From assembly GCF_012940005.1 (NCBI RefSeq), contig NZ_SPMX01000018.1:62001-126000 (forward strand): a stretch of 64,000 bases of DNA, read 5' to 3'. The notes beneath the pieces were generated by a model that saw only the letters and a list, made by a program, of their open reading frames with translations, was not told where the DNA came from and did no database searches. Every line of letters begins with the position of its first letter. Position 1 is the stretch's first letter. Made by a program: the position numbers and the translations under genes. The stretch comes from Candidatus Accumulibacter contiguus (GTDB lineage: Bacteria > Pseudomonadota > Gammaproteobacteria > Burkholderiales > Rhodocyclaceae). Of this stretch, positions 1 through 64,000 are shown piece by piece.

Positions 1-7
1 TCAGGGC

Positions 8-1264
8 TCATCGGGTCGTCCTGGGTGTGCGGGAGTAGCCGATATTATGCGCTGCATTGAACTCGGTCCAGATCATGTGCTCGCGCAGCACGTCGTACTG
101 ATCCTGCTGGATCATGCCGCTCTCCCTGGCGTGATTGAGTCGCTGAGTGACCTCTTCCTGGATGGACGACCATAGGGGCTGCATCTTCGCCCATACCTCC
201 GGTCCCCAGAGTTCGCCAGGCGGACGCGCCAGGCGATAACGATAGAGCCGGTCGACGACGTGCATTTCTGCCAGGTCGTGCCAGATGGCCAAGTGCACAT
301 CTTCCACCGAAAAGGACTGCGGAACACCGGGGTGATTGTGCAGCAAGACCTGCCCCGGCAGTTGTTCCAGCTCGTCCGGAGAAAGCTCGACGGCACTGGC
401 ATTGCCGGTCTTGTGCAGCCTCTGCTGGCCGGCGGCGTTGAAAACGAACAGGTGTTCTACCTGCGCTCCGGCGATGCGCTCGGCCGCCTGGTCGAGGGTG
501 TCGTCGAGCGTGCGGCGTTCGGCGAGCCTCTCCGCATCCCCCGCCAGCGCCCGCCCGATCGGTCCCGGAAGCGTCGCCACCTTGCCCGTCACCAGCGCCT
601 TGAGTTCGTCGGCGACGCTGGCGCCGGGGGTATAGGCGAAGCCGCGGTCGATGCCCTCTGTATCCCCGGCGGCGGGCGCGTTGGCCGGGCCACGGCCTTC
701 GGCGATGGCGCGCAGGTAGTCGCGCTTGGAGACGGCCGTGATTCGACAGTGGCAGCCCCAGCCGTTAGGCGGAAAATGCGCCTTCCAGAACTCGTGATCA
801 TGCGACAGCGTCAGGCCGTTCCAGGACTGATGCAGCGGCCGCGGGTGCAGGATGCCGTCGGCGTGCTTGTACTGCCAATAGGGCAGGATCTTGAGCAGAC
901 CGGGGCTGGTGAGCTGCTGGTATTGTCCGGCGGCATAGCTAGTCGCCATATTGGTCTGGTAGATCACCTTGGTCCGCCAGGCAACACCTGCCTGGCTTCC
1001 CTCGCCGGTCCACCCGGTCCAGCCGTGGCGGGCCACGATTTCCTTGAAATCCTTGCGGAAAACGTTCAGTCCGACGCCGCTTTCGCGGGTTTTGAGGATG
1101 GCGGCATTAAGATCGGCGAGCAGGTCGGCGGCCTGCGCGCCGGCGACAATGAATGATTTGTCGTGCTCGGCTTCGAGAATGTCATCCCAGCGCTGGGTCG
1201 AAAGATTGAGCTTGCGCCGGAAGAACTCGAGCTGCTCCGCGAAGGGCTGGTGATACGTACTCAT
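8..1264 (-). CDS. phage head morphogenesis protein, Mu gpF-like, with C-terminal JAMM-like domain
   Basis: A 418-residue minor head protein acting in capsid assembly next to the portal. The N-terminal 200 residues carry the SPP1 gp7/Mu gpF pattern, including HPRPLHQSWNG (about 140-150) and the closing motif PPNGWGCHCRI (about 165-175). The C-terminal part has HNHP at 309-312 followed by S319 and D322, with a glutamate at 270. This matches the HxHP-x6-SxxD signature of JAB/JAMM metal-dependent peptidases. The start ATG at 1264 overlaps the stop of the upstream small gene; a start at 1285 is possible but would overlap more. It is the last gene seen in the leftward late operon. The head role is secure by family; the JAMM activity is inferred. 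Confidence 0.88.
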   Translation of the reverse strand: MSTYHQPFAEQLEFFRRKLNLSTQRWDDILEAEHDKSFIVAGAQAADLLADLNAAILKTRESGVGLNVFRKDFKEIVARHGWTGWTGEGSQAGVAWRTKVIYQTNMATSYAAGQYQQLTSPGLLKILPYWQYKHADGILHPRPLHQSWNGLTLSHDHEFWKAHFPPNGWGCHCRITAVSKRDYLRAIAEGRGPANAPAAGDTEGIDRGFAYTPGASVADELKALVTGKVATLPGPIGRALAGDAERLAERRTLDDTLDQAAERIAGAQVEHLFVFNAAGQQRLHKTGNASAVELSPDELEQLPGQVLLHNHPGVPQSFSVEDVHLAIWHDLAEMHVVDRLYRYRLARPPGELWGPEVWAKMQPLWSSIQEEVTQRLNHARESGMIQQDQYDVLREHMIWTEFNAAHNIGYSRTPRTTR

Positions 1265-1464
1265 CCTTTTTCGACCGGCTGCCATGTGGCGCCGTCCCAG
1301 AATTTCAGCAGGTTTCCGCGGTCATCGCAAACGCGGCCGGCGATGTGCTCCCGGTAAATTGCGCCGATCCGACGGTCCTTTTTAGCGCCTTCGCGGATCA
1401 TGCCCATCGTCACCTGGTTGCGCGGAAACTTCGCCCAGGCCATCGGATCGGAAGGGCCGATCAT
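1261..1464 (-). CDS. small phage protein between portal and gpF
   Basis: A 67-residue basic protein beginning MIGPSDPMAW and ending WQPVEKG. Its ATG overlaps the stop of the portal gene and its stop overlaps the gpF start, so it is translationally coupled in the packaging operon. I do not recognise a family. The tight junctions on both sides are the main argument that it is real. A role in head assembly is only suggested by position. Confidence 0.65.
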   Translation of the reverse strand: MIGPSDPMAWAKFPRNQVTMGMIREGAKKDRRIGAIYREHIAGRVCDDRGNLLKFWDGATWQPVEKG

Positions 1465-3068
1465 TGCGCGTGACCCTGCCGATCCCTGGTCGCCTCCTCC
1501 TGCACATCGGCGATGCCGGCCAGCGCGGCCACCGCCAATCCTTGCGCGAGGACGGCACGCAGATCGGCGAGCGGCAGGCCGGCGTAGGCGGTGAGGATCA
1601 TTTGTTGCAGCTCCTCGAGGCTGCTGGCGGCATGGACGATCGACTCCAGATGGTCGATGACCGCCTGCCAGGCGTCTCCGGCCTCGATGGCGAGGCGATC
1701 GGCCAGCGCGATCGCGGGGGGCGGGTCTCCATCCCCGGATACCTGCGGCGACTGCGCAGCGAGCGCGGCACGGGTGGCGGCGGACAAGCCCGGCGTCGCC
1801 CCGCCGTCCAGAACGGGCGGCTTCGCGACGAGCACCTCCTCTCCCTCTTGCGGCGCCGGAATATGCAGCTTCTCGCGCACCCAGATGGCCGGAATCTCCA
1901 TCATGGGCGCCAACTTGGAAAGCGAATCCGCGTACGAGACCAGATCCTCGGGCTGCGATACATCGAATACCAGCCGCGGACAACGCCGCAGGTTATCGAT
2001 CCCGCCTCGATTGAGCGAGAGCAAGGGATACACCAGATTGCAGGTCAGGGTCCCCGCCACCTGTCGGGCATCCGCCTCCAGGATTTCGTGTCGAACCGAA
2101 TCGTGAACCTTCCCCAGGGCATTCGTCGACGTCTTCCCATCCGCCTGGCTGGTCAGCGTCGCGCCCAGGAGGCATTTGCTGACCGATTTATCCGCCCAAT
2201 CGATCATGGACAAGTGCATCTGGTCGCCAGCGGTCGCCGCGACCTTCATCAGCTCGACGCTCATATCCGCCGGCATGATCGCCCGCGCATCGTGTCCAAG
2301 TGCCGTCACTGCGGCCAACAAGCTCGACTTCTCCGCCTCGGAAGCCCCGTTAAAGTACTTTCCGACGATCATCGGCAATCCATACGTTTCGAGAAACTCC
2401 GCAAAGTCCCCGATCGCGTAGCTCTTGTACAAGAACGGCCAAACCAGCACCCTATGCAATCCCAGGCGACCCAGATACCCGGTTTTCGCCTTCCCGTGCT
2501 GATGCAATATCCAGCCAAACGGGAGCAATTCCTGCCCTGCTGCGCCATCTCTCAAAACGATCGACGAACGGTCGCGCGATAGCTGAAACCACTCCTGCGG
2601 CCGCGGATGGAAATTTGGCAACAACTCCGATCCCACTTTGCTCCAAGCCAACTCGATCGCAGCAAAACCGTGTCCCACGCCATCCATGCACGCCAGCAGC
2701 AGGTCCTCGAAATCGTCCATCCCATCCTCGATCGCCTCCTTGCACCACGCAGCAGAGGATTTTTCCGACGCGGTCGCATTCCTCGGCGGAACGATATCCC
2801 AACTGACCCCCAACAGGGCCATTTTGCGCTTGTTCATTTCCGCCATCAGGTGCGCATCACGTTCCTCCATATCGGAAAACAGGCGATGCTGATGAAAAAG
2901 ATCCCCGGAATCGGCGTACCGCAAGACGCTCGCGATGCTGGCCGGGGAGATTCCCCCGAGCATCGGCACCAGGAACGGGTTGGCCAGCGTCTGAATCCGG
3001 CTGGTCTGCGGATCACGCAGCATTCCCACATCGATGGGAGAACCGTACTGATCGACAATTCTGCTCAT
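1461..3068 (-). CDS. phage portal protein, DUF935 (Mu gp29-like)
   Basis: A 535-residue protein with the DUF935 layout of Mu gp29, the portal ring through which DNA enters the head. It begins MSRIVDQYGSPID and contains the family stretch with LMAEMNKRKMALLG (about 75-90), which precedes the clip and stem regions. The C-terminal hundred residues are Ala- and Glu-rich. I chose ATG 3068, which overlaps the end of the terminase gene, over an upstream start that would extend further into it. The order terminase, portal, gpF is the same as in Mu. Confidence 0.9.
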   Translation of the reverse strand: MSRIVDQYGSPIDVGMLRDPQTSRIQTLANPFLVPMLGGISPASIASVLRYADSGDLFHQHRLFSDMEERDAHLMAEMNKRKMALLGVSWDIVPPRNATASEKSSAAWCKEAIEDGMDDFEDLLLACMDGVGHGFAAIELAWSKVGSELLPNFHPRPQEWFQLSRDRSSIVLRDGAAGQELLPFGWILHQHGKAKTGYLGRLGLHRVLVWPFLYKSYAIGDFAEFLETYGLPMIVGKYFNGASEAEKSSLLAAVTALGHDARAIMPADMSVELMKVAATAGDQMHLSMIDWADKSVSKCLLGATLTSQADGKTSTNALGKVHDSVRHEILEADARQVAGTLTCNLVYPLLSLNRGGIDNLRRCPRLVFDVSQPEDLVSYADSLSKLAPMMEIPAIWVREKLHIPAPQEGEEVLVAKPPVLDGGATPGLSAATRAALAAQSPQVSGDGDPPPAIALADRLAIEAGDAWQAVIDHLESIVHAASSLEELQQMILTAYAGLPLADLRAVLAQGLAVAALAGIADVQEEATRDRQGHAQ

Positions 3069-4633
3069 AGCATGTGCCTCGAAGGAACGAAGGATTCCTC
3101 GGCGTCTCCCCATCCGCGCCGGGGAACCGACTCGAAACCGTCGCAACGGCCCGGCAGCGATTCGCAGCGCAATGCGTAGTTGCCCAGGAAGAGAGAAATC
3201 GCAAAGTCCCCGTGCCGCTGTTGCGTCGATCCGGACGAATTCCCGGCTCGTTGCGTCGGCACACTGGGCAACTTCGGCACGCCGTTGATTCGCCGGAGCG
3301 CCCGCAGATCATCCCGGCAGGCATCGTCGCGGGGGAGTCCGTCGAGCGTCGCATCCTCCAGCGACGCCTTGAACCTCGCCATTTCCGCCAGATAGAACGC
3401 CTCGGACAGCTTGACCTGCTCGATGCGCGAAACGCCGTAGCGATCCGCCGCGAATTCGGCCAACGCCGCCCCATTGCCGCCTGCATCCATCGCCCCGCGG
3501 CGCATCCTGGGCACCCGATCGATGACGAACGACAGCACTTGCTCCTGCTGCCGGAACGGACCGTTGCCCAGTTCCACAATGATTTTCGGTCGCTGCACCA
3601 GGTCCTGCCCCTCCTCGATCACCGTCAGCACCGTCAGATCCGAGATCCGCGCGAAATCCAGCCCGAATCCGTGCCAGCGCTCGGCATCCAGATCGTCCAG
3701 CACTGGCGCCAGCACCTCCCTGCACCACTCCAGCACATCGCGCGCCCGCTGCGGCTCCGGGAGCAGCCCGAACGACGGATCAAACTGGCGCCGCAGCAAC
3801 GCCGGGCCGGCTTCACCCGGGCGCACCATGCGCGATTCGATCAGCGCCAGCGGAAGGAACGCCCCGCCGCCCTCGCTCGGCACCACGTCGAGTTCCTCGG
3901 CCGCCGTATCGCCGTACATCGCATAGATCTTCTCGACCCACGCCGCTTCCGTCTTGTCCTGGAGCCGCTCGCCCTGGATCAGCGCCACCCGCTGATACAG
4001 CCCCTGCGCCACCGCCTCGCGGAAAGTCGTGCGATGCAGGGAATACCCCAACCGGCCCGCACGGATGTCCTCGACGATCTCGTTGAACGGATTGCTGGCG
4101 CCGTTATGCGAACTCAGCAGGCGCACCTTGCCGCCCCAGATCAGCATCGCCAGTGCCGCCTTCATCAGCCCCGGCAGATCATCGTGGAACGCCGCCTCAT
4201 CGATCGTCACCCGCCCCTGCTTGCCGCGAATCGACCGCGGCCGGCTCGACAGCGCCAGAATCTTTTTCCCCGACGCGAAATCGATCCGGAATGCCTTGAT
4301 GTCGCGTTCCTCGTCTACATACACCACTTCCCCGAGCCACGACACCGCGAAGGAAAATGCCTTTGCCCACATCGCGCAGTCGTCGACGTACTCCCGAGTC
4401 ATGTCCTCGCTGTAGCCGATGTACAGCGCGTCCTGACCGCCCTCGGCGGCCGCCGTCAGCACCGCTTGCGACGCATCGCACCACGACGCGCCGATCCGCC
4501 TGGACTTCTCCCAGACCGCCACCTCGGCGGAATCCGCCACCCAGGCCTGCTGATACGGCAGCAACACGGCCGGCGTGGCCGGCCCCGGAGCTGCGGTCCG
4601 CATTCTTGGCCGTCCGGCCGGACGGCCGGTCAT
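3065..4633 (-). CDS. terminase large subunit (Mu gp28-like)
   Basis: A 522-residue packaging ATPase/nuclease. The ATPase part has an atypical P-loop region around VWEKSRRIGASWCDA (about 40-55) and a Walker B-type segment GRVTIDEAAFHDD (about 140-150). The C-terminal nuclease part begins near GFGLDFARISDLTVLTV, whose aspartates fit the first acidic residues of an RNase H-fold nuclease. It would cut and pump DNA into the prohead by a headful mechanism, as for Mu. The start ATG at 4633 overlaps the stop of the gp27-like gene, which supports the choice. Confidence 0.92.
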   Translation of the reverse strand: MTGRPAGRPRMRTAAPGPATPAVLLPYQQAWVADSAEVAVWEKSRRIGASWCDASQAVLTAAAEGGQDALYIGYSEDMTREYVDDCAMWAKAFSFAVSWLGEVVYVDEERDIKAFRIDFASGKKILALSSRPRSIRGKQGRVTIDEAAFHDDLPGLMKAALAMLIWGGKVRLLSSHNGASNPFNEIVEDIRAGRLGYSLHRTTFREAVAQGLYQRVALIQGERLQDKTEAAWVEKIYAMYGDTAAEELDVVPSEGGGAFLPLALIESRMVRPGEAGPALLRRQFDPSFGLLPEPQRARDVLEWCREVLAPVLDDLDAERWHGFGLDFARISDLTVLTVIEEGQDLVQRPKIIVELGNGPFRQQEQVLSFVIDRVPRMRRGAMDAGGNGAALAEFAADRYGVSRIEQVKLSEAFYLAEMARFKASLEDATLDGLPRDDACRDDLRALRRINGVPKLPSVPTQRAGNSSGSTQQRHGDFAISLFLGNYALRCESLPGRCDGFESVPRRGWGDAEESFVPSRHML

Positions 4634-5172
4634 GCCGTAATCCCGAGAATCTCTCGGCGGATCACCTCGACGGTATCGGGCGTCAGCCCCCCCCGCCGCG
4701 CAGCTTGTTCACAGGCATCGGCCGCCGCCTGGCACTTCGCTTTCAGTTCCTCCTGCCATTTGCTCAGCGCCACCTGCAGGCGGCCCACGTCCGAATGCGC
4801 CCGTGCCACCATCGAAATCGACTTCGCCGCTTCGGCCGGGTCCGAATCTGCCGTGCGCAGGGCGATCGAGATGCGCAGCAGCTGCTCCTGCAGAATGCCA
4901 CTCGTCGCTGCCAGCACCTCGCCTTCGTCGCCATCGTTCTTCACCGCCCGGGCAAGCGCCCGCGTCCGCCGAACGTCGGCCATCGCATCCTCGAAATCCG
5001 CCTCCAGCGCGGAGCCGTGGCGATGGATGGCACTCTTGCTGATCTCGAATCCCTGCTCGCGCAACCACCTCGCCAAGCCTTCGTACCCGCTGAAATTCGA
5101 CTCCACCAGGCGGCGATTCAGTTCGTCCCGGACATCTTCCGGGAGCATCGATACCGACGATCGAGAGGCCAT
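4630..5172 (-). CDS. DUF3486 protein (Mu gp27-like, probable small terminase component)
   Basis: A 180-residue protein starting MASRSSVSMLPEDVRDELNR. The N-terminal 60 residues resemble a helix-turn-helix (DELNRRLVESNFSGYEGLARWL) followed by KSAIHRHG, the DUF3486 pattern of Mu gp27. A good ribosome site (GGGGAG) precedes the ATG. The rest is helical and charged. Position directly before the large terminase, with a 4-base overlap, supports a DNA-recognition role in packaging; that role is inferred from the family. Confidence 0.85.
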   Translation of the reverse strand: MASRSSVSMLPEDVRDELNRRLVESNFSGYEGLARWLREQGFEISKSAIHRHGSALEADFEDAMADVRRTRALARAVKNDGDEGEVLAATSGILQEQLLRISIALRTADSDPAEAAKSISMVARAHSDVGRLQVALSKWQEELKAKCQAAADACEQAARRGGLTPDTVEVIRREILGITA

Positions 5173-5173
5173 C

Positions 5174-5494
5174 TCATCTCCCCGGAAGCGGTCTGGCGAT
5201 TCCCGGCACGATCGATCTCCCCGCGGCCACGTCCAGCCCGCTCTCGGTGATCGTCGCCAGCGTCACCCCCAGCTCGCCGCCAGCGCGCTGGGTAACGACC
5301 AGTCCCGATTCGTTCAGTCCGGCCAGAATCGTGCGCAGCACCGCATGCGAGCAGCTCAGCCCATGGCTGACCAGGTGCGTATGCAACAACCCATCCGTCG
5401 CCGTATATTCCGGCGCATCGGCCAGGCAGCGCAGCGTTTCGAGGCGACATTCCTGGCGCACCCGTTCGGCGAAGTCCATTTTCGGTTCAAACAT
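5174..5494 (-). CDS. Mu gp26-like phage protein
   Basis: A 106-residue protein with a winged-helix-like pattern: TDGLLHTHLVSHGLSCSHAV followed by LAGLNESGLVVTQRAGG and a C-terminal TESGLDVAAG. This resembles the conserved small protein next to gp27 in many Mu-like phages. It sits 1 base from the gp27-like gene. Its biochemical role is unknown; DNA binding is a guess from the fold-like pattern. Confidence 0.7.
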   Translation of the reverse strand: MFEPKMDFAERVRQECRLETLRCLADAPEYTATDGLLHTHLVSHGLSCSHAVLRTILAGLNESGLVVTQRAGGELGVTLATITESGLDVAAGRSIVPGIARPLPGR

Positions 5495-5903
5495 GGGTTC
5501 CCTTGTCCAGCAAGTATTGGTTGATCATCTGTATGGTGTTCTGCAGAGAATGCACCGTCCCGCTCAACTGGTTGGCGATATCCGATACATTGCCAATCGC
5601 CTCGTACAATCGCGCCAGATCGACACGCGTCGGGGTGTCTGAAATTCTTGTCCTCATGTCTTGCATGTGATCATCCACCCGCCTGCGCCGGCCTTCCAGA
5701 TCTGCGCGAACCGCGGCAAACTCGGTGTTGATCGCACTCCTCAACGCCCCGATATCCGCGTTCACCGTCGATCGTAATTGCACGATCGCCTCCTGCGTCA
5801 CCTTGTTTCTCCGGTCCCAGATCGTGAAACCCGTATGGCAAGTCACCACGATCAGCAGAGAGAAATCGATCCAGTTCCGGATCATCGTCAGTTCATCGAG
5901 CAT
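5487..5903 (-). CDS. DUF2730-type membrane-anchored coiled-coil phage protein
   Basis: A 138-residue protein with one hydrophobic segment near residues 10-25 (WIDFSLLIVVTCHTGFTIW), then a long helical, charged region with heptad-like spacing. This is the layout of DUF2730 (Mu gp25-like) proteins. ATG 5903 was chosen because it puts the membrane segment at the N terminus; upstream codons do not look coding. It overlaps the next gene by 8 bases. Function is unknown. Confidence 0.7.
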   Translation of the reverse strand: MLDELTMIRNWIDFSLLIVVTCHTGFTIWDRRNKVTQEAIVQLRSTVNADIGALRSAINTEFAAVRADLEGRRRRVDDHMQDMRTRISDTPTRVDLARLYEAIGNVSDIANQLSGTVHSLQNTIQMINQYLLDKGTHV

Positions 5904-6123
5904 GCCTTTTGCTTTCCTGAAATTGTTGACAGTCGATGCATCGCGTGACCCCAGGGTAGGCCGATCGGCGTAATTCCGGGATCGGATCACCGCAATTGAC
6001 GCACACCAGCGCCGAATCCTCAACCGTCCGGCCGGTCAGACCAGCCCGACGCTGCTGTTCGAACAACGAGTCAAACAGCATCTCGGCTGCGCGCTCCGTC
6101 GCTCGGTCGTACACGTCGCTCAT
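5893..6123 (-). CDS. TraR/DksA-type zinc-finger protein
   Basis: A 76-residue protein with a four-cysteine zinc finger: CVNCGDPIP then CIDCQQFQE near the C terminus. This is the pattern of the short phage/plasmid TraR branch of the DksA family, which binds the secondary channel of host RNA polymerase and mimics DksA with ppGpp. It is the usual length for TraR-like proteins and has an N-terminal helix. Mu-like phages commonly carry it in this position. It may tune host transcription during late expression. Confidence 0.85.
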   Translation of the reverse strand: MSDVYDRATERAAEMLFDSLFEQQRRAGLTGRTVEDSALVCVNCGDPIPELRRSAYPGVTRCIDCQQFQESKRHAR

Positions 6124-6431
6124 GCCATCCGCACCGGTAAACTCGCCGCGCGTACCAGGATTCGCCCGCTCGAAAACGTTGCGACGCAGCGCAGCCGGTA
6201 GTTCACGCCGTCCAGGCCCGCGTGGAAAGGCTGCAGCACCGAGCTGCCGCTGATGGTCGGTGTGCCGTTGAGCACCGCCGCCGGATCAGGGTCGACACCG
6301 GAGAGCACGCTGCAGCTCACGCTCATGCCGGTGATGGTCTCGCCGGCCTGAACCTCGTTCGCGTAGTAGAACTCGGCGACGAGGGCTTCTTCCGGGTCTT
6401 TCGCCGGCCAGGCCGATCTCAGGGAAGACAT
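6120..6431 (-). CDS. phage protein, probable particle-surface accessory
   Basis: A 103-residue, beta-rich protein starting MSSLRSAWPAKDPEEALVAE. The run TITGMSVSCSVLSGVDPD followed by VLNGTPTISGSSV looks like an Ig-like strand pattern. It lies between the LamG/repeat protein and the DksA-type gene, overlapping the latter by 4 bases. No precise family is recognised. A structural or adhesion role is inferred from the neighbours. Confidence 0.6.
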   Translation of the reverse strand: MSSLRSAWPAKDPEEALVAEFYYANEVQAGETITGMSVSCSVLSGVDPDPAAVLNGTPTISGSSVLQPFHAGLDGVNYRLRCVATFSSGRILVRAASLPVRMA

Positions 6432-7822
6432 GCCCGATAGCTCCTGGTAAACCCCGATGCGCGGTATCTCGGGTCGGCGATCCAGCCAATCCCCGAGTCA
6501 CTCATCAGCACAGCGATCGCCAGCGCCGACAGGACCGCCGCCGCCGATAACCGGATCTGCGTGGACAGCGTGCCAGTGGCGATCACCTGCGCGACGGCGG
6601 CGGCGGACAGGCCACCGCTGACGATCAGGTCGCCAGTGGCGTTGCAGACGGCCACGGCGGCTCCGGAGAGCCGGATGGCCGTCGTCAGCCCGCCCGCGCC
6701 GGTCACGAAGGCGGTGGCGTTGCCGGCGATCGGAATGCCGGTGGTCAGCGTGCCGGTGGCGGTCGCCGAAGCGATCGCTCCGCCGGATAATCCCTGCGGA
6801 GCCGTGGTGAGTCCAGCACTGGCCAGCGCCTGCATCACGGCGGCTCCGGACAGTCGGATCTGCGTGGTCAGCGCGCCCGTAGCGCCGGCCTGCGCGAGAG
6901 CGGCGCCGGAAAGCTGGAGGGTGGTGGTCAACACGCCGGACGCGACCGACACCGAGGCGGCGCTGCCCGATAGCGGGATCTGGGTGGTCAGCGATCCGCT
7001 GCCCGTGACCTGCACGACCGCGGCCCCGGAAAGTGGGATGCCGGTGGTCAGCGATCCAGAGGCGGATGCCTGCCCGGTGGCGGACCCCGCCAGTCCGGCG
7101 GAAGCTTCGGTCGGCTGATCGATCCACAGACCAGCACTCTCGAACAGATCCCACGGGTTGCGCGTGAATGCGCGCTTCTCCCCAACCGTCAGAAACCGGT
7201 TCCAGATCGCAACCAGCAGCACCCTGGCAGTAGTCGCCGTGATATCCGGGTTGTTGAGATAATACCCGGCAGTAGTCAGAGAGGGTCCCGCGGCACCGGC
7301 CTTTCCGAGGATCTCCCCGTTCACAAGCGTGTCGATATCGGCGCCGTTGGCATGGCTGCCGATGAACGTATGGAATTTGCCATACGCCGACGATACGGAT
7401 ATTGCCCGGGAGCTGTTGCTTACGGTCGATTGCATCCCCATCCATCCGTTATTCACGATATAGCCGATCTGGATGTTTCTGGTGCCATCGAACAGCCGGA
7501 TGACAGGCCCGACCGCAGACGTGCCGTCCGGAATCACGATCGCGGCCAGGGTATACGTACCGCTCAGGTCGGGCAGATTGGGCGGCATTCCGCCCATGTC
7601 GATCACCGTGGAAGCGGTGCCGTCCAGGCTCCAGGATTTTCCCTTGGACGTGAGCGCATGACGAATCCCCGCCGACGCCCCGACCCGTCCGCTGACCAGG
7701 TCTCTGAGCCCGCAGCCGGGACAGATCAGCGACACCAGTCCTCGCGTCAGCGGATTACGTTGATTGATCCCGACCGCACCGACGGGTTGGACGATGCGAT
7801 TGGTGGAGAGAATCAGCGGCAT
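6419..7822 (-). CDS. LamG-like surface protein with about ten 20-residue repeats
   Basis: A 467-residue protein. The N-terminal 230 residues look like a concanavalin/LamG fold (for example SWSLDGTASTVIDMGG and TYTLAAIVIPDGTSA), ending in the common junction NPWDLFESAG. From about residue 250 to 450 follow roughly ten tandem repeats of 20 residues, each near LSGAAVAQATGTLTTQIR. They are followed by ADPRYRASGFTRSYRA, a tail often seen in phage surface proteins. ATG 7822 gives a clean N terminus; longer starts add an unlikely Pro/Ser/Arg-rich leader. Carbohydrate or host-surface binding is inferred. Confidence 0.72.
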   Translation of the reverse strand: MPLILSTNRIVQPVGAVGINQRNPLTRGLVSLICPGCGLRDLVSGRVGASAGIRHALTSKGKSWSLDGTASTVIDMGGMPPNLPDLSGTYTLAAIVIPDGTSAVGPVIRLFDGTRNIQIGYIVNNGWMGMQSTVSNSSRAISVSSAYGKFHTFIGSHANGADIDTLVNGEILGKAGAAGPSLTTAGYYLNNPDITATTARVLLVAIWNRFLTVGEKRAFTRNPWDLFESAGLWIDQPTEASAGLAGSATGQASASGSLTTGIPLSGAAVVQVTGSGSLTTQIPLSGSAASVSVASGVLTTTLQLSGAALAQAGATGALTTQIRLSGAAVMQALASAGLTTAPQGLSGGAIASATATGTLTTGIPIAGNATAFVTGAGGLTTAIRLSGAAVAVCNATGDLIVSGGLSAAAVAQVIATGTLSTQIRLSAAAVLSALAIAVLMSDSGIGWIADPRYRASGFTRSYRACLP

Positions 7823-7823
7823 G

Positions 7824-8453
7824 CTAGGCGGTATTGGCGCTGTCCGCCGTGACCAGCCAGGCGATACAATCCACCGTCTGCCCGGATGCGGCACTGGCGG
7901 TATCGACGACCAGCCGCACCCGCACTTGCCCGGACACATCGAACGGAATGGCGAATACCTCGGCCAGGTCGGTGACATCGATCCCGTTGGTATGCCCACG
8001 AGTCAGCGCTTCTTCGAGGCTCAGCGTATTCGAAGACGTCGATTTCGCACGGCACCACTCGCTGTTTGCCGGGGTACCCGTCTCGCGCAGATAGACCAAA
8101 TCGCCGGCAGTAAAGCCGGTGGCGCTGGTCAGGGTGAATGAGGTATCCCCGGCGTCGCACGCGGCGTCGTTCAGCGTGGTCTTGCTGGCGGCGGTGCTCC
8201 CATTGGCCGACTGCCATTCATACAGGGGGGCCCACTCGTCGTTTCCGCTGGTTTTCGCGGACCCGTCAATCCGGAATCGGACATTATTGGTCAGCGCGTT
8301 GGCGATGGTCCGGCCCATTTTGACGTACGCCGTGGCAGGTCCGAGCTTGGTGGAGACATCCACCGCGCTACCGACGGTAATCGTCGCCGTGGCGCATTGG
8401 GTATGCGCCAGCAGGACGCTGCCGGCGGTCTTGTTCAGGGTGGTGGTGGTCAT
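7824..8453 (-). CDS. phage structural protein of unknown function
   Basis: A 209-residue, Thr/Ala/Ser-rich, beta-type protein starting MTTTTLNKTAGSV. It contains a region resembling a phage beta-sandwich (DTSFTLTSATGFTAGDLVYL) and ends in VRVRLVVDTASAASGQTVD. It sits one base from the LamG protein in the same leftward operon. I do not recognise a defined family. The composition is typical of extracellular or virion-surface proteins. Confidence 0.6.
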   Translation of the reverse strand: MTTTTLNKTAGSVLLAHTQCATATITVGSAVDVSTKLGPATAYVKMGRTIANALTNNVRFRIDGSAKTSGNDEWAPLYEWQSANGSTAASKTTLNDAACDAGDTSFTLTSATGFTAGDLVYLRETGTPANSEWCRAKSTSSNTLSLEEALTRGHTNGIDVTDLAEVFAIPFDVSGQVRVRLVVDTASAASGQTVDCIAWLVTADSANTA

Positions 8454-8457
8454 GGAA

Positions 8458-8994
8458 CTATCGCAGCAGAGACGCTTCGGTCGGCGTGACCTGGCCTTCA
8501 AAAACCAGATCGCTTGGCGTGGTCGCTGTCCCGGCGCCGCTGGTCAGGATTTTTTCCGCATTTGTGGCGTTCCGCTGGATGATCAATTTGACCGCCGGCC
8601 AGCCGCCATTCCGCAGTGCGCCACTGGTGCCGGTAGGCAGATCGGTGAGCGCATCCTGCAGACCAGACCGGATATTCGACCGGCCGGTCGACAGCGTTTC
8701 ACGGCCCTGGATCAGGATCTGCAGATTCAACTGCTTGGCCTGCGCTGCCAAGGCACGGTTGGTGAACGTCGCGGTGCCATCCGGGGTATCCACGGGCGTC
8801 AGGCTCCCCCACGTAATCGCGTCGCCGATCTTCTCCGTCGACGTGGTCGTGTTCCAGACTTTGTAGGCTGGCGAGGCGACGGCATTGCACCAGGCGGCAA
8901 TCGCGTAATCGTCGCCCGTCACCCGAGCGGCATCGAGGGTCGGTTCCGCCAGCACCGCGGTGCGGAGCGTGGTGATTTGGTTTTCGGTGAGCAT
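8458..8994 (-). CDS. conserved phage protein, possibly virion-associated
   Basis: A 178-residue protein starting MLTENQITTLRTAVLAEPTL. It includes AAWCNAVASPAYKVWNTTTS and a helical segment with RALAAQAKQLNLQILIQGRE. This arrangement is seen in uncharacterised proteins next to tail-fibre-like genes in Mu-like phages. ATG 8994 is chosen because it begins the conserved stretch. Function is unknown; operon position suggests a particle component. Confidence 0.6.
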   Translation of the reverse strand: MLTENQITTLRTAVLAEPTLDAARVTGDDYAIAAWCNAVASPAYKVWNTTTSTEKIGDAITWGSLTPVDTPDGTATFTNRALAAQAKQLNLQILIQGRETLSTGRSNIRSGLQDALTDLPTGTSGALRNGGWPAVKLIIQRNATNAEKILTSGAGTATTPSDLVFEGQVTPTEASLLR

Positions 8995-9008
8995 GGGTTT
9001 GGGACTCC

Positions 9009-9524
9009 TTAGTTGTCGACCTGTACGGTCAGCGCACCCGCGGAAAAAGAGGGCGCGGCGTCGCCGTTGTTGATGGTCTTGGCGGTTGTCAGGTTGAAGC
9101 ACAGCCAGGCATTTCCGGAGGAGCTGGCATCCCAAACGCGCACGCTGGAGACAGACCCCCAGTTGGCCGTGGGCGCCGGAAACGTGATCGCGTTGTTGTT
9201 GCTGGTCGTGCCGTTCGTGCCGCTGCTGGCCGTCGTACTGCCGGCAGACTGCGTGCCGGCCCAGTTCGCCAGCGAGGACGTGACCGCGACGCGCGTATAC
9301 GATCCGCCGGCCACTTCAGTGCCGCTGCCGGTCTCGCCGCAGGCGACCGTATCCAGTCCGAAGTACCAGCTCGCCGGGATGCCGCTCGCCTGACCGCGGA
9401 ACAGGTAGTCGACCAGCTTGTTCTCGGCATAGTCCGTAAAAGACCCGGCGACCGCGGGCTGGAAGAAGAACGTCAGCAGCGCCCACAGGAAAAGAACGCA
9501 TCGAGGAAAGAGGGAAGAGTGCAT
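9009..9524 (-). CDS. phage particle protein preceded by a signal peptide-like segment
   Basis: A 171-residue protein. Residues 1-27 are a good signal-peptide match: basic start, hydrophobic core CVLFLWALLTFFF, then PAVAG. The rest begins SFTDYAENKLVDYLFRG, a motif of a common Mu-like phage structural family that normally starts at this point, followed by a Thr/Ser/Gly-rich beta domain. It is the first gene of the leftward late operon. An export signal on a virion protein is odd; an alternative is fusion of the family core to a short unrelated leader. Confidence 0.62.
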   Translation of the reverse strand: MHSSLFPRCVLFLWALLTFFFQPAVAGSFTDYAENKLVDYLFRGQASGIPASWYFGLDTVACGETGSGTEVAGGSYTRVAVTSSLANWAGTQSAGSTTASSGTNGTTSNNNAITFPAPTANWGSVSSVRVWDASSSGNAWLCFNLTTAKTINNGDAAPSFSAGALTVQVDN

Positions 9525-9610
9525 GAGAGAAACTCCGAAGGATGGTGAACCATTCCAGCATACGCGCGCGCGCAAGCTGCTGTAGGGGGGAAGCGCTTCG
9601 ACACGCCCAA
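9525..9610 (-). promoter_or_regulatory. candidate late/middle promoter region of the leftward packaging operon
   Basis: This 86-base gap lies between the terminator after mor and the first gene of the next leftward operon. By analogy with Mu, where Mor activates a promoter downstream of its own gene, transcription should restart here. No convincing -35/-10 pair is visible, which would fit an activator-dependent promoter. Confidence 0.35.
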
Positions 9611-9636
9611 CAAAAAGCCCCGCACGGGGCGGGGCT
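9611..9636 (-). terminator. Rho-independent terminator after mor
   Basis: A perfect 8-bp stem (9616-9623 pairing with 9629-9636) with a 5-base loop is followed on the minus strand by five T residues. It lies about 40 bases after the mor-region stop codon. It would end the early/middle leftward transcript before the late leftward operon. Confidence 0.8.
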
Positions 9637-9673
9637 GGGGGCGGACATTACGCCCAGGTAGCGGATCGTCTTG

Positions 9674-10348
9674 TCAATCGCGCTCGGGCCTCTCCGCCAA
9701 CGGCCAGGCCCCCGGCTGCGGCAGATGGCGCCCCTGCGCCTCGTGGGCGCCGTCGATGGCGGCGCAGACGACATCGATCGGTAACAGCGCTGCGGCATAC
9801 AGCGTAAGGAACAGGTCCGGCGCCGGCTCGACCGGGATCGGGGTTGCGGGGGGATGATTCATTCCTTCTCCTCCAAAAAAAAGACTGGATTGCCGCGGAC
9901 GCTCACTTCGATCGCCCCGGTTGCAGATCAATTCCACGGCCCGGCTGGTGATCGGAGCGAACACCAGCCCGACCTCATAGACGGCCTGCCGCCCAGAAAA
10001 CTTCTCTACCTGCGTCAGTCGGTCGAAGAGCGCGCGCATCCGGCGGTCCCGCAGCTCGTCGCGAGCCGCCTTGCAGACCGGAACCGACAGCGCTTCCCCG
10101 CCAAAGCGCGCAGCCAGGGCCACCATCTCCGGCTCGCCGATCAGCTCGGCCAGTTCCGCCCAGCGCCGGGCGCCGGCCGGGTTCGCGTCCGCGTGCCGGG
10201 GCACCACGAACGTCACCCCCGGCCGCTCGTTCAGCAGCGTGCACGCCGCCTGCGCCCCGATCGTCTCGATCAGCGCCAGCGCCGTTTCGGGCAGCAGGCT
10301 ACGAACGGCCTCGCAGTCCTCAGGCGTCAGCCGCAACCAGCTCGACAC
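9674..10348 (-). CDS. Mor-family transcription activator, apparently fused in frame to a small downstream gene
   Basis: Residues 1 to about 130 match the Mor/C middle-operon activator family: a dimer part with ALIETIGAQAACTLL and a second helical part AELIGEPEMVALAARFGGE followed by SVPVCKAARDELRDRRMR. At residue 163 a new ATG (9862) has a strong ribosome site (GGAGGAGAAGGA), and the last 62 residues look like a separate protein (LFLTLYAAALLPIDVVCAAI). A run of eight T bases lies just before; with seven, the Mor frame would stop at a TGA overlapping that ATG. So a one-base insertion may have joined two genes. Mor would switch on the late leftward operon. Confidence 0.72.
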   Translation of the reverse strand: MSSWLRLTPEDCEAVRSLLPETALALIETIGAQAACTLLNERPGVTFVVPRHADANPAGARRWAELAELIGEPEMVALAARFGGEALSVPVCKAARDELRDRRMRALFDRLTQVEKFSGRQAVYEVGLVFAPITSRAVELICNRGDRSERPRQSSLFFGGEGMNHPPATPIPVEPAPDLFLTLYAAALLPIDVVCAAIDGAHEAQGRHLPQPGAWPLAERPERD

Positions 10349-10862
10349 GGTTCTTCACCCGCCGGATGTGGGTCACCAGCGCCACCACGATGCGCCGCAG
10401 CTCAAACTCGTCGCACATCGGCAAGGGCTTGTCGACCGCGGTCGCGCCCAGGCCCGCCATCTGCCGGGCGATCCCCTCCACGTACGCCACCTGGCGCCCG
10501 CGCGTGACGGGGAGCGAGCGCATCAACATCAGGATCTTGCGCAGCAACGGCTGCCGGGAAACCGCGGCGCAATCGACAAAGGCCCACTCGTGCTCCGGCC
10601 GCGCCGGCATCGGCTGCAGCGGTTGACCATCCGCCCCCTTCGGGACAAAGCCGATTCGCCGCAGATGCGCCAACGCCGCGCGCAGCCGCGGCAGCGACAA
10701 TTGCGTCGACGACTGCACCAGGAACGCCTGCTGCAGGTACGCGCGCCAGGCGTCGTCGCTCATCTGGATCTCACGACGGCCGACATGGATCAGCCGAATC
10801 AGCGCCGCGCGGTCCTGGGTGCCGTCCGGCTTCGCCGCTGCCGGCAGGGTCTTCGTGCTCAT
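10320..10862 (-). CDS. gemA: GemA-like protein (Mu gp16, DUF1018)
   Basis: A 180-residue protein starting MSTKTLPAAAKPDGTQDRAA. It has the DUF1018 core: LIRLIHVGRREIQMSDDAW followed by YLQQAFLVQSSTQLSLPRL and a central tryptophan. In Mu, GemA (E16) affects host gene expression and DNA supercoiling. The start at 10862 overlaps the HU-like gene end by 4 bases, and the 3' end overlaps the Mor start by 29 bases. Confidence 0.85.
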   Translation of the reverse strand: MSTKTLPAAAKPDGTQDRAALIRLIHVGRREIQMSDDAWRAYLQQAFLVQSSTQLSLPRLRAALAHLRRIGFVPKGADGQPLQPMPARPEHEWAFVDCAAVSRQPLLRKILMLMRSLPVTRGRQVAYVEGIARQMAGLGATAVDKPLPMCDEFELRRIVVALVTHIRRVKNRVELVAADA

Positions 10863-11149
10863 GCCTCCCCCGCTCGAAAGTCGATCTCGGCACGCAGCCG
10901 CCGGTTCGGACGAAAGTGCACCGCATGCGGTGCGATATACCGTTCCGGCAGATGCGGCGCCAGGCGTACGAGCCGCTCGACGCCCACCTGGCGCACCTGC
11001 ATCCGGCCGAGGCCGGCGAGCTTGACCACTTCGTGATCCGACAGCGCGCCAGCGATCACCGCCAAGGCCGTCCGCACGCAATCCTCGACCGATTCCCTGG
11101 GTTGCTCGGTCATCTGCGCGACGATTGCAATCAATTCCGGGGTGTTCAT
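10859..11149 (-). CDS. HU/IHF-family DNA-binding protein
   Basis: A 96-residue protein starting MNTPELIAIVAQMTEQPRES. It shows the HU helical N-terminal half, the turn LAGLGRMQVR, a shortened arm region, and a final PNRRLRAEIDFRAGEA that matches the HU C terminus (usually P..R....F..G). Length is that of HU. As part of the early operon it may help the phage transpososome or compact phage DNA; Mu itself uses host HU. Coupled by ATGA overlaps on both sides. Confidence 0.82.
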   Translation of the reverse strand: MNTPELIAIVAQMTEQPRESVEDCVRTALAVIAGALSDHEVVKLAGLGRMQVRQVGVERLVRLAPHLPERYIAPHAVHFRPNRRLRAEIDFRAGEA

Positions 11150-11682
11150 GAGACCCCCCGAGCCGACAGTTCCACCTCGAACGGCGTCACCACAAAATCT
11201 TCCAGCTGACTGATCCGGATCCCCGGCACGCCCGCCACCGCGCTGGGTTCGTTGAGAATCGCCTCGCGATTGATTTCCTCTTTGACGCGGAGAAATCTCG
11301 TCAGACCGAGGCTGCGCAGCGAGAACATCACCGACTCCTCGCCCGTGATCCGCACGCTCGGCGGCCGCGTCCGCCACGACACCTCCCCGGTCGTGAACTG
11401 ATGCGTTTTCACTTTGCCCTGGGCCGTCAGTTCCAGGCGGTTGGCCTCGCAGAAGGCCTGTACGCCCCGCTGCGCTGCCTCGATGCGCCGGCGGCAGGGT
11501 TCGGCGAGCTGCTCGTATTCCTCCTTGATGCGCGCCATGGCGTCGTTCATCTCCACTTCCATGAGGGTGATTTCGCGGCTGTCGATGCCAATGCCCGCGA
11601 TCAGATCCGACACCTCTTCGCGCGTTTGCGGAACGATTGGTGCGGCTACGGTTTTGAGACGGGTCTTGCTCTTGTGGACCAT
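11146..11682 (-). CDS. gam: host-nuclease inhibitor Gam
   Basis: A 178-residue protein of the Mu Gam family, which binds DNA ends as a Ku-like dimer and blocks RecBCD. Visible family features are the N-terminal helical part with DSREITLMEVEMNDAMARI, the loop KTHQFTTGEVSWRTRPPSV, and the C-terminal ISQLEDFVVTPFEVEL. Length matches Mu Gam (about 174). It lies in the early leftward operon upstream of the HU-like gene. Confidence 0.93.
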   Translation of the reverse strand: MVHKSKTRLKTVAAPIVPQTREEVSDLIAGIGIDSREITLMEVEMNDAMARIKEEYEQLAEPCRRRIEAAQRGVQAFCEANRLELTAQGKVKTHQFTTGEVSWRTRPPSVRITGEESVMFSLRSLGLTRFLRVKEEINREAILNEPSAVAGVPGIRISQLEDFVVTPFEVELSARGVS

Positions 11683-11691
11683 GAAGTTCTC

Positions 11692-11877
11692 CTAGAGAAA
11701 AAGTCGGTAGGGGGTATCGTCGACATTGGATACAGATCTGATTTCGCTGCGGCACCGTATGCAGCGTCGAATTCCCGCATGGGCGGACAGAAAAGTCTTC
11801 CCACAGCGCAGGCAGACACGGTTCGCGGGCCGCTGGTTGGCGAGCTTCAAGCTACTCGGCGAAGAGGGTTCGGCCAT
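11692..11877 (-). CDS. small zinc-ribbon phage protein
   Basis: A 61-residue protein with two CxxC pairs: CLRCGKTFLSAHAGIRRCIRC. ATG 11877 is chosen because the cysteine core begins soon after and the upstream extension is low-complexity Ser/Gly/Arg. A zinc-stabilised nucleic-acid or protein-binding fold is likely; the function is unknown. Confidence 0.65.
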   Translation of the reverse strand: MAEPSSPSSLKLANQRPANRVCLRCGKTFLSAHAGIRRCIRCRSEIRSVSNVDDTPYRLFL

Positions 11878-11878
11878 C

Positions 11879-12250
11879 TCAATCCTCCCGTTCCGCGTTG
11901 CGCCAGGCAATCGACCAGGACAGCCCCAGGAACTTCCAGAGGGCCACCGCCCGCCAGAACCGCACATAGGCGAGGAGTGCCCGGACCCCGCTCGCGACGA
12001 TCCGGCGATAGAGCGGCCGACCCGCGACGACGAGCAGCCCAATCACCAGACCCATCCCCACGAGCAGCCCCCGGCACAGCATCGCCAGCAGATACCCGGC
12101 CCATCCGATCCATTTCGGAAACAGGGCCACCAGTAACCCGACACTTACCGCCACCCAGACCACCGTCCAGAAGCCCGACGGAAAGAGGGGCCAAGCCATG
12201 GCCAGCGGAACCATCTTTGCGCCCAGCAGCGCCGTCTCTACCCCAGACAT
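11879..12250 (-). CDS. small membrane protein of the early operon
   Basis: A 123-residue protein starting MSGVETALLGAKMVPLAMAW. There are about three hydrophobic segments: FWTVVWVAVSVGLLVALF (27-44), AGYLLAMLCRGLLVGMG (51-67) and LVIGLLVVAG (68-77). The C terminus is basic and aromatic. It overlaps the next gene by 13 bases. No family is recognised. A holin-like or superinfection-exclusion role is possible but unsupported. Confidence 0.55.
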   Translation of the reverse strand: MSGVETALLGAKMVPLAMAWPLFPSGFWTVVWVAVSVGLLVALFPKWIGWAGYLLAMLCRGLLVGMGLVIGLLVVAGRPLYRRIVASGVRALLAYVRFWRAVALWKFLGLSWSIAWRNAERED

Positions 12251-12573
12251 TCGATTTCCTCCCACTCGATGCGCGTGCCATCGCGGACGGCGAACCAGGT
12301 ATACACCAGCGTCTCGCCCACCCGCTTGCGCTCCCGCCAGGCGCAATCGCCAGCGAACAGGCGCCACAACAGCGGCGTGAACGCCACGCGGATCACCCCG
12401 TGCGTGGGAGAGATGGTCAGGCGCCGGATCTGCACACCGATGGCCGTCAGCCAGCTGGCCAGGTGCAGCGCACCGTCCATGCGGCGAGACAGACACTGCA
12501 ATTGCGCGGCCTGGCGCACCCTGGACGCGTCCGAATCCGGACGCAGCGAACGAATCTTCTTCCAATTTCCCAT
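12238..12573 (-). CDS. hypothetical early phage protein
   Basis: A 111-residue basic protein starting MGNWKKIRSLRPDSDASRVR and ending VRDGTRIEWEEIECLG. A ribosome site (AAAGAGG) precedes the ATG at 12573. It contains a conserved-looking stretch ISPTHGVIRVAFTPLLWRLF. I do not recognise the family; it is kept for its good start, GC-rich third positions and tight packing between neighbours. Confidence 0.6.
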   Translation of the reverse strand: MGNWKKIRSLRPDSDASRVRQAAQLQCLSRRMDGALHLASWLTAIGVQIRRLTISPTHGVIRVAFTPLLWRLFAGDCAWRERKRVGETLVYTWFAVRDGTRIEWEEIECLG

Positions 12574-12574
12574 C

Positions 12575-12772
12575 TCAATCCTCTTTCCCATAAACGTGAT
12601 ACCCCTGTGCGGCATCGATCCTGGTTCCCACCCGGTGCATCACCTCGACCGCCCGGATCAGCAAGTTTTTCCAGGCGTCCGAGGCGCAGCGGTTTTTCAT
12701 GAAATCCAGTTCGGACGCCACATGCGCCAGATCGGCGATGTCTTCCCGGCAAATCTCCGGCCTCATGGTCAT
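12575..12772 (-). CDS. hypothetical early phage protein
   Basis: A 65-residue protein starting MTMRPEICREDIADLAHVAS. It is acidic then helical, and ends GYHVYGKED. Its start overlaps the MuB-like stop by 4 bases and it ends one base before the next gene's start codon, a pattern typical of coupled phage genes. No family assigned. Confidence 0.6.
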   Translation of the reverse strand: MTMRPEICREDIADLAHVASELDFMKNRCASDAWKNLLIRAVEVMHRVGTRIDAAQGYHVYGKED

Positions 12773-14031
12773 GGCATCGACTCCCGCACCGCCTTCACCA
12801 GACCCGCCGTCACTCGCGGCGCGCCCAGCGACGCCGCCTGGTTGATTGCCGCCGTCAGCAGGTTGTTCGCCACCAGCGGGTGCGTCAGCGAGATCACCTG
12901 GGTTTCGGCCGCGCTGCTGCCGTAGCGCTGGGTGATCGTCAGCGCCTGCATCAGCGCGTCGACGGCGGCCGGCTCGACGATCGCCGACAGGTCCAGCCCC
13001 GCCGCCTGAAAGCGGTGCTGCAGGTACTCCCCCAGGCACGGGCCCAGCGGGGGCAGCGAGACGATCTGGCAGCGCTGCGTCACCTCGCGCACGGCGCTGC
13101 GCCGCTCGTCGAGCTTGTCCCGCAGCTCCGGCTGGCCGATCAGCAGGATCGTGATCAGCCAGCCCATGCCATCCTTCAACTCCAGAAAGCGCTTGAGATG
13201 CTTGAGCGTCGGGATCGCCAGCGCGTGTGCCTCCTCGATGATCAGGAGGTGATGCCGGCCGCTTCTCCGGCTTTCCACGAGGCAGGTCTTCACCTGGTGA
13301 AAGCGAGCCTCCGGGCTGCGCTTGGGCGACTCCCCAGGGGACACCTCGCGCAGGATGGCTTCGGCAATGTGGTCGCTGAGCAGACGCCTGCCTTTCTGGT
13401 CGCTATCCTCCATCGCCAGCACATAGGGCGCGATCAGCACGACCGCCTTGCCCTCCATGCGCAGCCGTTCTTCCATCTCCTCGCGCAGGGTGCTCTTGCC
13501 GGCCCCGGACTCGCCGATGACCGCCAGGAACCGGGTATTGCCGAGCGCCACCTGCCACATGGATTCTCGAACGTAGCGCAGGTCGCGGCTCAAATACACC
13601 TCGCTCGCCTGCCGCGGATCGTCGAACGGGTCCCTGAAAATGCTGAACTTGCGGCGTGCCGCCTCGCTCAGCGTCTGTTTACGGAGTAACATTTCGCTCT
13701 CAACCTCCTGTGGTTGTGTTGTAGTACCCGACGGCGCCGTGCGGATACGCGGTGCCGTCCCCTCGTTTGCCGGATCGCCCGGCGACTTTCCCGGCCCGCC
13801 CACCTCGGGCGTTTCCGGCTCAAAAAAGCAATCCTCCAGTTCCGACTCGACGACGCCCCACCCGCGCAGCGCCGCGAGAACCATCGAGCGCAGCGCGCGG
13901 CGCTCGGTTTTCTTGGGATACTGCCCGCGCTTGACCAACAGATTGATCGCCGCCGGGGAGAGGTGCAGGTGGCGCGCCAGCCTCGCCTGCGAGATCCCAT
14001 TGCGCTGCAATACTTCGCCCAGAATCAACAT
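12769..14031 (-). CDS. MuB-like AAA+ transposition ATPase
   Basis: A 420-residue DNA-binding ATPase that would choose target DNA and deliver it to the transposase. Residues 1-60 form a helix-turn-helix (GISQARLARHLHLSPAAINL), as in MuB. The AAA part has Walker A GESGAGKST at 173-181 and Walker B LLIIEEAHAL at about 262-271, in the style of ExeA/MuB proteins. Residues 75-110 are a Pro/Gly/Thr-rich linker. It is longer than Mu B (312). It overlaps the transposase gene by 7 bases, as usual for an A-B pair. Confidence 0.9.
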   Translation of the reverse strand: MLILGEVLQRNGISQARLARHLHLSPAAINLLVKRGQYPKKTERRALRSMVLAALRGWGVVESELEDCFFEPETPEVGGPGKSPGDPANEGTAPRIRTAPSGTTTQPQEVESEMLLRKQTLSEAARRKFSIFRDPFDDPRQASEVYLSRDLRYVRESMWQVALGNTRFLAVIGESGAGKSTLREEMEERLRMEGKAVVLIAPYVLAMEDSDQKGRRLLSDHIAEAILREVSPGESPKRSPEARFHQVKTCLVESRRSGRHHLLIIEEAHALAIPTLKHLKRFLELKDGMGWLITILLIGQPELRDKLDERRSAVREVTQRCQIVSLPPLGPCLGEYLQHRFQAAGLDLSAIVEPAAVDALMQALTITQRYGSSAAETQVISLTHPLVANNLLTAAINQAASLGAPRVTAGLVKAVRESMP

Positions 14032-15821
14032 GCCTTACGTTCCCCTTCCTGCGCCTCGGCCCCGGCGATCGCCGCCTGCCACTGGGTGGCGAGATTCCGG
14101 AATTGCGTTTCACTGATCCCGTCGGAAAATCGCTGCGTGATCCAGGCGTAGTGCTCCGGCCGCCAGTCGTCCCCGAGCAATGGCTGCATGCGCAGGCAGG
14201 CCGTCGTGGCCGACATCAGCGATTCGCTGGCTGGCGTCCCCACGTCGATCGCCGTACCGGACAGCGGCAGATACGTCGGCACCGGCACCTGGCGGACGTC
14301 GGCAAAAGGATCGATCTGCCCGCCAAAGGCGATTCCCCGCTGTCCGCCCTTGCCCTTGCGCGTCTTGGCGATCTCCAGCGGATCGTCGGAACCCCAGGCC
14401 GAGCGCAGCGCCGTCTTGCGGCTCCGGTCGATGAAGGTATCGGCCTGCGACTTGAACTGCTCGCCGAACACCGCCGCGGAGCGGTCAAAGCCAAACTCGG
14501 TCTTCGGGATCGGCGAGCGCCGGTGGCGGACTTCCTGGCCCTCGCCGTTCACCGTTAACACGTCGATATCGGGCGCCGTGTAGGGGCTGCTGACGACCAG
14601 CACCTTCTCGCCAACTGCCGCGCCCGGGATGCCAGCCACCGAATAGGTCTGCGCATCCTGGCCCGGCACGGCGAAGTGGATCTGCAACAGCGTATCCACC
14701 ACTCGCAGGACCGGCTCGGCCATCACCAAGGCCCGCGTGACTTCCGGCCCCCCTTCGATCACCCGCAGCGCACCCGGAAACTGGCTGATCTTCATCCAGC
14801 CGTCAAAGCGCGTCAGCTGGGTGCGCGTATGCACCGCCCGCGACTGAAACGCCGCACTCCACAAATTCGCCAGCTCGTTCAGGTGCTCGAAATCCCGCAC
14901 GCGCTGCGCGTGCAGCCGACCCTCGAACTGGTGCTCGATGTGGTTGTGCATCGACTCCACGGCCCCCTTGGCGCGCGGGTTCTTGGCCTTGTGCACCTTG
15001 ACCTCGATGTCCAGCGCGCGCGCCAGCGAACGGAACACCTGCGACGCCTGTGCGCTGCCCGGGTCCACCATCAGGATCTTCGGCACGCCGTAGAACGGCC
15101 GCCCGTGGCGCGGGTGAAAGGCGGGAATCAGGAAGTCCAGCAGGTTCTGGGCCGACTCGTGCCCGGCCAGGTACTGCAGGTGGAACGCCCCCACGCAATG
15201 ATCCACCACCAGGTAGCGCTGCACGCGCAACTGAGAGACGCGTTCGAAGTTGTGCGGCTTGTTCTTGTTGAACGCCGCTTCCTCGCAGATCTCCATGCCC
15301 CCGTTGCTGAGGTAGAACAACACGCAGGTCGACACGTCCAACTGCCAGACATGGTTCGGGTGCAGCGACTGCATGGCCTGCCCGGGGGACTGTCGCATCA
15401 GTTGCCCGGGATGGCAGCCCATTGCCCGCATGGCGCGGGCGATCGTCGACGGGTGCGCGCTCGTCCGGCGCACCTCGCCGGTTACGAGATCCGGCTGTGC
15501 GTTGGCGTTGGCGATGTCGCGCGCCATGGCAATCGTGGGCAGCACCTTTCCGGTTTCCCGCGCGCCGGCGATTTGAATCGCCGCCATCTGGCGCACCTGG
15601 TCCTCGGTCAAGGATTTCAGCTGGCCCGCGTCCGACCGGCGCTTGCGCTCGCCGCCGTGGCCCGCTTCGCGCATCCAGCGCCACAGCGTCTGCACCGAAA
15701 TCCCGAGTGTCTCGGCCATCGACTGTACCCGTGGAGTCCCCTGGCCGTGCGGCAATTCAGGGAGTTCGGCGGCGAGCTGCAGGACCATCGGCAACTGCAC
15801 CTGGCTAGGTGGCATGATCAT
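14025..15821 (-). CDS. MuA-like DDE transposase
   Basis: A 598-residue transposase/integrase catalysing prophage integration and replicative transposition. An N-terminal helix-turn-helix (VQSMAETLGISVQTLWRWMR, about 32-51) precedes the catalytic core. The acidic triad fits D162 (LDVST), D253 (MVDPGS) and E289 (KGAVES), giving 35 residues between the second Asp and the Glu, the classical DD35E spacing. A beta-barrel-like part follows (about 360-430). The start at 15821 has a strong AGGAGG site 5 bases upstream. Length is close to Mu A (663). Confidence 0.95.
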   Translation of the reverse strand: MIMPPSQVQLPMVLQLAAELPELPHGQGTPRVQSMAETLGISVQTLWRWMREAGHGGERKRRSDAGQLKSLTEDQVRQMAAIQIAGARETGKVLPTIAMARDIANANAQPDLVTGEVRRTSAHPSTIARAMRAMGCHPGQLMRQSPGQAMQSLHPNHVWQLDVSTCVLFYLSNGGMEICEEAAFNKNKPHNFERVSQLRVQRYLVVDHCVGAFHLQYLAGHESAQNLLDFLIPAFHPRHGRPFYGVPKILMVDPGSAQASQVFRSLARALDIEVKVHKAKNPRAKGAVESMHNHIEHQFEGRLHAQRVRDFEHLNELANLWSAAFQSRAVHTRTQLTRFDGWMKISQFPGALRVIEGGPEVTRALVMAEPVLRVVDTLLQIHFAVPGQDAQTYSVAGIPGAAVGEKVLVVSSPYTAPDIDVLTVNGEGQEVRHRRSPIPKTEFGFDRSAAVFGEQFKSQADTFIDRSRKTALRSAWGSDDPLEIAKTRKGKGGQRGIAFGGQIDPFADVRQVPVPTYLPLSGTAIDVGTPASESLMSATTACLRMQPLLGDDWRPEHYAWITQRFSDGISETQFRNLATQWQAAIAGAEAQEGERKAC

Positions 15822-15836
15822 TACTCCTCCCTAGGC

Positions 15837-16685
15837 CTATTGGGTGTCAGTCGGCTGCCGCGTCCAGCTCGGCGTGATGATCTCGTCGAAATCTACCCCG
15901 ATACCGAACGTGAGATAAAGGTTCGAGACCTGCTGCGCCAGCCAGGCCGCCGTCTGCGTCCCGTACTCCTGCTCATCCGCGTCGCCATGCTCGCGTGAGG
16001 ATTGCAGCACCAGTCCGAAATCGTTGACCGCGGTCAGGATCTGGAGCGCACTGGACTGCACGGCGGCCATTCGCGCCCGGCGCTTCTCGGCCACGTCCTG
16101 TTGTGCCTGGTCGGGCGTGTAGCACGTGCGGGCGATCTCCTTTTCACGCAGCGCACTGTTGTCCTCCTGTACGGACTGGATCACCGCATCCTTGGCGTCC
16201 AGGGTGTTCTTCAGCTCGCGCAGCGCCTTCTTCAACTCGCTGACACTCATCCGGTCGATTTTGTCAAGCTGCTCCGGATGCTCAGCCAGGTCATCGAGCG
16301 TGCGTTCGTCGAGCAACGCCAATTCATACACTTTGGACCGGTCGAGCGTCAGCAAAGGTTTGCGGTGGGCGTGGCCGAGAAACTTCAGGGCCACTTCCGC
16401 CAGGCGGTGGGCGGTCGCCGGCGACAGGCCGATCGCCGCAATGGCCTCGCCGTAGCGGCCACGCCCGAGTTCGCGAAAGCAGCACACCGCGCGGCCGATT
16501 TCCAGCATTGCCTCGGTACTCTCCTTGACCATCCTCCGCGTATCGGCAATCAGATGATCCAACGTGGTTCCCTGGTATCCGTAGCGGTCGAGCACCGTGC
16601 GGATTTCGCGCTCGCTGGCGGCCTGTATCTGCAGCGCTTCGACGCCGATTGGAACCAGTTCCCCGCCTTGTTCTTTGTTTTCCAT
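15837..16685 (-). CDS. DUF3102-type phage early protein
   Basis: A 282-residue helical protein starting MENKEQGGELVPIGVEALQI. The DUF3102-like part (about 50-120) has ESTEAMLEIGRAVCCFRELG and GLSPATAHRLAEVALKF. A coiled coil (about 150-185) follows, then another helical domain ending DEIITPSWTR. The ATG has a good AGGAAG site. Such proteins sit upstream of the transposase in several Mu-like phages. Function is unknown; a DNA-binding or segregation-related role is possible. Confidence 0.72.
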   Translation of the reverse strand: MENKEQGGELVPIGVEALQIQAASEREIRTVLDRYGYQGTTLDHLIADTRRMVKESTEAMLEIGRAVCCFRELGRGRYGEAIAAIGLSPATAHRLAEVALKFLGHAHRKPLLTLDRSKVYELALLDERTLDDLAEHPEQLDKIDRMSVSELKKALRELKNTLDAKDAVIQSVQEDNSALREKEIARTCYTPDQAQQDVAEKRRARMAAVQSSALQILTAVNDFGLVLQSSREHGDADEQEYGTQTAAWLAQQVSNLYLTFGIGVDFDEIITPSWTRQPTDTQ

Positions 16686-16713
16686 TTTCTGCTTCCTTGG
16701 ATAAGTAAAGGGA

Positions 16714-17025
16714 TCAACCGGGCAGGCGCGTATAGCGCTGCTCGACTTCCGCTACGGCCGCCTGTGCCTGGCGCAAGCCGTACGAAAACTGCACCGCGAT
16801 CTGCACCGGCTCTGGCCCCAGCCGCCAGCGCTTGGCCGGGTCCTGCACCGCCCAGCCCTTGTGCGCCATCGTCTGCAGGTCACGGTGCACCATCGGTTCG
16901 GCCGTACCGACGGCCTTGGCGATGTCCGCCAGACGCAGGCCAAAGACCTCATGGCCCGCGAGTGCGCGGATCACATCCATCAGCCGCAGTTGCGCGGCGT
17001 TGTGCAAGGCGTGAGGATCGCTCAT
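16714..17025 (-). CDS. winged-helix (IclR-type HTH) early regulator
   Basis: A 103-residue protein starting MSDPHALHNAAQLRLMDVIR. The stretch LRLADIAKAVGTAEPMVHRD with QTMAHKGWAVQDPAKRWRLG is an IclR-style helix-turn-helix followed by a wing, with no effector domain. It probably regulates early phage transcription. It overlaps the next small gene by 4 bases. Confidence 0.75.
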   Translation of the reverse strand: MSDPHALHNAAQLRLMDVIRALAGHEVFGLRLADIAKAVGTAEPMVHRDLQTMAHKGWAVQDPAKRWRLGPEPVQIAVQFSYGLRQAQAAVAEVEQRYTRLPG

Positions 17026-17168
17026 GCCCACACCCACTTGCGCAACGCCGAGACCGTCGTCGCCGACCACGATTTGGAATAGAGCCAGCCGCCGGTGCGG
17101 CTCGCCTCGACGACGAGCTGGTGGCGCAGCGCGAGGCGTAGCCGGCAGAGCGAGATATGGTTCTTCAT
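17022..17168 (-). CDS. short basic phage protein
   Basis: A 48-residue protein starting MKNHISLCRLRLALRHQLVV and ending SATTVSALRKWVWA. It is coupled by ATGA overlaps to the upstream ner-like gene and the downstream regulator. The ribosome site is the AGGAGG embedded in the last codons of the ner-like gene. Function is unknown. Confidence 0.55.
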   Translation of the reverse strand: MKNHISLCRLRLALRHQLVVEASRTGGWLYSKSWSATTVSALRKWVWA

Positions 17169-17392
17169 GCGACCTCCTGGGGAGCGCATTCCAGCGCCGG
17201 GTATTTGCCCGGCCACAGCGTCTCCAGCGGCAGGCTGGTGGCGGTACTGATCGCCGTGGCAATGCGCCGGCTGGTCGTGCGCCCGGCCACCACGTAACTG
17301 ACGGTCACGTTCGAGACCTGGCATTGCCGGGCGATGTCGGCCTGCGAGGTGCGCGCCTTCTTGAGGGCACACTGGATATCAGCGGAATTCAT
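17165..17392 (-). CDS. Ner/Nlp-family transcription regulator (second copy)
   Basis: A 75-residue helix-turn-helix protein starting MNSADIQCALKKARTSQADI. The HTH is TSQADIARQCQVSNVTVSYV and the C-terminal LWPGKYPALE is the Ner/SfsB signature (W-P-x-K/R-Y). It is clearly related to the copy at 18913-19164. Mu Ner represses the early and repressor promoters. The end of the gene carries the AGGAGG and ATG of the next gene. It is divergent from the zinc-ribbon gene at 17445, and their shared upstream region resembles that of the other ner/repressor pair. Confidence 0.85.
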   Translation of the reverse strand: MNSADIQCALKKARTSQADIARQCQVSNVTVSYVVAGRTTSRRIATAISTATSLPLETLWPGKYPALECAPQEVA

Positions 17393-17420
17393 TTCGATTT
17401 GCTATCCTGTAAGTTCGGCT

Positions 17421-17435
17421 AACGAATAAGGCGAA
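17421..17435. promoter_or_regulatory. operator-like sequence shared with the repressor/ner region
   Basis: AACGAATAAGGCGAA here matches AACCAATGAGGCGAA at 19209-19223 in 13 of 15 positions. Both lie upstream of a ner-like gene and a divergent gene, and each is preceded by a TCGATTT about 14-22 bases before. This suggests a duplicated regulator binding site. Confidence 0.4.
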
Positions 17436-17444
17436 AGGGAAAAG

Positions 17445-17981
17445 TTGATCAGCGAACTAACGGCCGCCTATCAGGCGACGAAAGCGGGCATAGAGTTGCT
17501 TCGCAATGCCCTGGGAGCCAAGGTCGACCACGACGTCGACGTCGCGCTGTTGGGCGTCAATGACCATCTGTTGCGCTTGCAGGCGATTGCGCTCGGCCTC
17601 CAGGGCGAGGTAGCGCGACTGAACCAGGCCAGCATTGAGGCAGCGCAACGCGAAAGCGCGCTCAAAGAAGTAGTTGCTCAGTTGCAAAAATTTGACGCCG
17701 ACCAGCCTGCCTACACCCTTCAACAGGTCGGGCCAGGAGCATTCGCATACCGCTACCAGGATCCAGTGGCTAACGGCGGAGCACAGTCTCCACAAAGCGA
17801 CGCTTGGTTTTGCCCCCAGTGTTTCGATCAACGCCGGAAGTCGATTCTGCAATACGCCGGGTACGAAGCGAGAGACCGCGTTTTCAAATGCCCCACGTGT
17901 GGCAGTGCCATCCGCGTGAAAGGGGAAGACGCTGAGGTCCGTGTGGCTTTCCCGAGTAGGGGCAGTCGACGCCTGCTCTGA
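17445..17981 (+). CDS. coiled-coil protein with C-terminal zinc ribbon
   Basis: A 178-residue protein with a TTG start preceded by an AAGGGAAAAG ribosome site. Residues 1-85 are helical (VNDHLLRLQAIALGLQGEVA). The C-terminal part has FCPQCFDQRRKSILQYAGYE and FKCPTCGSAIRV, a CxxC pair typical of a zinc-ribbon family found in many prophages and genomic islands. It is on the strand opposite the early operon and divergent from the ner-like gene. The start of a repeat lies 24 bases after its stop. The exact role is unknown. Confidence 0.78.
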   Translation: MISELTAAYQATKAGIELLRNALGAKVDHDVDVALLGVNDHLLRLQAIALGLQGEVARLNQASIEAAQRESALKEVVAQLQKFDADQPAYTLQQVGPGAFAYRYQDPVANGGAQSPQSDAWFCPQCFDQRRKSILQYAGYEARDRVFKCPTCGSAIRVKGEDAEVRVAFPSRGSRRLL

Positions 17982-18004
17982 TTTTGATGAATCTATGGGG
18001 GATG

Positions 18005-18027
18005 TCATGCGGCCTCCTGGAAGGGGG
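18005..18027. repeat. 23-bp ner-tail repeat, copy 1
   Basis: TCATGCGGCCTCCTGG plus AAGGGGG. Read on the minus strand it encodes the last residues PFQEAA and stop of a ner gene, with AGGAGG and an overlapping ATG. It lies between two plus-strand genes. Copies are at 18343-18365 and 18913-18934, and a degenerate one at 17165-17180. Confidence 0.8.
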
Positions 18028-18060
18028 GGGGATTGGGAAACAAAATGGATAGGGACCATC

Positions 18061-18273
18061 ATGGAAAACGACTTCACGGCCGCCGACGAGAAATGCCTGG
18101 CTCTGACCTACGCACTGACTGCGCTGGTCAAGACCTTGGTCGATTCGGAAGTAGTCGATCGCGACCATCTGTTCAGCAATCTGGCCGGTGCCCAAAGGCA
18201 ACTCGAAGCGATTGGAGAAACTGGCGCAGCCAGCTTGCTGGGCCACTGGAACGAGTCTTTGCTCGGGATCTGA
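18061..18273 (+). CDS. small helical protein in the ner-flanked island
   Basis: A 70-residue protein starting MENDFTAADEKCLALTYALT. It is a two-helix design (ALTALVKTLVDSEVVDRDHL and AQRQLEAIGETGAASLLGHW) of a kind common in phages and islands. ATG 18061 has an AGGGA site 7 bases upstream. It is flanked on both sides by copies of the 23-bp repeat. Function is unknown. Confidence 0.6.
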   Translation: MENDFTAADEKCLALTYALTALVKTLVDSEVVDRDHLFSNLAGAQRQLEAIGETGAASLLGHWNESLLGI

Positions 18274-18346
18274 CGGACCATCCCTTCGGCAGGTCGAAGG
18301 TCTTCCAGAAGTCTTTCGGCTTGGGTTGGGGACTGGATGCGCTCAT
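18173..18346 (-). CDS. possible leftward ORF starting in repeat copy 2 (doubtful)
   Basis: A 57-residue reading frame beginning MSASSPQPKPKDFWKTFDLP directly after the AGGAGG of repeat copy 2. The first 25 codons end mostly in G or C, then the bias fades where it crosses the plus-strand gene at 18061-18273. It may be the 5' stub of an early-operon gene cut by the inserted cassette. Low confidence as an expressed gene. Confidence 0.25.
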   Translation of the reverse strand: MSASSPQPKPKDFWKTFDLPKGWSVRSRAKTRSSGPASWLRQFLQSLRVAFGHRPDC

Positions 18347-18365
18347 GCGGCCTCCTGGAAGGGGG
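18343..18365. repeat. 23-bp ner-tail repeat, copy 2
   Basis: Identical over 23 bases to copy 1 at 18005-18027. It lies 69 bases after the stop of the 18061 gene and 35 bases before the ATG at 18401. On the minus strand it again spells PFQEAA-stop with an embedded AGGAGG and overlapping ATG. Confidence 0.8.
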
Positions 18366-18400
18366 GGTTTGGAAATTTGTGATGAAAGGGCAGGCACCGC

Positions 18401-18886
18401 ATGCAAGTCGTCCTAACGACCGATGAACTGGCTTTCGACGTTCAGACGGATACGGATCTCGAAAACGGGAACCTCATTTTTTCCGAGGGGCCCGACCGGG
18501 CTTACCTGTACTTGTGCGCCGCCGCTGCCGCCGCCGGCGGCGATCCCGCCAAGACCCTCGGCGGCGTGTTGCTCGCCTTGTGGCGGGTCGATAGCATCGA
18601 GGCTTCCCAGGTGCTGGCCGCTGGTCTCGGCGCCCCGCTGCCCAGCGTCGCAGAAACCCTTCCCTTTGAAGTCAACTGGATTCGTGGCGGCGTGCTGGCG
18701 CTCAAGCGCAAGCGCATCGGCGCCGATGCCGCCATGTGGTTGCTCCACTGCCTCGCCGCAGAGAATGTACTTCAGTACACCGCGCATCTCTTCGGGGGGC
18801 ATGCGGTCGAGGGCGAGGGCGTAGCTCGTCGAGCGCTTGAGCTGGATGAATCCGAGCTTGGCCGGGGTGCTGATCAGCCGGACTGA
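18401..18886 (+). CDS. hypothetical protein of the ner-flanked island
   Basis: A 161-residue frame. From about residue 28 to 120 the codons have clearly GC-rich third positions and the protein looks folded (DRAYLYLCAAAAAAGGDPAK, then RKRIGADAAMWLLHCLAAEN). Beyond residue 125 the bias is lost and the opposite strand looks more coding, so the true C terminus is unclear. It lies between repeat copies 2 and 3. No family recognised. Confidence 0.45.
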   Translation: MQVVLTTDELAFDVQTDTDLENGNLIFSEGPDRAYLYLCAAAAAAGGDPAKTLGGVLLALWRVDSIEASQVLAAGLGAPLPSVAETLPFEVNWIRGGVLALKRKRIGADAAMWLLHCLAAENVLQYTAHLFGGHAVEGEGVARRALELDESELGRGADQPD

Positions 18887-18916
18887 GGGAAAAATCATCA
18901 TGGTAGGGAAATTCAT
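18413..18916 (-). CDS. possible early-operon protein downstream of ner, antisense to the 18401 frame
   Basis: A 167-residue frame whose ATG overlaps the ner stop and uses the AGGAGG inside repeat copy 3. The first 45 residues (MIFPSVRLISTPAKLGFIQL and so on) have strongly GC-rich third positions, so this end looks genuinely coding. After about 18770 the plus strand looks better. It may be a real gene start whose body was replaced, or a full gene overlapping an antisense one. Function is unknown. Confidence 0.4.
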   Translation of the reverse strand: MNFPTMMIFPSVRLISTPAKLGFIQLKRSTSYALALDRMPPEEMRGVLKYILCGEAVEQPHGGIGADALALERQHAATNPVDFKGKGFCDAGQRGAETSGQHLGSLDAIDPPQGEQHAAEGLGGIAAGGGSGGAQVQVSPVGPLGKNEVPVFEIRIRLNVESQFIGR

Positions 18917-18934
18917 GCGGCCTCCTGGAAGGGG
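18913..18934. repeat. ner-tail repeat, copy 3 (parent position)
   Basis: Twenty-two bases identical to copies 1 and 2, located in the real 3' end of the ner gene. Here the sequence has a coding function, which makes it the likely source of the other copies. Confidence 0.75.
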
Positions 18935-19164
18935 TTGGTTTGAAAGCGGATGGGATCGAGCCGAAGCTCGGGGTAACGGCCGGGCCAGGTCAGGGCCGGG
19001 TCCAGGCCGGTGAGTTCGCAGATGCGGCGGGCGATGCGGAGGGAGCGAAACCTTCCGCGGATTACACAAGACACCGCTTGATGGCTGACGCCCAGTTCGC
19101 GCGCTAGACAACTGGCGGTGGTGCCAGTCTTACGGAGCGTCGATTTGATGTCTTCTGGGTGCAA
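18913..19164 (-). CDS. ner: Ner-like early regulator
   Basis: An 83-residue helix-turn-helix protein with a TTG start. The HTH is TTASCLARELGVSHQAVSCV and the family signature LTWPGRYPELRLDP follows. It is divergent from the repressor gene at 19271, the same arrangement as ner and c in Mu, and it is the first gene of the leftward early operon. It would shut down early and repressor transcription. It aligns along most of its length with the second copy at 17165-17392. Confidence 0.87.
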   Translation of the reverse strand: MHPEDIKSTLRKTGTTASCLARELGVSHQAVSCVIRGRFRSLRIARRICELTGLDPALTWPGRYPELRLDPIRFQTNPFQEAA

Positions 19165-19270
19165 GGTCTGAAGGCTCCAACGGTCGATTTATGTTGCGTG
19201 TGCAAGCGAACCAATGAGGCGAATTATGAGGAACGAACGTACCCCTTGTCAAGCACAATGAGGAACAAAT
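19165..19270. promoter_or_regulatory. ner/repressor intergenic operator region
   Basis: Three direct repeats of the type ATGAGGnnnAA occur at about 19214-19223, 19226-19237 and 19258-19269; the last lies immediately before the repressor ATG. This spacing and position suggest repressor and/or Ner operators over two divergent promoters. No strong -10/-35 pair was assigned. Confidence 0.5.
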
Positions 19271-19618
19271 ATGTCTTCTATCGGGAATCGTTTGCGTGAA
19301 GAGCGTGAGCGGCTTGGCATGAGCCAGCCGGCCATGGCAGCGGTATGCGGAGTAACCATGCGGTCGCAGCGCAATTATGAAAAGGACGAACGTCTGCCAG
19401 ACGCGAGCTATCTAGCTTCAGCGACGAAGGTCAACGTGGACGTCCTCTTTGTACTGACCGGCCAGCGATCCCCCGGCGTGCCATCCCTCACCCCCGAAGA
19501 ATCCGCGCTCCTCGACAACTTCCGCCATTCCCCGCCGGCGGCGCGGCAAGCCCTCAAGACGACGAGCGATCTCTTCGCGAAACACGACTGCCCCGGCGGC
19601 ATCGCCGAAAGCGCATGA
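19271..19618 (+). CDS. XRE-family phage repressor
   Basis: A 115-residue protein with an N-terminal XRE helix-turn-helix (RLREERERLGMSQPAMAAVC, then VTMRSQRNYEKDERLPDASY) and a short C-terminal part. Its place divergent to ner suggests the lysogeny repressor, though it is unlike Mu c and more like short cro/C1-type regulators. An ATGAGGAACAAA operator-like repeat abuts the start codon, pointing to autoregulation. Confidence 0.8.
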   Translation: MSSIGNRLREERERLGMSQPAMAAVCGVTMRSQRNYEKDERLPDASYLASATKVNVDVLFVLTGQRSPGVPSLTPEESALLDNFRHSPPAARQALKTTSDLFAKHDCPGGIAESA

Positions 19619-19648
19619 GCCACTCTGACCTTCCCAGCAACGTTCTGC

Positions 19649-19738
19649 ATGATCCTGGTGGCCGCTTGGCTCCTCTCGGCGGAACGGGTCAGTGCCGAAA
19701 CGCTTGCTGGCAAGGTCATTGGCGTGACCGACGCCAAT
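19649..19738 (+). pseudogene. remnant of a secreted thermonuclease (SNase) gene start
   Basis: About thirty codons read as MILVAAWLLSAERVSAETLA followed by GKVIGVTDAN. That is a signal peptide plus the opening of an SNase/thermonuclease domain, which normally continues D-G-D-T. The catalytic part is absent; the frame runs on into unrelated codons before the DUF2513 start. It looks like a truncated leftover. Confidence 0.4.
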
Positions 19739-19828
19739 GTATGCCCCCGCCGGGAAATGCCGTTTATAAACGCACCGCGCCCCTTTGCCGGGCAGGTTTT
19801 TGCCTATCTCACAGGGTTAGGAGATTCG

Positions 19829-20197
19829 ATGCACCGCGACATGGATATCATCCGAAAAATAGTGCTCGCCGTTCGTGATGCACAGGCGGAGTACGTCAAT
19901 TCCGTTGAGGGCCTTCCCCAGGAGGATTTCGCATTCCACGCACAACTGCTCGAAGAGGCTGGCCTGGTCGCAGCGGCGATACAGGGCGAGGGAAAGCGCA
20001 TCGCTCGGGTTGCCGTCATTTACCGTCTCACTTGGGCGGGGCAGGATTTTGCAGACTCCATCAGGGATGACACCCTCTGGAGTAAAGCAAAGAAAACTAT
20101 CCTCAAGCCCTCCGCGTCATGGACGTTCGGTATCTTGCTCGAGTATCTGAAGTTCGAGATCAAGCGAACCGTTCCGGGACTCGATCAGATCCCGTAA
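19829..20197 (+). CDS. DUF2513 protein
   Basis: A 122-residue protein starting MHRDMDIIRKIVLAVRDAQA, the hallmark opening of DUF2513 (M-x-R-D-M-D-L-I-R-x-I-L), followed by a winged-helix-like body (FHAQLLEEAGLVAAAI, YRLTWAGQDFADSIRDDTLW). A TTAGGAG site precedes the ATG at 19829, so upstream extensions are excluded. DUF2513 proteins are small accessory genes in phages and islands. It is rightward, just after the repressor, and may be expressed in the lysogen. Confidence 0.85.
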   Translation: MHRDMDIIRKIVLAVRDAQAEYVNSVEGLPQEDFAFHAQLLEEAGLVAAAIQGEGKRIARVAVIYRLTWAGQDFADSIRDDTLWSKAKKTILKPSASWTFGILLEYLKFEIKRTVPGLDQIP

Positions 20198-20431
20198 TTG
20201 CCGCGCGCAGTTGAAATAACAGACCGCTCCATGCTCGATGAACCGTCTCGGAAAATCTTCCGGTTCTTGCGCTGCGCAACGAAACTTTGATCGTACGGTC
20301 GCTTCCCATTGGTTGACCAGTTTTAGGAGTGCCGTTACGTCCGGCGGATGTGGCGACGGCAGGGGGCTGGCGTCGTCGACTGTTCTGTTTTCGTTCATGG
20401 TGTTCTGGGGGATAGTGTCTTGTTCGGTCAT
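20117..20431 (-). CDS. hypothetical phage protein downstream of holin-like gene
   Basis: A 104-residue protein starting MTEQDTIPQNTMNENRTVDD. After a Pro-rich linker it has a helical part with KLVNQWEATVRSKFRCAAQE and FNCARQLRDLIESRNG. A GAGG site precedes ATG 20431. Its 3' end overlaps the DUF2513 gene end by 81 bases in convergent orientation. No function assigned. Confidence 0.55.
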   Translation of the reverse strand: MTEQDTIPQNTMNENRTVDDASPLPSPHPPDVTALLKLVNQWEATVRSKFRCAAQEPEDFPRRFIEHGAVCYFNCARQLRDLIESRNGSLDLELQILEQDTERP

Positions 20432-20445
20432 GATGGTTACCTCGA

Positions 20446-20667
20446 TCACGGTTCACTCCCTTCCTTCAGCTTGATCGCCGCCCCCACCGCGACGAACAGC
20501 AGGCCGATCCCCGTGCCAAAATCCTGCAGGACAAACGGCTGCCCGCGGACGGTCACGTAGATCGTCAATCCCAGGCCGACGGCAAACGACACGACCGCCA
20601 GCCAGCGGGCGACATCGTGCGTCTGGTTGTCCCGGCCGGTCAGCAACTGGCGCAGGATCGCGGGCAT
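20446..20667 (-). CDS. small two-helix membrane protein, holin-like
   Basis: A 73-residue protein starting MPAILRQLLTGRDNQTHDVA. There are two hydrophobic segments (LAVVSFAVGLGLTIYVTV, then FGTGIGLLFVAVGAAI) and a short charged tail. Size and topology fit a small holin that would permeabilise the inner membrane. It sits with a lipoprotein gene, as lysis genes do, but no endolysin is next to it. Confidence 0.6.
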   Translation of the reverse strand: MPAILRQLLTGRDNQTHDVARWLAVVSFAVGLGLTIYVTVRGQPFVLQDFGTGIGLLFVAVGAAIKLKEGSEP

Positions 20668-20672
20668 CGCGG

Positions 20673-20933
20673 TTATTTTCCGAGCGCCGGCGTCGCCACC
20701 GGGTGGGTGCACAGTTTCTGCCAGCCGTCCAGCCGTTCGGCGCTCGCGCCGTAGAGGCGCAACCAGGTGCCGATGGGCAGGTCTCGGCAAATCGTCCGCT
20801 CGGCGCTGGCGACGATCGTCTGGGCGAGGTTTTCTTCGATCTGGCTGACGTGGGCAGGAACCAGCGCACAGCCCGAGGTGGCCAGGAGGGCGGCGCCAAT
20901 GAGCAAGGGCTTGCAGGCAAAGCGGGCGGACAT
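20673..20933 (-). CDS. small phage lipoprotein
   Basis: An 86-residue protein starting MSARFACKPLLIGAALLATS with a lipobox ending in GCAL at about 21-24. The mature part is helical then has TICRDLPIGTWLRLYG and GWQKLC, with two further cysteines. It is upstream of the holin-like gene. It may be an outer-membrane spanin-type or envelope protein; this is inferred from the lipobox and position. Confidence 0.6.
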   Translation of the reverse strand: MSARFACKPLLIGAALLATSGCALVPAHVSQIEENLAQTIVASAERTICRDLPIGTWLRLYGASAERLDGWQKLCTHPVATPALGK

Positions 20934-20959
20934 GACGTTTCCTTTCGGCGAGGAGGTGG

Positions 20960-22168
20960 GTGGCCGAATTGTCGCGCGCGCGTGATCACGTGACCATGCC
21001 GAAGCGCTTCCCCCTGCCGCCCTGGGCGCCGGCCAGAGACAATCTCCTCATGCCGCGTCCCATTCGCCCCTCTGCTGCCCACCCGCCCCCCGTCATCGCC
21101 ACGCTGGCGGTCGCCCTCGAGGTCGATCCCGCCGGGTCCGCGCCTTCGGTGGTGCGCCTGATCCCGGCCGGAGCCTTCCGCTCGGTCGACGGCCGGCCGG
21201 TCGATGCCCCCGCCTGGCGGCTCGATGCCGCGCTGGCCGCGCCAATCGTCGCCGCCGCTGCGCAACGCCAGTCCGACTACGTGATCGACTACGAACACCA
21301 GACCCTGCTCGCTCGCGAGAACGGCAAACCCGCGCCGGCTGCCGGCTGGTATCACGATCTGGAATGGCGGGAAGATGGCCTCTACGCCACCGACGTCTGC
21401 TGGACGCCCGCGGCCGCGCGGATGATCCAGGCGCAGGAGTATCGCTATGTCAGCCCGGTCTTCGGGTACGACAGAGAGACCGGCGACGTGCGGCACCTGG
21501 CCTGTGCCGCGCTGGTCAGCAACCCCGGCCTCGATGGCCTGACCGACCTGAGCGGGAGTCTCGAACGCCTCGCCGCGAAACTTTTTACCCCGTTGGAGAA
21601 TTCCATGAATGACGAATTGCTCGAGCCGTTGCGCTGGCTCCTGAATCTGCCCTTAGGCGCCACGGTGGACGAGATCACCATTAAGCTCGAAAAGCTGACC
21701 GCGCAGATCAAGGCCGAGGTCCCGGAAGCCGCGACCTCGGCGCACTTCGACCTGAGCGCCCACCTGCGCTGGTCGCAGCAGCCGGACCCCTCGCAGTACG
21801 TCGCCATCGCCGCGCTGCACGCCGTGCAGCAGGAGCTATCGACCGTCCGGCAGGAGCAGGCCGAGGTCCGCCTCCAGGCGATGATCGAAGCGGGCCTGGC
21901 GCAGCACAAGCTGGTTCCTTCGCTGCTCGCCTGGGCGCGTGAACTCGGTTCCAGGGACTATGCGGCACTCGCCACGTACCTCGAAGCAGCCGTTCCGGTC
22001 GTCCCGCCGGGCACGACACAGACGGGAGGGAAGTCCCCTGGCACAGGCATCAATCTCCAGGACCCGAACGCCATTGCCCGCGCGGCGCAGGATTTTCAGG
22101 CCGCGGAAGAAGCGGCCGGTCGCCATCTTTCCATCGCAGACGCGGTGGCCCACATCATTTCTCGATAA
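20960..22168 (+). CDS. Mu protease I / scaffold precursor
   Basis: A 402-residue head maturation protease with scaffold C-terminal part, acting inside the prohead. Conserved family parts are VVRLIPAGAFRSVDGRPVDA, SDYVIDYEHQTLLARENGKP, AGWYHDLEWREDGLYATDV and EYRYVSPVFGYDRETGDV. The GTG at 20960 has an AGGAGG site 4 bases upstream; ATG starts at 20996 and 21050 are possible and closer to where homology begins. The C-terminal third is the scaffold portion, which may also be made from an internal start (21605). Confidence 0.9.
   Translation: MAELSRARDHVTMPKRFPLPPWAPARDNLLMPRPIRPSAAHPPPVIATLAVALEVDPAGSAPSVVRLIPAGAFRSVDGRPVDAPAWRLDAALAAPIVAAAAQRQSDYVIDYEHQTLLARENGKPAPAAGWYHDLEWREDGLYATDVCWTPAAARMIQAQEYRYVSPVFGYDRETGDVRHLACAALVSNPGLDGLTDLSGSLERLAAKLFTPLENSMNDELLEPLRWLLNLPLGATVDEITIKLEKLTAQIKAEVPEAATSAHFDLSAHLRWSQQPDPSQYVAIAALHAVQQELSTVRQEQAEVRLQAMIEAGLAQHKLVPSLLAWARELGSRDYAALATYLEAAVPVVPPGTTQTGGKSPGTGINLQDPNAIARAAQDFQAAEEAAGRHLSIADAVAHIISR
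21605..22168 (+). CDS. nested scaffold protein (Mu gpZ-like), internal start within protease I
   Basis: An in-frame ATG at 21605 has its own ribosome site (GGAG, 7 bases before) and would give a 187-residue helical protein starting MNDELLEPLRWLLNLPLGAT. In Mu, the scaffold Z is made from an internal start of gene I. The same layout here suggests a nested scaffold gene. Direct proof would need protein data. Confidence 0.6.
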   Translation: MNDELLEPLRWLLNLPLGATVDEITIKLEKLTAQIKAEVPEAATSAHFDLSAHLRWSQQPDPSQYVAIAALHAVQQELSTVRQEQAEVRLQAMIEAGLAQHKLVPSLLAWARELGSRDYAALATYLEAAVPVVPPGTTQTGGKSPGTGINLQDPNAIARAAQDFQAAEEAAGRHLSIADAVAHIISR

Positions 22169-22177
22169 GAGGACCCC

Positions 22178-22552
22178 ATGAGCAATCCCTCCCTGATCAA
22201 GAATTTTTCCGCCGGCGCTGCGATTTCGCCGTTTCGCCAGGTCAAGTTTTCCGCTGCGGAAACGGTCATCCAGGGCGCCGCGGCTACGGACGCCACGATC
22301 GGCGTGGCCAATGAGGTCGGCGCCGCTTCCGGCGAACGGCAGGACGTGGTGCTCGACGGGATCGCCTATATCGAGGCCGGCGCCGCCGTCACCATCGGCA
22401 CCCTGATCACCAGCGACGCCACCGGGCGGGCTGTGACCGCCGCCCCCGCCGCCGGCACCAACAACCGAATCGTAGGCATCGCGCTCGATGCGGCCACCGC
22501 GGCCGGCGATGTCATCCGCGTGCTGCTCGCTCCTGGTAGCGTCCAAGGTTAA
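22178..22552 (+). CDS. DUF2190 capsid decoration-like protein
   Basis: A 124-residue, Ala/Gly/Thr-rich beta protein starting MSNPSLIKNFSAGAAISPFR. It contains VKFSAAETVIQGAAATDATI and IEAGAAVTIGTLITSDATGR, the DUF2190 pattern. Such proteins decorate the capsid, between protease/scaffold and major capsid genes. It starts 9 bases after protease I. Confidence 0.8.
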   Translation: MSNPSLIKNFSAGAAISPFRQVKFSAAETVIQGAAATDATIGVANEVGAASGERQDVVLDGIAYIEAGAAVTIGTLITSDATGRAVTAAPAAGTNNRIVGIALDAATAAGDVIRVLLAPGSVQG

Positions 22553-22570
22553 CGGTCATGACCGTTTCCC

Positions 22571-22683
22571 CGCCCCTCTCCCCCAACCCCTCCCCACGGC
22601 CCATGCTGCATCGCGGGCGGGCTGCGGCGGCGCGGAGCAGTGCTCCGCGAAACCCCGCCTTCGCCCCCGCGAGGGGGGAGGGA
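22571..22683. repeat. GC-rich imperfect inverted repeat between capsid genes
   Basis: Outer arms CCCCTCTCCCCC (22573-22584) and GAGGGGGGAGGG (22671-22682) pair, and an inner hairpin GCGGAGC-AGT-GCTCCGC lies at 22632-22648. The form resembles a chromosomal intergenic palindromic repeat rather than a phage sequence. It has no T-run, so it is not a classical terminator. Confidence 0.55.
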
Positions 22684-22738
22684 AATTCGTGAGTCGCTGA
22701 CGCGACTTTCACAGTAGCCTTTCTTACGGAGATTGCTC

Positions 22739-23689
22739 ATGTCGACCACCGCTTTCCCGGTCAATCCGGAACTCACCGCCGTCGCGATCGGGTACAAGAA
22801 CCGCGACATGGATTTGATCGCTGACGCGGTATTGCCGCGCGTCCTCTCGGCGAAGAAGTTTTCCTACACCAAGTACACGGCCGCGGACGCCTACACCATC
22901 CCCTCGACTCGCGTCGGCCGTAAGTCGGCCATGACCATGGTCGATTTCGGCGGCACGATCGTCAACGACGAGTGCGTGGATTGGGGCCTCAAGTGTCCGG
23001 TTCCCAACGACGAGATCGAAGCCTTCAACGCCATGCAGAATTCCGGCGCGATCGCCTCGCCGATGGCCAAGAGCGTTTCACTGGTCACCGGTCTGGTCCT
23101 GCTGGATCGCGAGATCCGCGTCGCCAACCTCGTGACGACGCTCGGCACGTATCCGGCGGCCAACCGGGCAACGCTCTCGGGCACCTCGCAATGGAGCGAC
23201 TTCACTAACTCGAACCCGCTCGATGCCCTGCTGGTGGCGCTCGACGTGCCGCTGGTCCGGCCGAATACCGTGGTGATGGGGCAGGCGGTGTGGACCAAGA
23301 TGCGCCAGCATCCGCGCCTGATCCAGGCGGCCAATGCCTCGGCCCAGACCGGCGGCGCGATCACCCGTCAGGACCTGGCCGACCTGCTCGAAGTCAGGAA
23401 CATCCTGATCGGCGCCGGCTTCGGCAACACCGCGCTGAAGGGTCAGACGCCGAGCTATTCGCGGGTCTGGGGAAAGCACTGCGCGCTGCTCTTCATTTCG
23501 GAAGAGCAGGCCAATGCCGATCAGCCCACCTTCGGATTCACAGCGCAGTTCGGCAACCGCATCGCCTCGGACATCGCAGACCCGGATATCGGGATGCGGG
23601 GCGGCGTCATGGTGCGTGTCGGCGAGTCCGTCAAGGAAGTGATCAGCGCCAACGACGCCGGATACTTCTTTCAGAACGCAGTGGCGTAA
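22739..23689 (+). CDS. major capsid protein
   Basis: A 316-residue protein starting MSTTAFPVNPELTAVAIGYK. Features of Mu-like/HK97-fold capsid proteins are DMDLIADAVLPRVLSAKKFS, TMVDFGGTIVNDECVDWGLK near the N terminus, NTVVMGQAVWTKMRQHPRL in the middle and GMRGGVMVRVGESVKEVISA at the C terminus. A GGAG site precedes ATG 22739. It forms the capsid shell. Order protease, decoration, capsid matches Mu-like phages. Confidence 0.92.
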   Translation: MSTTAFPVNPELTAVAIGYKNRDMDLIADAVLPRVLSAKKFSYTKYTAADAYTIPSTRVGRKSAMTMVDFGGTIVNDECVDWGLKCPVPNDEIEAFNAMQNSGAIASPMAKSVSLVTGLVLLDREIRVANLVTTLGTYPAANRATLSGTSQWSDFTNSNPLDALLVALDVPLVRPNTVVMGQAVWTKMRQHPRLIQAANASAQTGGAITRQDLADLLEVRNILIGAGFGNTALKGQTPSYSRVWGKHCALLFISEEQANADQPTFGFTAQFGNRIASDIADPDIGMRGGVMVRVGESVKEVISANDAGYFFQNAVA

Positions 23690-23766
23690 GGACAAGCCGC
23701 CATTGCGGGAAGCGGGTGGGCGCGGGGAACCGCGTCCTCCTTCTACGACCAGGAATTTCCACGCTC

Positions 23767-24261
23767 ATGTATATCACCGTGTCCGACCTCATCGCGCGCT
23801 TCGGCGTCGAAGAAATCGCGCAGATATCCGACCGCACCATCCCGCGCGAGTTGACGCCGGAGATCCTGGAACTGGCCGTGACGAGCGATTCCCGTACGGG
23901 CTGGCCCGCGCGCCAGGTGGAGGCGATGACGGCGGCCCTGGCCCGGATCGATGCCGCGATCGGCGACGCTCAGTCAGCGGTCGATAGCTATCTGGCGGGC
24001 CGCTATACCACGCCCCTGGGCACCGTCCCTCAAATCATCCGACGCCTGGTCTGCGATATCGCCCGCTTTTATCTGCACGGGGATCTCGCCAGTGATCCGA
24101 TCGTCAAGGCCAACGAGGTCGCCATGGCCTTGTGTCGGGACATCTCGGCAGGCAAGATCACCCTCCCCGGCGAGTTGTCTGCCAGCCCCGGCAGCAGCAG
24201 CAGCGTCGCGGTAGTCTGCGGCAACCGACGCTGGACCCGTGAACAGCGGGGACTGGAATGA
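23767..24261 (+). CDS. DUF1320 head-tail protein (Mu gp36-like)
   Basis: A 164-residue protein starting MYITVSDLIARFGVEEIAQI. The family body includes RIDAAIGDAQSAVDSYLAGR, TTPLGTVPQIIRRLVCDIAR and FYLH, all typical of DUF1320. It is thought to act at the head-tail junction. The 77-base gap after the capsid gene has no other gene. The stop overlaps the next start by 4 bases. Confidence 0.9.
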   Translation: MYITVSDLIARFGVEEIAQISDRTIPRELTPEILELAVTSDSRTGWPARQVEAMTAALARIDAAIGDAQSAVDSYLAGRYTTPLGTVPQIIRRLVCDIARFYLHGDLASDPIVKANEVAMALCRDISAGKITLPGELSASPGSSSSVAVVCGNRRWTREQRGLE

Positions 24262-24716
24262 CGCTGATGGACATCGAGCAGGGCCTCGTCGACTGGCTGA
24301 AAGCCTCGGTACTGGCCAGTCGACTGCGGGTCATCGGTACCATGCCGACCCTCGATAATGAGCGGCTGGTCCTGCAGTTTGCCAGCGAATCGCCCGCGGT
24401 CTATGTGTCGCTGATGTCTGGGACCGTCTCTTCCCGTGGAATGAGCGAGCAGATCGTGGGACTGGCCTGTGTGACCAGCATCTCTGGAGGCCCATATACG
24501 TCGCGCCACGGTGGCGGCGGGTCCATCGGGCTGCTCGAACTGGTGGAATCCGTCCAGTCGATCGTCGACGGCGCGGTGATCGACGGGCAGGAATATGACG
24601 TCTTCCGCTGGGACATGTTCAGCAGTGACCCTTTGTATCGCAAAGGCCTCTGCGTGGCCGTGGTGCAAGCGAAAACGGCCTTCTCCCTCGAATATCCGGA
24701 AGCGGTCGGATGCTAG
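24258..24716 (+). CDS. Mu gp37/DUF1834-like protein
   Basis: A 152-residue protein starting MTLMDIEQGLVDWLKASVLA. Pattern IEQGLVDWLK followed by VGLACVTSIS and GLLELVESVQSIVDG fits the gp37 (DUF1834) tail-completion group that sits after DUF1320. It overlaps neighbours on both sides (ATGA-type), so it is translated in an operon with them. Confidence 0.7.
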   Translation: MTLMDIEQGLVDWLKASVLASRLRVIGTMPTLDNERLVLQFASESPAVYVSLMSGTVSSRGMSEQIVGLACVTSISGGPYTSRHGGGGSIGLLELVESVQSIVDGAVIDGQEYDVFRWDMFSSDPLYRKGLCVAVVQAKTAFSLEYPEAVGC

Positions 24717-25135
24717 GGCTGGAGCCCCTGCTGCGCGCGCGGTTGGCCGAGATCCCTGGGCTGACTGGCGTCTATGGCGCGCCCGACGAGGTGGAAAGTG
24801 GCTCGGCACGGAAGGTTCCCCCGTGTCTATTCGTCCGTTGGGGGGGATACCACGTCATCGAGCGGGCGCATGGCCATAAATCGGTGCGGGTGGATAGCCG
24901 CTGGCATGTCGTCCTGGTCCTCCATAACAACCTCGACCCGGCCGACGGTTCCCCCGCACGGGCGGACGCGGCCACGCTGCTCGATGCCGTACTGGCCAAG
25001 CTGCTCGGCTGGCGACCTGGGAGTGGATACGGCCCACTGGCGCTGGCCGATGAAGCCAAGCCCCCGACCTACCGCGCCGGCGTGCTGCGGTTCCCGATTG
25101 CCGTGACCTCCCAGCTCGTGGTGTCTGGCAGTTAA
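24710..25135 (+). CDS. tail terminator-like protein
   Basis: A 141-residue protein starting MLGLEPLLRARLAEIPGLTG. The layout LEPLLRARLAEIPGL, GGYHVIERAHG, then WHVVLVLHNN is that of phage tail-terminator (gpU/gp37) proteins. It would cap the tail tube and join it to the head. It overlaps the preceding gene by 7 bases. Confidence 0.65.
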   Translation: MLGLEPLLRARLAEIPGLTGVYGAPDEVESGSARKVPPCLFVRWGGYHVIERAHGHKSVRVDSRWHVVLVLHNNLDPADGSPARADAATLLDAVLAKLLGWRPGSGYGPLALADEAKPPTYRAGVLRFPIAVTSQLVVSGS

Positions 25136-25161
25136 CGCGTTTCCCACTAGGAGATTTTGAT

Positions 25162-25920
25162 ATGGCATCTCGTGCATTCCTCGGTTCCGGCGACCTCTAC
25201 ATCAATCGCATGGACCCCAACACCGGCCTGTACCTCGGCCTGGCTGGCCCGTTTGAAGTCAGCAAATTTGAAATCAAGCCCAACAGCGATCTGAAGGAAA
25301 AGGTCTCGAAGGGAAAATCCACCTACGGTCAGGTCATTGAATCGGTCGCCATCCAGAAGCCGGCCGACCTGACGGTGACGCTCTCCGAGCTGGACAAGGA
25401 CGGCGTGACGCTGGCCCTGCTCGGCACCCAGAGCGCGGTCACCCAGGGGTCCGGGACGATCACCGCCGAGTCGATTATCGCCGCGCATGGATTCTGGGTT
25501 CAACTCAGCAAAACCAATTTCGCCGTTGCCGGATTCTCGGTCACGCATACCTCGGGAACGCCGACCTACGTGCTCGGCACCGATTACCTGGTGAACTACC
25601 GGCTGGGATTGGTCAAGGTGCTGCCCACCGGCGCGATCGCCAACGGTGCGACGATCAAGGTCTCCGGAACCTACCAGGCCAGTGCCGGCACGCGCATCGC
25701 CGGCGCGACCCAGGCCCAGGTACGCGCCCGCTTCGTTCTCGACGGGATCAACTACGCCGACAGCCTGCCGTGTATCTGCACTGTATGGGAAGCGATCCTG
25801 TCGCCTGACTCCGGTTTCGACTTCGTTCCCAACGACTTTGGGGACATCCAGTTGAAAGGCCGGCTCAAGACACCCAGCGGACAGACCAGCCCGTTCCAGG
25901 TCGATTTGCTGACCTCCTGA
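25162..25920 (+). CDS. major tail tube protein
   Basis: A 252-residue protein starting MASRAFLGSGDLYINRMDPN. Early residues GLYLGLAGPFEVSKFEIK and KSTYGQVIESVAIQKPADLT fit siphovirus tail tube subunits, and a C-terminal FDFVPNDFGDIQLKGRLKT matches the final strands. A GGAG site lies 7 bases before ATG 25162. No sheath gene precedes it, which supports a non-contractile tail. Confidence 0.85.
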   Translation: MASRAFLGSGDLYINRMDPNTGLYLGLAGPFEVSKFEIKPNSDLKEKVSKGKSTYGQVIESVAIQKPADLTVTLSELDKDGVTLALLGTQSAVTQGSGTITAESIIAAHGFWVQLSKTNFAVAGFSVTHTSGTPTYVLGTDYLVNYRLGLVKVLPTGAIANGATIKVSGTYQASAGTRIAGATQAQVRARFVLDGINYADSLPCICTVWEAILSPDSGFDFVPNDFGDIQLKGRLKTPSGQTSPFQVDLLTS

Positions 25921-25943
25921 TCAGCGTGATGGATTTTTGACCC

Positions 25944-28900
25944 ATGGCGGATGACCTCCATTTTCGTGTCGACATCGCGGCTGCGGTGGCGGGCCAGGAG
26001 GACGTCAACCGCTTAGCCACTGCGATTGACCACCTGGGCACGGAAGCGACCCAGGCCGGCGCCGGGGCGAGAACGGCCGGCGCCGGCATCGATTCGGTCG
26101 GCGCGGCCGCGCAATCGGCCGGCCGGGGTGCCCAGTCCGCCGGGTCGAGTCTCGACAGCCTGGCGGACGATGTCGCGCATCTGGGCACGAACAGTCAGAC
26201 CACGGCCCGGTCGCTGGATACCGTCACTGCCGCCGAGCAACGGACCCGCAGCGGCTCCGAGCAACTGCAGGCCGCGTTCAATACGCTCGGGATTCGATCC
26301 GCTGCGAGAATCGAAGCCGACATCCTGGCCGTCCATCAGGCGCTGCAAACCCTGGCGCGCAGTACCACGACCTCGGGCGAGCAGTTCGATCGGGCATTTG
26401 CCGCGGGGCAATCCCGGATCCAGTCGCTGCGAACCGAGCTGAATGGCGTTCCGGGACCAATCGATCAGGTCTCCCGCCGCGCTGAAGGGCTATCCAGCAT
26501 GCTGGGCAGGCTCGGCGCGGTATTCTCCGGCGTCGCGCTGGCGCAGGAATTCCTCAAGGTCAATGTCGAGCTGGAGAACCTCGATCGCACGTTCACCGCA
26601 ATCAGCGGTTCGAGCAAGGCATCGGCCGACGAAATGGCCTATGTGCACGACGTTGCCGCCCAGCTCGGCTTGCCGATTACCGAGGTGGGCAAGGCCTATG
26701 CCTCGCTGTCTGCGGCGACCAAGGGGACCGCCGTCGAAGGGCAGGCCACGCGCGAGGTCTTTGAGTCCGTCGCCGGTGCGATGTCGCGAGCCGGAAAAAC
26801 CTCGGCGGAAACGCAAAACGCCCTGCTGGCGCTGTCGCAAATGGCGTCCAAAGGCGTGATTCAAATGGAGGAGCTGCGTGGCCAGCTGGGCGAGGCGCTC
26901 CCCGGCGCGCTGAACGCTACGGCCAAGGGATTCGGAATCACCACCGAGCAACTGATCAAACTGACCGAGTCGGGAAAGTTGACGGCGGAAGAGCTTTTCC
27001 CGGCGCTCAAGAAAGGCCTGGACGAGCTGTATCAGTCGGGCCAGCAGACCGAGACGCTGACGCAAAGATGGAACCACTTCAAGAATAGCGTCGCCGAGGT
27101 GTTCCAGACGATCGGCGACGCGGGCGCGGTGACCAGCTTAAAGAACGGCCTGGAAGTCCTTGAAGCCATCCTCATCGGCACATCCATCTCTCTCGTCGTC
27201 GTGGGCAAGGAGATCGGGATATTTTTCGCCGCGCTTCGAAACGGCGAGATCGGCCTTAAGGGATTCAGTGAGGCTACGAAAAAGGCGTTCGGCGAAGTCC
27301 AGGAAGAAGCCTATGACAAACTCCGCAAAGCGGCCCAACACAACCGATATTTTGTCGACTCGCTCAGTGACGCCGATCAGGCGGCGATCAAATTCAAGAT
27401 GTCGAATAAGGAAGCCGCCGCGGCCGTCGCCCAGACCGGCACTGCCGCACAGTCCGCGGCAATCGGCGTGACCAAGCTCAAAGCGGTTTATGCCGACCTC
27501 GCGGACGCCGGAGAAAAGCTCACCAAGCAGACGGTCGCCGACGCCGAGGCCAAGAAAGCCCAGACCGCGGCCTCGGTCAATCTGGCCAATGCCTTCGGGA
27601 CCGAAGTCGAAAAACTTCAGGCGCGAGTAGAAGCCAGCAAAGACAATGCCGAAGCCGACCGCCAGGTCGCCGTCCAGAAGGCCGCCGACCTATCGATGGC
27701 GCAGCGGCAGTTGGCGGCGATCGAAGCCGAGATCGGGGGGAAGGAAAAGGCCACCGAACAGCAGAAAAAGCAGATCGAAGAGCTCGAGAAGAGCATCCAG
27801 GCGCGCCAGTCCGACGCCGACAAAGCCGAGGGGCAGGCCCGCGCGTCGGCGGTGGTGGCGGCGCAGGCCCAGGCCGAGGCCGCGGCGCACGCCAACAACA
27901 GCAGCCGCGTTACCGAACTCCGGGTGGCGTACGAGGCCGCCACGCAAGCGCTCGAAACCCTGCGCGACCGCAAGTCGGCCGGCGCCGACGTCACCCGGCA
28001 ACTCGCCGATGCCGAGATCCAGGCCGGGCAGGCGAGCCGGCTCTATCGCGACGCCCTGGCCGATGTGACGCAACAGATCCAGGTTAACAACGCGGTCAAG
28101 CAAGCGCAGTCCACCCTGGCCCAGGCCGGCGTCCGCCTGGCGATCGAGCAGCAACGGACGATTCTCGACGTGGCGCGGGCGCACGGCGACGAGCGCGGCG
28201 CGATCACAGCGCTGCTGGAAATCAAACGCCTCGAAGTCCGGCTCTCCGAACTGGTCGCCGAGGCCAAAGCCGCCGAGGCCAAAGCGGCGCTGCTGGCCGT
28301 TCAGGCCAAGCGCGAGGAAGCGATCGCCTCGGGAACCCTGACCGAAGCGAAGAAAGCCGAGCTGGACGCCGCCGAAGCCGGCGCCCGCGTCAAGCAGGTG
28401 GAAGCCGAGATTGCCAGCGAGGTCGCTAGGCGCACGCGCGATCTGGCGGACGCCATGCAATTCTCGGGCAGCGCTGCGGACGGGATGGGCAACAGCCTCC
28501 GCGGCGCGACGCGGGACATGGAACAACTGGGGCAGGCCTCGGGGCTCACCGCGGACCAGATCCAGCGCCTGCGGGATCAGCAGAACCGGCCGTCGTCGCC
28601 TGGCGGCGGTGGCGGATCCAGCCCGGAGCTGACCGTCCAGCAGTTGCAGGCTTTGAATTTCACGCAGCCCCAAATCGCGGATTACTACGCGAACCGCCGG
28701 ACCTCGCAAGCCGATCAGGCGGCCGGCAACATCACCCGCTCGGTGAGTACGCAGGGCATCGACAATGACACCGTGGCGCGATCGATGGGACTGACCGGCG
28801 CCGCAGTCAAGACCTTCTCCGAGGTCTATTCCGATCTGTTTGCCGAAGAAATGGCCGCATTGAAAAACAAACTGCTGGGAGTCTCGGCGATTTCCACCGA

Positions 28901-29150
28901 GGGTTATTTAACCGAGTATGCCGGGGCGGTAGATCGGGCCAAGGCGCGCGCCAAGGAGCAGGCGGAACGTAGCGCGGCGGCCGCTTCGCCGGGCTCCGCG
29001 ATAGCTTCTTCATCGGCTGCCTCCTCGGTCCATCGCGTCGACATCAGCATCAACGGGACGACCACTCCGGTCACCACTGCCAGCCCGAATGATTCCCGTG
29101 CACTGGTCGGCGCCCTGATCTCTCTCCGGGAACGGTTCATTTCGGGATGA
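25944..29150 (+). CDS. tape measure protein
   Basis: A 1068-residue protein that sets tail length. Residues about 190-370 carry the tape-measure N-terminal domain (VELENLDRTFTAISGSSKAS, AKGFGITTEQLIKLTESGKL). The middle (about 500-850) is a long Ala/Gln/Glu/Lys-rich coiled coil. The C-terminal part is low in hydrophobics, with a Gly/Ser linker near 890. It starts only 23 bases after the tail tube gene, so no tail-assembly chaperone gene lies between them. It overlaps the next gene by 4 bases. Confidence 0.95.
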   Translation: MADDLHFRVDIAAAVAGQEDVNRLATAIDHLGTEATQAGAGARTAGAGIDSVGAAAQSAGRGAQSAGSSLDSLADDVAHLGTNSQTTARSLDTVTAAEQRTRSGSEQLQAAFNTLGIRSAARIEADILAVHQALQTLARSTTTSGEQFDRAFAAGQSRIQSLRTELNGVPGPIDQVSRRAEGLSSMLGRLGAVFSGVALAQEFLKVNVELENLDRTFTAISGSSKASADEMAYVHDVAAQLGLPITEVGKAYASLSAATKGTAVEGQATREVFESVAGAMSRAGKTSAETQNALLALSQMASKGVIQMEELRGQLGEALPGALNATAKGFGITTEQLIKLTESGKLTAEELFPALKKGLDELYQSGQQTETLTQRWNHFKNSVAEVFQTIGDAGAVTSLKNGLEVLEAILIGTSISLVVVGKEIGIFFAALRNGEIGLKGFSEATKKAFGEVQEEAYDKLRKAAQHNRYFVDSLSDADQAAIKFKMSNKEAAAAVAQTGTAAQSAAIGVTKLKAVYADLADAGEKLTKQTVADAEAKKAQTAASVNLANAFGTEVEKLQARVEASKDNAEADRQVAVQKAADLSMAQRQLAAIEAEIGGKEKATEQQKKQIEELEKSIQARQSDADKAEGQARASAVVAAQAQAEAAAHANNSSRVTELRVAYEAATQALETLRDRKSAGADVTRQLADAEIQAGQASRLYRDALADVTQQIQVNNAVKQAQSTLAQAGVRLAIEQQRTILDVARAHGDERGAITALLEIKRLEVRLSELVAEAKAAEAKAALLAVQAKREEAIASGTLTEAKKAELDAAEAGARVKQVEAEIASEVARRTRDLADAMQFSGSAADGMGNSLRGATRDMEQLGQASGLTADQIQRLRDQQNRPSSPGGGGGSSPELTVQQLQALNFTQPQIADYYANRRTSQADQAAGNITRSVSTQGIDNDTVARSMGLTGAAVKTFSEVYSDLFAEEMAALKNKLLGVSAISTEGYLTEYAGAVDRAKARAKEQAERSAAAASPGSAIASSSAASSVHRVDISINGTTTPVTTASPNDSRALVGALISLRERFISG

Positions 29151-29527
29151 GTGAGCACCTCCTCGATACCGTCTCGCTGCCGTCCGACCTGGTGTGGACC
29201 GACGAATTCACCTGGCCGACGGTGGTGCGCAGAACTGAATACGCCCTGACCGGCGCGATGATCGTCGATGTCGGGCAGCGCCTGGCGGGGCGGCCGATCA
29301 CGCTGGCCGGCGACGCCAGTACCTGGGTGCCGCGCGCCACGGTCGATGCACTGCGCGTGTTGGCCTGCGAGGTGCCGGGGCAGTTCGTTCTGGCGCTGGC
29401 CGACGGGCGCAGCTTTAACGTCACCTTCGCGGCGGATTCCGCGATTGCGGCGGCGCCGCTGTATCCGATTGCCGACCCCGGTGCGGATTTTCCCTATGTG
29501 GTCACGATCAAATTGATTGAGGTGTAA
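29147..29527 (+). CDS. tail protein downstream of tape measure
   Basis: A 126-residue protein starting MSEHLLDTVSLPSDLVWTDE. It contains EFTWPTVVRRTEYALTGAMI and ITLAGDASTWVPRATVDALR, as in distal-tail/minor tail proteins of siphophages. Position after the tape measure fits a distal-tail role. The family name is not certain. Confidence 0.65.
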   Translation: MSEHLLDTVSLPSDLVWTDEFTWPTVVRRTEYALTGAMIVDVGQRLAGRPITLAGDASTWVPRATVDALRVLACEVPGQFVLALADGRSFNVTFAADSAIAAAPLYPIADPGADFPYVVTIKLIEV

Positions 29528-29530
29528 CGC

Positions 29531-32500
29531 ATGCCCATTCTGGATGGCGATATCGTGCTGCTCAAATCGTCGGTACTCGATGATGTACCCGAGGGTGGCG
29601 GCATGGCGACCGGACTCGCGGTGGTCGACGGGGTCAGCAACAACCTGTTCCCGGACATCTCCGAACTGGACCGCACCTATGGCCGCACCTCCCTGCGCAA
29701 AGTATTTCCGGCCGTGCTGACGGATACCGTGGACGCGTACTATGGCGCGCATGTGATCGTCGCCGAGGGGCCGGCCGATCCGCGCGTGTCCGCCGCGCTT
29801 TTCACGACCCGGTCGTGGTCGGATGTGCGCACCAGCGCGCAGAACAAGCTGGAGAGCTATCTCGCGCTGGGTAGCGAATCGCGCTATGTGCTGTACAGCA
29901 ATCACCTGATCGGGCAGCGCAGTGTGCAGGTCCACTGCGCCCGGTCGGTGGCGACGCCGGGGATTGGCGACGTATTCGCCCTGGTGCAGCGCGATGCGAC
30001 CGCCAATCAGCAGTTCGTGCGCGTGACCCGCATCGTCTCGCGCGTCGTCGATCAGGTGTTCACCGATCAGTATGGCGATTATCTGCGCGATGTGATCGTG
30101 CTCGAAATCTCCGACCCGCTGCGCCTGGCGTTTACCGGCGCGCCGGTGACGCGCTATTCGTACGATTATTACAACCCGCCGACTCGCCTGCACACCACCT
30201 TCGCGGCCGATGCGACGAGCTATTACGGCGTGGCGCCGCTGGCGCAGGCGGCCAATCTTGGCGCCCTGACGCTGCGAGCCGAATCGGTGTACACGCAACT
30301 GGTGCCCTCGGCACTGTCCGAAGCACCCATCATCGACGCCCGTGGCGTGGGGGATCGGGAGCTGATCGTGCCGATCCAGAATGCGCCCTACCTCGGCTTT
30401 ACGACGACGGTGACGACGGCGCCCGGCGTGACGGCCACCCGGTACTTCGGCCGGGCGGTAAAGCGCGGGTCGGTCAGTGTGGCGATCGGCGGGGTCTCGC
30501 TGGTCGACGACGGCAACGGGAATCTGGTGGCGCAGTCCGGGTTCACCGGGACAGTTGACTATGCCAGCGGCGCCGTCAGCCTGGCGAAGAATGTGGGGAC
30601 CAGCGGCAGCGCGACCTATAGCGCCGCGCAGGCCGTGGCGATCGCCGCCGCCGGGCACACCGAGAGTACCGCCGTCAGTATCGGCAACCGTGGATACAAC
30701 TACGTCAAAAGCCTCTCGCCAGCGCCGGCGCCGGGATCGGTCTCGGTCGATTACCTGGCGCTCGGCAAGTGGTATCGGCTGGTCGACGACGGCGCGGGCG
30801 GACTGACGGGCGATGATGGCGTCGGGTCGGGCCAGGTCAACTACGCGACCGGTTCGCTGGTCGTGACCCTGGGCGCACTGCCCGATGTCAATACGCAGAT
30901 CCTGTTTGCCTGGGGTACGACCGCGCATTACCGTGCGCAGATCGGTTCGGAAGTGTTCGCGGTACCGGCGATCGAATGCAGTCTGCCGGGCGGCGCGGTC
31001 GAACCGGGATCGGTGTCGATTACCTACCAGTCCGGCGGCATCGGGCATTTGTACGTGGTCTCTGATAACGGGGCCGCCGGATTTCTGGGCGGGGTCGCTG
31101 GCTGGATCGATTACGCCAACGGCCTGGCCGTGATCCTGCCGCCCACGCTCCCGGACGGGGATTCTGATCTGCTGATCGAGTATCGCCAAGGCGGGATCGT
31201 GACGGAGCTGCATCCGGCCGGCGGCGCCTCGTCGAACTTCAGTTTGAGCCATGCGGTACTGCCCAAAAGCCTTTCTCTCAGCTTTCAGGATGACCGGAAG
31301 ACAGAGCACATCGTAATCGACGATGGCCTGGGCGGTCTGCATTTGCTGCGCGCTGTGCCCAGGGTCACTGCGGACCGGACCTGGACCGAGGAGGACGGGG
31401 TCAGCGCCAGCAATTCGTCGTCGATCAATTCCTTGACCGGTATCAGCGGGTCGATCAACTACACGACCGGGGCGATTGCCTTGGGTGTGATGGTGACAAT
31501 GCTCGACACCTCGCAGTCGCGCACGCTCACCGGCTCCGGCGAAGATACCACCGAACAACGGACCTGGGTCGAGACCTTCGCGAGTGCGGTGGCGACCGGG
31601 GTGATCACCGCCCGTTATCGTCCGGCGACGGACAGCGCCGGGGGGCTGCTCTCGGTGTCGCAGCCCATTGGCCCCTTGCAGATCGATCTGCTGCCGACCA
31701 TCTCCAATACGCTGGTACCGGGCAGCCTGAAATTCACCCTCGGCGGCCGGGAGTACATCGACCGCTCCGGCCTGTTGCTCTACGGTGTGTCGACGACGAC
31801 CAACGCCGGGACAGTGGCCGGGGCGGTCGACTATCGCACCGGCCGGGTGACGATCACCGATTACGCCGGCGGCGCCGGCAATCCCGCGGTGTCCGTGGTC
31901 TGCCTGACGCGCAAGGGATTCTGGGATGACTGGCAGTTCCGCTTCCGGGTATCGGGGGCGCCGCTGCAGCCCGCGAGCCTGGCCATCCGGGTCGTGCGCG
32001 CGTCGGATAGCGTGCAGATCAGCGCCAGCAGCGACCTCACGGGGGCGATCGAGACGGGCGCGATCGAGGGGAATGTCGATGTGCAATTCGGCATCGTGAC
32101 CTTGTCTTTCGGCGCCTGGGTGGCGGACGCCGGGCTATCGCCCGCGGAGAAAAATGAGTGGTGGTATTCGACCGATCGGCTGGTGTCCGGACAGATTTTC
32201 CGGCCGTTACTGGTGATGCCGGAAACTTTGCTGTTCAACGCGGTCGCGGTCTCCAATCTGCCGCTGTCGGCCGAGGTGCTGGGGCTCGATCCGGTACGCC
32301 TGCCGGTCGATGGGCGCGTGCCGGTGCTGCGCAAGGGGGATGTGCTTGTCGTCCATCACACCGCGACGACGGCCCCGGCAACAGTCAGCAACAGTCAGAC
32401 GGTTTCGCTCGGGCGCGTGCGGGTCGCGCGCGTGCGGGTGGTGGGAGCAGACGGCGAGACGATCCCCACCGGTTATAGCCATGATCTGGACGCCGGAACG

Positions 32501-33124
32501 GTGACGTTTACCGATGTCACGGGCTACTCGCAGCCGGTGACCATCGAGCATCGCATCGAGGACATGGCCCTCTGCTCGGATGCCCAGATCAATGGTGAGC
32601 TGACGCTGACCCGGCCCTTGACGCATGATTTCCCGCTCGGCTCGCTGGTCAGTTCCGCGTTGATCGTCGGGGATCTGCATGCGCGGGTCTCGCATTGGTT
32701 TGACCAGGCGACCTGGACCGGCGTGTGGTCGGATGCGCTGATCGGCAGTGCGGCGAGTGCGAGCTACAACACGGTCCAGTATCCGGTCGTCGTGACCAAT
32801 CGTGGCGCAATTCAGGAGCGCTGGGAAATCATTTTCACAAACACAACGACGGTCAATGTGATCGGGGAAACGGTCGGACAGATCGTCACCGGCCATGCCA
32901 TCGCCAACCCGCTGGCGCCGATCAATCCGGCGACCGAGGTGCCCTATTTCACGGTCAGTCCACTAGGCTGGGGAGCGGGCTGGAGCGCCGGCAACCTGGT
33001 GCGCATGAACACCGTGGCGGCGAATTTTCCGGTCTGGGTGGCGCGGACCGTGCTGCAAGGGCCGCCGGCGGAGACCAGCGACCAATTCATCATCGGCATC
33101 CGCGGCGATGTCGACACCCCCTGA
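29531..33124 (+). CDS. large tail protein with repeated beta modules
   Basis: A 1197-residue protein. The N-terminal 250 residues look unique (tail-associated). From about 270 to 1000 there are six or seven repeats, each with a strand opening of the type PGSVSVxY, then DDGxGxL, then VDYxTGxVxL (for example GTVDYASGAVSLAKN, GQVNYATGSLVVTLG, GWIDYANGLAVILPP, GSINYTTGAIALGVM, GAVDYRTGRVTITDY). The C-terminal part is a different beta domain. It probably forms a tail-tip or side-fibre structure. Confidence 0.7.
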   Translation: MPILDGDIVLLKSSVLDDVPEGGGMATGLAVVDGVSNNLFPDISELDRTYGRTSLRKVFPAVLTDTVDAYYGAHVIVAEGPADPRVSAALFTTRSWSDVRTSAQNKLESYLALGSESRYVLYSNHLIGQRSVQVHCARSVATPGIGDVFALVQRDATANQQFVRVTRIVSRVVDQVFTDQYGDYLRDVIVLEISDPLRLAFTGAPVTRYSYDYYNPPTRLHTTFAADATSYYGVAPLAQAANLGALTLRAESVYTQLVPSALSEAPIIDARGVGDRELIVPIQNAPYLGFTTTVTTAPGVTATRYFGRAVKRGSVSVAIGGVSLVDDGNGNLVAQSGFTGTVDYASGAVSLAKNVGTSGSATYSAAQAVAIAAAGHTESTAVSIGNRGYNYVKSLSPAPAPGSVSVDYLALGKWYRLVDDGAGGLTGDDGVGSGQVNYATGSLVVTLGALPDVNTQILFAWGTTAHYRAQIGSEVFAVPAIECSLPGGAVEPGSVSITYQSGGIGHLYVVSDNGAAGFLGGVAGWIDYANGLAVILPPTLPDGDSDLLIEYRQGGIVTELHPAGGASSNFSLSHAVLPKSLSLSFQDDRKTEHIVIDDGLGGLHLLRAVPRVTADRTWTEEDGVSASNSSSINSLTGISGSINYTTGAIALGVMVTMLDTSQSRTLTGSGEDTTEQRTWVETFASAVATGVITARYRPATDSAGGLLSVSQPIGPLQIDLLPTISNTLVPGSLKFTLGGREYIDRSGLLLYGVSTTTNAGTVAGAVDYRTGRVTITDYAGGAGNPAVSVVCLTRKGFWDDWQFRFRVSGAPLQPASLAIRVVRASDSVQISASSDLTGAIETGAIEGNVDVQFGIVTLSFGAWVADAGLSPAEKNEWWYSTDRLVSGQIFRPLLVMPETLLFNAVAVSNLPLSAEVLGLDPVRLPVDGRVPVLRKGDVLVVHHTATTAPATVSNSQTVSLGRVRVARVRVVGADGETIPTGYSHDLDAGTVTFTDVTGYSQPVTIEHRIEDMALCSDAQINGELTLTRPLTHDFPLGSLVSSALIVGDLHARVSHWFDQATWTGVWSDALIGSAASASYNTVQYPVVVTNRGAIQERWEIIFTNTTTVNVIGETVGQIVTGHAIANPLAPINPATEVPYFTVSPLGWGAGWSAGNLVRMNTVAANFPVWVARTVLQGPPAETSDQFIIGIRGDVDTP

Positions 33125-33139
33125 TCCTGGACGGACAAA

Positions 33140-34315
33140 ATGACGGATACCAGCGTTAAATATTTCCATTCCGGGCTGACCGGAGCGCCTGTTTTGTCGG
33201 GCACTGCGGGGTCTTTGATCGCGGTCCTCGATGCCTGCCTGGTCAACGGGTTCGCCGTCTCGGCCGTGGCCAGCCTCGTCGTCTCCGGCGCCATCGCCAC
33301 GGCCACGGTCAGCGCCGGCCATAGCGCCGAAGTCGGCAGCGTGGTGCTCGTCTCCGGGGCGACGCCGAGCGGGCTCAATGGCGATAAAAAAGTCCTGTCG
33401 GTCGGCGCGGGAAACACCACGCTGACCTTTGACGCTACCGGGATCAGCGATCAGACGGCGAGCGGGACGATTTCGCTGAAGCTGGCCGGGGCGGGGTGGA
33501 CCAAGGATTTTACCGGCACCAATCTGGCCGCGTACAAGAGTGGCGACGTGGCGGCGACGCAGTGTCTGCTGCGCGTCGACGATACGGCCGGCAAGACCGC
33601 GCGCGTGGTCGGCTACGAGACGATGACCGCGATCAGCACCGGCAGCGGGCCGTTTCCGACGAGCACGCAGCGCAGCGGCGGGTCCTGGTGGACCAAGAGC
33701 ACGGTGGCGGATGGCAGCTCGCGGGCCTGGACGCTGGTGGCTGATGACCGGATGTGCTATCTGATCACCGCCTATCATCCGACCTATCCGGCTGGTGGCG
33801 CTTTCATGGCCTTCGGCGATTTTTTGCCGGTCAAGTCGGGCGATGCCTGGGGCTGCGTGCTCTCGGGCTACGCCAGCGACAAGAGCGGGGCGGCGCCAGG
33901 CGATACCAACGATTTCGGCGTGCTGCGCAATGCCGCCGATGAACTGTATTTCGCGCGGTCGTATGGCGGGGTCGGCAGTGCGGCGACGGCATACAAGGCC
34001 TTCAGCCTGCTGACGCCCTCGACCAGCACGGGCTTTGCCAGCGGCGCCGGGCCGATGCCCTACCCGAATGGGCCGGATCAGGGGCTGTATCTGTCCAATC
34101 TGAACCTGTTCGAATCGTTCGCGGGTGCGTTTCGGGGGGTGGCGCCTGGGGTCTACTGCTGCCCGCAGACGGTCCCGCTCGGGCTTTTCGCCTCGAACGC
34201 GGTAATCACCGATGTGGCCAATCTGATAGGGCGACAGGTGCGGATCATGCCGTTCGGTGCGGGAGTGACGACCGCGGCGTTCGCTTTCTTCGACACCACG
34301 GGGCCATGGCGGTAA
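33140..34315 (+). CDS. phage tail-tip or fibre protein
   Basis: A 391-residue protein starting MTDTSVKYFHSGLTGAPVLS. Early residues SLIAVLDACLVNGFAVSAVA are a common opening of uncharacterised tail-module proteins. Strand-rich body with SAEVGSVVLVSGATPSGLNG. It follows the 1197-residue protein by 15 bases. A role in the tail tip is inferred. Confidence 0.6.
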   Translation: MTDTSVKYFHSGLTGAPVLSGTAGSLIAVLDACLVNGFAVSAVASLVVSGAIATATVSAGHSAEVGSVVLVSGATPSGLNGDKKVLSVGAGNTTLTFDATGISDQTASGTISLKLAGAGWTKDFTGTNLAAYKSGDVAATQCLLRVDDTAGKTARVVGYETMTAISTGSGPFPTSTQRSGGSWWTKSTVADGSSRAWTLVADDRMCYLITAYHPTYPAGGAFMAFGDFLPVKSGDAWGCVLSGYASDKSGAAPGDTNDFGVLRNAADELYFARSYGGVGSAATAYKAFSLLTPSTSTGFASGAGPMPYPNGPDQGLYLSNLNLFESFAGAFRGVAPGVYCCPQTVPLGLFASNAVITDVANLIGRQVRIMPFGAGVTTAAFAFFDTTGPWR

Positions 34316-34318
34316 TCG

Positions 34319-35368
34319 ATGGGTGATCCGCTCTGGCCTCTCCTGAATGCCGGGCTGCATCTGTCCGGCAGCCACGGGGCGACATCCTTCCCGGATGTCA
34401 AAGGACACACCTTCACGCGATCCGGGGCGGTCGTCATCTCGACGGCGCAGAGCCGGTTTTCGGGCGGCGAGGGTTCAGCCTACTTTCCGGGCGGGGCCAG
34501 CGACCGGCTGAGCTGCGCGGCGAGTTCAGATTTTCTGTTCAACGGCGCGTCGCTATCCATTTCGTTTTCGCTCTACCTGCTCGCCTATCCGGCCGCGGGG
34601 ACCGGGTGCAGGCTGATCAATATCGGCACCAATGGCGCCGGCAGCTCCTTCTGCGTACAGGTCGACGAATGGCACAATCTCGATGCGTATGTACCATCCG
34701 CCGGTAAGAATTACTTGGGAAGCAGCAGTGGCGAGGTTTCTCTGAACGTCTGGCAGGATTTCCAGGTCTCGGTTTTCAACCGCAATGCGCTGATTTTCAA
34801 AAACGGGGGGATCATCGCATCACGCCCGGACCTGGACATGCCCACCGGCGGCGCCAGCAATATCGTACGCATCGGCGGCGATCAATCCGGATACCCATCG
34901 GTCGACGCACCGTTGTACGGGTATCTGAGCCAGCTACGGATCATGTGCAAATCCGGGCGCAACGATAGCGCCTATGTCCCGGACAGCGGGCCGTTCGAGG
35001 AAGGGTTTTCCCTGAATTATGCGCGGGCGGCGCCCGTCGTGCCGCTGGTCCAGCCCGCGCTGCCGGCCTGGACGTCCGTCCGGCAAAGCCCGCCTGCATT
35101 GCTGCTGGACGCCGAGCACGGCGGCCGTGGGCGGATCGTCGGAACGACCAAGGCTGCCGGCACCCCGGATTACCCGGTTTCTCGCCGTGTGCGATTATTG
35201 CGCAAGCGGGACGGCGTTCTGGCGCGCGAGACCTGGAGCGATGCCGCCGGCAACTACGTTTTTGACCGCATCCGGCACGACCTCACGTATGTGGTGATGT
35301 CGCACGATCATACCGGGCTCTACAACGCGGTCATCGACGATGCGATCACTCCGGATCTGATTCCATGA
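34319..35368 (+). CDS. LamG/concanavalin-like tail protein
   Basis: A 349-residue protein. The central part (about 40-220) reads as a LamG jelly-roll: GGASDRLSCAASSDFLF, SLSISFSLYLLAYPAAGTGC and WQDFQVSVFNRNALIFKNGG. A C-terminal segment (about 265-345) with VSRRVRLLRKRDGVLARETW and YVFDRIRHDLTYVVMSHDHT looks like a carboxypeptidase-regulatory-type beta fold. It may bind host-surface glycans. It is the second LamG-like gene in the prophage. Confidence 0.65.
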   Translation: MGDPLWPLLNAGLHLSGSHGATSFPDVKGHTFTRSGAVVISTAQSRFSGGEGSAYFPGGASDRLSCAASSDFLFNGASLSISFSLYLLAYPAAGTGCRLINIGTNGAGSSFCVQVDEWHNLDAYVPSAGKNYLGSSSGEVSLNVWQDFQVSVFNRNALIFKNGGIIASRPDLDMPTGGASNIVRIGGDQSGYPSVDAPLYGYLSQLRIMCKSGRNDSAYVPDSGPFEEGFSLNYARAAPVVPLVQPALPAWTSVRQSPPALLLDAEHGGRGRIVGTTKAAGTPDYPVSRRVRLLRKRDGVLARETWSDAAGNYVFDRIRHDLTYVVMSHDHTGLYNAVIDDAITPDLIP

Positions 35369-35766
35369 GCCTGGACTTCTCCGATTTCGTGCGCAACGCG
35401 CGCGCCAATGCCATCGTCGCCCAACTGGACCGGGCCGAGACGCCGGGTACGCTGGAGTTGTACTACACGACCAAGCCGGCTGCTGGGGCGGCTCCTGGCG
35501 GTAGTCCTGCGACGATCATCACCCTGCAAAAGCCCTGCGGGACGGTTTCCGCGGGGGTGATTGCCTTCACGACGACGCAGCCGGCGCAGTTGCTGACGGG
35601 CGGTACCGTCCTGTGGGCGCGCGTGCGCGACGGGGATGGCTACTGGATGCTGGATGGCAATGTGGCCGTCACCGGCACGCCCGGCGCGGCCTTTACGTTG
35701 CCGGATGTGGTGATGTATGCCGGCGCTTTCGTATTCCTGTTCGGCGCCACACTGACCGAGCCGTGA
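35365..35766 (+). CDS. small tail-module protein
   Basis: A 133-residue protein starting MSLDFSDFVRNARANAIVAQ. The body has LELYYTTKPAAGAAPG and a beta-rich WARVRDGDGYWMLDGNVAVT. It overlaps the LamG gene end by 4 bases. Similar proteins are found next to tail-tip genes; function is unknown. Confidence 0.55.
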   Translation: MSLDFSDFVRNARANAIVAQLDRAETPGTLELYYTTKPAAGAAPGGSPATIITLQKPCGTVSAGVIAFTTTQPAQLLTGGTVLWARVRDGDGYWMLDGNVAVTGTPGAAFTLPDVVMYAGAFVFLFGATLTEP

Positions 35767-35773
35767 GCCCCTC

Positions 35774-37657
35774 GTGAGCGCGGATCTGCTTTTTGCCGAC
35801 GCGCGGCCGGGGGTCCATCTGGTCTTTGGCGACTCCGGCAACCCCCCGGATGTTCGCCAGCTCGGCAGTGCGCTGGTGCTGCCTCTGCCGCTTTTCGATG
35901 GTTCCCTGGTGGCCGGCGCCGTGCCGATGGGGATGGCCGTGATGCCGGATGGGCATATTCTGGCGATGGTCATCGCGCGTGTACCCGCGCTGACCAGTGC
36001 GGCCGCGCTTTCAGGTCCTTCCCCGGCACTGTCCCTGAGCTACGACAACGCGGTCAATAGGGCGCCCTTCCGCTGGGCGGATACCCTTTGGCAGCGGGCG
36101 CCGGCTCGGGTTCACCGGTGCCGGATGGGGCATCGTGCGCCGCGGGTGAGTCAGGCCGATGCCCCGATCGGCGTCGGCCAGGCCGCACATCAAGCGAGGA
36201 TGGTTGAGAGCCCATGGCAATTGCCGCGTAGTGATCGTCGGCCGCGGGTGCGTGCTCTCTGGGCCGAAGGCCAGCCCCGCACAGCCGCGGTGCAGGAGGA
36301 ATTCAGCCCTCTGTCGATGGTTGTGCGGCCGGCGCTCGATGTCCGGTTTACAGGCGCCTCGGCGCAACCGCAGCAAACGTCCGCGCGATGGATCGATCTG
36401 TTTCACCGGGCGCGCCCCGCTCTTGCTGTCCCGTGGGGGGATGGGGTGACGATGACGATCGACATCGATCTGGCGTCTGGCGCCGGCTCACCGAGTCGTC
36501 TGCTCGTGCGTCACCCCTGGCAAATCGGTCGATGGCCTTTGCCTGGTCGATCCCCCCTTCCGCCTGGGCCGGAACCCGATCCGCCGCCCTATGTCGGGGA
36601 CCCGGACCTGCTCTTCCCGTGGCTGGGGAAGGGCGCGCGGGTCATCATCCCTATCCTGAGGACCTATCTTGTGCACAACGATGTCACGCTGACCCGCGTG
36701 TCCAATTCGCTGGAATTGCCTGCGCTGTCCTTGTCCCTATCGATCGATTCCAGCTCGTGGGTCTGGGGGTGGAGTGCGAGCCTGCCGGCCCATTGTCTCG
36801 GCGATGTCCTGCCCGCCGGGCCGGGGGAACCAGTCGAGATTGAGGCGATCGTCAACGGTGTCAATTTCCGGTTGCTGGCGGAAAATATCACGCGTGACCG
36901 GCGGTTTGCCCAGGCCCGTATCACGGTCTCCGGCCGCGGCATCGCCGCCGAACTGGGGGCGCCGTATGCGCCGGTGATCAGCCGCCACAACGATGCAGAC
37001 CGCACCGCGCAGCAGTTGATGGGGGACGCGCTGACGTTCAACGCGGTGAGCCTCGGCTGGGATCTGGACTGGCATCTGACCGACTGGCTGGTGCCGGCCG
37101 GCGTGTGGTCCCACACCGGCACCAGCATCGACGCTTGCGCGCGCATCGCGGCCGCTGCCGGCGGCTACGTCCAGGCCAGCCGCCATAGCAAAACCCTCTT
37201 CGTCCTGCCGCGATACCCGGTGGCGCCATGGGACTGGTCTGGCATTGTCCCTGACTTCTCCCTGCCCTCTGCGGCGACCACGCGCGAGTCCGTCCGCTGG
37301 CTGGAGAAGCCCGCCTACAACTCGGTGTATATCAGTGGCGAAGGAGGGGGAATTCTGGCGCATGTGACCCGTGCCGGGAGTGCGGGCGATCTGCTCGCGC
37401 CGATGGTCGTCGACGCCCTGACTACCCACACCGAGGCCGCCCGGCAGCGGGGGATTTCGGTGCTGTCCGACACCGGTCCGAAGCAACATCTGGTGCTGGA
37501 AACGCCAGTGTTTTCTGGCGTTGGAATCTACCCTGTTGGCGCCTTCGTCGCCTTCTCCGACGGTGCCGATTCCCGGCGCGGCATCGTGCGCAGCGTCTCT
37601 CTCAACGCCACCTTTCCAACCGTCCGGCAGACCATCGAAATCGAGTGCCATGAGTAA
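35774..37657 (+). CDS. tail hub/baseplate-like protein
   Basis: A 627-residue protein with a GTG start. Residues 1 to about 260 are Pro/Arg/His-rich and hard to place. From about 290, VTLTRVSNSLELPALSLSLS, SSWVWGWSASLP and VNFRLLAENITRDRRFAQAR, then GRGIAAELGAPYAPVISR, resemble gp27/hub-type tail-tip proteins. It probably anchors the tail tip, being near the end of the tail module. It overlaps the next gene by 8 bases. Confidence 0.65.
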   Translation: MSADLLFADARPGVHLVFGDSGNPPDVRQLGSALVLPLPLFDGSLVAGAVPMGMAVMPDGHILAMVIARVPALTSAAALSGPSPALSLSYDNAVNRAPFRWADTLWQRAPARVHRCRMGHRAPRVSQADAPIGVGQAAHQARMVESPWQLPRSDRRPRVRALWAEGQPRTAAVQEEFSPLSMVVRPALDVRFTGASAQPQQTSARWIDLFHRARPALAVPWGDGVTMTIDIDLASGAGSPSRLLVRHPWQIGRWPLPGRSPLPPGPEPDPPPYVGDPDLLFPWLGKGARVIIPILRTYLVHNDVTLTRVSNSLELPALSLSLSIDSSSWVWGWSASLPAHCLGDVLPAGPGEPVEIEAIVNGVNFRLLAENITRDRRFAQARITVSGRGIAAELGAPYAPVISRHNDADRTAQQLMGDALTFNAVSLGWDLDWHLTDWLVPAGVWSHTGTSIDACARIAAAAGGYVQASRHSKTLFVLPRYPVAPWDWSGIVPDFSLPSAATTRESVRWLEKPAYNSVYISGEGGGILAHVTRAGSAGDLLAPMVVDALTTHTEAARQRGISVLSDTGPKQHLVLETPVFSGVGIYPVGAFVAFSDGADSRRGIVRSVSLNATFPTVRQTIEIECHE

Positions 37658-37871
37658 CCTGCTGAGCGATTTTCTGAGCCTGTTGCCGGGTGATCCTCTG
37701 CTGGTCGGAGAGGTCTCCAGCATCGCCGACGAGATCAGGATAGTGACCCTTCCCGATGGCTCCACGATCACCGCCAAAGGCGTCGCGGCGGTGGGTCAAA
37801 GGGTGTTTATTCGAGGGGGTGTAATTGACGGTATCGCGCCCGCTTTGACCGTCGTTGAGATCCTCGTTTAA
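37650..37871 (+). CDS. small final tail-module protein
   Basis: A 73-residue protein starting MSNLLSDFLSLLPGDPLLVG. It has an OB-like strand pattern (EVSSIADEIRIVTLPDGSTI, TAKGVAAVGQRVFIRGGVID), perhaps a small tail-spike or hub partner. It is the last phage gene before the right end. Longer starts upstream overlap the hub gene in another frame and are rejected. Confidence 0.6.
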   Translation: MSNLLSDFLSLLPGDPLLVGEVSSIADEIRIVTLPDGSTITAKGVAAVGQRVFIRGGVIDGIAPALTVVEILV

Positions 37872-37916
37872 CGGTAAGTTTGTAACTTTATTGCGCTTCG
37901 AGCAACTTCTGATCTG

Positions 37917-37961
37917 TCCAAATATCGCGCATTTTGCTTCCAAATATCGCGCACCGTTACA
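37917..37961. repeat. prophage right end with transposase-binding-type repeats
   Basis: TCCAAATATCGCGCA occurs at 37917-37931 and again at 37939-37953, a 22-bp period (two helical turns), next to a terminal CA at 37960-37961. On the minus strand the end reads TGTAACGGTGCGCGATA. This matches the structure of Mu-type ends (5'-TG and repeated MuA sites). The host DUF1631 frame is open directly after. Confidence 0.7.
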
Positions 37962-39700
37962 TCTGTGGTCAGACGGAAAGTCAAGGGCTCATCGAGGATC
38001 TCATCGCCCAGGCGCTGGACAAGGCACTCGTGGACGCAGGCGTGGTCGGAATGGCGCAACTTGAGCTCCTGCATGCCATGGAGAATCATGCAGTCGACCT
38101 CTTTGGTCCAACGATCCATGATCTGAACCTCTTCCTGGCTGGCCGTGGCGTACTTCCGAAGCTACGCCGCAGTTACTCGGCATCGACTGCCGACAAGAAG
38201 CAGTCGAACGAGAAAGATACCGAAAACACTACCGAATCTGCCGATCTGTTTGCTCTCCTGCAAAAACTTGTGGCTCCGCCGTCCACAGATGGCGGAGGTA
38301 CTGCCGTTGCCTTGCCAATGCCGGCTACCCAGAGCGGCGGTCCAGCCGCCGGCGTATCTCCGCAGGGAGGCACCCCTGGCCAGATGGCCGTGGCGATGGA
38401 GCAGGTCATGGCTGCTCTGCATACCCTGCAAGGGGCGGTACCGGCCCCGAGCGCAGACGTTTTGATGCCCAACGTGCTGCGGGATTTTCGCGCCAGTGAC
38501 ACCGGCCAGAGTCTTGGCTATCTGCAAGCGGTGACGGTCGATATCATCGCCACCCTGTTCGACTTCATTTTCGACGATGCTTCCGTCGCCGATCCGATCA
38601 AGGCGCTGGTTGGACGCTTACAGATTCCCGTGCTGAAGGTTGCGATGCTCGACAGGACCTTCTTTTCCAGCAAAGCACATCCGGCCCGGCGTCTGCTGGA
38701 CGGCATTTCGCGGGCAGCCGTTCGCTGCGGTCCACAGGCGGGTCACGATGATCCGCTGTACGCGCGTATCGCGGAAATCGTCGAACGGCTGCAAAACGAG
38801 TTCACTCAGGATACCAGTCTGTTCGATCTGCTCTGTGTTGAACTGGACGCTTTCCTCGAAGGACAGGAAACCGCCGCCGATGACCGTGCAGTCCAGGCGG
38901 CTCCACTCGTCGCTGAACAGGAGCAGCGCGAACTGGCCGCCCTGGCCGCCGATCAGGTTCTCGCGAACTGGCTGGCCACGCCGCTGCCTTCTGCCGTGAC
39001 CGATCTGCTGAATCATGAATGGCGCAAGCTGCTCATTCGGCACCATCTGAGCGGCGACGACATCGCCTGGGGGGTGGCCATGAGTACCGTTGGAGAATTG
39101 GTGGCAAGCGTGCAACCCCAACCGGATGTGCAGAGCCGGAAACGTCTCGCGGCGCGCTTGCCGACCCTGGTTCGCAGAATCTGTGAGGGCCTGGACAAGT
39201 TGCATGTGACTGACGATCGCCGTCTTGCCCTCACTGACCAATTGTTCACTCTCCATGCTGCGGTACTGCGCGGCGCAGCACCACCGGCGGCGAGCACGCG
39301 ACCGATTGTCCCGGCAGCGGCTCCGGTCCCGGCACAGATCGCCAGCGAACATATCGACTGCGGCGAAACCCATCTGGAACGGGTTTTCCTCTCCCCAGGC
39401 ACGGCGCCTCCACGCTCGGAGCGCAGTGACCACGCCCAGTCCTTGGTGGAAGGGCTGCAGCGCGGCGATTGGCTTGAGTTTGCGAACCCCGAGAGCGGGC
39501 CGGTACGTTATCGACTGTCCTGGATCAGTCCGCAGCGGGGCATCCTGCTATTGACCAACCCCCAGTCACCACGGGCGATGTCGGTGTCGCCAGACGCACT
39601 GGCAGTACAGATCGAGCGTGGCGAGGCGACCATTCTGGCGGCCGAACCGATGTTCGATCGTGCCGTTAACCGCGCACTGGAGACGCTGAAGGCGGCTTAG
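37962..39700 (+). pseudogene. DUF1631 protein gene, 5' part displaced by the prophage
   Basis: About 579 codons of a DUF1631 protein. The first host residues include LELLHAMENHAVDLFGPTIH and GRGVLPKLRRSYSAS, the internal segment of the family that normally follows 150-250 residues of N-terminal sequence. The C terminus (SGPVRYRLSWISPQRGILLL) is complete and ends at 39700. The missing N-terminal part should lie left of the prophage. The DUF1631 family is poorly characterised. Transcription of the remnant would need a promoter within phage DNA. Confidence 0.82.
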
Positions 39701-39701
39701 G

Positions 39702-41156
39702 CTACATCAGAACGATGTCGTATTGCTCCTGCGAGTAGCTGGGCTCCGCCTGCAGTGAAATCGGTTTGCCGATGAAGTCGGAGAGCATGGCCAGACCTTG
39801 CGATTCTTCGTCGAGAAAACGGTCGATCACCGCCTGGTTGCCGAGCACGCGATATTCGCGCGCGTTGAACTGGCGGGCTTCGCGCAGCAGTTCACGCAGG
39901 ATTTCGTAGCACACGGTGCGCGCCGTCTTGACCTCGCCACGCCCGCCACAGGTCGGGCACTCCTCACACAACACATGCGCGAGTGATTCGCGCGTCCGCT
40001 TGCGAGTCATCTCGACCAGGCCGAGCGCGGTGAAACCATTGACCGTCAGACGCGTATGGTCTCGCGCCAGCGCCTTGTTGAACTCACAGAGGACTGCGCT
40101 GCGATGCTCATCGTTCTCCATGTCGATGAAGTCGATGATGATGATGCCGCCGAGGTTGCGCAGGCGCAGTTGACGGGCGATCGTCTGTGCGGCTTCGAGA
40201 TTGGTCTTGAAGATGGTGTCGTCGAAGTTGCGCACGCCGACGAAGCCGCCGGTATTGACGTCGATGGTGGTCATTGCCTCGGTCTGGTCGATGATCAGGT
40301 AACCCCCGGACTTCAGATCGACACGGCGCGCGAGGGCTTTCTGAAGTTCGTCTTCGACACCATGCAGGTCGAACAGCGGCCGTTCGCCGACGTAGTGTTC
40401 CAGCAAGGGAGCGACCGTCGGAGTGTACTCGGCGGCAAAACTGGTGAGCCGCTGGAAGTTTTCGCGCGAGTCGATGACGATACGCGCAGTCTCGGGGTTG
40501 ACGAAATCGCGCAATACCCGCTGTGCCAGCGATAATTCCTGGTAGAGCAATGAAGGGGGTGCGGCGGTGGTCGATTGCGTCAGGATGTCGCGCCAGAGTT
40601 TGCGCAAGTACTCGATATCCTTGGCGAGTTCGGCCTCGCTCGCGCTCTCTGCCATGGTGCGGACGATGAAGCCACCAGCTTCGTCACCGGGTACCAGGCG
40701 ACCCAGTTTCTCGCGCAGCGCTTCACGTTCGGACTCCCTCTCGATACGCTGCGAGATCCCGATGTGCTTGTCCTGCGGCAGGTAGACCAGCATGCGCCCG
40801 GCGATCGATACCTGCGTAGACAGGCGTGCCCCCTTGCTGCCCATCGGGTCCTTGATCACCTGCACGAGGATGCTCTGCCCCTCGAACAACAGGCGCTCGA
40901 TCGGTCGCAGCGGTTCGTCACTCGGACGCGGCTCACGGATGTCGGCAACGTGCAGAAAGGCGGTACGGCCGAGGCCAATGTCGATGAACGCCGATTGCAT
41001 GCCCGGCAGGATGCGAACGATGCGTCCCACGTAGACATTGCCAACGAAGCCACGACTGGCGCTGCGTTCGATGTGCAATTCCTGCACGACGCCCTGATGC
41101 ATGACAGCGACGCGCGTTTCCTGCGGAGTAAAGTTGATCAGGATCTCTTCGGACAT
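39702..41156 (-). CDS. rng: ribonuclease G
   Basis: A 484-residue endoribonuclease that processes 16S rRNA 5' ends and decays mRNA. An S1 domain lies at about 37-120 (GNVYVGRIVRILPGMQSAFI). The catalytic part contains MTTIDVNTGGFVG and IIIDFIDMENDEHR, with the metal-binding aspartates, and the zinc-link cysteines CEECPTCGGRG. Length matches E. coli RNase G (489). ATG 41156 puts MSEEILINFTPQETRVAV at the N terminus as in the family. It converges on the DUF1631 remnant, 1 base apart. Confidence 0.96.
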   Translation of the reverse strand: MSEEILINFTPQETRVAVMHQGVVQELHIERSASRGFVGNVYVGRIVRILPGMQSAFIDIGLGRTAFLHVADIREPRPSDEPLRPIERLLFEGQSILVQVIKDPMGSKGARLSTQVSIAGRMLVYLPQDKHIGISQRIERESEREALREKLGRLVPGDEAGGFIVRTMAESASEAELAKDIEYLRKLWRDILTQSTTAAPPSLLYQELSLAQRVLRDFVNPETARIVIDSRENFQRLTSFAAEYTPTVAPLLEHYVGERPLFDLHGVEDELQKALARRVDLKSGGYLIIDQTEAMTTIDVNTGGFVGVRNFDDTIFKTNLEAAQTIARQLRLRNLGGIIIIDFIDMENDEHRSAVLCEFNKALARDHTRLTVNGFTALGLVEMTRKRTRESLAHVLCEECPTCGGRGEVKTARTVCYEILRELLREARQFNAREYRVLGNQAVIDRFLDEESQGLAMLSDFIGKPISLQAEPSYSQEQYDIVLM

Positions 41157-41185
41157 GGCGGAGCAATCTGGAGAATGAGAGTAAG

Positions 41186-42574
41186 ATGAGGTTTTCCACA
41201 TTCTACCCCGTGACGAAGCTCTCCCGGATGCCTGTCTCCGCAGCCTTGACCTCTCGCGACTTGCCGATCCCTGAATTGCTCGCTCCCGCAGGTTCGTTGA
41301 CGATGTTGCGCACCGCCCTGGCTTTCGGTGCCGACGCCGTCTATGCGGGCCAGCCGCGCTACAGCCTGCGGGTACGCAACAACGATTTCGGAGACCTCGC
41401 CATCCTCGGCACGGCCATCGGCGAGGCACACGCTGCCGGCAGGAAGCTCTATGTGGTCAGCAACGTCCTGCCGCACAATCGCAAGGTCCACAGCTACCTG
41501 AACGACATGGCGCCGGTCGTCGCGCTCCAGCCTGACGCCCTGATCATGGCCGACCCCGGGTTGATCGACCTGGTGCGCGAGACCTGGCCGCAGATGGCGG
41601 TCCATCTCTCGGTGCAGGCCAATACCGTCAACTTTGCGGCGGTTCGTTTCTGGCAGAAGCTCGGCATCCAGCGGATCATCCTTTCTCGCGAGCTGTCGCT
41701 CGACGAAATCGCCGAGATTCGTCAGGAATGTCCCGACATCGAGCTCGAAGTCTTCGTGCACGGCGCGCTCTGCGTCGCATATTCAGGGCGATGCCTGCTT
41801 TCCGGATACTTCAACCATCGTGACCCCAATCAGGGCACCTGCACCAACTCGTGTCGCTGGGATTACCAGCTCAAGGCGGGCAAGGCGGATGCGGCCGGCG
41901 ATGTGCATGCCGCCCAGCCACCCAATTCAGCGAATTTTCCAGATCAACGACCAGGGAAGGGTGTCTGGCTGCTCGAGGAGAAAGAGCGGCCGGGCGAACT
42001 GATGCCGATCGAAGAGGATGAGCATGGTACCTACCTCATGAACTCGAAGGATCTGCGGGCCGTCGAGCATGTCCGGCGCCTGACCGAGATCGGTGTCGAC
42101 TCGCTGAAGATCGAGGGGCGCACCAAGTCTCCCTACTATGTGGCGCGCACCGTACAGGTCTATCGCCGCGCCATCGATGATGCCCTTGCCGGGCGGCCAT
42201 TCGACCCCGGACTGCTCGGCGAACTCGAGGGACTGGCCAATCGCGGCTACACCGACGGTTTCTACCAGCGTCACCACGAACACGAGATGCAGAACTACCT
42301 GCGCGGCCATTCCGAATCGGGGCGCAGTCTCTACGTCGGCGACGTCCTGGCATGGGATGCTCCGCACCAGTTGGCGCTGATCGACGTGAAAAACCGCTTT
42401 TCGGTGGGTGATCGCCTCGAGATCATCCATCCCTCGGGCAACCACCGGCTGACTCTCGAACGGATGCAGCACATCGACGGCAACGAAATTCGCGTCGCCC
42501 CCGGCAACGGCCATCGCGTGTGGATTCCCCTGCCGAGCGAATTGCCGGGAGCGCTGCTGGCGCGCTTCATCTAG
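41186..42574 (+). CDS. trhP: tRNA 5-hydroxyuridine synthesis protein TrhP (YegQ, U32 family)
   Basis: A 462-residue U32-family protein needed for ho5U34 in tRNA. Motifs are ELLAPAGSLTMLRTALAFGA near residue 29, VHLSVQANTVNFAAVRFW, and the FeS-associated cysteine set CVAYSGRCLLSGYFNHRDPN / GTCTNSCRW. The segment DSLKIEGRTKSPYYVARTVQ is typical of U32. Start 41186 leaves only 29 bases to the divergent rng start; ATG 41228 is an alternative and closer to the family start. Confidence 0.92.
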   Translation: MRFSTFYPVTKLSRMPVSAALTSRDLPIPELLAPAGSLTMLRTALAFGADAVYAGQPRYSLRVRNNDFGDLAILGTAIGEAHAAGRKLYVVSNVLPHNRKVHSYLNDMAPVVALQPDALIMADPGLIDLVRETWPQMAVHLSVQANTVNFAAVRFWQKLGIQRIILSRELSLDEIAEIRQECPDIELEVFVHGALCVAYSGRCLLSGYFNHRDPNQGTCTNSCRWDYQLKAGKADAAGDVHAAQPPNSANFPDQRPGKGVWLLEEKERPGELMPIEEDEHGTYLMNSKDLRAVEHVRRLTEIGVDSLKIEGRTKSPYYVARTVQVYRRAIDDALAGRPFDPGLLGELEGLANRGYTDGFYQRHHEHEMQNYLRGHSESGRSLYVGDVLAWDAPHQLALIDVKNRFSVGDRLEIIHPSGNHRLTLERMQHIDGNEIRVAPGNGHRVWIPLPSELPGALLARFI

Positions 42575-42585
42575 ATTCCACCACC

Positions 42586-43677
42586 ATGTCTGCTCCTCAT
42601 CTCTTCGTCGACATCTCGGCACACGGCTTTGGCCACCTGGCGCAAACGGCACCGGTACTCAACCGCCTGCTGCAGCAGCTACCGGATCTCTGCATCACCA
42701 TCCGCAGCGATCTGCCCACAGCCAGAATGCAAGCCCGCCTTGTGGCTCCTTTCCAGCATCTGGCGGACAGCAGCGACTTCGGTTACGTAATGCATGACGC
42801 GATGTGCGTCGACCTGGCCGCGACGGCCCGCGCCTACCGCAAACAGCATGCCGACTGGGAAGCCCGCGTGGACCGTGAAGCGCGTCTTCTCGCCGAACTA
42901 CAACCCCGACTGGTGCTCAGCGATGTCGCCTACCTGCCGCTGGCTGGCGCCGCACGCGCCGGTATCCCCGCGCTGGCGATGTGCTCACTCAACTGGGCCG
43001 GGCTGTTTGCCCATTTCTTCGCCAGCGAGCCCTGGGCGGCACCGATTCTTCATCAGATGCTGGCGGCGTACAACGGGGCCGAATGCTTCCTGCGACTGAC
43101 TCCCGGCATGGCCATGAGCGAACTGTCGCGGGTCCGCCGCATCGGCCCGGTTGCCACTCTCGGCAATGACTGTCGCCAGGCCGTGCGTGCGCAACTGCGC
43201 TGTGCCAGTGACGAGCGACTGGTCCTGATCGCCTTCGGCGGCGTCAGCCAGCGGCTACCGCTTGCCGACTGGCCACAGATCGCCGGCGTACGCTGGCTGG
43301 TCCCGCAAGACTGGCAGGTGGCACAGTCCAACTGCAGCGATTTCGAGCCGCTCGACCGACCGATGACCGACCTCCTGTGCTCGGTCGACGCGGTGATCGC
43401 CAAACCCGGCTACGGCACATTCAGCGAAGCCGCCTGCAACGGCACACCGCTCCTCTACGTGCGGCGGCACGACTGGCCGGAACAGGATTGCCTGATCGAC
43501 TGGCTGCACAAGCACGCCCGCTGCCGGGAAATCAGTGGAGCGGACCTGCTGGCTGGCCGTCTCCAGGAGGCGCTTGATCTCTTGTGGCAGCAAACGGCAC
43601 CACCACTGCCCTTGCCATCGGGCACGCAAGAAGCGGCTGCCGCACTACTGCCGTGGCTGACGGTGGATGACGGTTAA
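42586..43677 (+). CDS. MurG-like glycosyltransferase family protein
   Basis: A 363-residue protein starting MSAPHLFVDISAHGFGHLAQ. The HGFGH motif near the N terminus and, in the C-terminal half, VDAVIAKPGYGTFSEAACNG with YVRRHDWPEQ match the GT-B glycosyltransferase pattern of MurG-like proteins (donor sugar-nucleotide loop G-x-G-T-x-x-E). Donor and acceptor are unknown. It follows trhP by 11 bases, suggesting co-transcription. The activity is inferred. Confidence 0.7.
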   Translation: MSAPHLFVDISAHGFGHLAQTAPVLNRLLQQLPDLCITIRSDLPTARMQARLVAPFQHLADSSDFGYVMHDAMCVDLAATARAYRKQHADWEARVDREARLLAELQPRLVLSDVAYLPLAGAARAGIPALAMCSLNWAGLFAHFFASEPWAAPILHQMLAAYNGAECFLRLTPGMAMSELSRVRRIGPVATLGNDCRQAVRAQLRCASDERLVLIAFGGVSQRLPLADWPQIAGVRWLVPQDWQVAQSNCSDFEPLDRPMTDLLCSVDAVIAKPGYGTFSEAACNGTPLLYVRRHDWPEQDCLIDWLHKHARCREISGADLLAGRLQEALDLLWQQTAPPLPLPSGTQEAAAALLPWLTVDDG

Positions 43678-43881
43678 GCATCCGGGCGGGACCAGGACTG
43701 TCCTTCGACGTAAGAAATGGCGTTAAATTGCCCGAATCTTGCACATGACCGAAATCTCGGGCATGATTCGTGCCCATGCTCGAGATGACATTCCACTTTC
43801 CACTTGCCAAGCCGATCCGTGTTCACTGCCTAGAGGCCTCGCCAAAGACTCGCCGCCCCGCGGCGGGTAATCCGCGCTAGG

Positions 43882-45390
43882 ATGGGGCTCGGCTCGCTGT
43901 TTCGCGTCATCCGCGAGCTCCTGCACGAGGCGGCACGCGACCTCGCACCCACCCTGATCGTGGTCGTCCTGTTCCAGGTGTTTTTCATCCAGCGCATGCC
44001 CGACAGCCCGGCTGCGCTGATCGGCGGCTTTGCCATCGTCCTCCTCGGCCTGGCGCTTTTCGTCAAGGGGCTCGACGCGGCGATCTTTCCGGCCGGCGAG
44101 ACGATGGCTTTCGACTTTGCCCGCCGCGGTTCGTTTCTCTGGCTGGTCTTCTTTGCCTTCTTCGTTAGTTTTGCCTCGGTGGCCGCTGAACCGGCGCTGA
44201 TGGCTGTCGCCTACAAGGCGGAGGCGGTATCGGGGGGCAGCATGGGTGCGCTGACGCTGCGCATGGTGGCGGCGCTCGGTGTCGGCATTGCGGTGGTATT
44301 CGGCGTCTGGCGTATCGTCCTCGGCCACTCGATCGGCAATTACCTGATTCCGGGTTATCTGCTGGTCATCGCGCTGACCGTTTTCTCGCCGCCACAACTG
44401 GTCGGTCTGGCCTTTGATTCCGGCGGCGTCGTGGCCTCGACGGTCACCGCACCGCTGCTCACCGCGCTTGGGGTGGGTCTGGCGACCAGCATCCGAGGAC
44501 GCAATCCGTTGCTCGACGGTTTTGGTCTGATTGCCTTCGGTGCGCTGGCACCGATGATCATCATTCAGCTCTACGGCATCCTGTTCTTTGTTCCCGCAGC
44601 GGCCGGCACGCCGGTGGTGGTGATGCCGAGCGACGATCAGCATCAGTATGCGCTTCTCGAGATGCTGATCGATTTCGGGATCATGGTCAGGAACCTGCTG
44701 CCGATCATCGCCGTCGTGCTGTTCTCGAGCTTCGTCATCCTGCGCCGCCCGCTGGCCGATCCCAGGGGCCTGGCGGTCGGCATGTTGCTGGTGGCGGTCG
44801 GCCTGTTCATGTTCGACGAGGGGCTGCAGGTCGGTCTCTTCCCGCTTGGTGACGAGATGACCAACGGCCTGATGCGCGACGGGGTCGCAATGTGGGCGGT
44901 CTACCTCTACGGCTTCCTGATCGGTTTTGCGACGACCATGGCCGAGCCGGCGCTGATCGCGCTATCGATCAAGGCCGACGAGGTCAGCCTCGGGCAGCTC
45001 AAGGGTTTCTGGCTGCGCTGTCTGGTCTCGGTGGGTGTGGGCATCGGCATCGTCATCGGCTGTGCACGCATCATCGACGGCACCAACATCGCCTACTGGC
45101 TGATTCCCGGCTACCTGCTGGTGCTGGCGATGACCAAATTTGCCCCCGACTTCATCGTGCCGATCGCCTATGACTGCGGTGGCGTGACCACCTCGACGGT
45201 GACCGTGCCGCTGGTGACCGCACTCGGCGTCGGGCTGGCCGAGCGAACGCCGGGCCGCGACCCGATGATCGATGGTTTCGGTCTGATTGCTTTCGCCTCG
45301 CTGCTGCCAATGGTCATTGTCATGTCCTATGGCATGCTGGCCAGCTGGTTGCTGCGGTCGAGAAAATCTGTCAAGGAGAACGGCCAATGA
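43882..45390 (+). CDS. DUF1538 membrane protein with two internal repeats
   Basis: A 502-residue membrane protein of about 12 or more helices. Two halves align (about residues 15-250 and 270-490): IGNYLIPGYLLVIALTVFS versus IAYWLIPGYLLVLALTKFA, and DSGGVVASTVTAPLLTALGV versus DCGGVTTSTVTVPLVTALGV. Each half carries EPALMAVAYKAE/EPALIALSIKAD. This is the DUF1538 family, of unknown substrate. The following PII-like gene overlaps its stop by 4 bases, so the protein is likely a regulated carrier or channel. Confidence 0.85.
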   Translation: MGLGSLFRVIRELLHEAARDLAPTLIVVVLFQVFFIQRMPDSPAALIGGFAIVLLGLALFVKGLDAAIFPAGETMAFDFARRGSFLWLVFFAFFVSFASVAAEPALMAVAYKAEAVSGGSMGALTLRMVAALGVGIAVVFGVWRIVLGHSIGNYLIPGYLLVIALTVFSPPQLVGLAFDSGGVVASTVTAPLLTALGVGLATSIRGRNPLLDGFGLIAFGALAPMIIIQLYGILFFVPAAAGTPVVVMPSDDQHQYALLEMLIDFGIMVRNLLPIIAVVLFSSFVILRRPLADPRGLAVGMLLVAVGLFMFDEGLQVGLFPLGDEMTNGLMRDGVAMWAVYLYGFLIGFATTMAEPALIALSIKADEVSLGQLKGFWLRCLVSVGVGIGIVIGCARIIDGTNIAYWLIPGYLLVLAMTKFAPDFIVPIAYDCGGVTTSTVTVPLVTALGVGLAERTPGRDPMIDGFGLIAFASLLPMVIVMSYGMLASWLLRSRKSVKENGQ

Positions 45391-45734
45391 AATTCTCTGC
45401 AGTGGTGCTGATCGTTCCGGACGAAGACGAAAACCGGGCGGTCGAAATTCTCAAGGAGGCCGGAGCCACCGGCATCACCATCCTCAAGGGCAAGGGTCTA
45501 CGGCACAACGAGCGCAAGACCTTTCTCGGTCTGGGTCTGGAGCGCAAAGAGTCCTTGCTGTTGAGTGTGGTCGAGAAGCAGCTCTCGATGCGCATCCTGA
45601 GGGCGGTCAAGATGCAGATGAAGATGGACCTGCCGGGAGGAGGACTGGCCTTTTCGCTGCCGCTGGGCAGCGTGGTCGGCATCGGCCTGGCGCAAATGCA
45701 GGCCTTCCAGCGCGAAGTCGAGGAAGATCTGTGA
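45387..45734 (+). CDS. PII-like regulatory protein
   Basis: A 115-residue protein starting MKFSAVVLIVPDEDENRAVE. The ferredoxin-like strand KFSAVVLIVPDED, EILKEAGATGITILKGKG and the T-loop region (LGLERKESLLLSVVEKQLS) fit the PII-like (GlnB-type) fold, with a short C-terminal part. It overlaps the DUF1538 stop, so it probably senses a small nucleotide or metabolite and controls that transporter. Confidence 0.78.
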   Translation: MKFSAVVLIVPDEDENRAVEILKEAGATGITILKGKGLRHNERKTFLGLGLERKESLLLSVVEKQLSMRILRAVKMQMKMDLPGGGLAFSLPLGSVVGIGLAQMQAFQREVEEDL

Positions 45735-45798
45735 GCACCTCGCGGCCATCGGCCCGTCCCCTGGCTGATCACGATCATGGACTAAAGGAGAGTTTGCC

Positions 45799-46194
45799 AT
45801 GTTGGTTGCCGGAATCATGAAGACAAACGTTATCACCATCAGCCCGCTGGCCACCGTTCGGGAGGCACTGCTGCTGATGAAGAAGAGCGGCGTCAAGTCG
45901 CTGGTGGTCGACAAACGCCATTCGGGCGACGCCTACGGCCTGATCGCTTACCGCGACGTCGCCAGGGCGGTGATCGCCGAGGATGGCGACATCGATCTGC
46001 TCAATGTCTATGACATTGCCCAGAAACCGGCGCTGCAGGTTTCCCAGCATCTCGAAATCCGCTATCTGGCGCGACTGATGATCCAGTATGCGGTGAAAAA
46101 TGTGCTGGTCATCGACAACAACGAGTTGCAGGGCTTCGTCTCGGATACCGATGTGGTGAGTCATCTGATCGATCGCGCCAGCAGCGGCCGCTAA
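45799..46194 (+). CDS. CBS-pair protein
   Basis: A 131-residue protein of two CBS motifs: VAGIMKTNVITISPLATVRE with LMKKSGVKSLVVDKRHSGDA, and VSQHLEIRYLARLMIQYAVK with VLVIDNNELQGFVSDTDVV. CBS pairs bind adenosine-type nucleotides. It follows the PII-like gene and has an AAAGGAGAG site before ATG. It would sense nucleotide state for the transporter. Confidence 0.88.
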   Translation: MLVAGIMKTNVITISPLATVREALLLMKKSGVKSLVVDKRHSGDAYGLIAYRDVARAVIAEDGDIDLLNVYDIAQKPALQVSQHLEIRYLARLMIQYAVKNVLVIDNNELQGFVSDTDVVSHLIDRASSGR

Positions 46195-46207
46195 CACCCA
46201 GAGCGTG

Positions 46208-46645
46208 ATGGAAAAAATCATTCACCGCTATTCGGCTTTCTTTCCGCGCTGGTGCCAGGCTTTTGGTGACCATGTACCTGACCCCGGCGGCGAAGGGCGT
46301 GCGGTCGAGTGGCTGGTGGGCGCCGACTGCGTCGGCGTGATCGTCCTGCCCGAGATTCGGCACCTGTTGATGCACGAACTACTCGGCCAGCACCAGCCCG
46401 AACTCGAGTTCCGCCAGAGGTCCGTGCGACTGAACCGGCGGGACTACGATGAGGTCGAGGTTCTCGGGCATCCCGGCTATACGGCCTTGCGCGAACTGCT
46501 GCTCGGCAGTGAAGCGGCGCACATGTTCCTGACCTACCATCTGATCTACCCACCCGGAACCCGGATCATCACCGTCTCACGCAAGCCGCCGCTCGGGCTG
46601 CTCTACAAGGAAATGGCCCCGCTGCCGATTACCGTTTGCGAGTGA
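46208..46645 (+). CDS. hypothetical protein downstream of CBS gene
   Basis: A 145-residue protein starting MEKIIHRYSAFFPRWCQAFG. A GTG three bases upstream is possible, but the ATG at 46208 is preferred. It contains EGRAVEWLVGADCVGVIVLP and FLTYHLIYPPGTRIITVS. I recognise no domain. It is 13 bases after the CBS gene and converges on the antiporter gene with 43 bases of overlap, so it is likely the last gene of the DUF1538 cluster. Confidence 0.6.
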   Translation: MEKIIHRYSAFFPRWCQAFGDHVPDPGGEGRAVEWLVGADCVGVIVLPEIRHLLMHELLGQHQPELEFRQRSVRLNRRDYDEVEVLGHPGYTALRELLLGSEAAHMFLTYHLIYPPGTRIITVSRKPPLGLLYKEMAPLPITVCE

Positions 46646-47973
46646 ATCACCGGCGGTGGATCGACCTGCGACCCCTGCTGAGCCGCGTGCGGTCGCCAGC
46701 CGAGAATCAGGAGCAGCGCGAAGAAGCCGGCGACGTAACCCAGCGGAACATGCCAGCCATGCAGCAGCCACTTGCCGGCCGACCTGGCCTCGGGGAAGAG
46801 ATTGGCCAGTGCCACCCCGGCCGACGATCCGAACCACAGCATCGAGCCACCGAAACCGACGGCGAAGGCAAGAATGCCCCAGTCGTAGCCCCCCTGCTTC
46901 AGGGCCAGCGCGGTGAGCGGGATGTTGTCGAACACCGCCGAAACGAAGCCCAGGCCCAGCGCCGTCTGCCACGAAGCCAGCGGCAACTTCTCGACCGGCA
47001 TCATCGACGCACAACTCACCAGCGCCAGCAGAAAAACGGATCCTTTGATGGCCTCCGGAAGCAGGCTCCATTCCGGCTTGCGCAGCGGCACCGCCAGCAG
47101 CAGTGCCACCCATACCGCCACGCCGAGAAAGGGAAAATGGTCAGCGGCCTCCGGGAACCGGATGTTGACCGTGACATTGGTGCCGATCGCGGTCCCCAGC
47201 ATGAAACCGACGATGCCGACCCGCGCCCAGTCGACATGTTGCGCACCCTGCAGGTTGCGCACGATCGGCTGGTGAGCGTGCTGTTGCAGCGCAGCCGGGA
47301 TGCCGGACACCACCAGCGCCACCGCCGACGCGAGAAAGGCATGCGTGACGTCGAGCGGGCTGACGCCGGCGATCCACATCATGGTGGTGGTCGTGTCACC
47401 GATCACGCTCCAGGCGCCACCGGCGTTCGAAGCGGCAACGATGGCCGCCAGGTAGCCGACATGCAGCCGGCGCTTGAAGACGCTGGCCGCCACGGTGCCA
47501 CCGATCAGCGCTGCCGCGATGTTGTCCAGGAAGCTCGAAAGAAGCCAGATGATGGCGAGCAACACGAAAGGCCCCAGCCAGCTCTCGGGTAGCAGTCTCG
47601 GCAGCACTTCCGGCACGCCGCTGTCCTCGAAGTGACGCGCCAGCAGCGCGAAGCCAACCAGCAGGCAGAGCAGGTTGACCAGCAGCACCCATTCGTGCGC
47701 CATGTGGCCGGCAAAGCCGCCGAGCCCCGCGCCGGTCCTGAAGCCGGTGACGGCGATCTTGTACAGGGCGATCACCACCAGCCCGGTCAAAGCCACCTGG
47801 AGCACCCGATGGTGGAACAACGCGACGCCCAAAAGCGTCGCCGCGAACAGGATGAACTCCACAGGGATGCCGAGCACCTCCGAGCCGTCGGCAGCCTGCA
47901 CCGGCAATGCCTGGCAGCAGACAGCCAAAGTCAGCCACTGCGTATTCATGAGTCCACCGAGCGTCCTGCGCAT
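46603..47973 (-). CDS. NhaD/ArsB-type ion transporter
   Basis: A 456-residue integral membrane protein. Start 47973 has a strong AGAGGAGAG site; ATG 47949 is an alternative. Segments such as FLDNIAAALIGGTVAASVFK, GAWSVIGDTTTTMMWIAG and AVFDNIPLTALALKQGGYDW mark the IT superfamily (NhaD Na+/H+ antiporters, ArsB). It carries two D-N-I-x-A/L motifs. The ion is not known; sodium or proton exchange is the best guess. Its 3' end overlaps the 46208 gene by 43 bases. Confidence 0.82.
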   Translation of the reverse strand: MRRTLGGLMNTQWLTLAVCCQALPVQAADGSEVLGIPVEFILFAATLLGVALFHHRVLQVALTGLVVIALYKIAVTGFRTGAGLGGFAGHMAHEWVLLVNLLCLLVGFALLARHFEDSGVPEVLPRLLPESWLGPFVLLAIIWLLSSFLDNIAAALIGGTVAASVFKRRLHVGYLAAIVAASNAGGAWSVIGDTTTTMMWIAGVSPLDVTHAFLASAVALVVSGIPAALQQHAHQPIVRNLQGAQHVDWARVGIVGFMLGTAIGTNVTVNIRFPEAADHFPFLGVAVWVALLLAVPLRKPEWSLLPEAIKGSVFLLALVSCASMMPVEKLPLASWQTALGLGFVSAVFDNIPLTALALKQGGYDWGILAFAVGFGGSMLWFGSSAGVALANLFPEARSAGKWLLHGWHVPLGYVAGFFALLLILGWRPHAAQQGSQVDPPPVIHSQTVIGSGAISL

Positions 47974-48123
47974 TACTCTCCTCTGTCGAGAAAAACCACT
48001 GTGGTAAGCTTGTCGCCTACACTCGGAACAGTCAAGCATTTTCAGGTCGCCTGCTGGCCTGTGCACCGTCAGTTGCCACGCCGTACTGGTTCCGACAGTC
48101 GCAAACCGCCTGAGGAATTCGCC

Positions 48124-48549
48124 ATGCGCAAGGTTCTTGTCCCAGTCGACGGTTCAGCCGCCGCCCATCACGCCGTGCGGCACATCATCGCACTGACTGG
48201 CACCTGCCCCTCGATTGAGGTCGTCCTGCTCAATGTTCAACCGGAAATCGACGACTGGAGTGTACGCCGCCTCCTCAAGAAGGAAGAGGTCGAGGCAATG
48301 GAGGAATGCCGGGGTGGCGACACCTTGCAGCAGTACCGCGAGGTGCTCGATGCTGCCGGCGTCCGCTTTACGCCGCTGGTGGAGATCGGCCCTGCCGCCG
48401 AGATCATCGCCAGAGTCGCCAGGGAGCAGGGATGCGACGGCATCGTCATGGGCAGCCGCGGCCTGGGCGCAGTGTCCAGCGTACTGCTCGGCTCGGTCAG
48501 TAGCCGGGTGCTCGAGATCACCGACCTGCCGGTCACGCTGCTGAAATAG
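48124..48549 (+). CDS. universal stress protein (UspA family)
   Basis: A 141-residue protein starting MRKVLVPVDGSAAAHHAVRH. The ATP-binding-type motif GCDGIVMGSRGLGAVSSVLL then GSVSSRVLEITDLPVTLLK matches the G-x2-G-x9-G(S/T) pattern. A cytoplasmic stress protein, divergent from the NhaD-type gene. Its nearby partners are ion transporters and CBS proteins, suggesting a joint response to ionic or energy stress. Confidence 0.92.
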   Translation: MRKVLVPVDGSAAAHHAVRHIIALTGTCPSIEVVLLNVQPEIDDWSVRRLLKKEEVEAMEECRGGDTLQQYREVLDAAGVRFTPLVEIGPAAEIIARVAREQGCDGIVMGSRGLGAVSSVLLGSVSSRVLEITDLPVTLLK

Positions 48550-48866
48550 CCTTGAGACGGCTACGCTGATGCGCCGCCAGCCGCTCTGCGCAGGCAATCT
48601 TCATGTCATGTTTCTTGCCCTTAACAAGCCAAACCAGGCCAAATCCTTCAGCATCTCAGCAAAGTCGGAGAGAACGGCTCCGCAATCGCCGCAGGCCGTG
48701 AGCGCCCTGCAGATCGGGCGTTGATGCCCGGGTTGCAGGCAGCAAATTCGGGATTGACAGCGGCTTCCACGGCTCGGCATACTCCGGCCGTGCCGACGAA
48801 TCTCCTGTCCATGCCGGGCAGGCGGAAGAAGATTCGCGGCCTCCGTCTCTACCCAAAGGGGGTTTC
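48550..48866. other. 317-base intergenic stretch
   Basis: Between the universal stress gene and the CBS gene. There are no strong hairpin terminators, tRNA-like sequence or conserved ORF. It may hold the promoter of the CBS/transporter operon, but I see no confident signal. Confidence 0.6.
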
Positions 48867-49352
48867 ATGCACCACCATCCTGACGCCTTGTGCCGGTCGA
48901 TCATGTCGGCACCGCCGGCCGTGCTCAAGCCGACCGACTCCATGTCATTGGCCCTGCAGACCATGGTCGAACAACGGCTACCGGCACTGCCGGTCGTCGA
49001 CAGCGACTACCGCTACCTCGGCATGCTGCCACGCAGCCGGCTGATTGCACTCGCCATGCCGCGAGTCATCTCGCACCAGGACGAGCAACATCCCTTGAGC
49101 CACCTCCTGCAGGTCGGCTTCATCCAGGATACGCTGGCCGACCTGCAGGAGCGGGTGGATGCCGTCGCCAACGATCCCGTGAGCCGCCACCTGGACACCG
49201 AGGTGCCGGTTCTTGATCCCGACACGCCGCTGATGAACGCCATGCTCTTCCTCCACCGGCAGCGAAACGTCCTGCCCGTCGTCGAGAACGGGAAACTGCT
49301 CGGTATCGTTTCAGTCTGGGATGTTCTCGCCCGCATCGGGAGGGTCAAGTAA
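48867..49352 (+). CDS. two-CBS-motif protein
   Basis: A 161-residue protein with CBS elements at about 10-75 (RSIMSAPPAVLKPTDSMSLA, PALPVVDSDYRYLGMLPRSR) and at the C terminus (DTPLMNAMLFLHRQRNVLPV with GKLLGIVSVWDVLARI). The last base of its stop is the first base of the transporter ATG. It probably tunes the carrier encoded next. Confidence 0.85.
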   Translation: MHHHPDALCRSIMSAPPAVLKPTDSMSLALQTMVEQRLPALPVVDSDYRYLGMLPRSRLIALAMPRVISHQDEQHPLSHLLQVGFIQDTLADLQERVDAVANDPVSRHLDTEVPVLDPDTPLMNAMLFLHRQRNVLPVVENGKLLGIVSVWDVLARIGRVK

Positions 49353-50687
49353 TGCACACAGCAGCTTCCGGGGTCATTTTCGGCCTCAATCCCTTGTGGC
49401 TGGCGACCGTGGTGATGATCGTCACCTATGGCGTAATCATCAGCGAACGGCTGAACCGCTCGATCATCGCATTGCTTGGTGCAATGCTGATGATCATGTT
49501 CGGCCTGCTGACTCAGGAGCAGGCCGTCGCCGGCGTCGATTTCAATACCATCGGCCTGCTCGTCGGGATGATGGTCATCGTCTCGATCACCCGCAAGTCG
49601 GGGGTTTTCGAGTATCTGGCGATCTGGTCGGCAAAACTGGTGAAGGCCAACCCGGCGGGCATCCTGGCCATGCTTGCCGTGGTCACCGCGGTCGTTTCCG
49701 CCTTGCTCGACAATGTCACCACCGTACTCCTCGTCGTTCCGGTGACGCTGGTCATCACCGAGGCGCTGAAAGTCAATCCCTATCCCTTCCTGTTCTCGCA
49801 GATCCTGGCGTCGAACATCGGTGGTACAGCGACGCTGATCGGCGATCCACCGAACATCCTGATCGGCGGCCAGGTCGGTTTGTCGTTCAACGACTTCGTG
49901 ATTCACCTCTCGCCGGTGATCGTCGTGATCCTCCTCGTGCATGTCATCTCGATTCACCTCATCTGGGGACGCAGCATGGCCTCAACGGCCGAACTGCGCG
50001 CGCGGGTCATGGCCTTCGACGAAAGCGAGGCGATCACCGATTCGCGACTGCTGAAACGGGCTTCACTGGTGCTGGCCCTGGTGATCGTTGCCTTCGTCAT
50101 GGCACGGTCGCTGGGGCTGGAATCGGGCACCATCGGCATGGCGGGTGCGGCGCTGCTGTTGATGCTCGACAACCTCGGCAAGTCGGCCGAGCACCAGTCG
50201 GAGAACGTCGTCAAGGTGTACAACGAGATCGAATGGATCACGATCTTTTTTTTTCGTCGGGTTGTTCATCGTGATTGCCGGTGTCGAGCACGCCGGTCTG
50301 CTGCGCCTTCTCGCCGACAAGCTGCTCGCCGCCACCGGCGGCGATTTCAAGGTCACGGGCTACAGCATCCTCTGGTCATCGGCGTTCCTGTCGGCGATTG
50401 TCGACAATATCCCGTTCGTGGCCACGATGATTCCCCTGATCAAATCGATGGCGCCTGCATTCGGCGGCGCGGACGCGCTGATGCCGCTCTGGTGGTGCCT
50501 TTCGCTGGGCGCCTGTCTCGGCGGCAACGGCACGCTGATCGGCGCCAGCGCCAACCTGACCGTCGCCGGCATCGCCGAGCGCAACGGCATTCCGTTCCGC
50601 TTCATGACCTACACCAGGATCGCCTTTCCGCTGATGCTGATCCATGTCGCGATCTGCAACGTCTACGTCTGGTGGCGGTATTTCTGA
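49352..50687 (+). pseudogene. ArsB/NhaD-type transporter gene with one-base frameshift
   Basis: An about 444-residue carrier of the IT superfamily, split by a frameshift. Frame 1 covers residues to EWITIFFF (50246-50254). Frame 2 resumes with GLFIVIAGVEHAGLL and runs to VWWRYF at 50687. The junction is a T9 run; with eight T the reading is intact and gives the expected IFFFVGLFIV. Motifs VVSALLDNVTTVLLVVPVTL, GGTATLIGDPPNILIGGQVG and SAIVDNIPFVATMIPLIKSM are typical of the family. A +1 indel, real or sequencing error. Confidence 0.85.
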
Positions 50688-50745
50688 ACCACCGGTTCCG
50701 CCGCCGGTCTGCAGCGAAAGACCGCGGTGGAATCGGTCACCAGGA

Positions 50746-52305
50746 TCAACCGGATCGGGCAGCGCTTCTTGGGATCACCGTATCTGAGGACGGCACGCCG
50801 GACAGGGTGGTGTCGTCGATTCTGAAGAAGGCCATGAGATCCTGGAGCTGACTGGCCTGCCCCGCCATCTCCTCGGCGGTGGCAGCGAGTTGTTCGGATG
50901 CCGAAGCGTTCTGCTGTGTGGCCTGATTCAATTGTCCCAGGGCGCCGTTGATCTGCATCACGCCGCTGGATTGTTCCGAGGAGGCGGCGGCGATCTCCTG
51001 CACCAGTTCCGAAGTCTGGCGAATAGTGGGCACCATCTGCGTCAGCAGATTCCCGGCGAGATCGGCCTGTTTCACCGAGGATTTGGCCAGGTTGCCGATT
51101 TCCTGCGCAGCGACTTGCGAACGTTCCGCCAGTTTACGCACTTCCGCGGCGACGACGGCAAAACCCTTGCCATGCTCGCCGGCACGGGCCGCCTCGATCG
51201 CAGCATTGAGGGCCAGCAGATTCGTCTGATAGGCAATATCGTCGATGATGCTGATCTTGCCGGCAATGCTCTTCATGTCCTCGACCGTGCAGCCGACAGC
51301 CGTGGCGCCTTCAGCCGCCTCACTGGCCGCCTTGGCGGCAAGCTTGCCGGTGAGTTGGGCATTTTCCTTGTTCTGCGCGATGGACGCGCTCATCTCCTGC
51401 ATGGACGCGGTGGTTTCCTCGACCGACGCGGCTTGCTCGCTGGACGAATGCGCAAGGGAACTGGCTGTCGCGGAGACCTGTCCCGCCGCGTTGCTCAGGC
51501 TGTCGGCCGCGGTGTGCACCTCGCCGATAATCTGTGTCAGCTTGCCCTGCATCTCCGCCAGCGCCCGCAGCAGATCCCCGGTTTCGTCCTGCGCGCCGGT
51601 CTGGATGGCAGTACCCAGCTCGCCGCCGGCAATCATGCTGGCCGTTCGCACGGCTTCGACCAGAGGAGCGACTATTCTGCCGGCCAATACCAGCGCGATC
51701 GACACGGCCACGACCAGGCCCAGCAGAAACAGGCCGAGATTGGTGGCGATCAAACTCGACACGCGCTTGTTCGCTGCGGAAACCATTTCGTCCCCTTTGC
51801 TCTTCTGCTCTTCGAGAAACTTGCTGAGTGCAGCGTCGATTTCCAGGAAGCGCTTGTCTGCCGCCTGCATCATGCCGGTGCCCATGGCAATGTCGGATTG
51901 CGCCATGTCGATGGCCTGCACCACATTCTTGCGGTAACGCGCCAAGGGCTCCTCAAGTGCGGCAATCGCCTTCTTTTCGTCCTCATCGAGGTCGCTGCGT
52001 TCGCGGAATTTCTTGAGCAACTGTATCGCGCCATCGGCGTGACCCATGATTACAGCGGCGTCTTTGGCAATGCGCTCCTCATTGAAATTGCCCAACATGG
52101 TGAACAATCGGTAGGCCGCAATGTTCGCGTCGAGCAATCTGCCACGGCTGTCATTGACGGCGGCGAGGTGCTGCATGCCTTTTACCCCTATGGCATCGAG
52201 CGTTTGCTGCATCGAGCGCAGACCGAAGTAGCTGAAGATGCCCAGAAGCAGCATCATGGTCAGCGGCACGAGCGAGGAAACGACGATTTTTGCCTTGATC
52301 TTCAT
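50746..52305 (-). CDS. methyl-accepting chemotaxis protein
   Basis: A 519-residue membrane chemoreceptor. Two membrane spans (about 8-30 and 190-213) flank a helical periplasmic domain of the four-helix-bundle type (about 30-185). A HAMP-like linker is followed by the signalling domain, with the hairpin tip [20 protein letters not shown] then [20 protein letters not shown]. No C-terminal CheR-docking pentapeptide is seen. ATG 52305 has a GGAG site. It probably pairs with the periplasmic Cache protein encoded just upstream. Confidence 0.95.
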
Positions 52306-52385
52306 GCTTTTCTCCGTGAAGGAAGAAGGCTTGCTGGCGGTGGCATCGGGGCCGTCGCGCAGCGCCATCAGCCCCGGCAGCCCGA

Positions 52386-52838
52386 TCAGCGCTTATAGAC
52401 ACCGGCGCAAACGATGTTCTCGCCGGTTTTCTCGCAGTAGGCCGACTTCGGCAACACTTTCTTGCTGACCGGATCGGTGAACTTGTAGTCCTGCCAGAAC
52501 TTGCCCTTGCTCGTGGCCAGAGACACCCGTTCCTTGATGAACTCCTTGCCGTCGGCGTCGGCCAGATCGATCAGGTCCTTGCCGACCTGTTTTTCGTTCT
52601 GACCGTGGGCAATGCACTTCCCATGCATGTCATAGACAACCGGATAGAGATCCCGGTCGACCCATTTCTTGTCCTTGCCGGTGATTTCCTTCAAGGTCGC
52701 CGTGCGATCGGCGCCGAGTGCCTTGACCGCTTTGGCCACCATGGCCTCGGCTTCCTTTGGCGTGGCAAAGTTGTCGGCGGCACAGGCGACCGACGAAATG
52801 ACCGAAACCACGGCAGCCGCGAGCAATGACTTAAACAT
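52386..52838 (-). CDS. periplasmic single-Cache-domain protein
   Basis: A 150-residue protein with a signal peptide ([20 protein letters not shown]) and a Cache-type (sCache_2) domain: [19 protein letters not shown] and [20 protein letters not shown], then [17 protein letters not shown] and W-x-D-Y. An AAAGGAAAG site precedes ATG 52838. It is a stand-alone ligand-binding module, followed 80 bases later by a chemoreceptor; the two likely act together. Confidence 0.85.
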
Positions 52839-53369
52839 GATCTTTCCTTTCTGAAGTGCCAACAAAAACGGCGCAGACCTTTGTTGCGCCACCTGGCCTG
52901 TCACTACGGACAGCCATTACAGGGAAGAGGGAAGACCCATGTTTTCCCCCCGGAAACATGCCCTCTGCCCGCACGGGTACCGATCTGACATGGAAACGGC
53001 AAACAGAGATCAGGATCGGTCAGTGACTGCACGATCACTGCATACTTCGGGTATCGGCACACCAGCGGGGTTCTTTAGGCGAAGATCTCGAAAAGTTGCG
53101 ACATCTCCCTACATCGGGACTGCCGGTGTGCTAGAAAACCTACCCTTGTAAGGTCCTGGACACCCGCATTGCGATCTGAAGTATTCAGCGATGTGCCGAG
53201 GCGGTTATAATTGGCGCCAGCCTGGCAGCGCCACGGGTACTGCTGGCCGGTGCCACCAGGCACTGTTTGCTGGCAGGCGGGTGAGGGCTGCAGCGCAGCT
53301 CCGCCAATAATGATGAAGCCGGCCCCTCGCCGGTTTGTTCACCGTGTTCGTTGATGTTCGTGGAGTGCC
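52839..53369. other. 531-base intergenic region between Cache and surE genes
   Basis: Two divergent operons start here (Cache/chemoreceptor leftward, surE rightward). Short frames occur but none looks coding. A TATAAT box at 53206-53211 is a candidate surE promoter element. No RNA gene or terminator was recognised. Confidence 0.5.
53183..53211 (+). promoter_or_regulatory. possible promoter of surE operon
   Basis: A perfect TATAAT (53206-53211) with a weak -35-like ATTCAG (53183-53188) 17 bases upstream. It lies about 160 bases before surE ATG. No other strong promoter was seen in the region. Confidence 0.35.
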
Positions 53370-54113
53370 ATGCGGATCCTGCTCTGTAACGATGACGGTT
53401 ATTTCGCTCCGGGGATCGAGCATCTGGCGCGCGTGCTGGCGGATGTCGCTGAAATTACCGTCGTGGCTCCCGAACGCGACCGCAGCGGGGCAAGCAACTC
53501 GCTGACGCTCGATCGCCCCTTGTCGCTCAAACGCGCGGCCAATGGTTTCTATCACGTCAATGGCACGCCCACCGACTGTGTTCATCTCGCCGTCACCGGC
53601 ATGCTCGACGGGCTTCCGGACATGGTGGTGTCGGGAATCAACATGGGTGCCAACATGGGCGACGACACGATCTATTCGGGTACCGTCGCGGCGGCGACCG
53701 AGGGGTTCTTGCTCGGCATTCCGTCCCTGGCAATTTCGCTGTGCGGAACTCCCGGCGAGCATTTCGCGAGTGCGGCGCGGGTGGCCCGCGAACTGGTCGA
53801 CCTGTTGCGGCGACAGGCGCTGCGCGAGCCGGTCTTGCTCAACGTCAATGTTCCCGATGTGCCCTACGCGCAACTGCGCGGCACCGTTGTCACCCGCCTC
53901 GGCAAGCGCCACAAGGCGGAGCCGGTGGTGCGCACGCTGTCGCCGCGCAATGAGACCGTGTTCTGGGTCGGTGCTGCCGGTGCCGCTGCGGATGCCGGCG
54001 AAGGCACCGATTTCCACGCGGTGCGCAACCATCAGGTGTCGGTGACACCACTGCAGGTCGATTTGACCCACAACACGCAGTTGCCGCTGTTGCGCGCGTG
54101 GCTGGCGCGATGA
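53370..54113 (+). CDS. surE: 5'/3'-nucleotidase SurE
   Basis: A 247-residue metal-dependent nucleotidase that releases phosphate from nucleoside monophosphates. Motifs are the N-terminal [16 protein letters not shown] with metal-binding aspartates, [27 protein letters not shown] and [20 protein letters not shown]. Length matches the family (about 250). The stop overlaps pcm by 4 bases, giving surE-pcm-nlpD-rpoS order known from proteobacteria. Confidence 0.97.
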
Positions 54114-54772
54114 ACACGCCAAGGGCCAATACCGGTTTTGGCATGACTTCGCAGCGCACGCGCACGCGCATGATCGAGCGCCTGCGTGAGCAGGGCATCG
54201 TTGACGAAGAGGTGCTGGCGGCGATCGCCGCCGTGCCGCGGCATGTGTTTGTCGAAGAAGCGCTGGCTTCAAGGGCTTACGAGGATACGGCACTGCCGCT
54301 CGGCTACTCACAGACGATCTCGCAACCCTATGTGGTGGCGCGCATGATCGAAGCGCTGCGCGCCGGCCGCGAACTCGGCAGGACGCTGGAGATCGGCGCC
54401 GGTTGCGGCTATCAGGCAGCGGTGCTCGCGCAACTGACCCAGGAGGTCTATGCGGTCGAGCGAATCGCGCCGCTGCTCGACAGGGCCAAGCTCAATCTGC
54501 GCGCGATCAAGGAGCTCAAGGTGCGCTTGAAGCACGCCGACGGCCAACTCGGCCTGCCCGAGGCCGCTCCTTTTGATTCGATCATTGTCGCAGCAGCGGC
54601 GGCGCGGGTGCCGCGTGCGCTTTTGCAGCAACTCGCACCTCATGGCAGGCTGATTCTGCCTTTGGGCGTGTCGGCACAGCAGCTTGCCCTGATCGAACTC
54701 AGACCGGAGGGTTTTGTCGAAACCCGCCTGGATGCTGTGCGTTTCGTTCCGTTGCTATCAGGAGTCGAATGA
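54110..54772 (+). CDS. pcm: protein-L-isoaspartate O-methyltransferase
   Basis: A 220-residue methyltransferase that repairs isoaspartyl residues in proteins. Visible motifs are the SAM-binding [35 protein letters not shown] and [23 protein letters not shown] 54110 overlaps surE and is preferred over an upstream start at 54098. Confidence 0.96.
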
Positions 54773-55725
54773 AGGACCAAGGGATTTTCCGTTGCCACGC
54801 TGCTGCTCTGGCCTTGCTGCTCGTTCTCGCTGGTTGTGCCAGCATCACGCCAGCGCCGCTGGATGAACGCAGTGCGGCCGCCAAGCCAGCGGCAGCCATT
54901 GCCAGTAAGGACATGTACCTCGTCAAGAAGGGGGACACGCTGTATTCGATCGCTCTCGATCATGGACTGGATTACAAGGATCTGGTCGCCTGGAATGCCA
55001 TCGAGAATCCGAATCGCATCCTGATCGGACAGTCGCTGCGGGTCAGGGCGCCAGCTTCTGCAGTCGCCGGCGATGCCGTCGTGGTGCGGCCGATTGGCAC
55101 CGGAGCAGCGGTCGAGCAGCGCCCGCTTTCTGGTGGCGCCGCTGCTGCGGGCGCTCCGGGTGGTGACCCCGTGCTGAAACGTGAACCGAAGGCGGGCAAG
55201 GAAGCGTACTCGGAGCAGGCGCTGGCGCGGGCGCAAGCACAGCCGAAAACGGCCGAGCCAGTCGTGGCCGCTGTGAGCAAGGCCGAAGCCAAGCCGGAAC
55301 CCAAGCCAGAAGCTCCAGGTGAGGCAAAATCCGGTGATATGGCAGCAGCCGGCAGCGAGGAAATCCCCTGGATCTGGCCGGCCAGCGGCAAGTTGATCGG
55401 CACTTTCAGCGAGGGCGGCAACAAGGGCATCGATATCAACGGCAAGGCCGGTGATGCCGTGCTTGCTGCCGGTGGCGGCAAGGTCGTGTATAGCGGTACC
55501 GGGCTGCGCGGTTACGGCAAGCTGGTGATCGTCAAGCACAACAATACTTACCTGACCGCGTACGCGCATAACCAGAATGTGCTGGTGAAGGAAGGCCAGA
55601 GTGTCAGCAAGGGACAGAAGATCGCCGAAATGGGCAATACCGACGCCGATCAGGTCAAGCTGCACTTCGAGATCCGGCGCCAGGGCAAGCCGGTCGACCC
55701 GCTCAAACACTTGCCGCAGCGTTGA
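54769..55725 (+). CDS. nlpD: NlpD-like lipoprotein with LysM and LytM domains
   Basis: A 318-residue murein hydrolase activator. A lipobox ([10 protein letters not shown]) near residues 15-23, a LysM domain at about 48-92 ([20 protein letters not shown]), an Ala/Pro/Lys-rich linker, and a C-terminal M23/LytM domain ([20 protein letters not shown] style; [20 protein letters not shown]). Key metal ligands of active M23 peptidases (HxxxD, HxH) are degenerate at the first site, as in NlpD-type activators. It overlaps pcm by 4 bases; rpoS starts 2 bases after its stop. Confidence 0.93.
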
Positions 55726-55727
55726 CC

Positions 55728-56684
55728 ATGTCCGGCGCTTTCGATCCTGATGCTGATTCCTTCGGCGACGATCTGGAGCAGCCGGATCTCTTTTTAGAGG
55801 AACCGGTATTGGCGCCGGACTTCGCACCGGGCGGGGGCTCACCCGAGGCCGAGTTGCTCAATGACGTCACCCAGCATTACCTCAACGAGATCGGAGCCAA
55901 GCCCCTGTTTTCTCCGGCCGAAGAGGCGGTATGGGCGCGGCGGGCACGCGCCGGTGATTTCCTGGCCCGCCAGAAAATGATCGAGCACAATCTGCGCTTG
56001 GTGGTCAATATCGCCAAGCACTATTTCAACCGTGGCCTGCCCTTGCTCGACATGATCGAGGAGGGAAATCTCGGCCTGATCCACGCGATCGAAAAATTCG
56101 ACCCCGAGCGCGGCTTCCGTTTTTCGACTTATGCCACCTGGTGGATCCGGCAAAGCATCGAGCGCGCGATCATGAATCAGTCACGAACGATTCGCCTGCC
56201 GGTGCATGTAATCAAGGAAATCAACCTCGTGCTGCGCGCCATTCGCCATCTGGAGCTGGCCAACGGGCGGGAAATCTGCATCGACCAGATCGCCCATCTG
56301 ATCGATCGGCCGAGCGACGATGTGCGCCGCGTGATGGCCCTCAACGAGCGTATCGCTTCGCTCGACGCACCCTTGCAGGTCGACCCGAGCCGATCGTATG
56401 GCGATGCGCTGGCCGACGAGAGCCTGCTCGATCCGGATGAACTGTTGCAGTCCAACGAGCTTGGCGACTTGCTGAAAAAGTGGGTCGGGCAACTCTCCGA
56501 AAAGCAGCGGCAGGTTCTGCAACGTCGTTACGGTCTCGCGGGCAAGGAGGCCTGCACCCTGGAAGAAATTGCCTTCGACCTGAAACTGACACGCGAGCGG
56601 GTTCGTCAGATCCAGATCGAGGCGCTCGATCACCTGCGCCGTGTCATCCGGCGCGAAGGCGGCACCGCCGACAACCTGCTCTGA
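55728..56684 (+). CDS. rpoS: stationary-phase sigma factor RpoS
   Basis: A 318-residue sigma-70 family member. Region 2 has MIEHNLRLVVNIAKHYFNRG, LLDMIEEGNLGLIHAIEKFD and RFSTYATWWIRQSIERAIMN. Region 4 has EEIAFDLKLTRERVRQIQIE. The N-terminal 45 residues are acidic and short, as in RpoS. It follows nlpD, whose 3' part usually carries the main rpoS promoter. ATG 55728 is used rather than a TTG 6 bases before. Confidence 0.96.
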   Translation: MSGAFDPDADSFGDDLEQPDLFLEEPVLAPDFAPGGGSPEAELLNDVTQHYLNEIGAKPLFSPAEEAVWARRARAGDFLARQKMIEHNLRLVVNIAKHYFNRGLPLLDMIEEGNLGLIHAIEKFDPERGFRFSTYATWWIRQSIERAIMNQSRTIRLPVHVIKEINLVLRAIRHLELANGREICIDQIAHLIDRPSDDVRRVMALNERIASLDAPLQVDPSRSYGDALADESLLDPDELLQSNELGDLLKKWVGQLSEKQRQVLQRRYGLAGKEACTLEEIAFDLKLTRERVRQIQIEALDHLRRVIRREGGTADNLL

Positions 56685-56700
56685 CGGCCACGGCAGTAGA

Positions 56701-57714
56701 TCAACGCGCTTCGGCAAGCCTGTTGTGCGCCGTGCGTAGCGCTTCGGCGAGTTGAAAGACCGACATCGCGTAGAAGCTTGATCGGTTGTAACGGGTGATT
56801 ACGTAGAAATTGTCGAAGCCGAGCCAGTATTCGGTGGCCGCTCCCGGCGTCACCAGGTCGATCAGGGCCGCTGTGCGATCGCCGTCAGCAGCGGCGACTG
56901 CGACCACCCCCTCGGCGGCCATCTCGCGCACCGTCAGCGCGGGCTTGATCCCGGCCGCGAGCAATCCCGCCGGATCGCCGCTGACACTTGCCGGTACGGC
57001 AACCGGAGCGCCGCTCTGCCAGCCATGCTGCTGCAGAAAACGGGCAACGCTGCCGATGGCGTCGATGCTGCTGCTGCGCAGGTCAATGCGGTCGTCACCG
57101 TCGAAGTCGACGGCAAAGCGGCGCTGGCTGCTGGGCATGAACTGCGGGATGCCGATGGCACCGGCGTAGGAACCCTTGATCTCGAGCGGGCTGACGCCGT
57201 TTTCACGCGCCAGCAGCAGAAACTGCTCGAGTTCGCCGCGGAAGAACTCTGCGCGCGGTGGGTAATGGAAGGCGAGCGAAGCGAGCGCTTCGAGGACGCC
57301 AAAACTGCCCATGTTCTGGCCATACACGGTCTCGACGCCGATGATCGCCACGATCACTTCGGCCGGTACGCCGTAGATCGCCTGTGCGCGCTGCAGGGTA
57401 GCGGCATGTCTTTGCCAGAACGAGAGGCCGCCACCGATGCGCAGGCTGTTCACAAAGCGCTCGCGATAGCGTTGCCAGGAGCGCTGCTTTTCGGGAAAGG
57501 CCGGCGGGCGGATGGCGCGCAGCACCGTGGCGTTCGGGTGGATGGCGGCGAACTGCCGCGTCAGGTGGGCGACATCAAAGCCGTGCTGTTCGTGCATGCC
57601 GATGATGAACGCCTGGACCTCCGGTTCCTGGCTGAAGCCGGCCCCCGGCTGACCGTGGCCAGGCAGGGACAGCAGACAGCCGAGCAGCCCGAGCGTCGCG
57701 AATGATTTGTTCAA
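56701..57714 (-). CDS. mltB: lytic murein transglycosylase B
   Basis: A 337-residue peptidoglycan lytic transglycosylase. A signal segment (FATLGLLGCLLSLPGHG) is followed by an SLT/MltB domain: IYGVPAEVIVAIIGVETVYG contains the catalytic Glu, then FAVDFDGDDRIDLRSSSIDA. The start is TTG 57714, overlapping the TGA of the upstream gene; a GGAGAAAAG ribosome site supports it. No clear lipobox, so it may be periplasmic. Confidence 0.9.
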   Translation of the reverse strand: MNKSFATLGLLGCLLSLPGHGQPGAGFSQEPEVQAFIIGMHEQHGFDVAHLTRQFAAIHPNATVLRAIRPPAFPEKQRSWQRYRERFVNSLRIGGGLSFWQRHAATLQRAQAIYGVPAEVIVAIIGVETVYGQNMGSFGVLEALASLAFHYPPRAEFFRGELEQFLLLARENGVSPLEIKGSYAGAIGIPQFMPSSQRRFAVDFDGDDRIDLRSSSIDAIGSVARFLQQHGWQSGAPVAVPASVSGDPAGLLAAGIKPALTVREMAAEGVVAVAAADGDRTAALIDLVTPGAATEYWLGFDNFYVITRYNRSSFYAMSVFQLAEALRTAHNRLAEAR

Positions 57715-59678
57715 AGCTCTTTTCTCCTTGTCGGTGGCAGGCGGCGCATGCATTGTTGCAGCCGTCGCAGTGGCTCGTCGCCGCTGCGACCGTAGCGCAG
57801 TTGGGCATAGCAATCGGCGGCCTCGCTGGTGAGTGCAGCCAGTTCGGGTCGTTCGCGCGCGACCCTTTGCGCGAAAGCGAGTGGGCCTTCCCATGCGGCG
57901 CGGCAGACTCCCCGGCGTGCCAGTTGTGCGCAGTAGCGTTGCCAGGCACGCTGTACCGGATCGACGCGGCGACGTCGGGGTAGTGTCCACAGTGTGACGA
58001 TCAACAGCGCCAGTCCGCAGAGTATGGCCAGCGACGCGGTCATGCTCTGCCAGTCGGGGTCGCGCAAGCCGATCCGTGACAGCAGTTCGCGCTGGCGTTG
58101 CGGATTGTAACCGAGCACCCATTGATTCCAGCTGTTGTTTGCCGCCTCCCAGCGGTTGCGCAACTGGCGCAGCCAGTCCCTGTCGAGCCGGATGATGCTC
58201 GGCAAGGGCTCACCCTCGGGCAGCGCGGCAAGGATCCCCTGTTCGATGCGTGACGGGGCGACGGCAGCCGTCGGATCGATACGCACCCAGCCCTTGCCGG
58301 CAAGCCAGATTTCAGCCCAGGCGTGGGCGTCGGATTGGCGGACGACGAGGTAGCCATCGACCGGATTGAGCTCGCCGCCCTGGTAGCCGACGACCACTCG
58401 CGCCGGAACCCCGGCCGCGCGCATCAGGAAAACGAAAGCCGATGCGTAGTGTTCGCAGAAACCGCGCCGCGTGCCGAACAGGAATTCATCGACGGCGTCC
58501 ACGCCGAGCAGCGGCGGGCGCAGCGTGTAATGGAAATCTTCCTTGCGGAACATCGCCAGCGCTGTCGCGGCGATCTTTTCCGGCGGCAGCGACTGCCACT
58601 CGCTGGCCAGGGCGCGGGCGCGCGGATTGATTTTTTCCGGCAGCGTCAGTGCCTGTTGCAGGATACCTGGCGCCTCGATGCGGTTGGCACGGTAGTCTAC
58701 TGCAGAGATGAAGGACACGCGGCTGCGAATGCGCAGCCGTTCGCGCGCCAGTGCTTCGAAGGTGGGCGCCAGGGAACTCTCGGGCGGCAGGCTGGTGACG
58801 ACGTCGAGCGCCAGCAGCCAACGCTGGTTGTGCGCTTCGAGAATGCTGGTGTAGGCATAGGAAGTGCCACTGGCCTCGATTACCGGTTCCGGTTTCGGCA
58901 GCCCGGCTGCTGGCGTTGCGGCTCGCCAGGTGATTCCGTCATAGCTGTCGAAGACCGGGCCGCGCCAGTAGAGATCGGCCTTTTCCGGCGTCTCGCCGGC
59001 GAAGCGGCTACGAAAGGCGATCGCGCCCGACTGGATCAGATTGCTGATCGAACCCGGCGACATCTGCTCGGACAGGCCACTCAGCCCGGCATGGGCGTCC
59101 TCCGGCAATCCCCAGAGCGGACCCGTGACGCGCGGGAAAAGCAGATAGAGAATCAACAGGAAAGGCAGGGCCTGCAGCAGCAACAGGGAGGCCTGCCGGG
59201 CAATCGCCGTGATCGGCTGGGCACCGCCATGCAGCCGGATCAGGGCGCCTGTCAGCAGGGTCATGGCGACCAGCAGCCAGAGACCGGTGGGAATGCTCTG
59301 CGAATAGAAATAGTGGGTCAGCAGGAGAAAATAACCGAGCATGACCATCACCAGGGCATCACGCCGGTGGTGCGTTTCCAACGGTTTGAGGGCCATGAAC
59401 AGGACCAGCAGGGCGACGCCGGTATCCTTGCCGAAGAGGCTGTGGAATTGCCAGGCGACACCCGCGACGCCAGCGATCACCAGCAGGGCCAGCGACCAGC
59501 GCGGTGGCAGCGGGCGACGCCGTTGCCACAGCCAGACGCGCCAGAGCATGGCGCTGGCGACCAGCAGCGACAGCCACAGCGGTAGATGCCCGGCATGGGG
59601 TGCGGCGGTTGCCAGCGCACCGGCGAGCAGCCAGGGCACCGTGCCGTGTTCGAGCGCGTGCGACGGCTGGCTGCTCAT
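57711..59678 (-). CDS. TgpA-like transglutaminase-fold membrane protein (DUF3488)
   Basis: A 655-residue protein. N-terminal half with five or more membrane helices (LPLWLSLLVASAMLWRVWLW, LALLVIAGVAGVAWQF and others). The periplasmic transglutaminase domain (about 330-470) has the catalytic Cys in RRGFCEHYASAFVFLMRAAG, and His/Asp in SDAHAWAEIWLAGKGWVRID. A final helix and DUF4129-like C-terminal segment follow. Neighbours DUF58 and MoxR form the usual set. TgpA is essential in Pseudomonas; the enzyme target is unknown. Confidence 0.92.
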   Translation of the reverse strand: MSSQPSHALEHGTVPWLLAGALATAAPHAGHLPLWLSLLVASAMLWRVWLWQRRRPLPPRWSLALLVIAGVAGVAWQFHSLFGKDTGVALLVLFMALKPLETHHRRDALVMVMLGYFLLLTHYFYSQSIPTGLWLLVAMTLLTGALIRLHGGAQPITAIARQASLLLLQALPFLLILYLLFPRVTGPLWGLPEDAHAGLSGLSEQMSPGSISNLIQSGAIAFRSRFAGETPEKADLYWRGPVFDSYDGITWRAATPAAGLPKPEPVIEASGTSYAYTSILEAHNQRWLLALDVVTSLPPESSLAPTFEALARERLRIRSRVSFISAVDYRANRIEAPGILQQALTLPEKINPRARALASEWQSLPPEKIAATALAMFRKEDFHYTLRPPLLGVDAVDEFLFGTRRGFCEHYASAFVFLMRAAGVPARVVVGYQGGELNPVDGYLVVRQSDAHAWAEIWLAGKGWVRIDPTAAVAPSRIEQGILAALPEGEPLPSIIRLDRDWLRQLRNRWEAANNSWNQWVLGYNPQRQRELLSRIGLRDPDWQSMTASLAILCGLALLIVTLWTLPRRRRVDPVQRAWQRYCAQLARRGVCRAAWEGPLAFAQRVARERPELAALTSEAADCYAQLRYGRSGDEPLRRLQQCMRRLPPTRRKEL

Positions 59679-60637
59679 GGCGCCGCACCGTACAGCGCCA
59701 GGGCCTGCAGGCAGTTCGTGCGATGTGCGCTGCCCTGCGCCGGCGCGATCTGCAGCCCCGGGAGCGTCAGACCGTAGCGCACCTGCTGTTCGTCGGCGGT
59801 CATCACCCAGCCGGTCAGGATCGACAGGCGATCCTCCTGGCCGCACTCGGGCGGCGTCAGAGACCAGTCGAGCCACAATTCATCGCTGGCCCCGCCGGCA
59901 AACTGCTTGACCAGCAGCAGTTGCTCATCGGAGCGGCGGGCCACCGCTTTCCAGGCGATGTGTCGGGTCGGGTCGCTGGGCTGGCGTGCTCGCAGACCAG
60001 CGAAGTCCTCCTGCCCGCTGTCGCCGTGGTGATGGTCGGCCTGCGCGCCCGCTGACGGGCCTGGCAGGGGTGTCCGCAACGGCCTGGGATAGACCATGCA
60101 CGACCACAGCGGGTGCGGGTAGCTCCAGGCGTGAAACAGACCCAGCGGGTAGCGCGTGGCAAGCGTCACACGCCCTGGATCGAGGCGGCCACGTCGGGCG
60201 GTGCTGTAGGGAACGGCCACGATCACGCGCCCTTCGGAGGGAACGTCAACCGTGACTCCCGGCTGCTCGCCAAAGGAAAACTCGAGGGCGCGCCGCGACT
60301 GCCTGCGGGCGTTATCCAGTTGCAGCGGGAAGCGTGCCAGATCGCCGGCAAAGACTGCTTCGGCGCGCCCCGGAGTCAATCGCAGGCCGAACAGATTGTG
60401 AAAGGTGTGCACCATCGCCACTACGCCGAGGCCGGCGAGCAGAAAAATCAGCGCGTGCCCGAGGCTCAGGTTGTAGTTGATGGCGCCGATCAGCATCACC
60501 GCGAGAACGCCGGCAAAAAGGACACCGGCGCGCGTTGGCACGATGAAGATTCGGCGTTGCCCGAGCACGATCGGCAACTGCTCGTCACGTGCCAGACGGA
60601 ACAACCAGCGCTGCAAGGCTGCAAGGCGGATGATCAT
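59675..60637 (-). CDS. DUF58 membrane protein
   Basis: A 320-residue protein with two N-terminal membrane helices (FIVPTRAGVLFAGVLAVMLI, LIFLLAGLGVVAMV) and the DUF58 signature in QPSDPTRHIAWKAVARRSDE. It is coupled by 4-base overlap to the TgpA-like gene. It acts with the MoxR ATPase; the exact role is unclear. Confidence 0.92.
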   Translation of the reverse strand: MIIRLAALQRWLFRLARDEQLPIVLGQRRIFIVPTRAGVLFAGVLAVMLIGAINYNLSLGHALIFLLAGLGVVAMVHTFHNLFGLRLTPGRAEAVFAGDLARFPLQLDNARRQSRRALEFSFGEQPGVTVDVPSEGRVIVAVPYSTARRGRLDPGRVTLATRYPLGLFHAWSYPHPLWSCMVYPRPLRTPLPGPSAGAQADHHHGDSGQEDFAGLRARQPSDPTRHIAWKAVARRSDEQLLLVKQFAGGASDELWLDWSLTPPECGQEDRLSILTGWVMTADEQQVRYGLTLPGLQIAPAQGSAHRTNCLQALALYGAAP

Positions 60638-60642
60638 GACCG

Positions 60643-61590
60643 TTAGGGGAGTGGCAGCGATCGAATCAGGGCGGCGATATCTTCGGCACCGGCGTGGCTG
60701 CCGCTGAGCAGCCGCAAGCGATGGCAGGCGACGGCGGGCAGCACCGCCTGCAGATCTTCCGGCAGGACCATCTGGCGACCGTCGCTGAATGCCCAGGCGC
60801 GTGCCACGGCGAGCAGTGACAGGGCAGCGCGCGGGCTCAGGCCATGCACCAGACGGGCGTCCTGGCGTGTCGCCTCGACCAGCGCCTGCAGGTAGTCAAG
60901 CAAGGCCGGCGAGCTGTAGACCGTGCTCACTCGTTGTTGCAGCGCAGCAAACTCGCCGGGGCCAAGGCAGGTCGACAGCGTCGGCAACTGTTCGCGGCGG
61001 CCACCGCTCTCGAGCAGCGCGCGTTCGGCGTCGTGGTCCGGATAGCCGAGTTCGATGCGCAACAGAAAGCGATCGAGCTGTGATTCGGGCAAGGGGAACG
61101 TGCCGATCTGGGTCGAAGGGTTTTGCGTGGCGATCACGAAGAACGGTTCCGGCAGCGGTCGCGTTTCTCCCTCGGTGGTCACCTGCCCTTCTTCCATGGC
61201 TTCGAGAAGGGCACTCTGCGTCTTTGGGGTGGCGCGATTGATTTCGTCGGCGAGCAGCACCTGTGAGAATACCGGGCCGGGGAGAAACCGGAAATTGCCG
61301 CTCTCTCGGTCGAAGATCGAGACGCCGAGGATGTCGGCCGGCAGCATGTCACTCGTGAACTGGATGCGCGCGAACTGGAATCCGAGCACCCGCGCCAGGG
61401 TGTGCGCCAGCGTCGTCTTGCCGACGCCCGGCAGATCTTCGATCAGCAAATGGCCTTTTGCCAGCAGGCAGCATAGAGCCAGGCGGGTTTGCGTGCTCTT
61501 GCCGAGGATCACCGCGTTGGCGGCGGCAAGGATTCTGGTGACCGGGGAGGGTCTCGTCGTCGGGAGGATGGGCTGCATGGTTTGTCGCAT
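60643..61590 (-). CDS. MoxR-family AAA+ ATPase
   Basis: A 315-residue ATPase. Walker A is LPGVGKTTLAHTLARVLGFQ, Walker B is LLADEINRATPKTQSALLEA, and sensor motifs include VIATQNPSTQIGTFPLPESQ. The AAA lid with PRAALSLLAVARAWAFSDGR is typical. It likely works as a chaperone with the DUF58 protein. Start 61590 or 61578. Confidence 0.93.
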   Translation of the reverse strand: MRQTMQPILPTTRPSPVTRILAAANAVILGKSTQTRLALCCLLAKGHLLIEDLPGVGKTTLAHTLARVLGFQFARIQFTSDMLPADILGVSIFDRESGNFRFLPGPVFSQVLLADEINRATPKTQSALLEAMEEGQVTTEGETRPLPEPFFVIATQNPSTQIGTFPLPESQLDRFLLRIELGYPDHDAERALLESGGRREQLPTLSTCLGPGEFAALQQRVSTVYSSPALLDYLQALVEATRQDARLVHGLSPRAALSLLAVARAWAFSDGRQMVLPEDLQAVLPAVACHRLRLLSGSHAGAEDIAALIRSLPLP

Positions 61591-61700
61591 GGCTTGTCGT
61601 GGTGGCGCAATTGGGATGATAATAAACCATCAGCCGATAACTCGATTTCCCGCAGTTTCCACTGTTCCTGACAGTGACACTCTGCGATAGAAAGGCCATA

Positions 61701-62627
61701 GTGACCAGCACCGCATTCATCACCCATCGCGACTGCCAATTGCACGACATGGGTTCGTATCATCCGGAAGCTCCCGAGCGTCTGAACGCGATCAACGACC
61801 ATATGATTGCGCAAGGCCTGGATTCGTATTTCGTTTATCATGATGCTCCATTGGTCACTTTTCAGCAGCTCCATCGCGTCCATACCGCCGCGCATCTGGA
61901 ACGGCTGAAGCGGGCTTCACCCGAGTTGGGCATCGTACACCTCGACCCGGACACAGCCATGAACCGGCACACCTGGCAGGCGGCTTTGCGCGCTGCCGGG
62001 GCAGGGATCAAGGCGGTCGACCTGGTGATGGCCGGTGAAGTCGAGAACGCCTTCTGTGCGGTGCGTCCGCCGGGACACCACGCCGAGCGGGCGGCAGCGA
62101 TGGGCTTCTGCTTCTTCAACAATATTGCCGTGGCGGCAGCACATGCGCTGGGAGCACATCACTTGTCGCGCGTCGCGATCGTCGATTTCGACGTCCACCA
62201 CGGCAATGGTACCGAGGATTGCTTCAAGGGCGACCCGCGCGTACTGATGGTCGGCACCTTCCAGCATCCGTTTTACCCCTACAGCGGCACCGAACACCCG
62301 GCCTTCAACATGTTGAATGTGCCCCTCAGCCGGGGAACCGACGGAGAGGAATTCCGGAATGTGGTAAGCGACATCTGGATGCCGCGTCTACGCGAGTTCC
62401 AGCCCGAGATGATCCTGATTTCGGCAGGTTTTGACGGCCACTACGAGGACGAGATGGGTGGCTTGAAACTGCTCGAGAAAGACTACGCCTGGGTCACTGT
62501 ACAACTGAAGCAGCTTGCCGAAGAATTCGCACAGAAGCGGATCGTGTCGATACTCGAAGGGGGTTACTCACTGTCGGCTCTGGCGCGCAGCGTGGTCGCC
62601 CATATTCGGGTGCTGGCCGAGATATGA
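61701..62627 (+). CDS. histone deacetylase-like amidohydrolase
   Basis: A 308-residue zinc-dependent amidohydrolase. Motifs are GSYHPEAPERLNAINDHMIA, PPGHHAERAAAMGFCFFNN (catalytic HH), VDFDVHHGNGTEDCF (zinc ligands D, H) and SAGFDGHYEDEMGGL (final Asp ligand). Probably acts on polyamines or acetyl-lysine; the substrate is unknown. The GTG start at 61701 has an AAAGG site; the earlier GTG (61674) does not. Confidence 0.92.
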   Translation: MTSTAFITHRDCQLHDMGSYHPEAPERLNAINDHMIAQGLDSYFVYHDAPLVTFQQLHRVHTAAHLERLKRASPELGIVHLDPDTAMNRHTWQAALRAAGAGIKAVDLVMAGEVENAFCAVRPPGHHAERAAAMGFCFFNNIAVAAAHALGAHHLSRVAIVDFDVHHGNGTEDCFKGDPRVLMVGTFQHPFYPYSGTEHPAFNMLNVPLSRGTDGEEFRNVVSDIWMPRLREFQPEMILISAGFDGHYEDEMGGLKLLEKDYAWVTVQLKQLAEEFAQKRIVSILEGGYSLSALARSVVAHIRVLAEI

Positions 62628-62779
62628 GCGTACCGTGAAAGTCGCGGAGCGTTGCCGCTTCGCATTCTGCTGGCGGCCACCGTTTTTCATCGCCATGGCG
62701 GCGCCTTTCGGTTAGAATCCAGTGTTTCATTTCTACCGGGAAAACCCCCCGGTGAGTTTCCCAGGCTCCCTCCAAGACC

Positions 62780-63658
62780 ATGATTACTGGATCGATTGTA
62801 GCGATTGTCACACCCATGCACGCCGACGGGAGTCTCGACCTGCCCGGCCTGCGCCGTCTGGTCGATTTCCACGTACAGGAAGGTACCGACGCCATCGTCA
62901 TCGTCGGTACGACCGGCGAGTCACCGACGGTCAACCTCGAAGAACACTGCGAACTGATCCGTGTCGCCGTCGAGCAGGCGGCTGGTCGCATTCCGGTGAT
63001 CGCCGGCACGGGTGCCAATTCGACTTCCGAAGCGGTCGAGCTGACGCGCTTTGCCCGACAGGCCGGCGCCGATGCTGCGCTGTCGGTAGTACCGTATTAC
63101 AACAAGCCGACACAGGAAGGACTGTATCGCCACTTCCGGACGATCGCCGAAGCCGTCGATATCCCGGTGATTCTCTATAACGTACCGGGCCGCACGGTCG
63201 CTGATCTGGGCAATGACACCGCGCTGCGTCTGGCGGAAATCCCGAACATTGTCGGCATCAAGGACGCCACCGGCAACATGGATCGCGGTATCGAGCTGAT
63301 CGCGCGCGCGCCTGCCGGTTTTGCCGTGTATAGCGGTGATGATGCGAGTGCCTGTGCCTTGATTCTGATGGGTGCGAGCGGTGATATCTCGGTGGTCGCC
63401 AATGTTGCGCCGCGCCTGATGCACGAAATGTGTGCCGCCGCGCTGGCTGGCGACGCCATCAAGGCGCGAGCATTGAATGCTCGCCTGCTCGGCCTGCATC
63501 GGCAAATGTTCTGCGAGGCGAACCCGATCCCCGTCAAGTGGGCGTGCCAGGAACTGGGTTTGATCGATGCTGGGCTGCGACTGCCACTGACGCCGTTGTC
63601 GCCGGATTGTCACGCCCGTGTCCGTGCCGCCATGGATCAGGCGGGCGTACTTGTCTAG
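62780..63658 (+). CDS. dapA: 4-hydroxy-tetrahydrodipicolinate synthase
   Basis: A 292-residue enzyme condensing pyruvate and aspartate semialdehyde in lysine/DAP synthesis. Motifs include [18 protein letters not shown], the catalytic Tyr in LYNVPGRT and the Schiff-base Lys in [13 protein letters not shown]. Length matches the family (292). Followed 21 bases later by bamC, as in many betaproteobacteria and gammaproteobacteria. Confidence 0.97.
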
Positions 63659-63679
63659 ATTTCAGTTCAGGGTGGTCAA

Positions 63680-64000
63680 ATGAGTCTTGCCGTATTGCGC
63701 TGTCGAGCCGCGCTTCTACTGCTGCTGCTCGCGGGTTGCGGTGGTTCCCTGCTCGAACCCAAGCGAATCGAGTACAAGACGGCTGCGGCCACCAATGTGC
63801 CGACGCTGGAAGTGCCTCCTGACCTGACCTCACCCACGCGCGATGACCGCTATGCCGTGCCGGACACCATTGGCAAAGGGACGGCCACCTACTCGGCGTA
63901 CACCGCCGAGCGTTCGCCGCAGGCGCGGGCACAGCAGAAGAGCGAAGTCCTGCCCGAAGTAGACCGGGCGCACATCGAACGTTCCGGCAATCAGCGCTGG
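63680..64000 (+). CDS. bamC: outer membrane assembly lipoprotein BamC (5' part)
   Basis: The first 107 codons; the gene runs past the window end. A lipobox ends in LLLLAGCGG at about 16-21, followed by EYKTAAATNVPTLEVPPDLT and DRYAVPDTIG, the conserved unstructured BamC segment that binds BamD. It acts in the Bam complex that inserts beta-barrels. Truncation is only due to the window edge. Confidence 0.88.
   Translation, partial: MSLAVLRCRAALLLLLLAGCGGSLLEPKRIEYKTAAATNVPTLEVPPDLTSPTRDDRYAVPDTIGKGTATYSAYTAERSPQARAQQKSEVLPEVDRAHIERSGNQRW

Follow-up and report, generated by a model that had tools for sequence, protein, structure and literature searches.

The question raised by this locus is how three small genes come to lie between the two ner-like genes of a phage early operon, facing the opposite way, and why the end of ner is repeated between them. 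The window, that is, the whole stretch of 64,000 nucleotides analysed, carries a prophage of Ca. Accumulibacter which, judged by its gene content and order, is a B3-like transposable phage. A Mu-type transposase A and a transposition protein B were found (phrog_310, E 1.3e-76, and phrog_296, E 3.2e-61), the leftward series of ner, IclR-like gene, next gene, A and B stands opposite a divergent repressor, and the rightward head and tail genes also keep the B3-like order in comparison with B3 and Young.

The leftward early operon begins with ner1 (18913..19164, minus strand, 83 aa; HTH_35 E 6.9e-11, phrog_769 E 1.7e-12), behind a likely early promoter, TTGACA-18-CATAAT, which agrees with 11 of the 12 consensus bases (19223..19252, minus). 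A second ner-like gene, ner2 (17165..17392, minus, 75 aa; HTH_35 E 3.8e-7, phrog_769 E 1e-9), closes the island on the other side, and both are kept in the relatives. Beyond ner2 are an open reading frame of 48 aa, a predicted early gene (17022..17168, minus) with similar frames in the relatives L024 and L026, and an IclR-like regulator (16714..17025, minus; HTH_IclR E 6.3e-9, phrog_1368 E 3.2e-22). A pattern match upstream of ner2, GTTAGCCGAA (17414..17423, minus), may be an operator; the pattern recurs close upstream of ner2 in all eight loci of the comparison set described below, and upstream of ner1 in three of them.

Between the two ner genes are three genes on the plus strand. The 178-aa product of the one adjoining ner2 (17445..17981) belongs to phrog_1244 (E 3.7e-26), bears zinc-ribbon-like cysteine pairs and is 63% identical over 172 residues to its counterpart in the relative L028. 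The middle gene, of 70 aa (18061..18273), is known as an open reading frame only; its product matched no family below E 0.1, and BLASTP against similar small proteins gave no significant match. The third, of 161 aa (18401..18886), has a homologue in the Pseudomonas phages Young, U11 and D14F (tblastn E 9e-13; 40% over 134 columns); its product found no match in genome_contigs, and a comparison of the island DNA with the phage collection gave none either. The structure models obtained were of low quality (mean pLDDT 43 and 61). A homology of the 70-aa, 81-aa and Young_19 proteins was considered and dropped for want of BLASTP support, and therefore no reversal of gene order between the window and Young is claimed. 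Downstream of the opposite-strand genes, an HTH protein (19271..19618, plus; HTH_31 E 2.6e-6) occupies the position of the repressor.

The repeated sequence, TCATGCGGCCTCCTGGAAGGGG, is present at 18005, 18343 and 18913 and, in degenerate form, at 17165. Read leftwards, it leads from the 3' end of ner into the start signal, Shine-Dalgarno sequence and ATG, of the early gene that follows, and we call it the seam. Its minus strand spells PFQEAA-stop with AGGAGG and an overlapping ATG, exactly as the sequence-only reading had described, and every copy carries such a leftward start signal. At 18913..18934 the seam consists of the last ner1 codons, AGGAGG and an ATG overlapping the ner stop, and the degenerate copy (17165..17180, minus, one mismatch in the 16-bp core) is the end of ner2, from which the 48-aa frame starts; HTH_35 and phrog_769 matches thus bear out the view that these two copies are ner-like 3' ends. 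The intergenic copies (18005..18029 and 18343..18367, minus) are identical over 25 bp and each matches the ner1 copy over 22 bp, and the identity halts immediately on the ATG side, with no further matching base. From the ends of the plus-strand genes to a seam copy there are 23, 69 and 26 bases, close to the 24-69 bases first noted.

The repeat and its placement are confirmed. The minus-strand 20-mer of the seam has three exact matches in the window and none in 100 shuffles, the only 20-mers with at least three same-strand copies in the 64 kb all derive from it, and across the 167 contigs of the host assembly (5.02 Mb) its 16-mer has no exact occurrence beyond these three. With up to three mismatches, the 16-bp core has four matches where 1.34 are expected, a number reached in 3 of 100 shuffles; taken alone, the degenerate copy at 17165 is weaker evidence. 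A 17-mer search of viral contigs returned 48 stretches, only two of which (L108 and L121) were hit by the profiles for ner and for the IclR-like gene. These are the contigs of L032 and L034, already among the relatives, and of the two only L121 has two seam copies. Therefore the seam sequence is largely specific to this clade, and most of the 48 stretches are probably due to chance.

The comparison with relatives is based on eight loci, the window and seven others, a small number. As far as sequence comparison goes, the relatives demonstrably differ in how many opposite-strand genes they have, of which kinds and in which places. There are from 0 to 3 such genes between ner1 and ner2, with none in L031. 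A single cassette of about 280 bp distinguishes L030 from L032, the two overlapping there by 10 bp at an SD-like sequence, and the phrog_1244 gene, which adjoins ner2 in the window, adjoins ner1 in L028. By the same comparison, most loci with at least two opposite-strand genes hold an extra seam made of a ner end and SD-ATG (4 of 5, against none of the 3 loci with fewer). Seam copies from one phage resemble each other more than copies from different phages do (permutation test, p 0.015 over 25 nt and 0.0018 over 18 nt, the ner2 ends and L030 being left out). In all 28 pairs of loci the DNA match running from ner1 is over within 7 nt after the stop codon of ner1; in 18 of these it ends more than 10 nt before that stop, and therefore the seam is no clean edge in those 18 pairs. 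The predicted variability of homologous ner loci thus holds, the repeats being present and the gene order not constant. Of the proposal that accessory genes were inserted one after another at the ner junction, each with a duplicate of it, the variation in gene number, kind and order and the company of extra copies with extra genes stand; a successive order is a conjecture.

In a wider comparison, made as a control on whether the pattern is general, the end of ner recurs downstream at p ≤0.05 in seven clade loci and in L079, among 49 ner-like loci, the recurrence being the ner2 end only in L027, L031 and L032, and p being 0.95 in the clade locus L030. Of 37 locus rows, 7 contain two leftward start signals that agree in at least 12 of 18 bases (the window, G024 with ner1 against ner2, G005, L028, L034, PM105 and Ps60), against a maximum of 11 on the other strand; some of the rows repeat parts of a single locus, and Young was added from a second listing. 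Such a pair is missing from the more remote ner loci and from most B3-like loci of Pseudomonas. The Pseudomonas phages Young, U11, PM105 and Ps60 share the design, with repeated leftward start signals and a different seam.

The best explanation, to which we give a probability of about 0.6, is that the island is an accessory locus adjoining ner, in which cassettes are spliced opposite to the early operon and exchanged at start-signal seams. Small genes would be spliced in at the join of ner and the next early gene, and the extra seam would provide a new start codon for the early mRNA there. Cassettes would be added or removed by recombination over short stretches, with seams or other start signals as partners and strand annealing by the host or the phage as the means, and selection would preserve a functional start signal to either side of the insert. 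If phage Fc02 is a guide, transcription in the lysogen would run through the plus-strand genes towards the repressor, and these genes would protect the lysogen by superinfection exclusion or similar means; on induction the early leftward transcription would oppose them. Several observations count against this explanation, besides the small number of relatives, the 18 pairs with no clean edge and the missing link of homology with the exclusion genes of Fc02: L032 has two opposite-strand genes with a seam at ner1 only, the other join being made by a different SD sequence; the right-hand break between L034 and L032 lies within a coding gene and not at a seam; no plus-strand sigma-70 promoter was found where one was looked for; and no recombinase was found in the part of the prophage scanned.

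Could the repeats simply be a favoured ribosome-binding sequence, kept by selection on translation and foreign to gene gain or loss? Every copy does have a consensus SD and an ATG at good spacing, and the gene content of Fc02-type loci varies with no obvious repeat. We hold this rather unlikely, since an identity of 22-25 bp far exceeds an SD plus ATG, none of the start signals listed elsewhere in the prophage uses the seam sequence, the ner1 end of L027 agrees with the intergenic copy near 18005 at 91% over 33 nt, and the extra copies follow the number of cassettes. That the seams serve to restart translation across the antisense RNA, so that Rho spares the early operon and exchange is a side effect, would agree with the three leftward frames that start at them in the window (18413-18916, 18173-18346 and 17457-18008, minus), open for 57-183 codons. 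Such openness is what synonymous codon usage predicts in all eight frames tested of the 11 listed (probability of at most the observed stops 0.39-0.86), which gives no support to selection for open antisense frames and leaves this alternative unlikely; that the three frames code for proteins is itself doubtful.

Two further explanations concern the origin of the copies. Intergenic seams that spell the ner tail, in an island flanked by two ner paralogues with similar tails, recall a tandem duplication of ner in which accessory genes took the place of the gene bodies; as similarity around the copies spans only about 33 nt and a profile search of the window region found no further ner-like frame, such relics are improbable. 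The sharp edge of the repeat at ATGA and the array of variable genes between repeats would suit circles moved by an integron-like or other site-specific system, the excision and circularisation envisaged by the sequence-only reading. None of the ten proteins from the island and its borders matched a recombinase family, phage groups differ in their seam sequence, and the RNA fold is no better than that of shuffles in 9 of 9 stretches (z -0.47 to 1.91, with RNA and not DNA folding parameters), which gives no support to RNA structure at the repeats. We hold this system very improbable, and any excision conjectural.

The remark that no described system of this type is known from Mu-like phages needs correction. 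In the B3-like phage Fc02, a locus adjoining ner contains opposite-strand and early superinfection-exclusion genes; the forward transcript is made in the lysogen, and genes of both strands exclude phages (PMC9936078). The mass computed for its forward ORF, 7.96 kDa, agrees with the published 7.9 kDa (PMC9936078). The island and the olg1 (sie1)/gene 10 locus of Fc02 both lie after ner in the leftward early operon, with an opposite-strand gene upstream of the repressor and overlapping an early gene (PMC9936078); as at an Fc02-type locus, the opposite-strand genes of the window have ner on one side and the genes of the CII/IclR side on the other, and precede the repressor. Homology of the window genes to olg1 or gene 10 is not shown, the comparison being with the Fc02-type gene 10 of H71 only, which the leftward frame 18413-18916 did not match; this frame weakly matches Young_18 (E 2e-4) where both are antisense to homologous opposite-strand genes. 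An exclusion role for the plus-strand genes, expressed from the prophage, is perhaps to be expected from this analogy. Whereas the available text on Fc02 describes one opposite-strand exclusion gene and no copied seam (PMC9936078), the window has stacked genes with copied seams, a combination not found in the literature searched, and which looks like a novelty at an already known locus.

Other systems share parts of the design. The D3112-like phages also have small variable accessory genes at fixed places, in regions of genomic plasticity, for which a 2014 study suggests recombination by Red-like functions while asking for a detailed analysis of the flanks before speculation on gene gain; in its available text, unlike in the window, no seam repeat at ner is described (PMC4378225). 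The start-associated sequences of Cluster K mycobacteriophages (13-bp GGGATAGGAGCCC, 11-19 copies per genome) resemble the seam as short repeats with AGGAG, placed just before the start codons of non-structural genes as the seam repeat contains its ATG; the seam has a different sequence, three exact copies and one degenerate, and is tied to the ner junction (PMC3203893).

Interchangeable small genes separated by conserved junctions, regulatory or start/stop, are common to the mobile regulatory cassettes of T4, with their promoter stem-loops, to the co-oriented genes of the lambda nin region and to the island described here, in which, unlike in nin, the inserted genes face against the operon.

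In conclusion, the seam model offers a concrete answer to the question of how small accessory genes can enter a transposable phage and leave the operon whole. A broader form of it, which we advance tentatively, is that the start signal between ner and the next gene is a general docking seam, where antisense, prophage-expressed cassettes would be stacked in the lytic operon, each with its seam copy. The exclusion arsenal could then change while lytic translation stays intact, lysogenic and lytic functions being written on opposite strands of the same DNA. Because the homologue of the 161-aa gene has no gene annotation on its strand in the records of Young and U11, the locus also marks a place in which to seek overlooked exclusion or defence genes.

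The repeat on which the island between the two ner-like genes is built joins, on the minus strand, the last ner codons to a Shine-Dalgarno sequence and to an ATG sharing bases with the ner stop. We call it the seam. The sequence-only reading had described such a start signal and its repetition, and both descriptions hold: exact 22-bp copies are found at 18005, 18343 and 18913, the latter at the end of ner1 (18913-19164, minus), and a degenerate fourth copy lies at 17165, at the end of ner2 (17165-17392, minus). All the 20-mers with at least three same-strand copies in the window derive from this repeat, and its exact 16-bp core has no further occurrence anywhere in the host assembly. The identity has a sharp edge at the ATGA overlapping the ner stop. 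No unusual RNA fold was detected at the repeats (nine of nine tested), and the long antisense frames that run from the seams were rejected as a special feature, codon usage predicting such a length (eight cases).

The surrounding prophage has the gene order of the B3-like transposable phages. Leftward from ner come genes for an IclR-like regulator, a phrog_1748 protein (where B3 has its DUF3102 gene), transposase A, transposition protein B, a Gam-like protein and a late activator of transcription; a divergently oriented HTH gene sits where the repressor is expected, and the genes for the major head and tape measure proteins run rightward. A probable early promoter is found at 19223-19252 (minus). 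An ORF at 19649-20197 resembles, at its start, the nuclease-like ORF of L024 (6692-7303) and then diverges, matching phrog_585 from residue 61 on, so that it has the look of a remnant joined to a different gene.

Three genes of the island face against the leftward early operon. The gene at 17445 belongs to phrog_1244 (E 3.7e-26) and is 63% identical to the copy in the related locus L028 over 172 residues; on the plus strand the two differ at 59, 30 and 81 sites in codon positions 1, 2 and 3, and since the third positions vary most, the plus strand is the coding one. The phrog_1244 relative in D3112, orf25 (L151), also runs against its neighbours, between orf24 and orf26, away from ner. Homologues of the 18401 gene (161 aa) are present in the records of three Pseudomonas phages, Young, U11 and D14F; in the two examined, Young (L150, 5001-5384) and U11, it occupies the corresponding locus and carries no annotation on that strand. 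The 18061 gene (70 aa) has no significant relative among profile families or, by BLASTP, among similar small proteins.

Eight loci were compared, the window and L027, L028, L029, L030, L031, L032 and L034; L024, L025 and L026 duplicate the contigs of L027, L030 and L029, and L033 has the coordinates of L030. The expectation that relatives would differ in gene number or order is borne out by sets of zero to three opposite-strand genes, differing in kind and position. From ner1 to ner2 these encode 161 aa, 70 aa and phrog_1244 in the window, phrog_1244 and 160 aa in L028, 81 and 160 aa in L029, 88 aa and 73 aa (MGRF type) in L032, and 101 aa and MGRF in L034; L027, whose frame extends past the usual end, and L030 have MGRF alone, and L031 has none. 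Seam copies outside the ner ends number two in the window, one apiece in L028 (a further look-alike with three mismatches being left out), L029 and L034, and none in L027, L030, L031 and L032. Extra copies thus accompany four of the five loci that hold two or more opposite genes, L032 being the exception, and none of the three with fewer. Among 12 copies from seven loci, likeness is greater within a phage than between phages (permutation p 0.015 over 25 nt, 0.0018 over 18 nt). Between L028 (4212-4244) and L034 (4206-4259) likeness continues past the seam over 32 nt towards the start of the opposite gene, although the opposite genes differ. Leftward genes started at seams are conserved in two cases, a 65/83-aa protein in L026 and L028 (68% over 40 residues) and the ner1-seam gene of L024 with one in L025 (48% of 126 codons).

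The joins were located by local alignments, which do not amount to a formal breakpoint test. L030 and L032 differ by a single cassette of about 280 bp; the alignments on its two sides reach 96% and 94% and share 10 nt, at an SD-like sequence. The intergenic seam of L034 equals the ner1 seam of L032 over 23 bp and their right-hand sides are 99% identical; the break falls within a coding gene. In all 28 pairs the match containing ner1 ends no more than 7 nt past its stop; the end falls 10 nt or less from the stop in 10 pairs and earlier in the other 18, at the point of divergence of the ner tails. Gene gain and loss may extend to the ner2 join, since the IclR-like gene follows ner2 almost directly in L028, L030, L032 and L034 and at a space in L027, L029 and L031, comparable to that in the window. 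In the window, a 48-aa early gene (17022-17168, minus) starts at the ner2 seam. An operator-like sequence lies shortly upstream of ner2 in all eight loci and of ner1 in three.

Pseudomonas phages form a second group; of 52 matched records, 13 were examined. In B3 the next early gene begins directly after ner, at TGAGGAACACCGCCATG; Young carries a further opposite-strand gene between the two, flanked on both sides by versions of the B3-type join that agree in 16 of 19 bases. Of the 1596 pairs formed by the 57 annotated start signals of Young, none agrees in more than 15. The two copies recur in U11, and similar ones are seen in PM105 and Ps60; the repeated start signal occurs in three of the ten Pseudomonas loci tested (Young, PM105, Ps60). 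The seam sequence of the window's clade is not common to the more distant ner loci. Gene 10 of phage Fc02 and Young_18 are 61% alike over 82 residues with no alignment beyond, and their remainders overlap different opposite genes, which suggests, from the sequences compared, that the opposite gene and the early gene's tail were exchanged together.

Accessory genes that vary, and exclusion genes on the opposite strand, are already known from this ner-adjacent place. We found no description, in the literature searched, of a ner/start-signal seam that is copied and combined with antisense cassettes in a stack, a limited statement as few subscription papers were covered. According to the account of Fc02 (PMC9936078), a forward transcript from pC1 in the lysogen covers the opposite-strand olg1 and reaches the repressor, and is antisense to gene 10 and to a portion of ner; olg1 excludes superinfecting phages, and so does gene 10. 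For the forward ORF of the Fc02 record the calculated mass is 7.96 kDa, the published value being 7.9 kDa (PMC9936078). A consensus scan gave no plus-strand promoter, and the leftward ORF at 18413-18916 did not match the Fc02-type gene 10 of H71. As the plus-strand genes of the window share the place and orientation of olg1, we infer by analogy that they would be expressed in the lysogen and would have a protective role.
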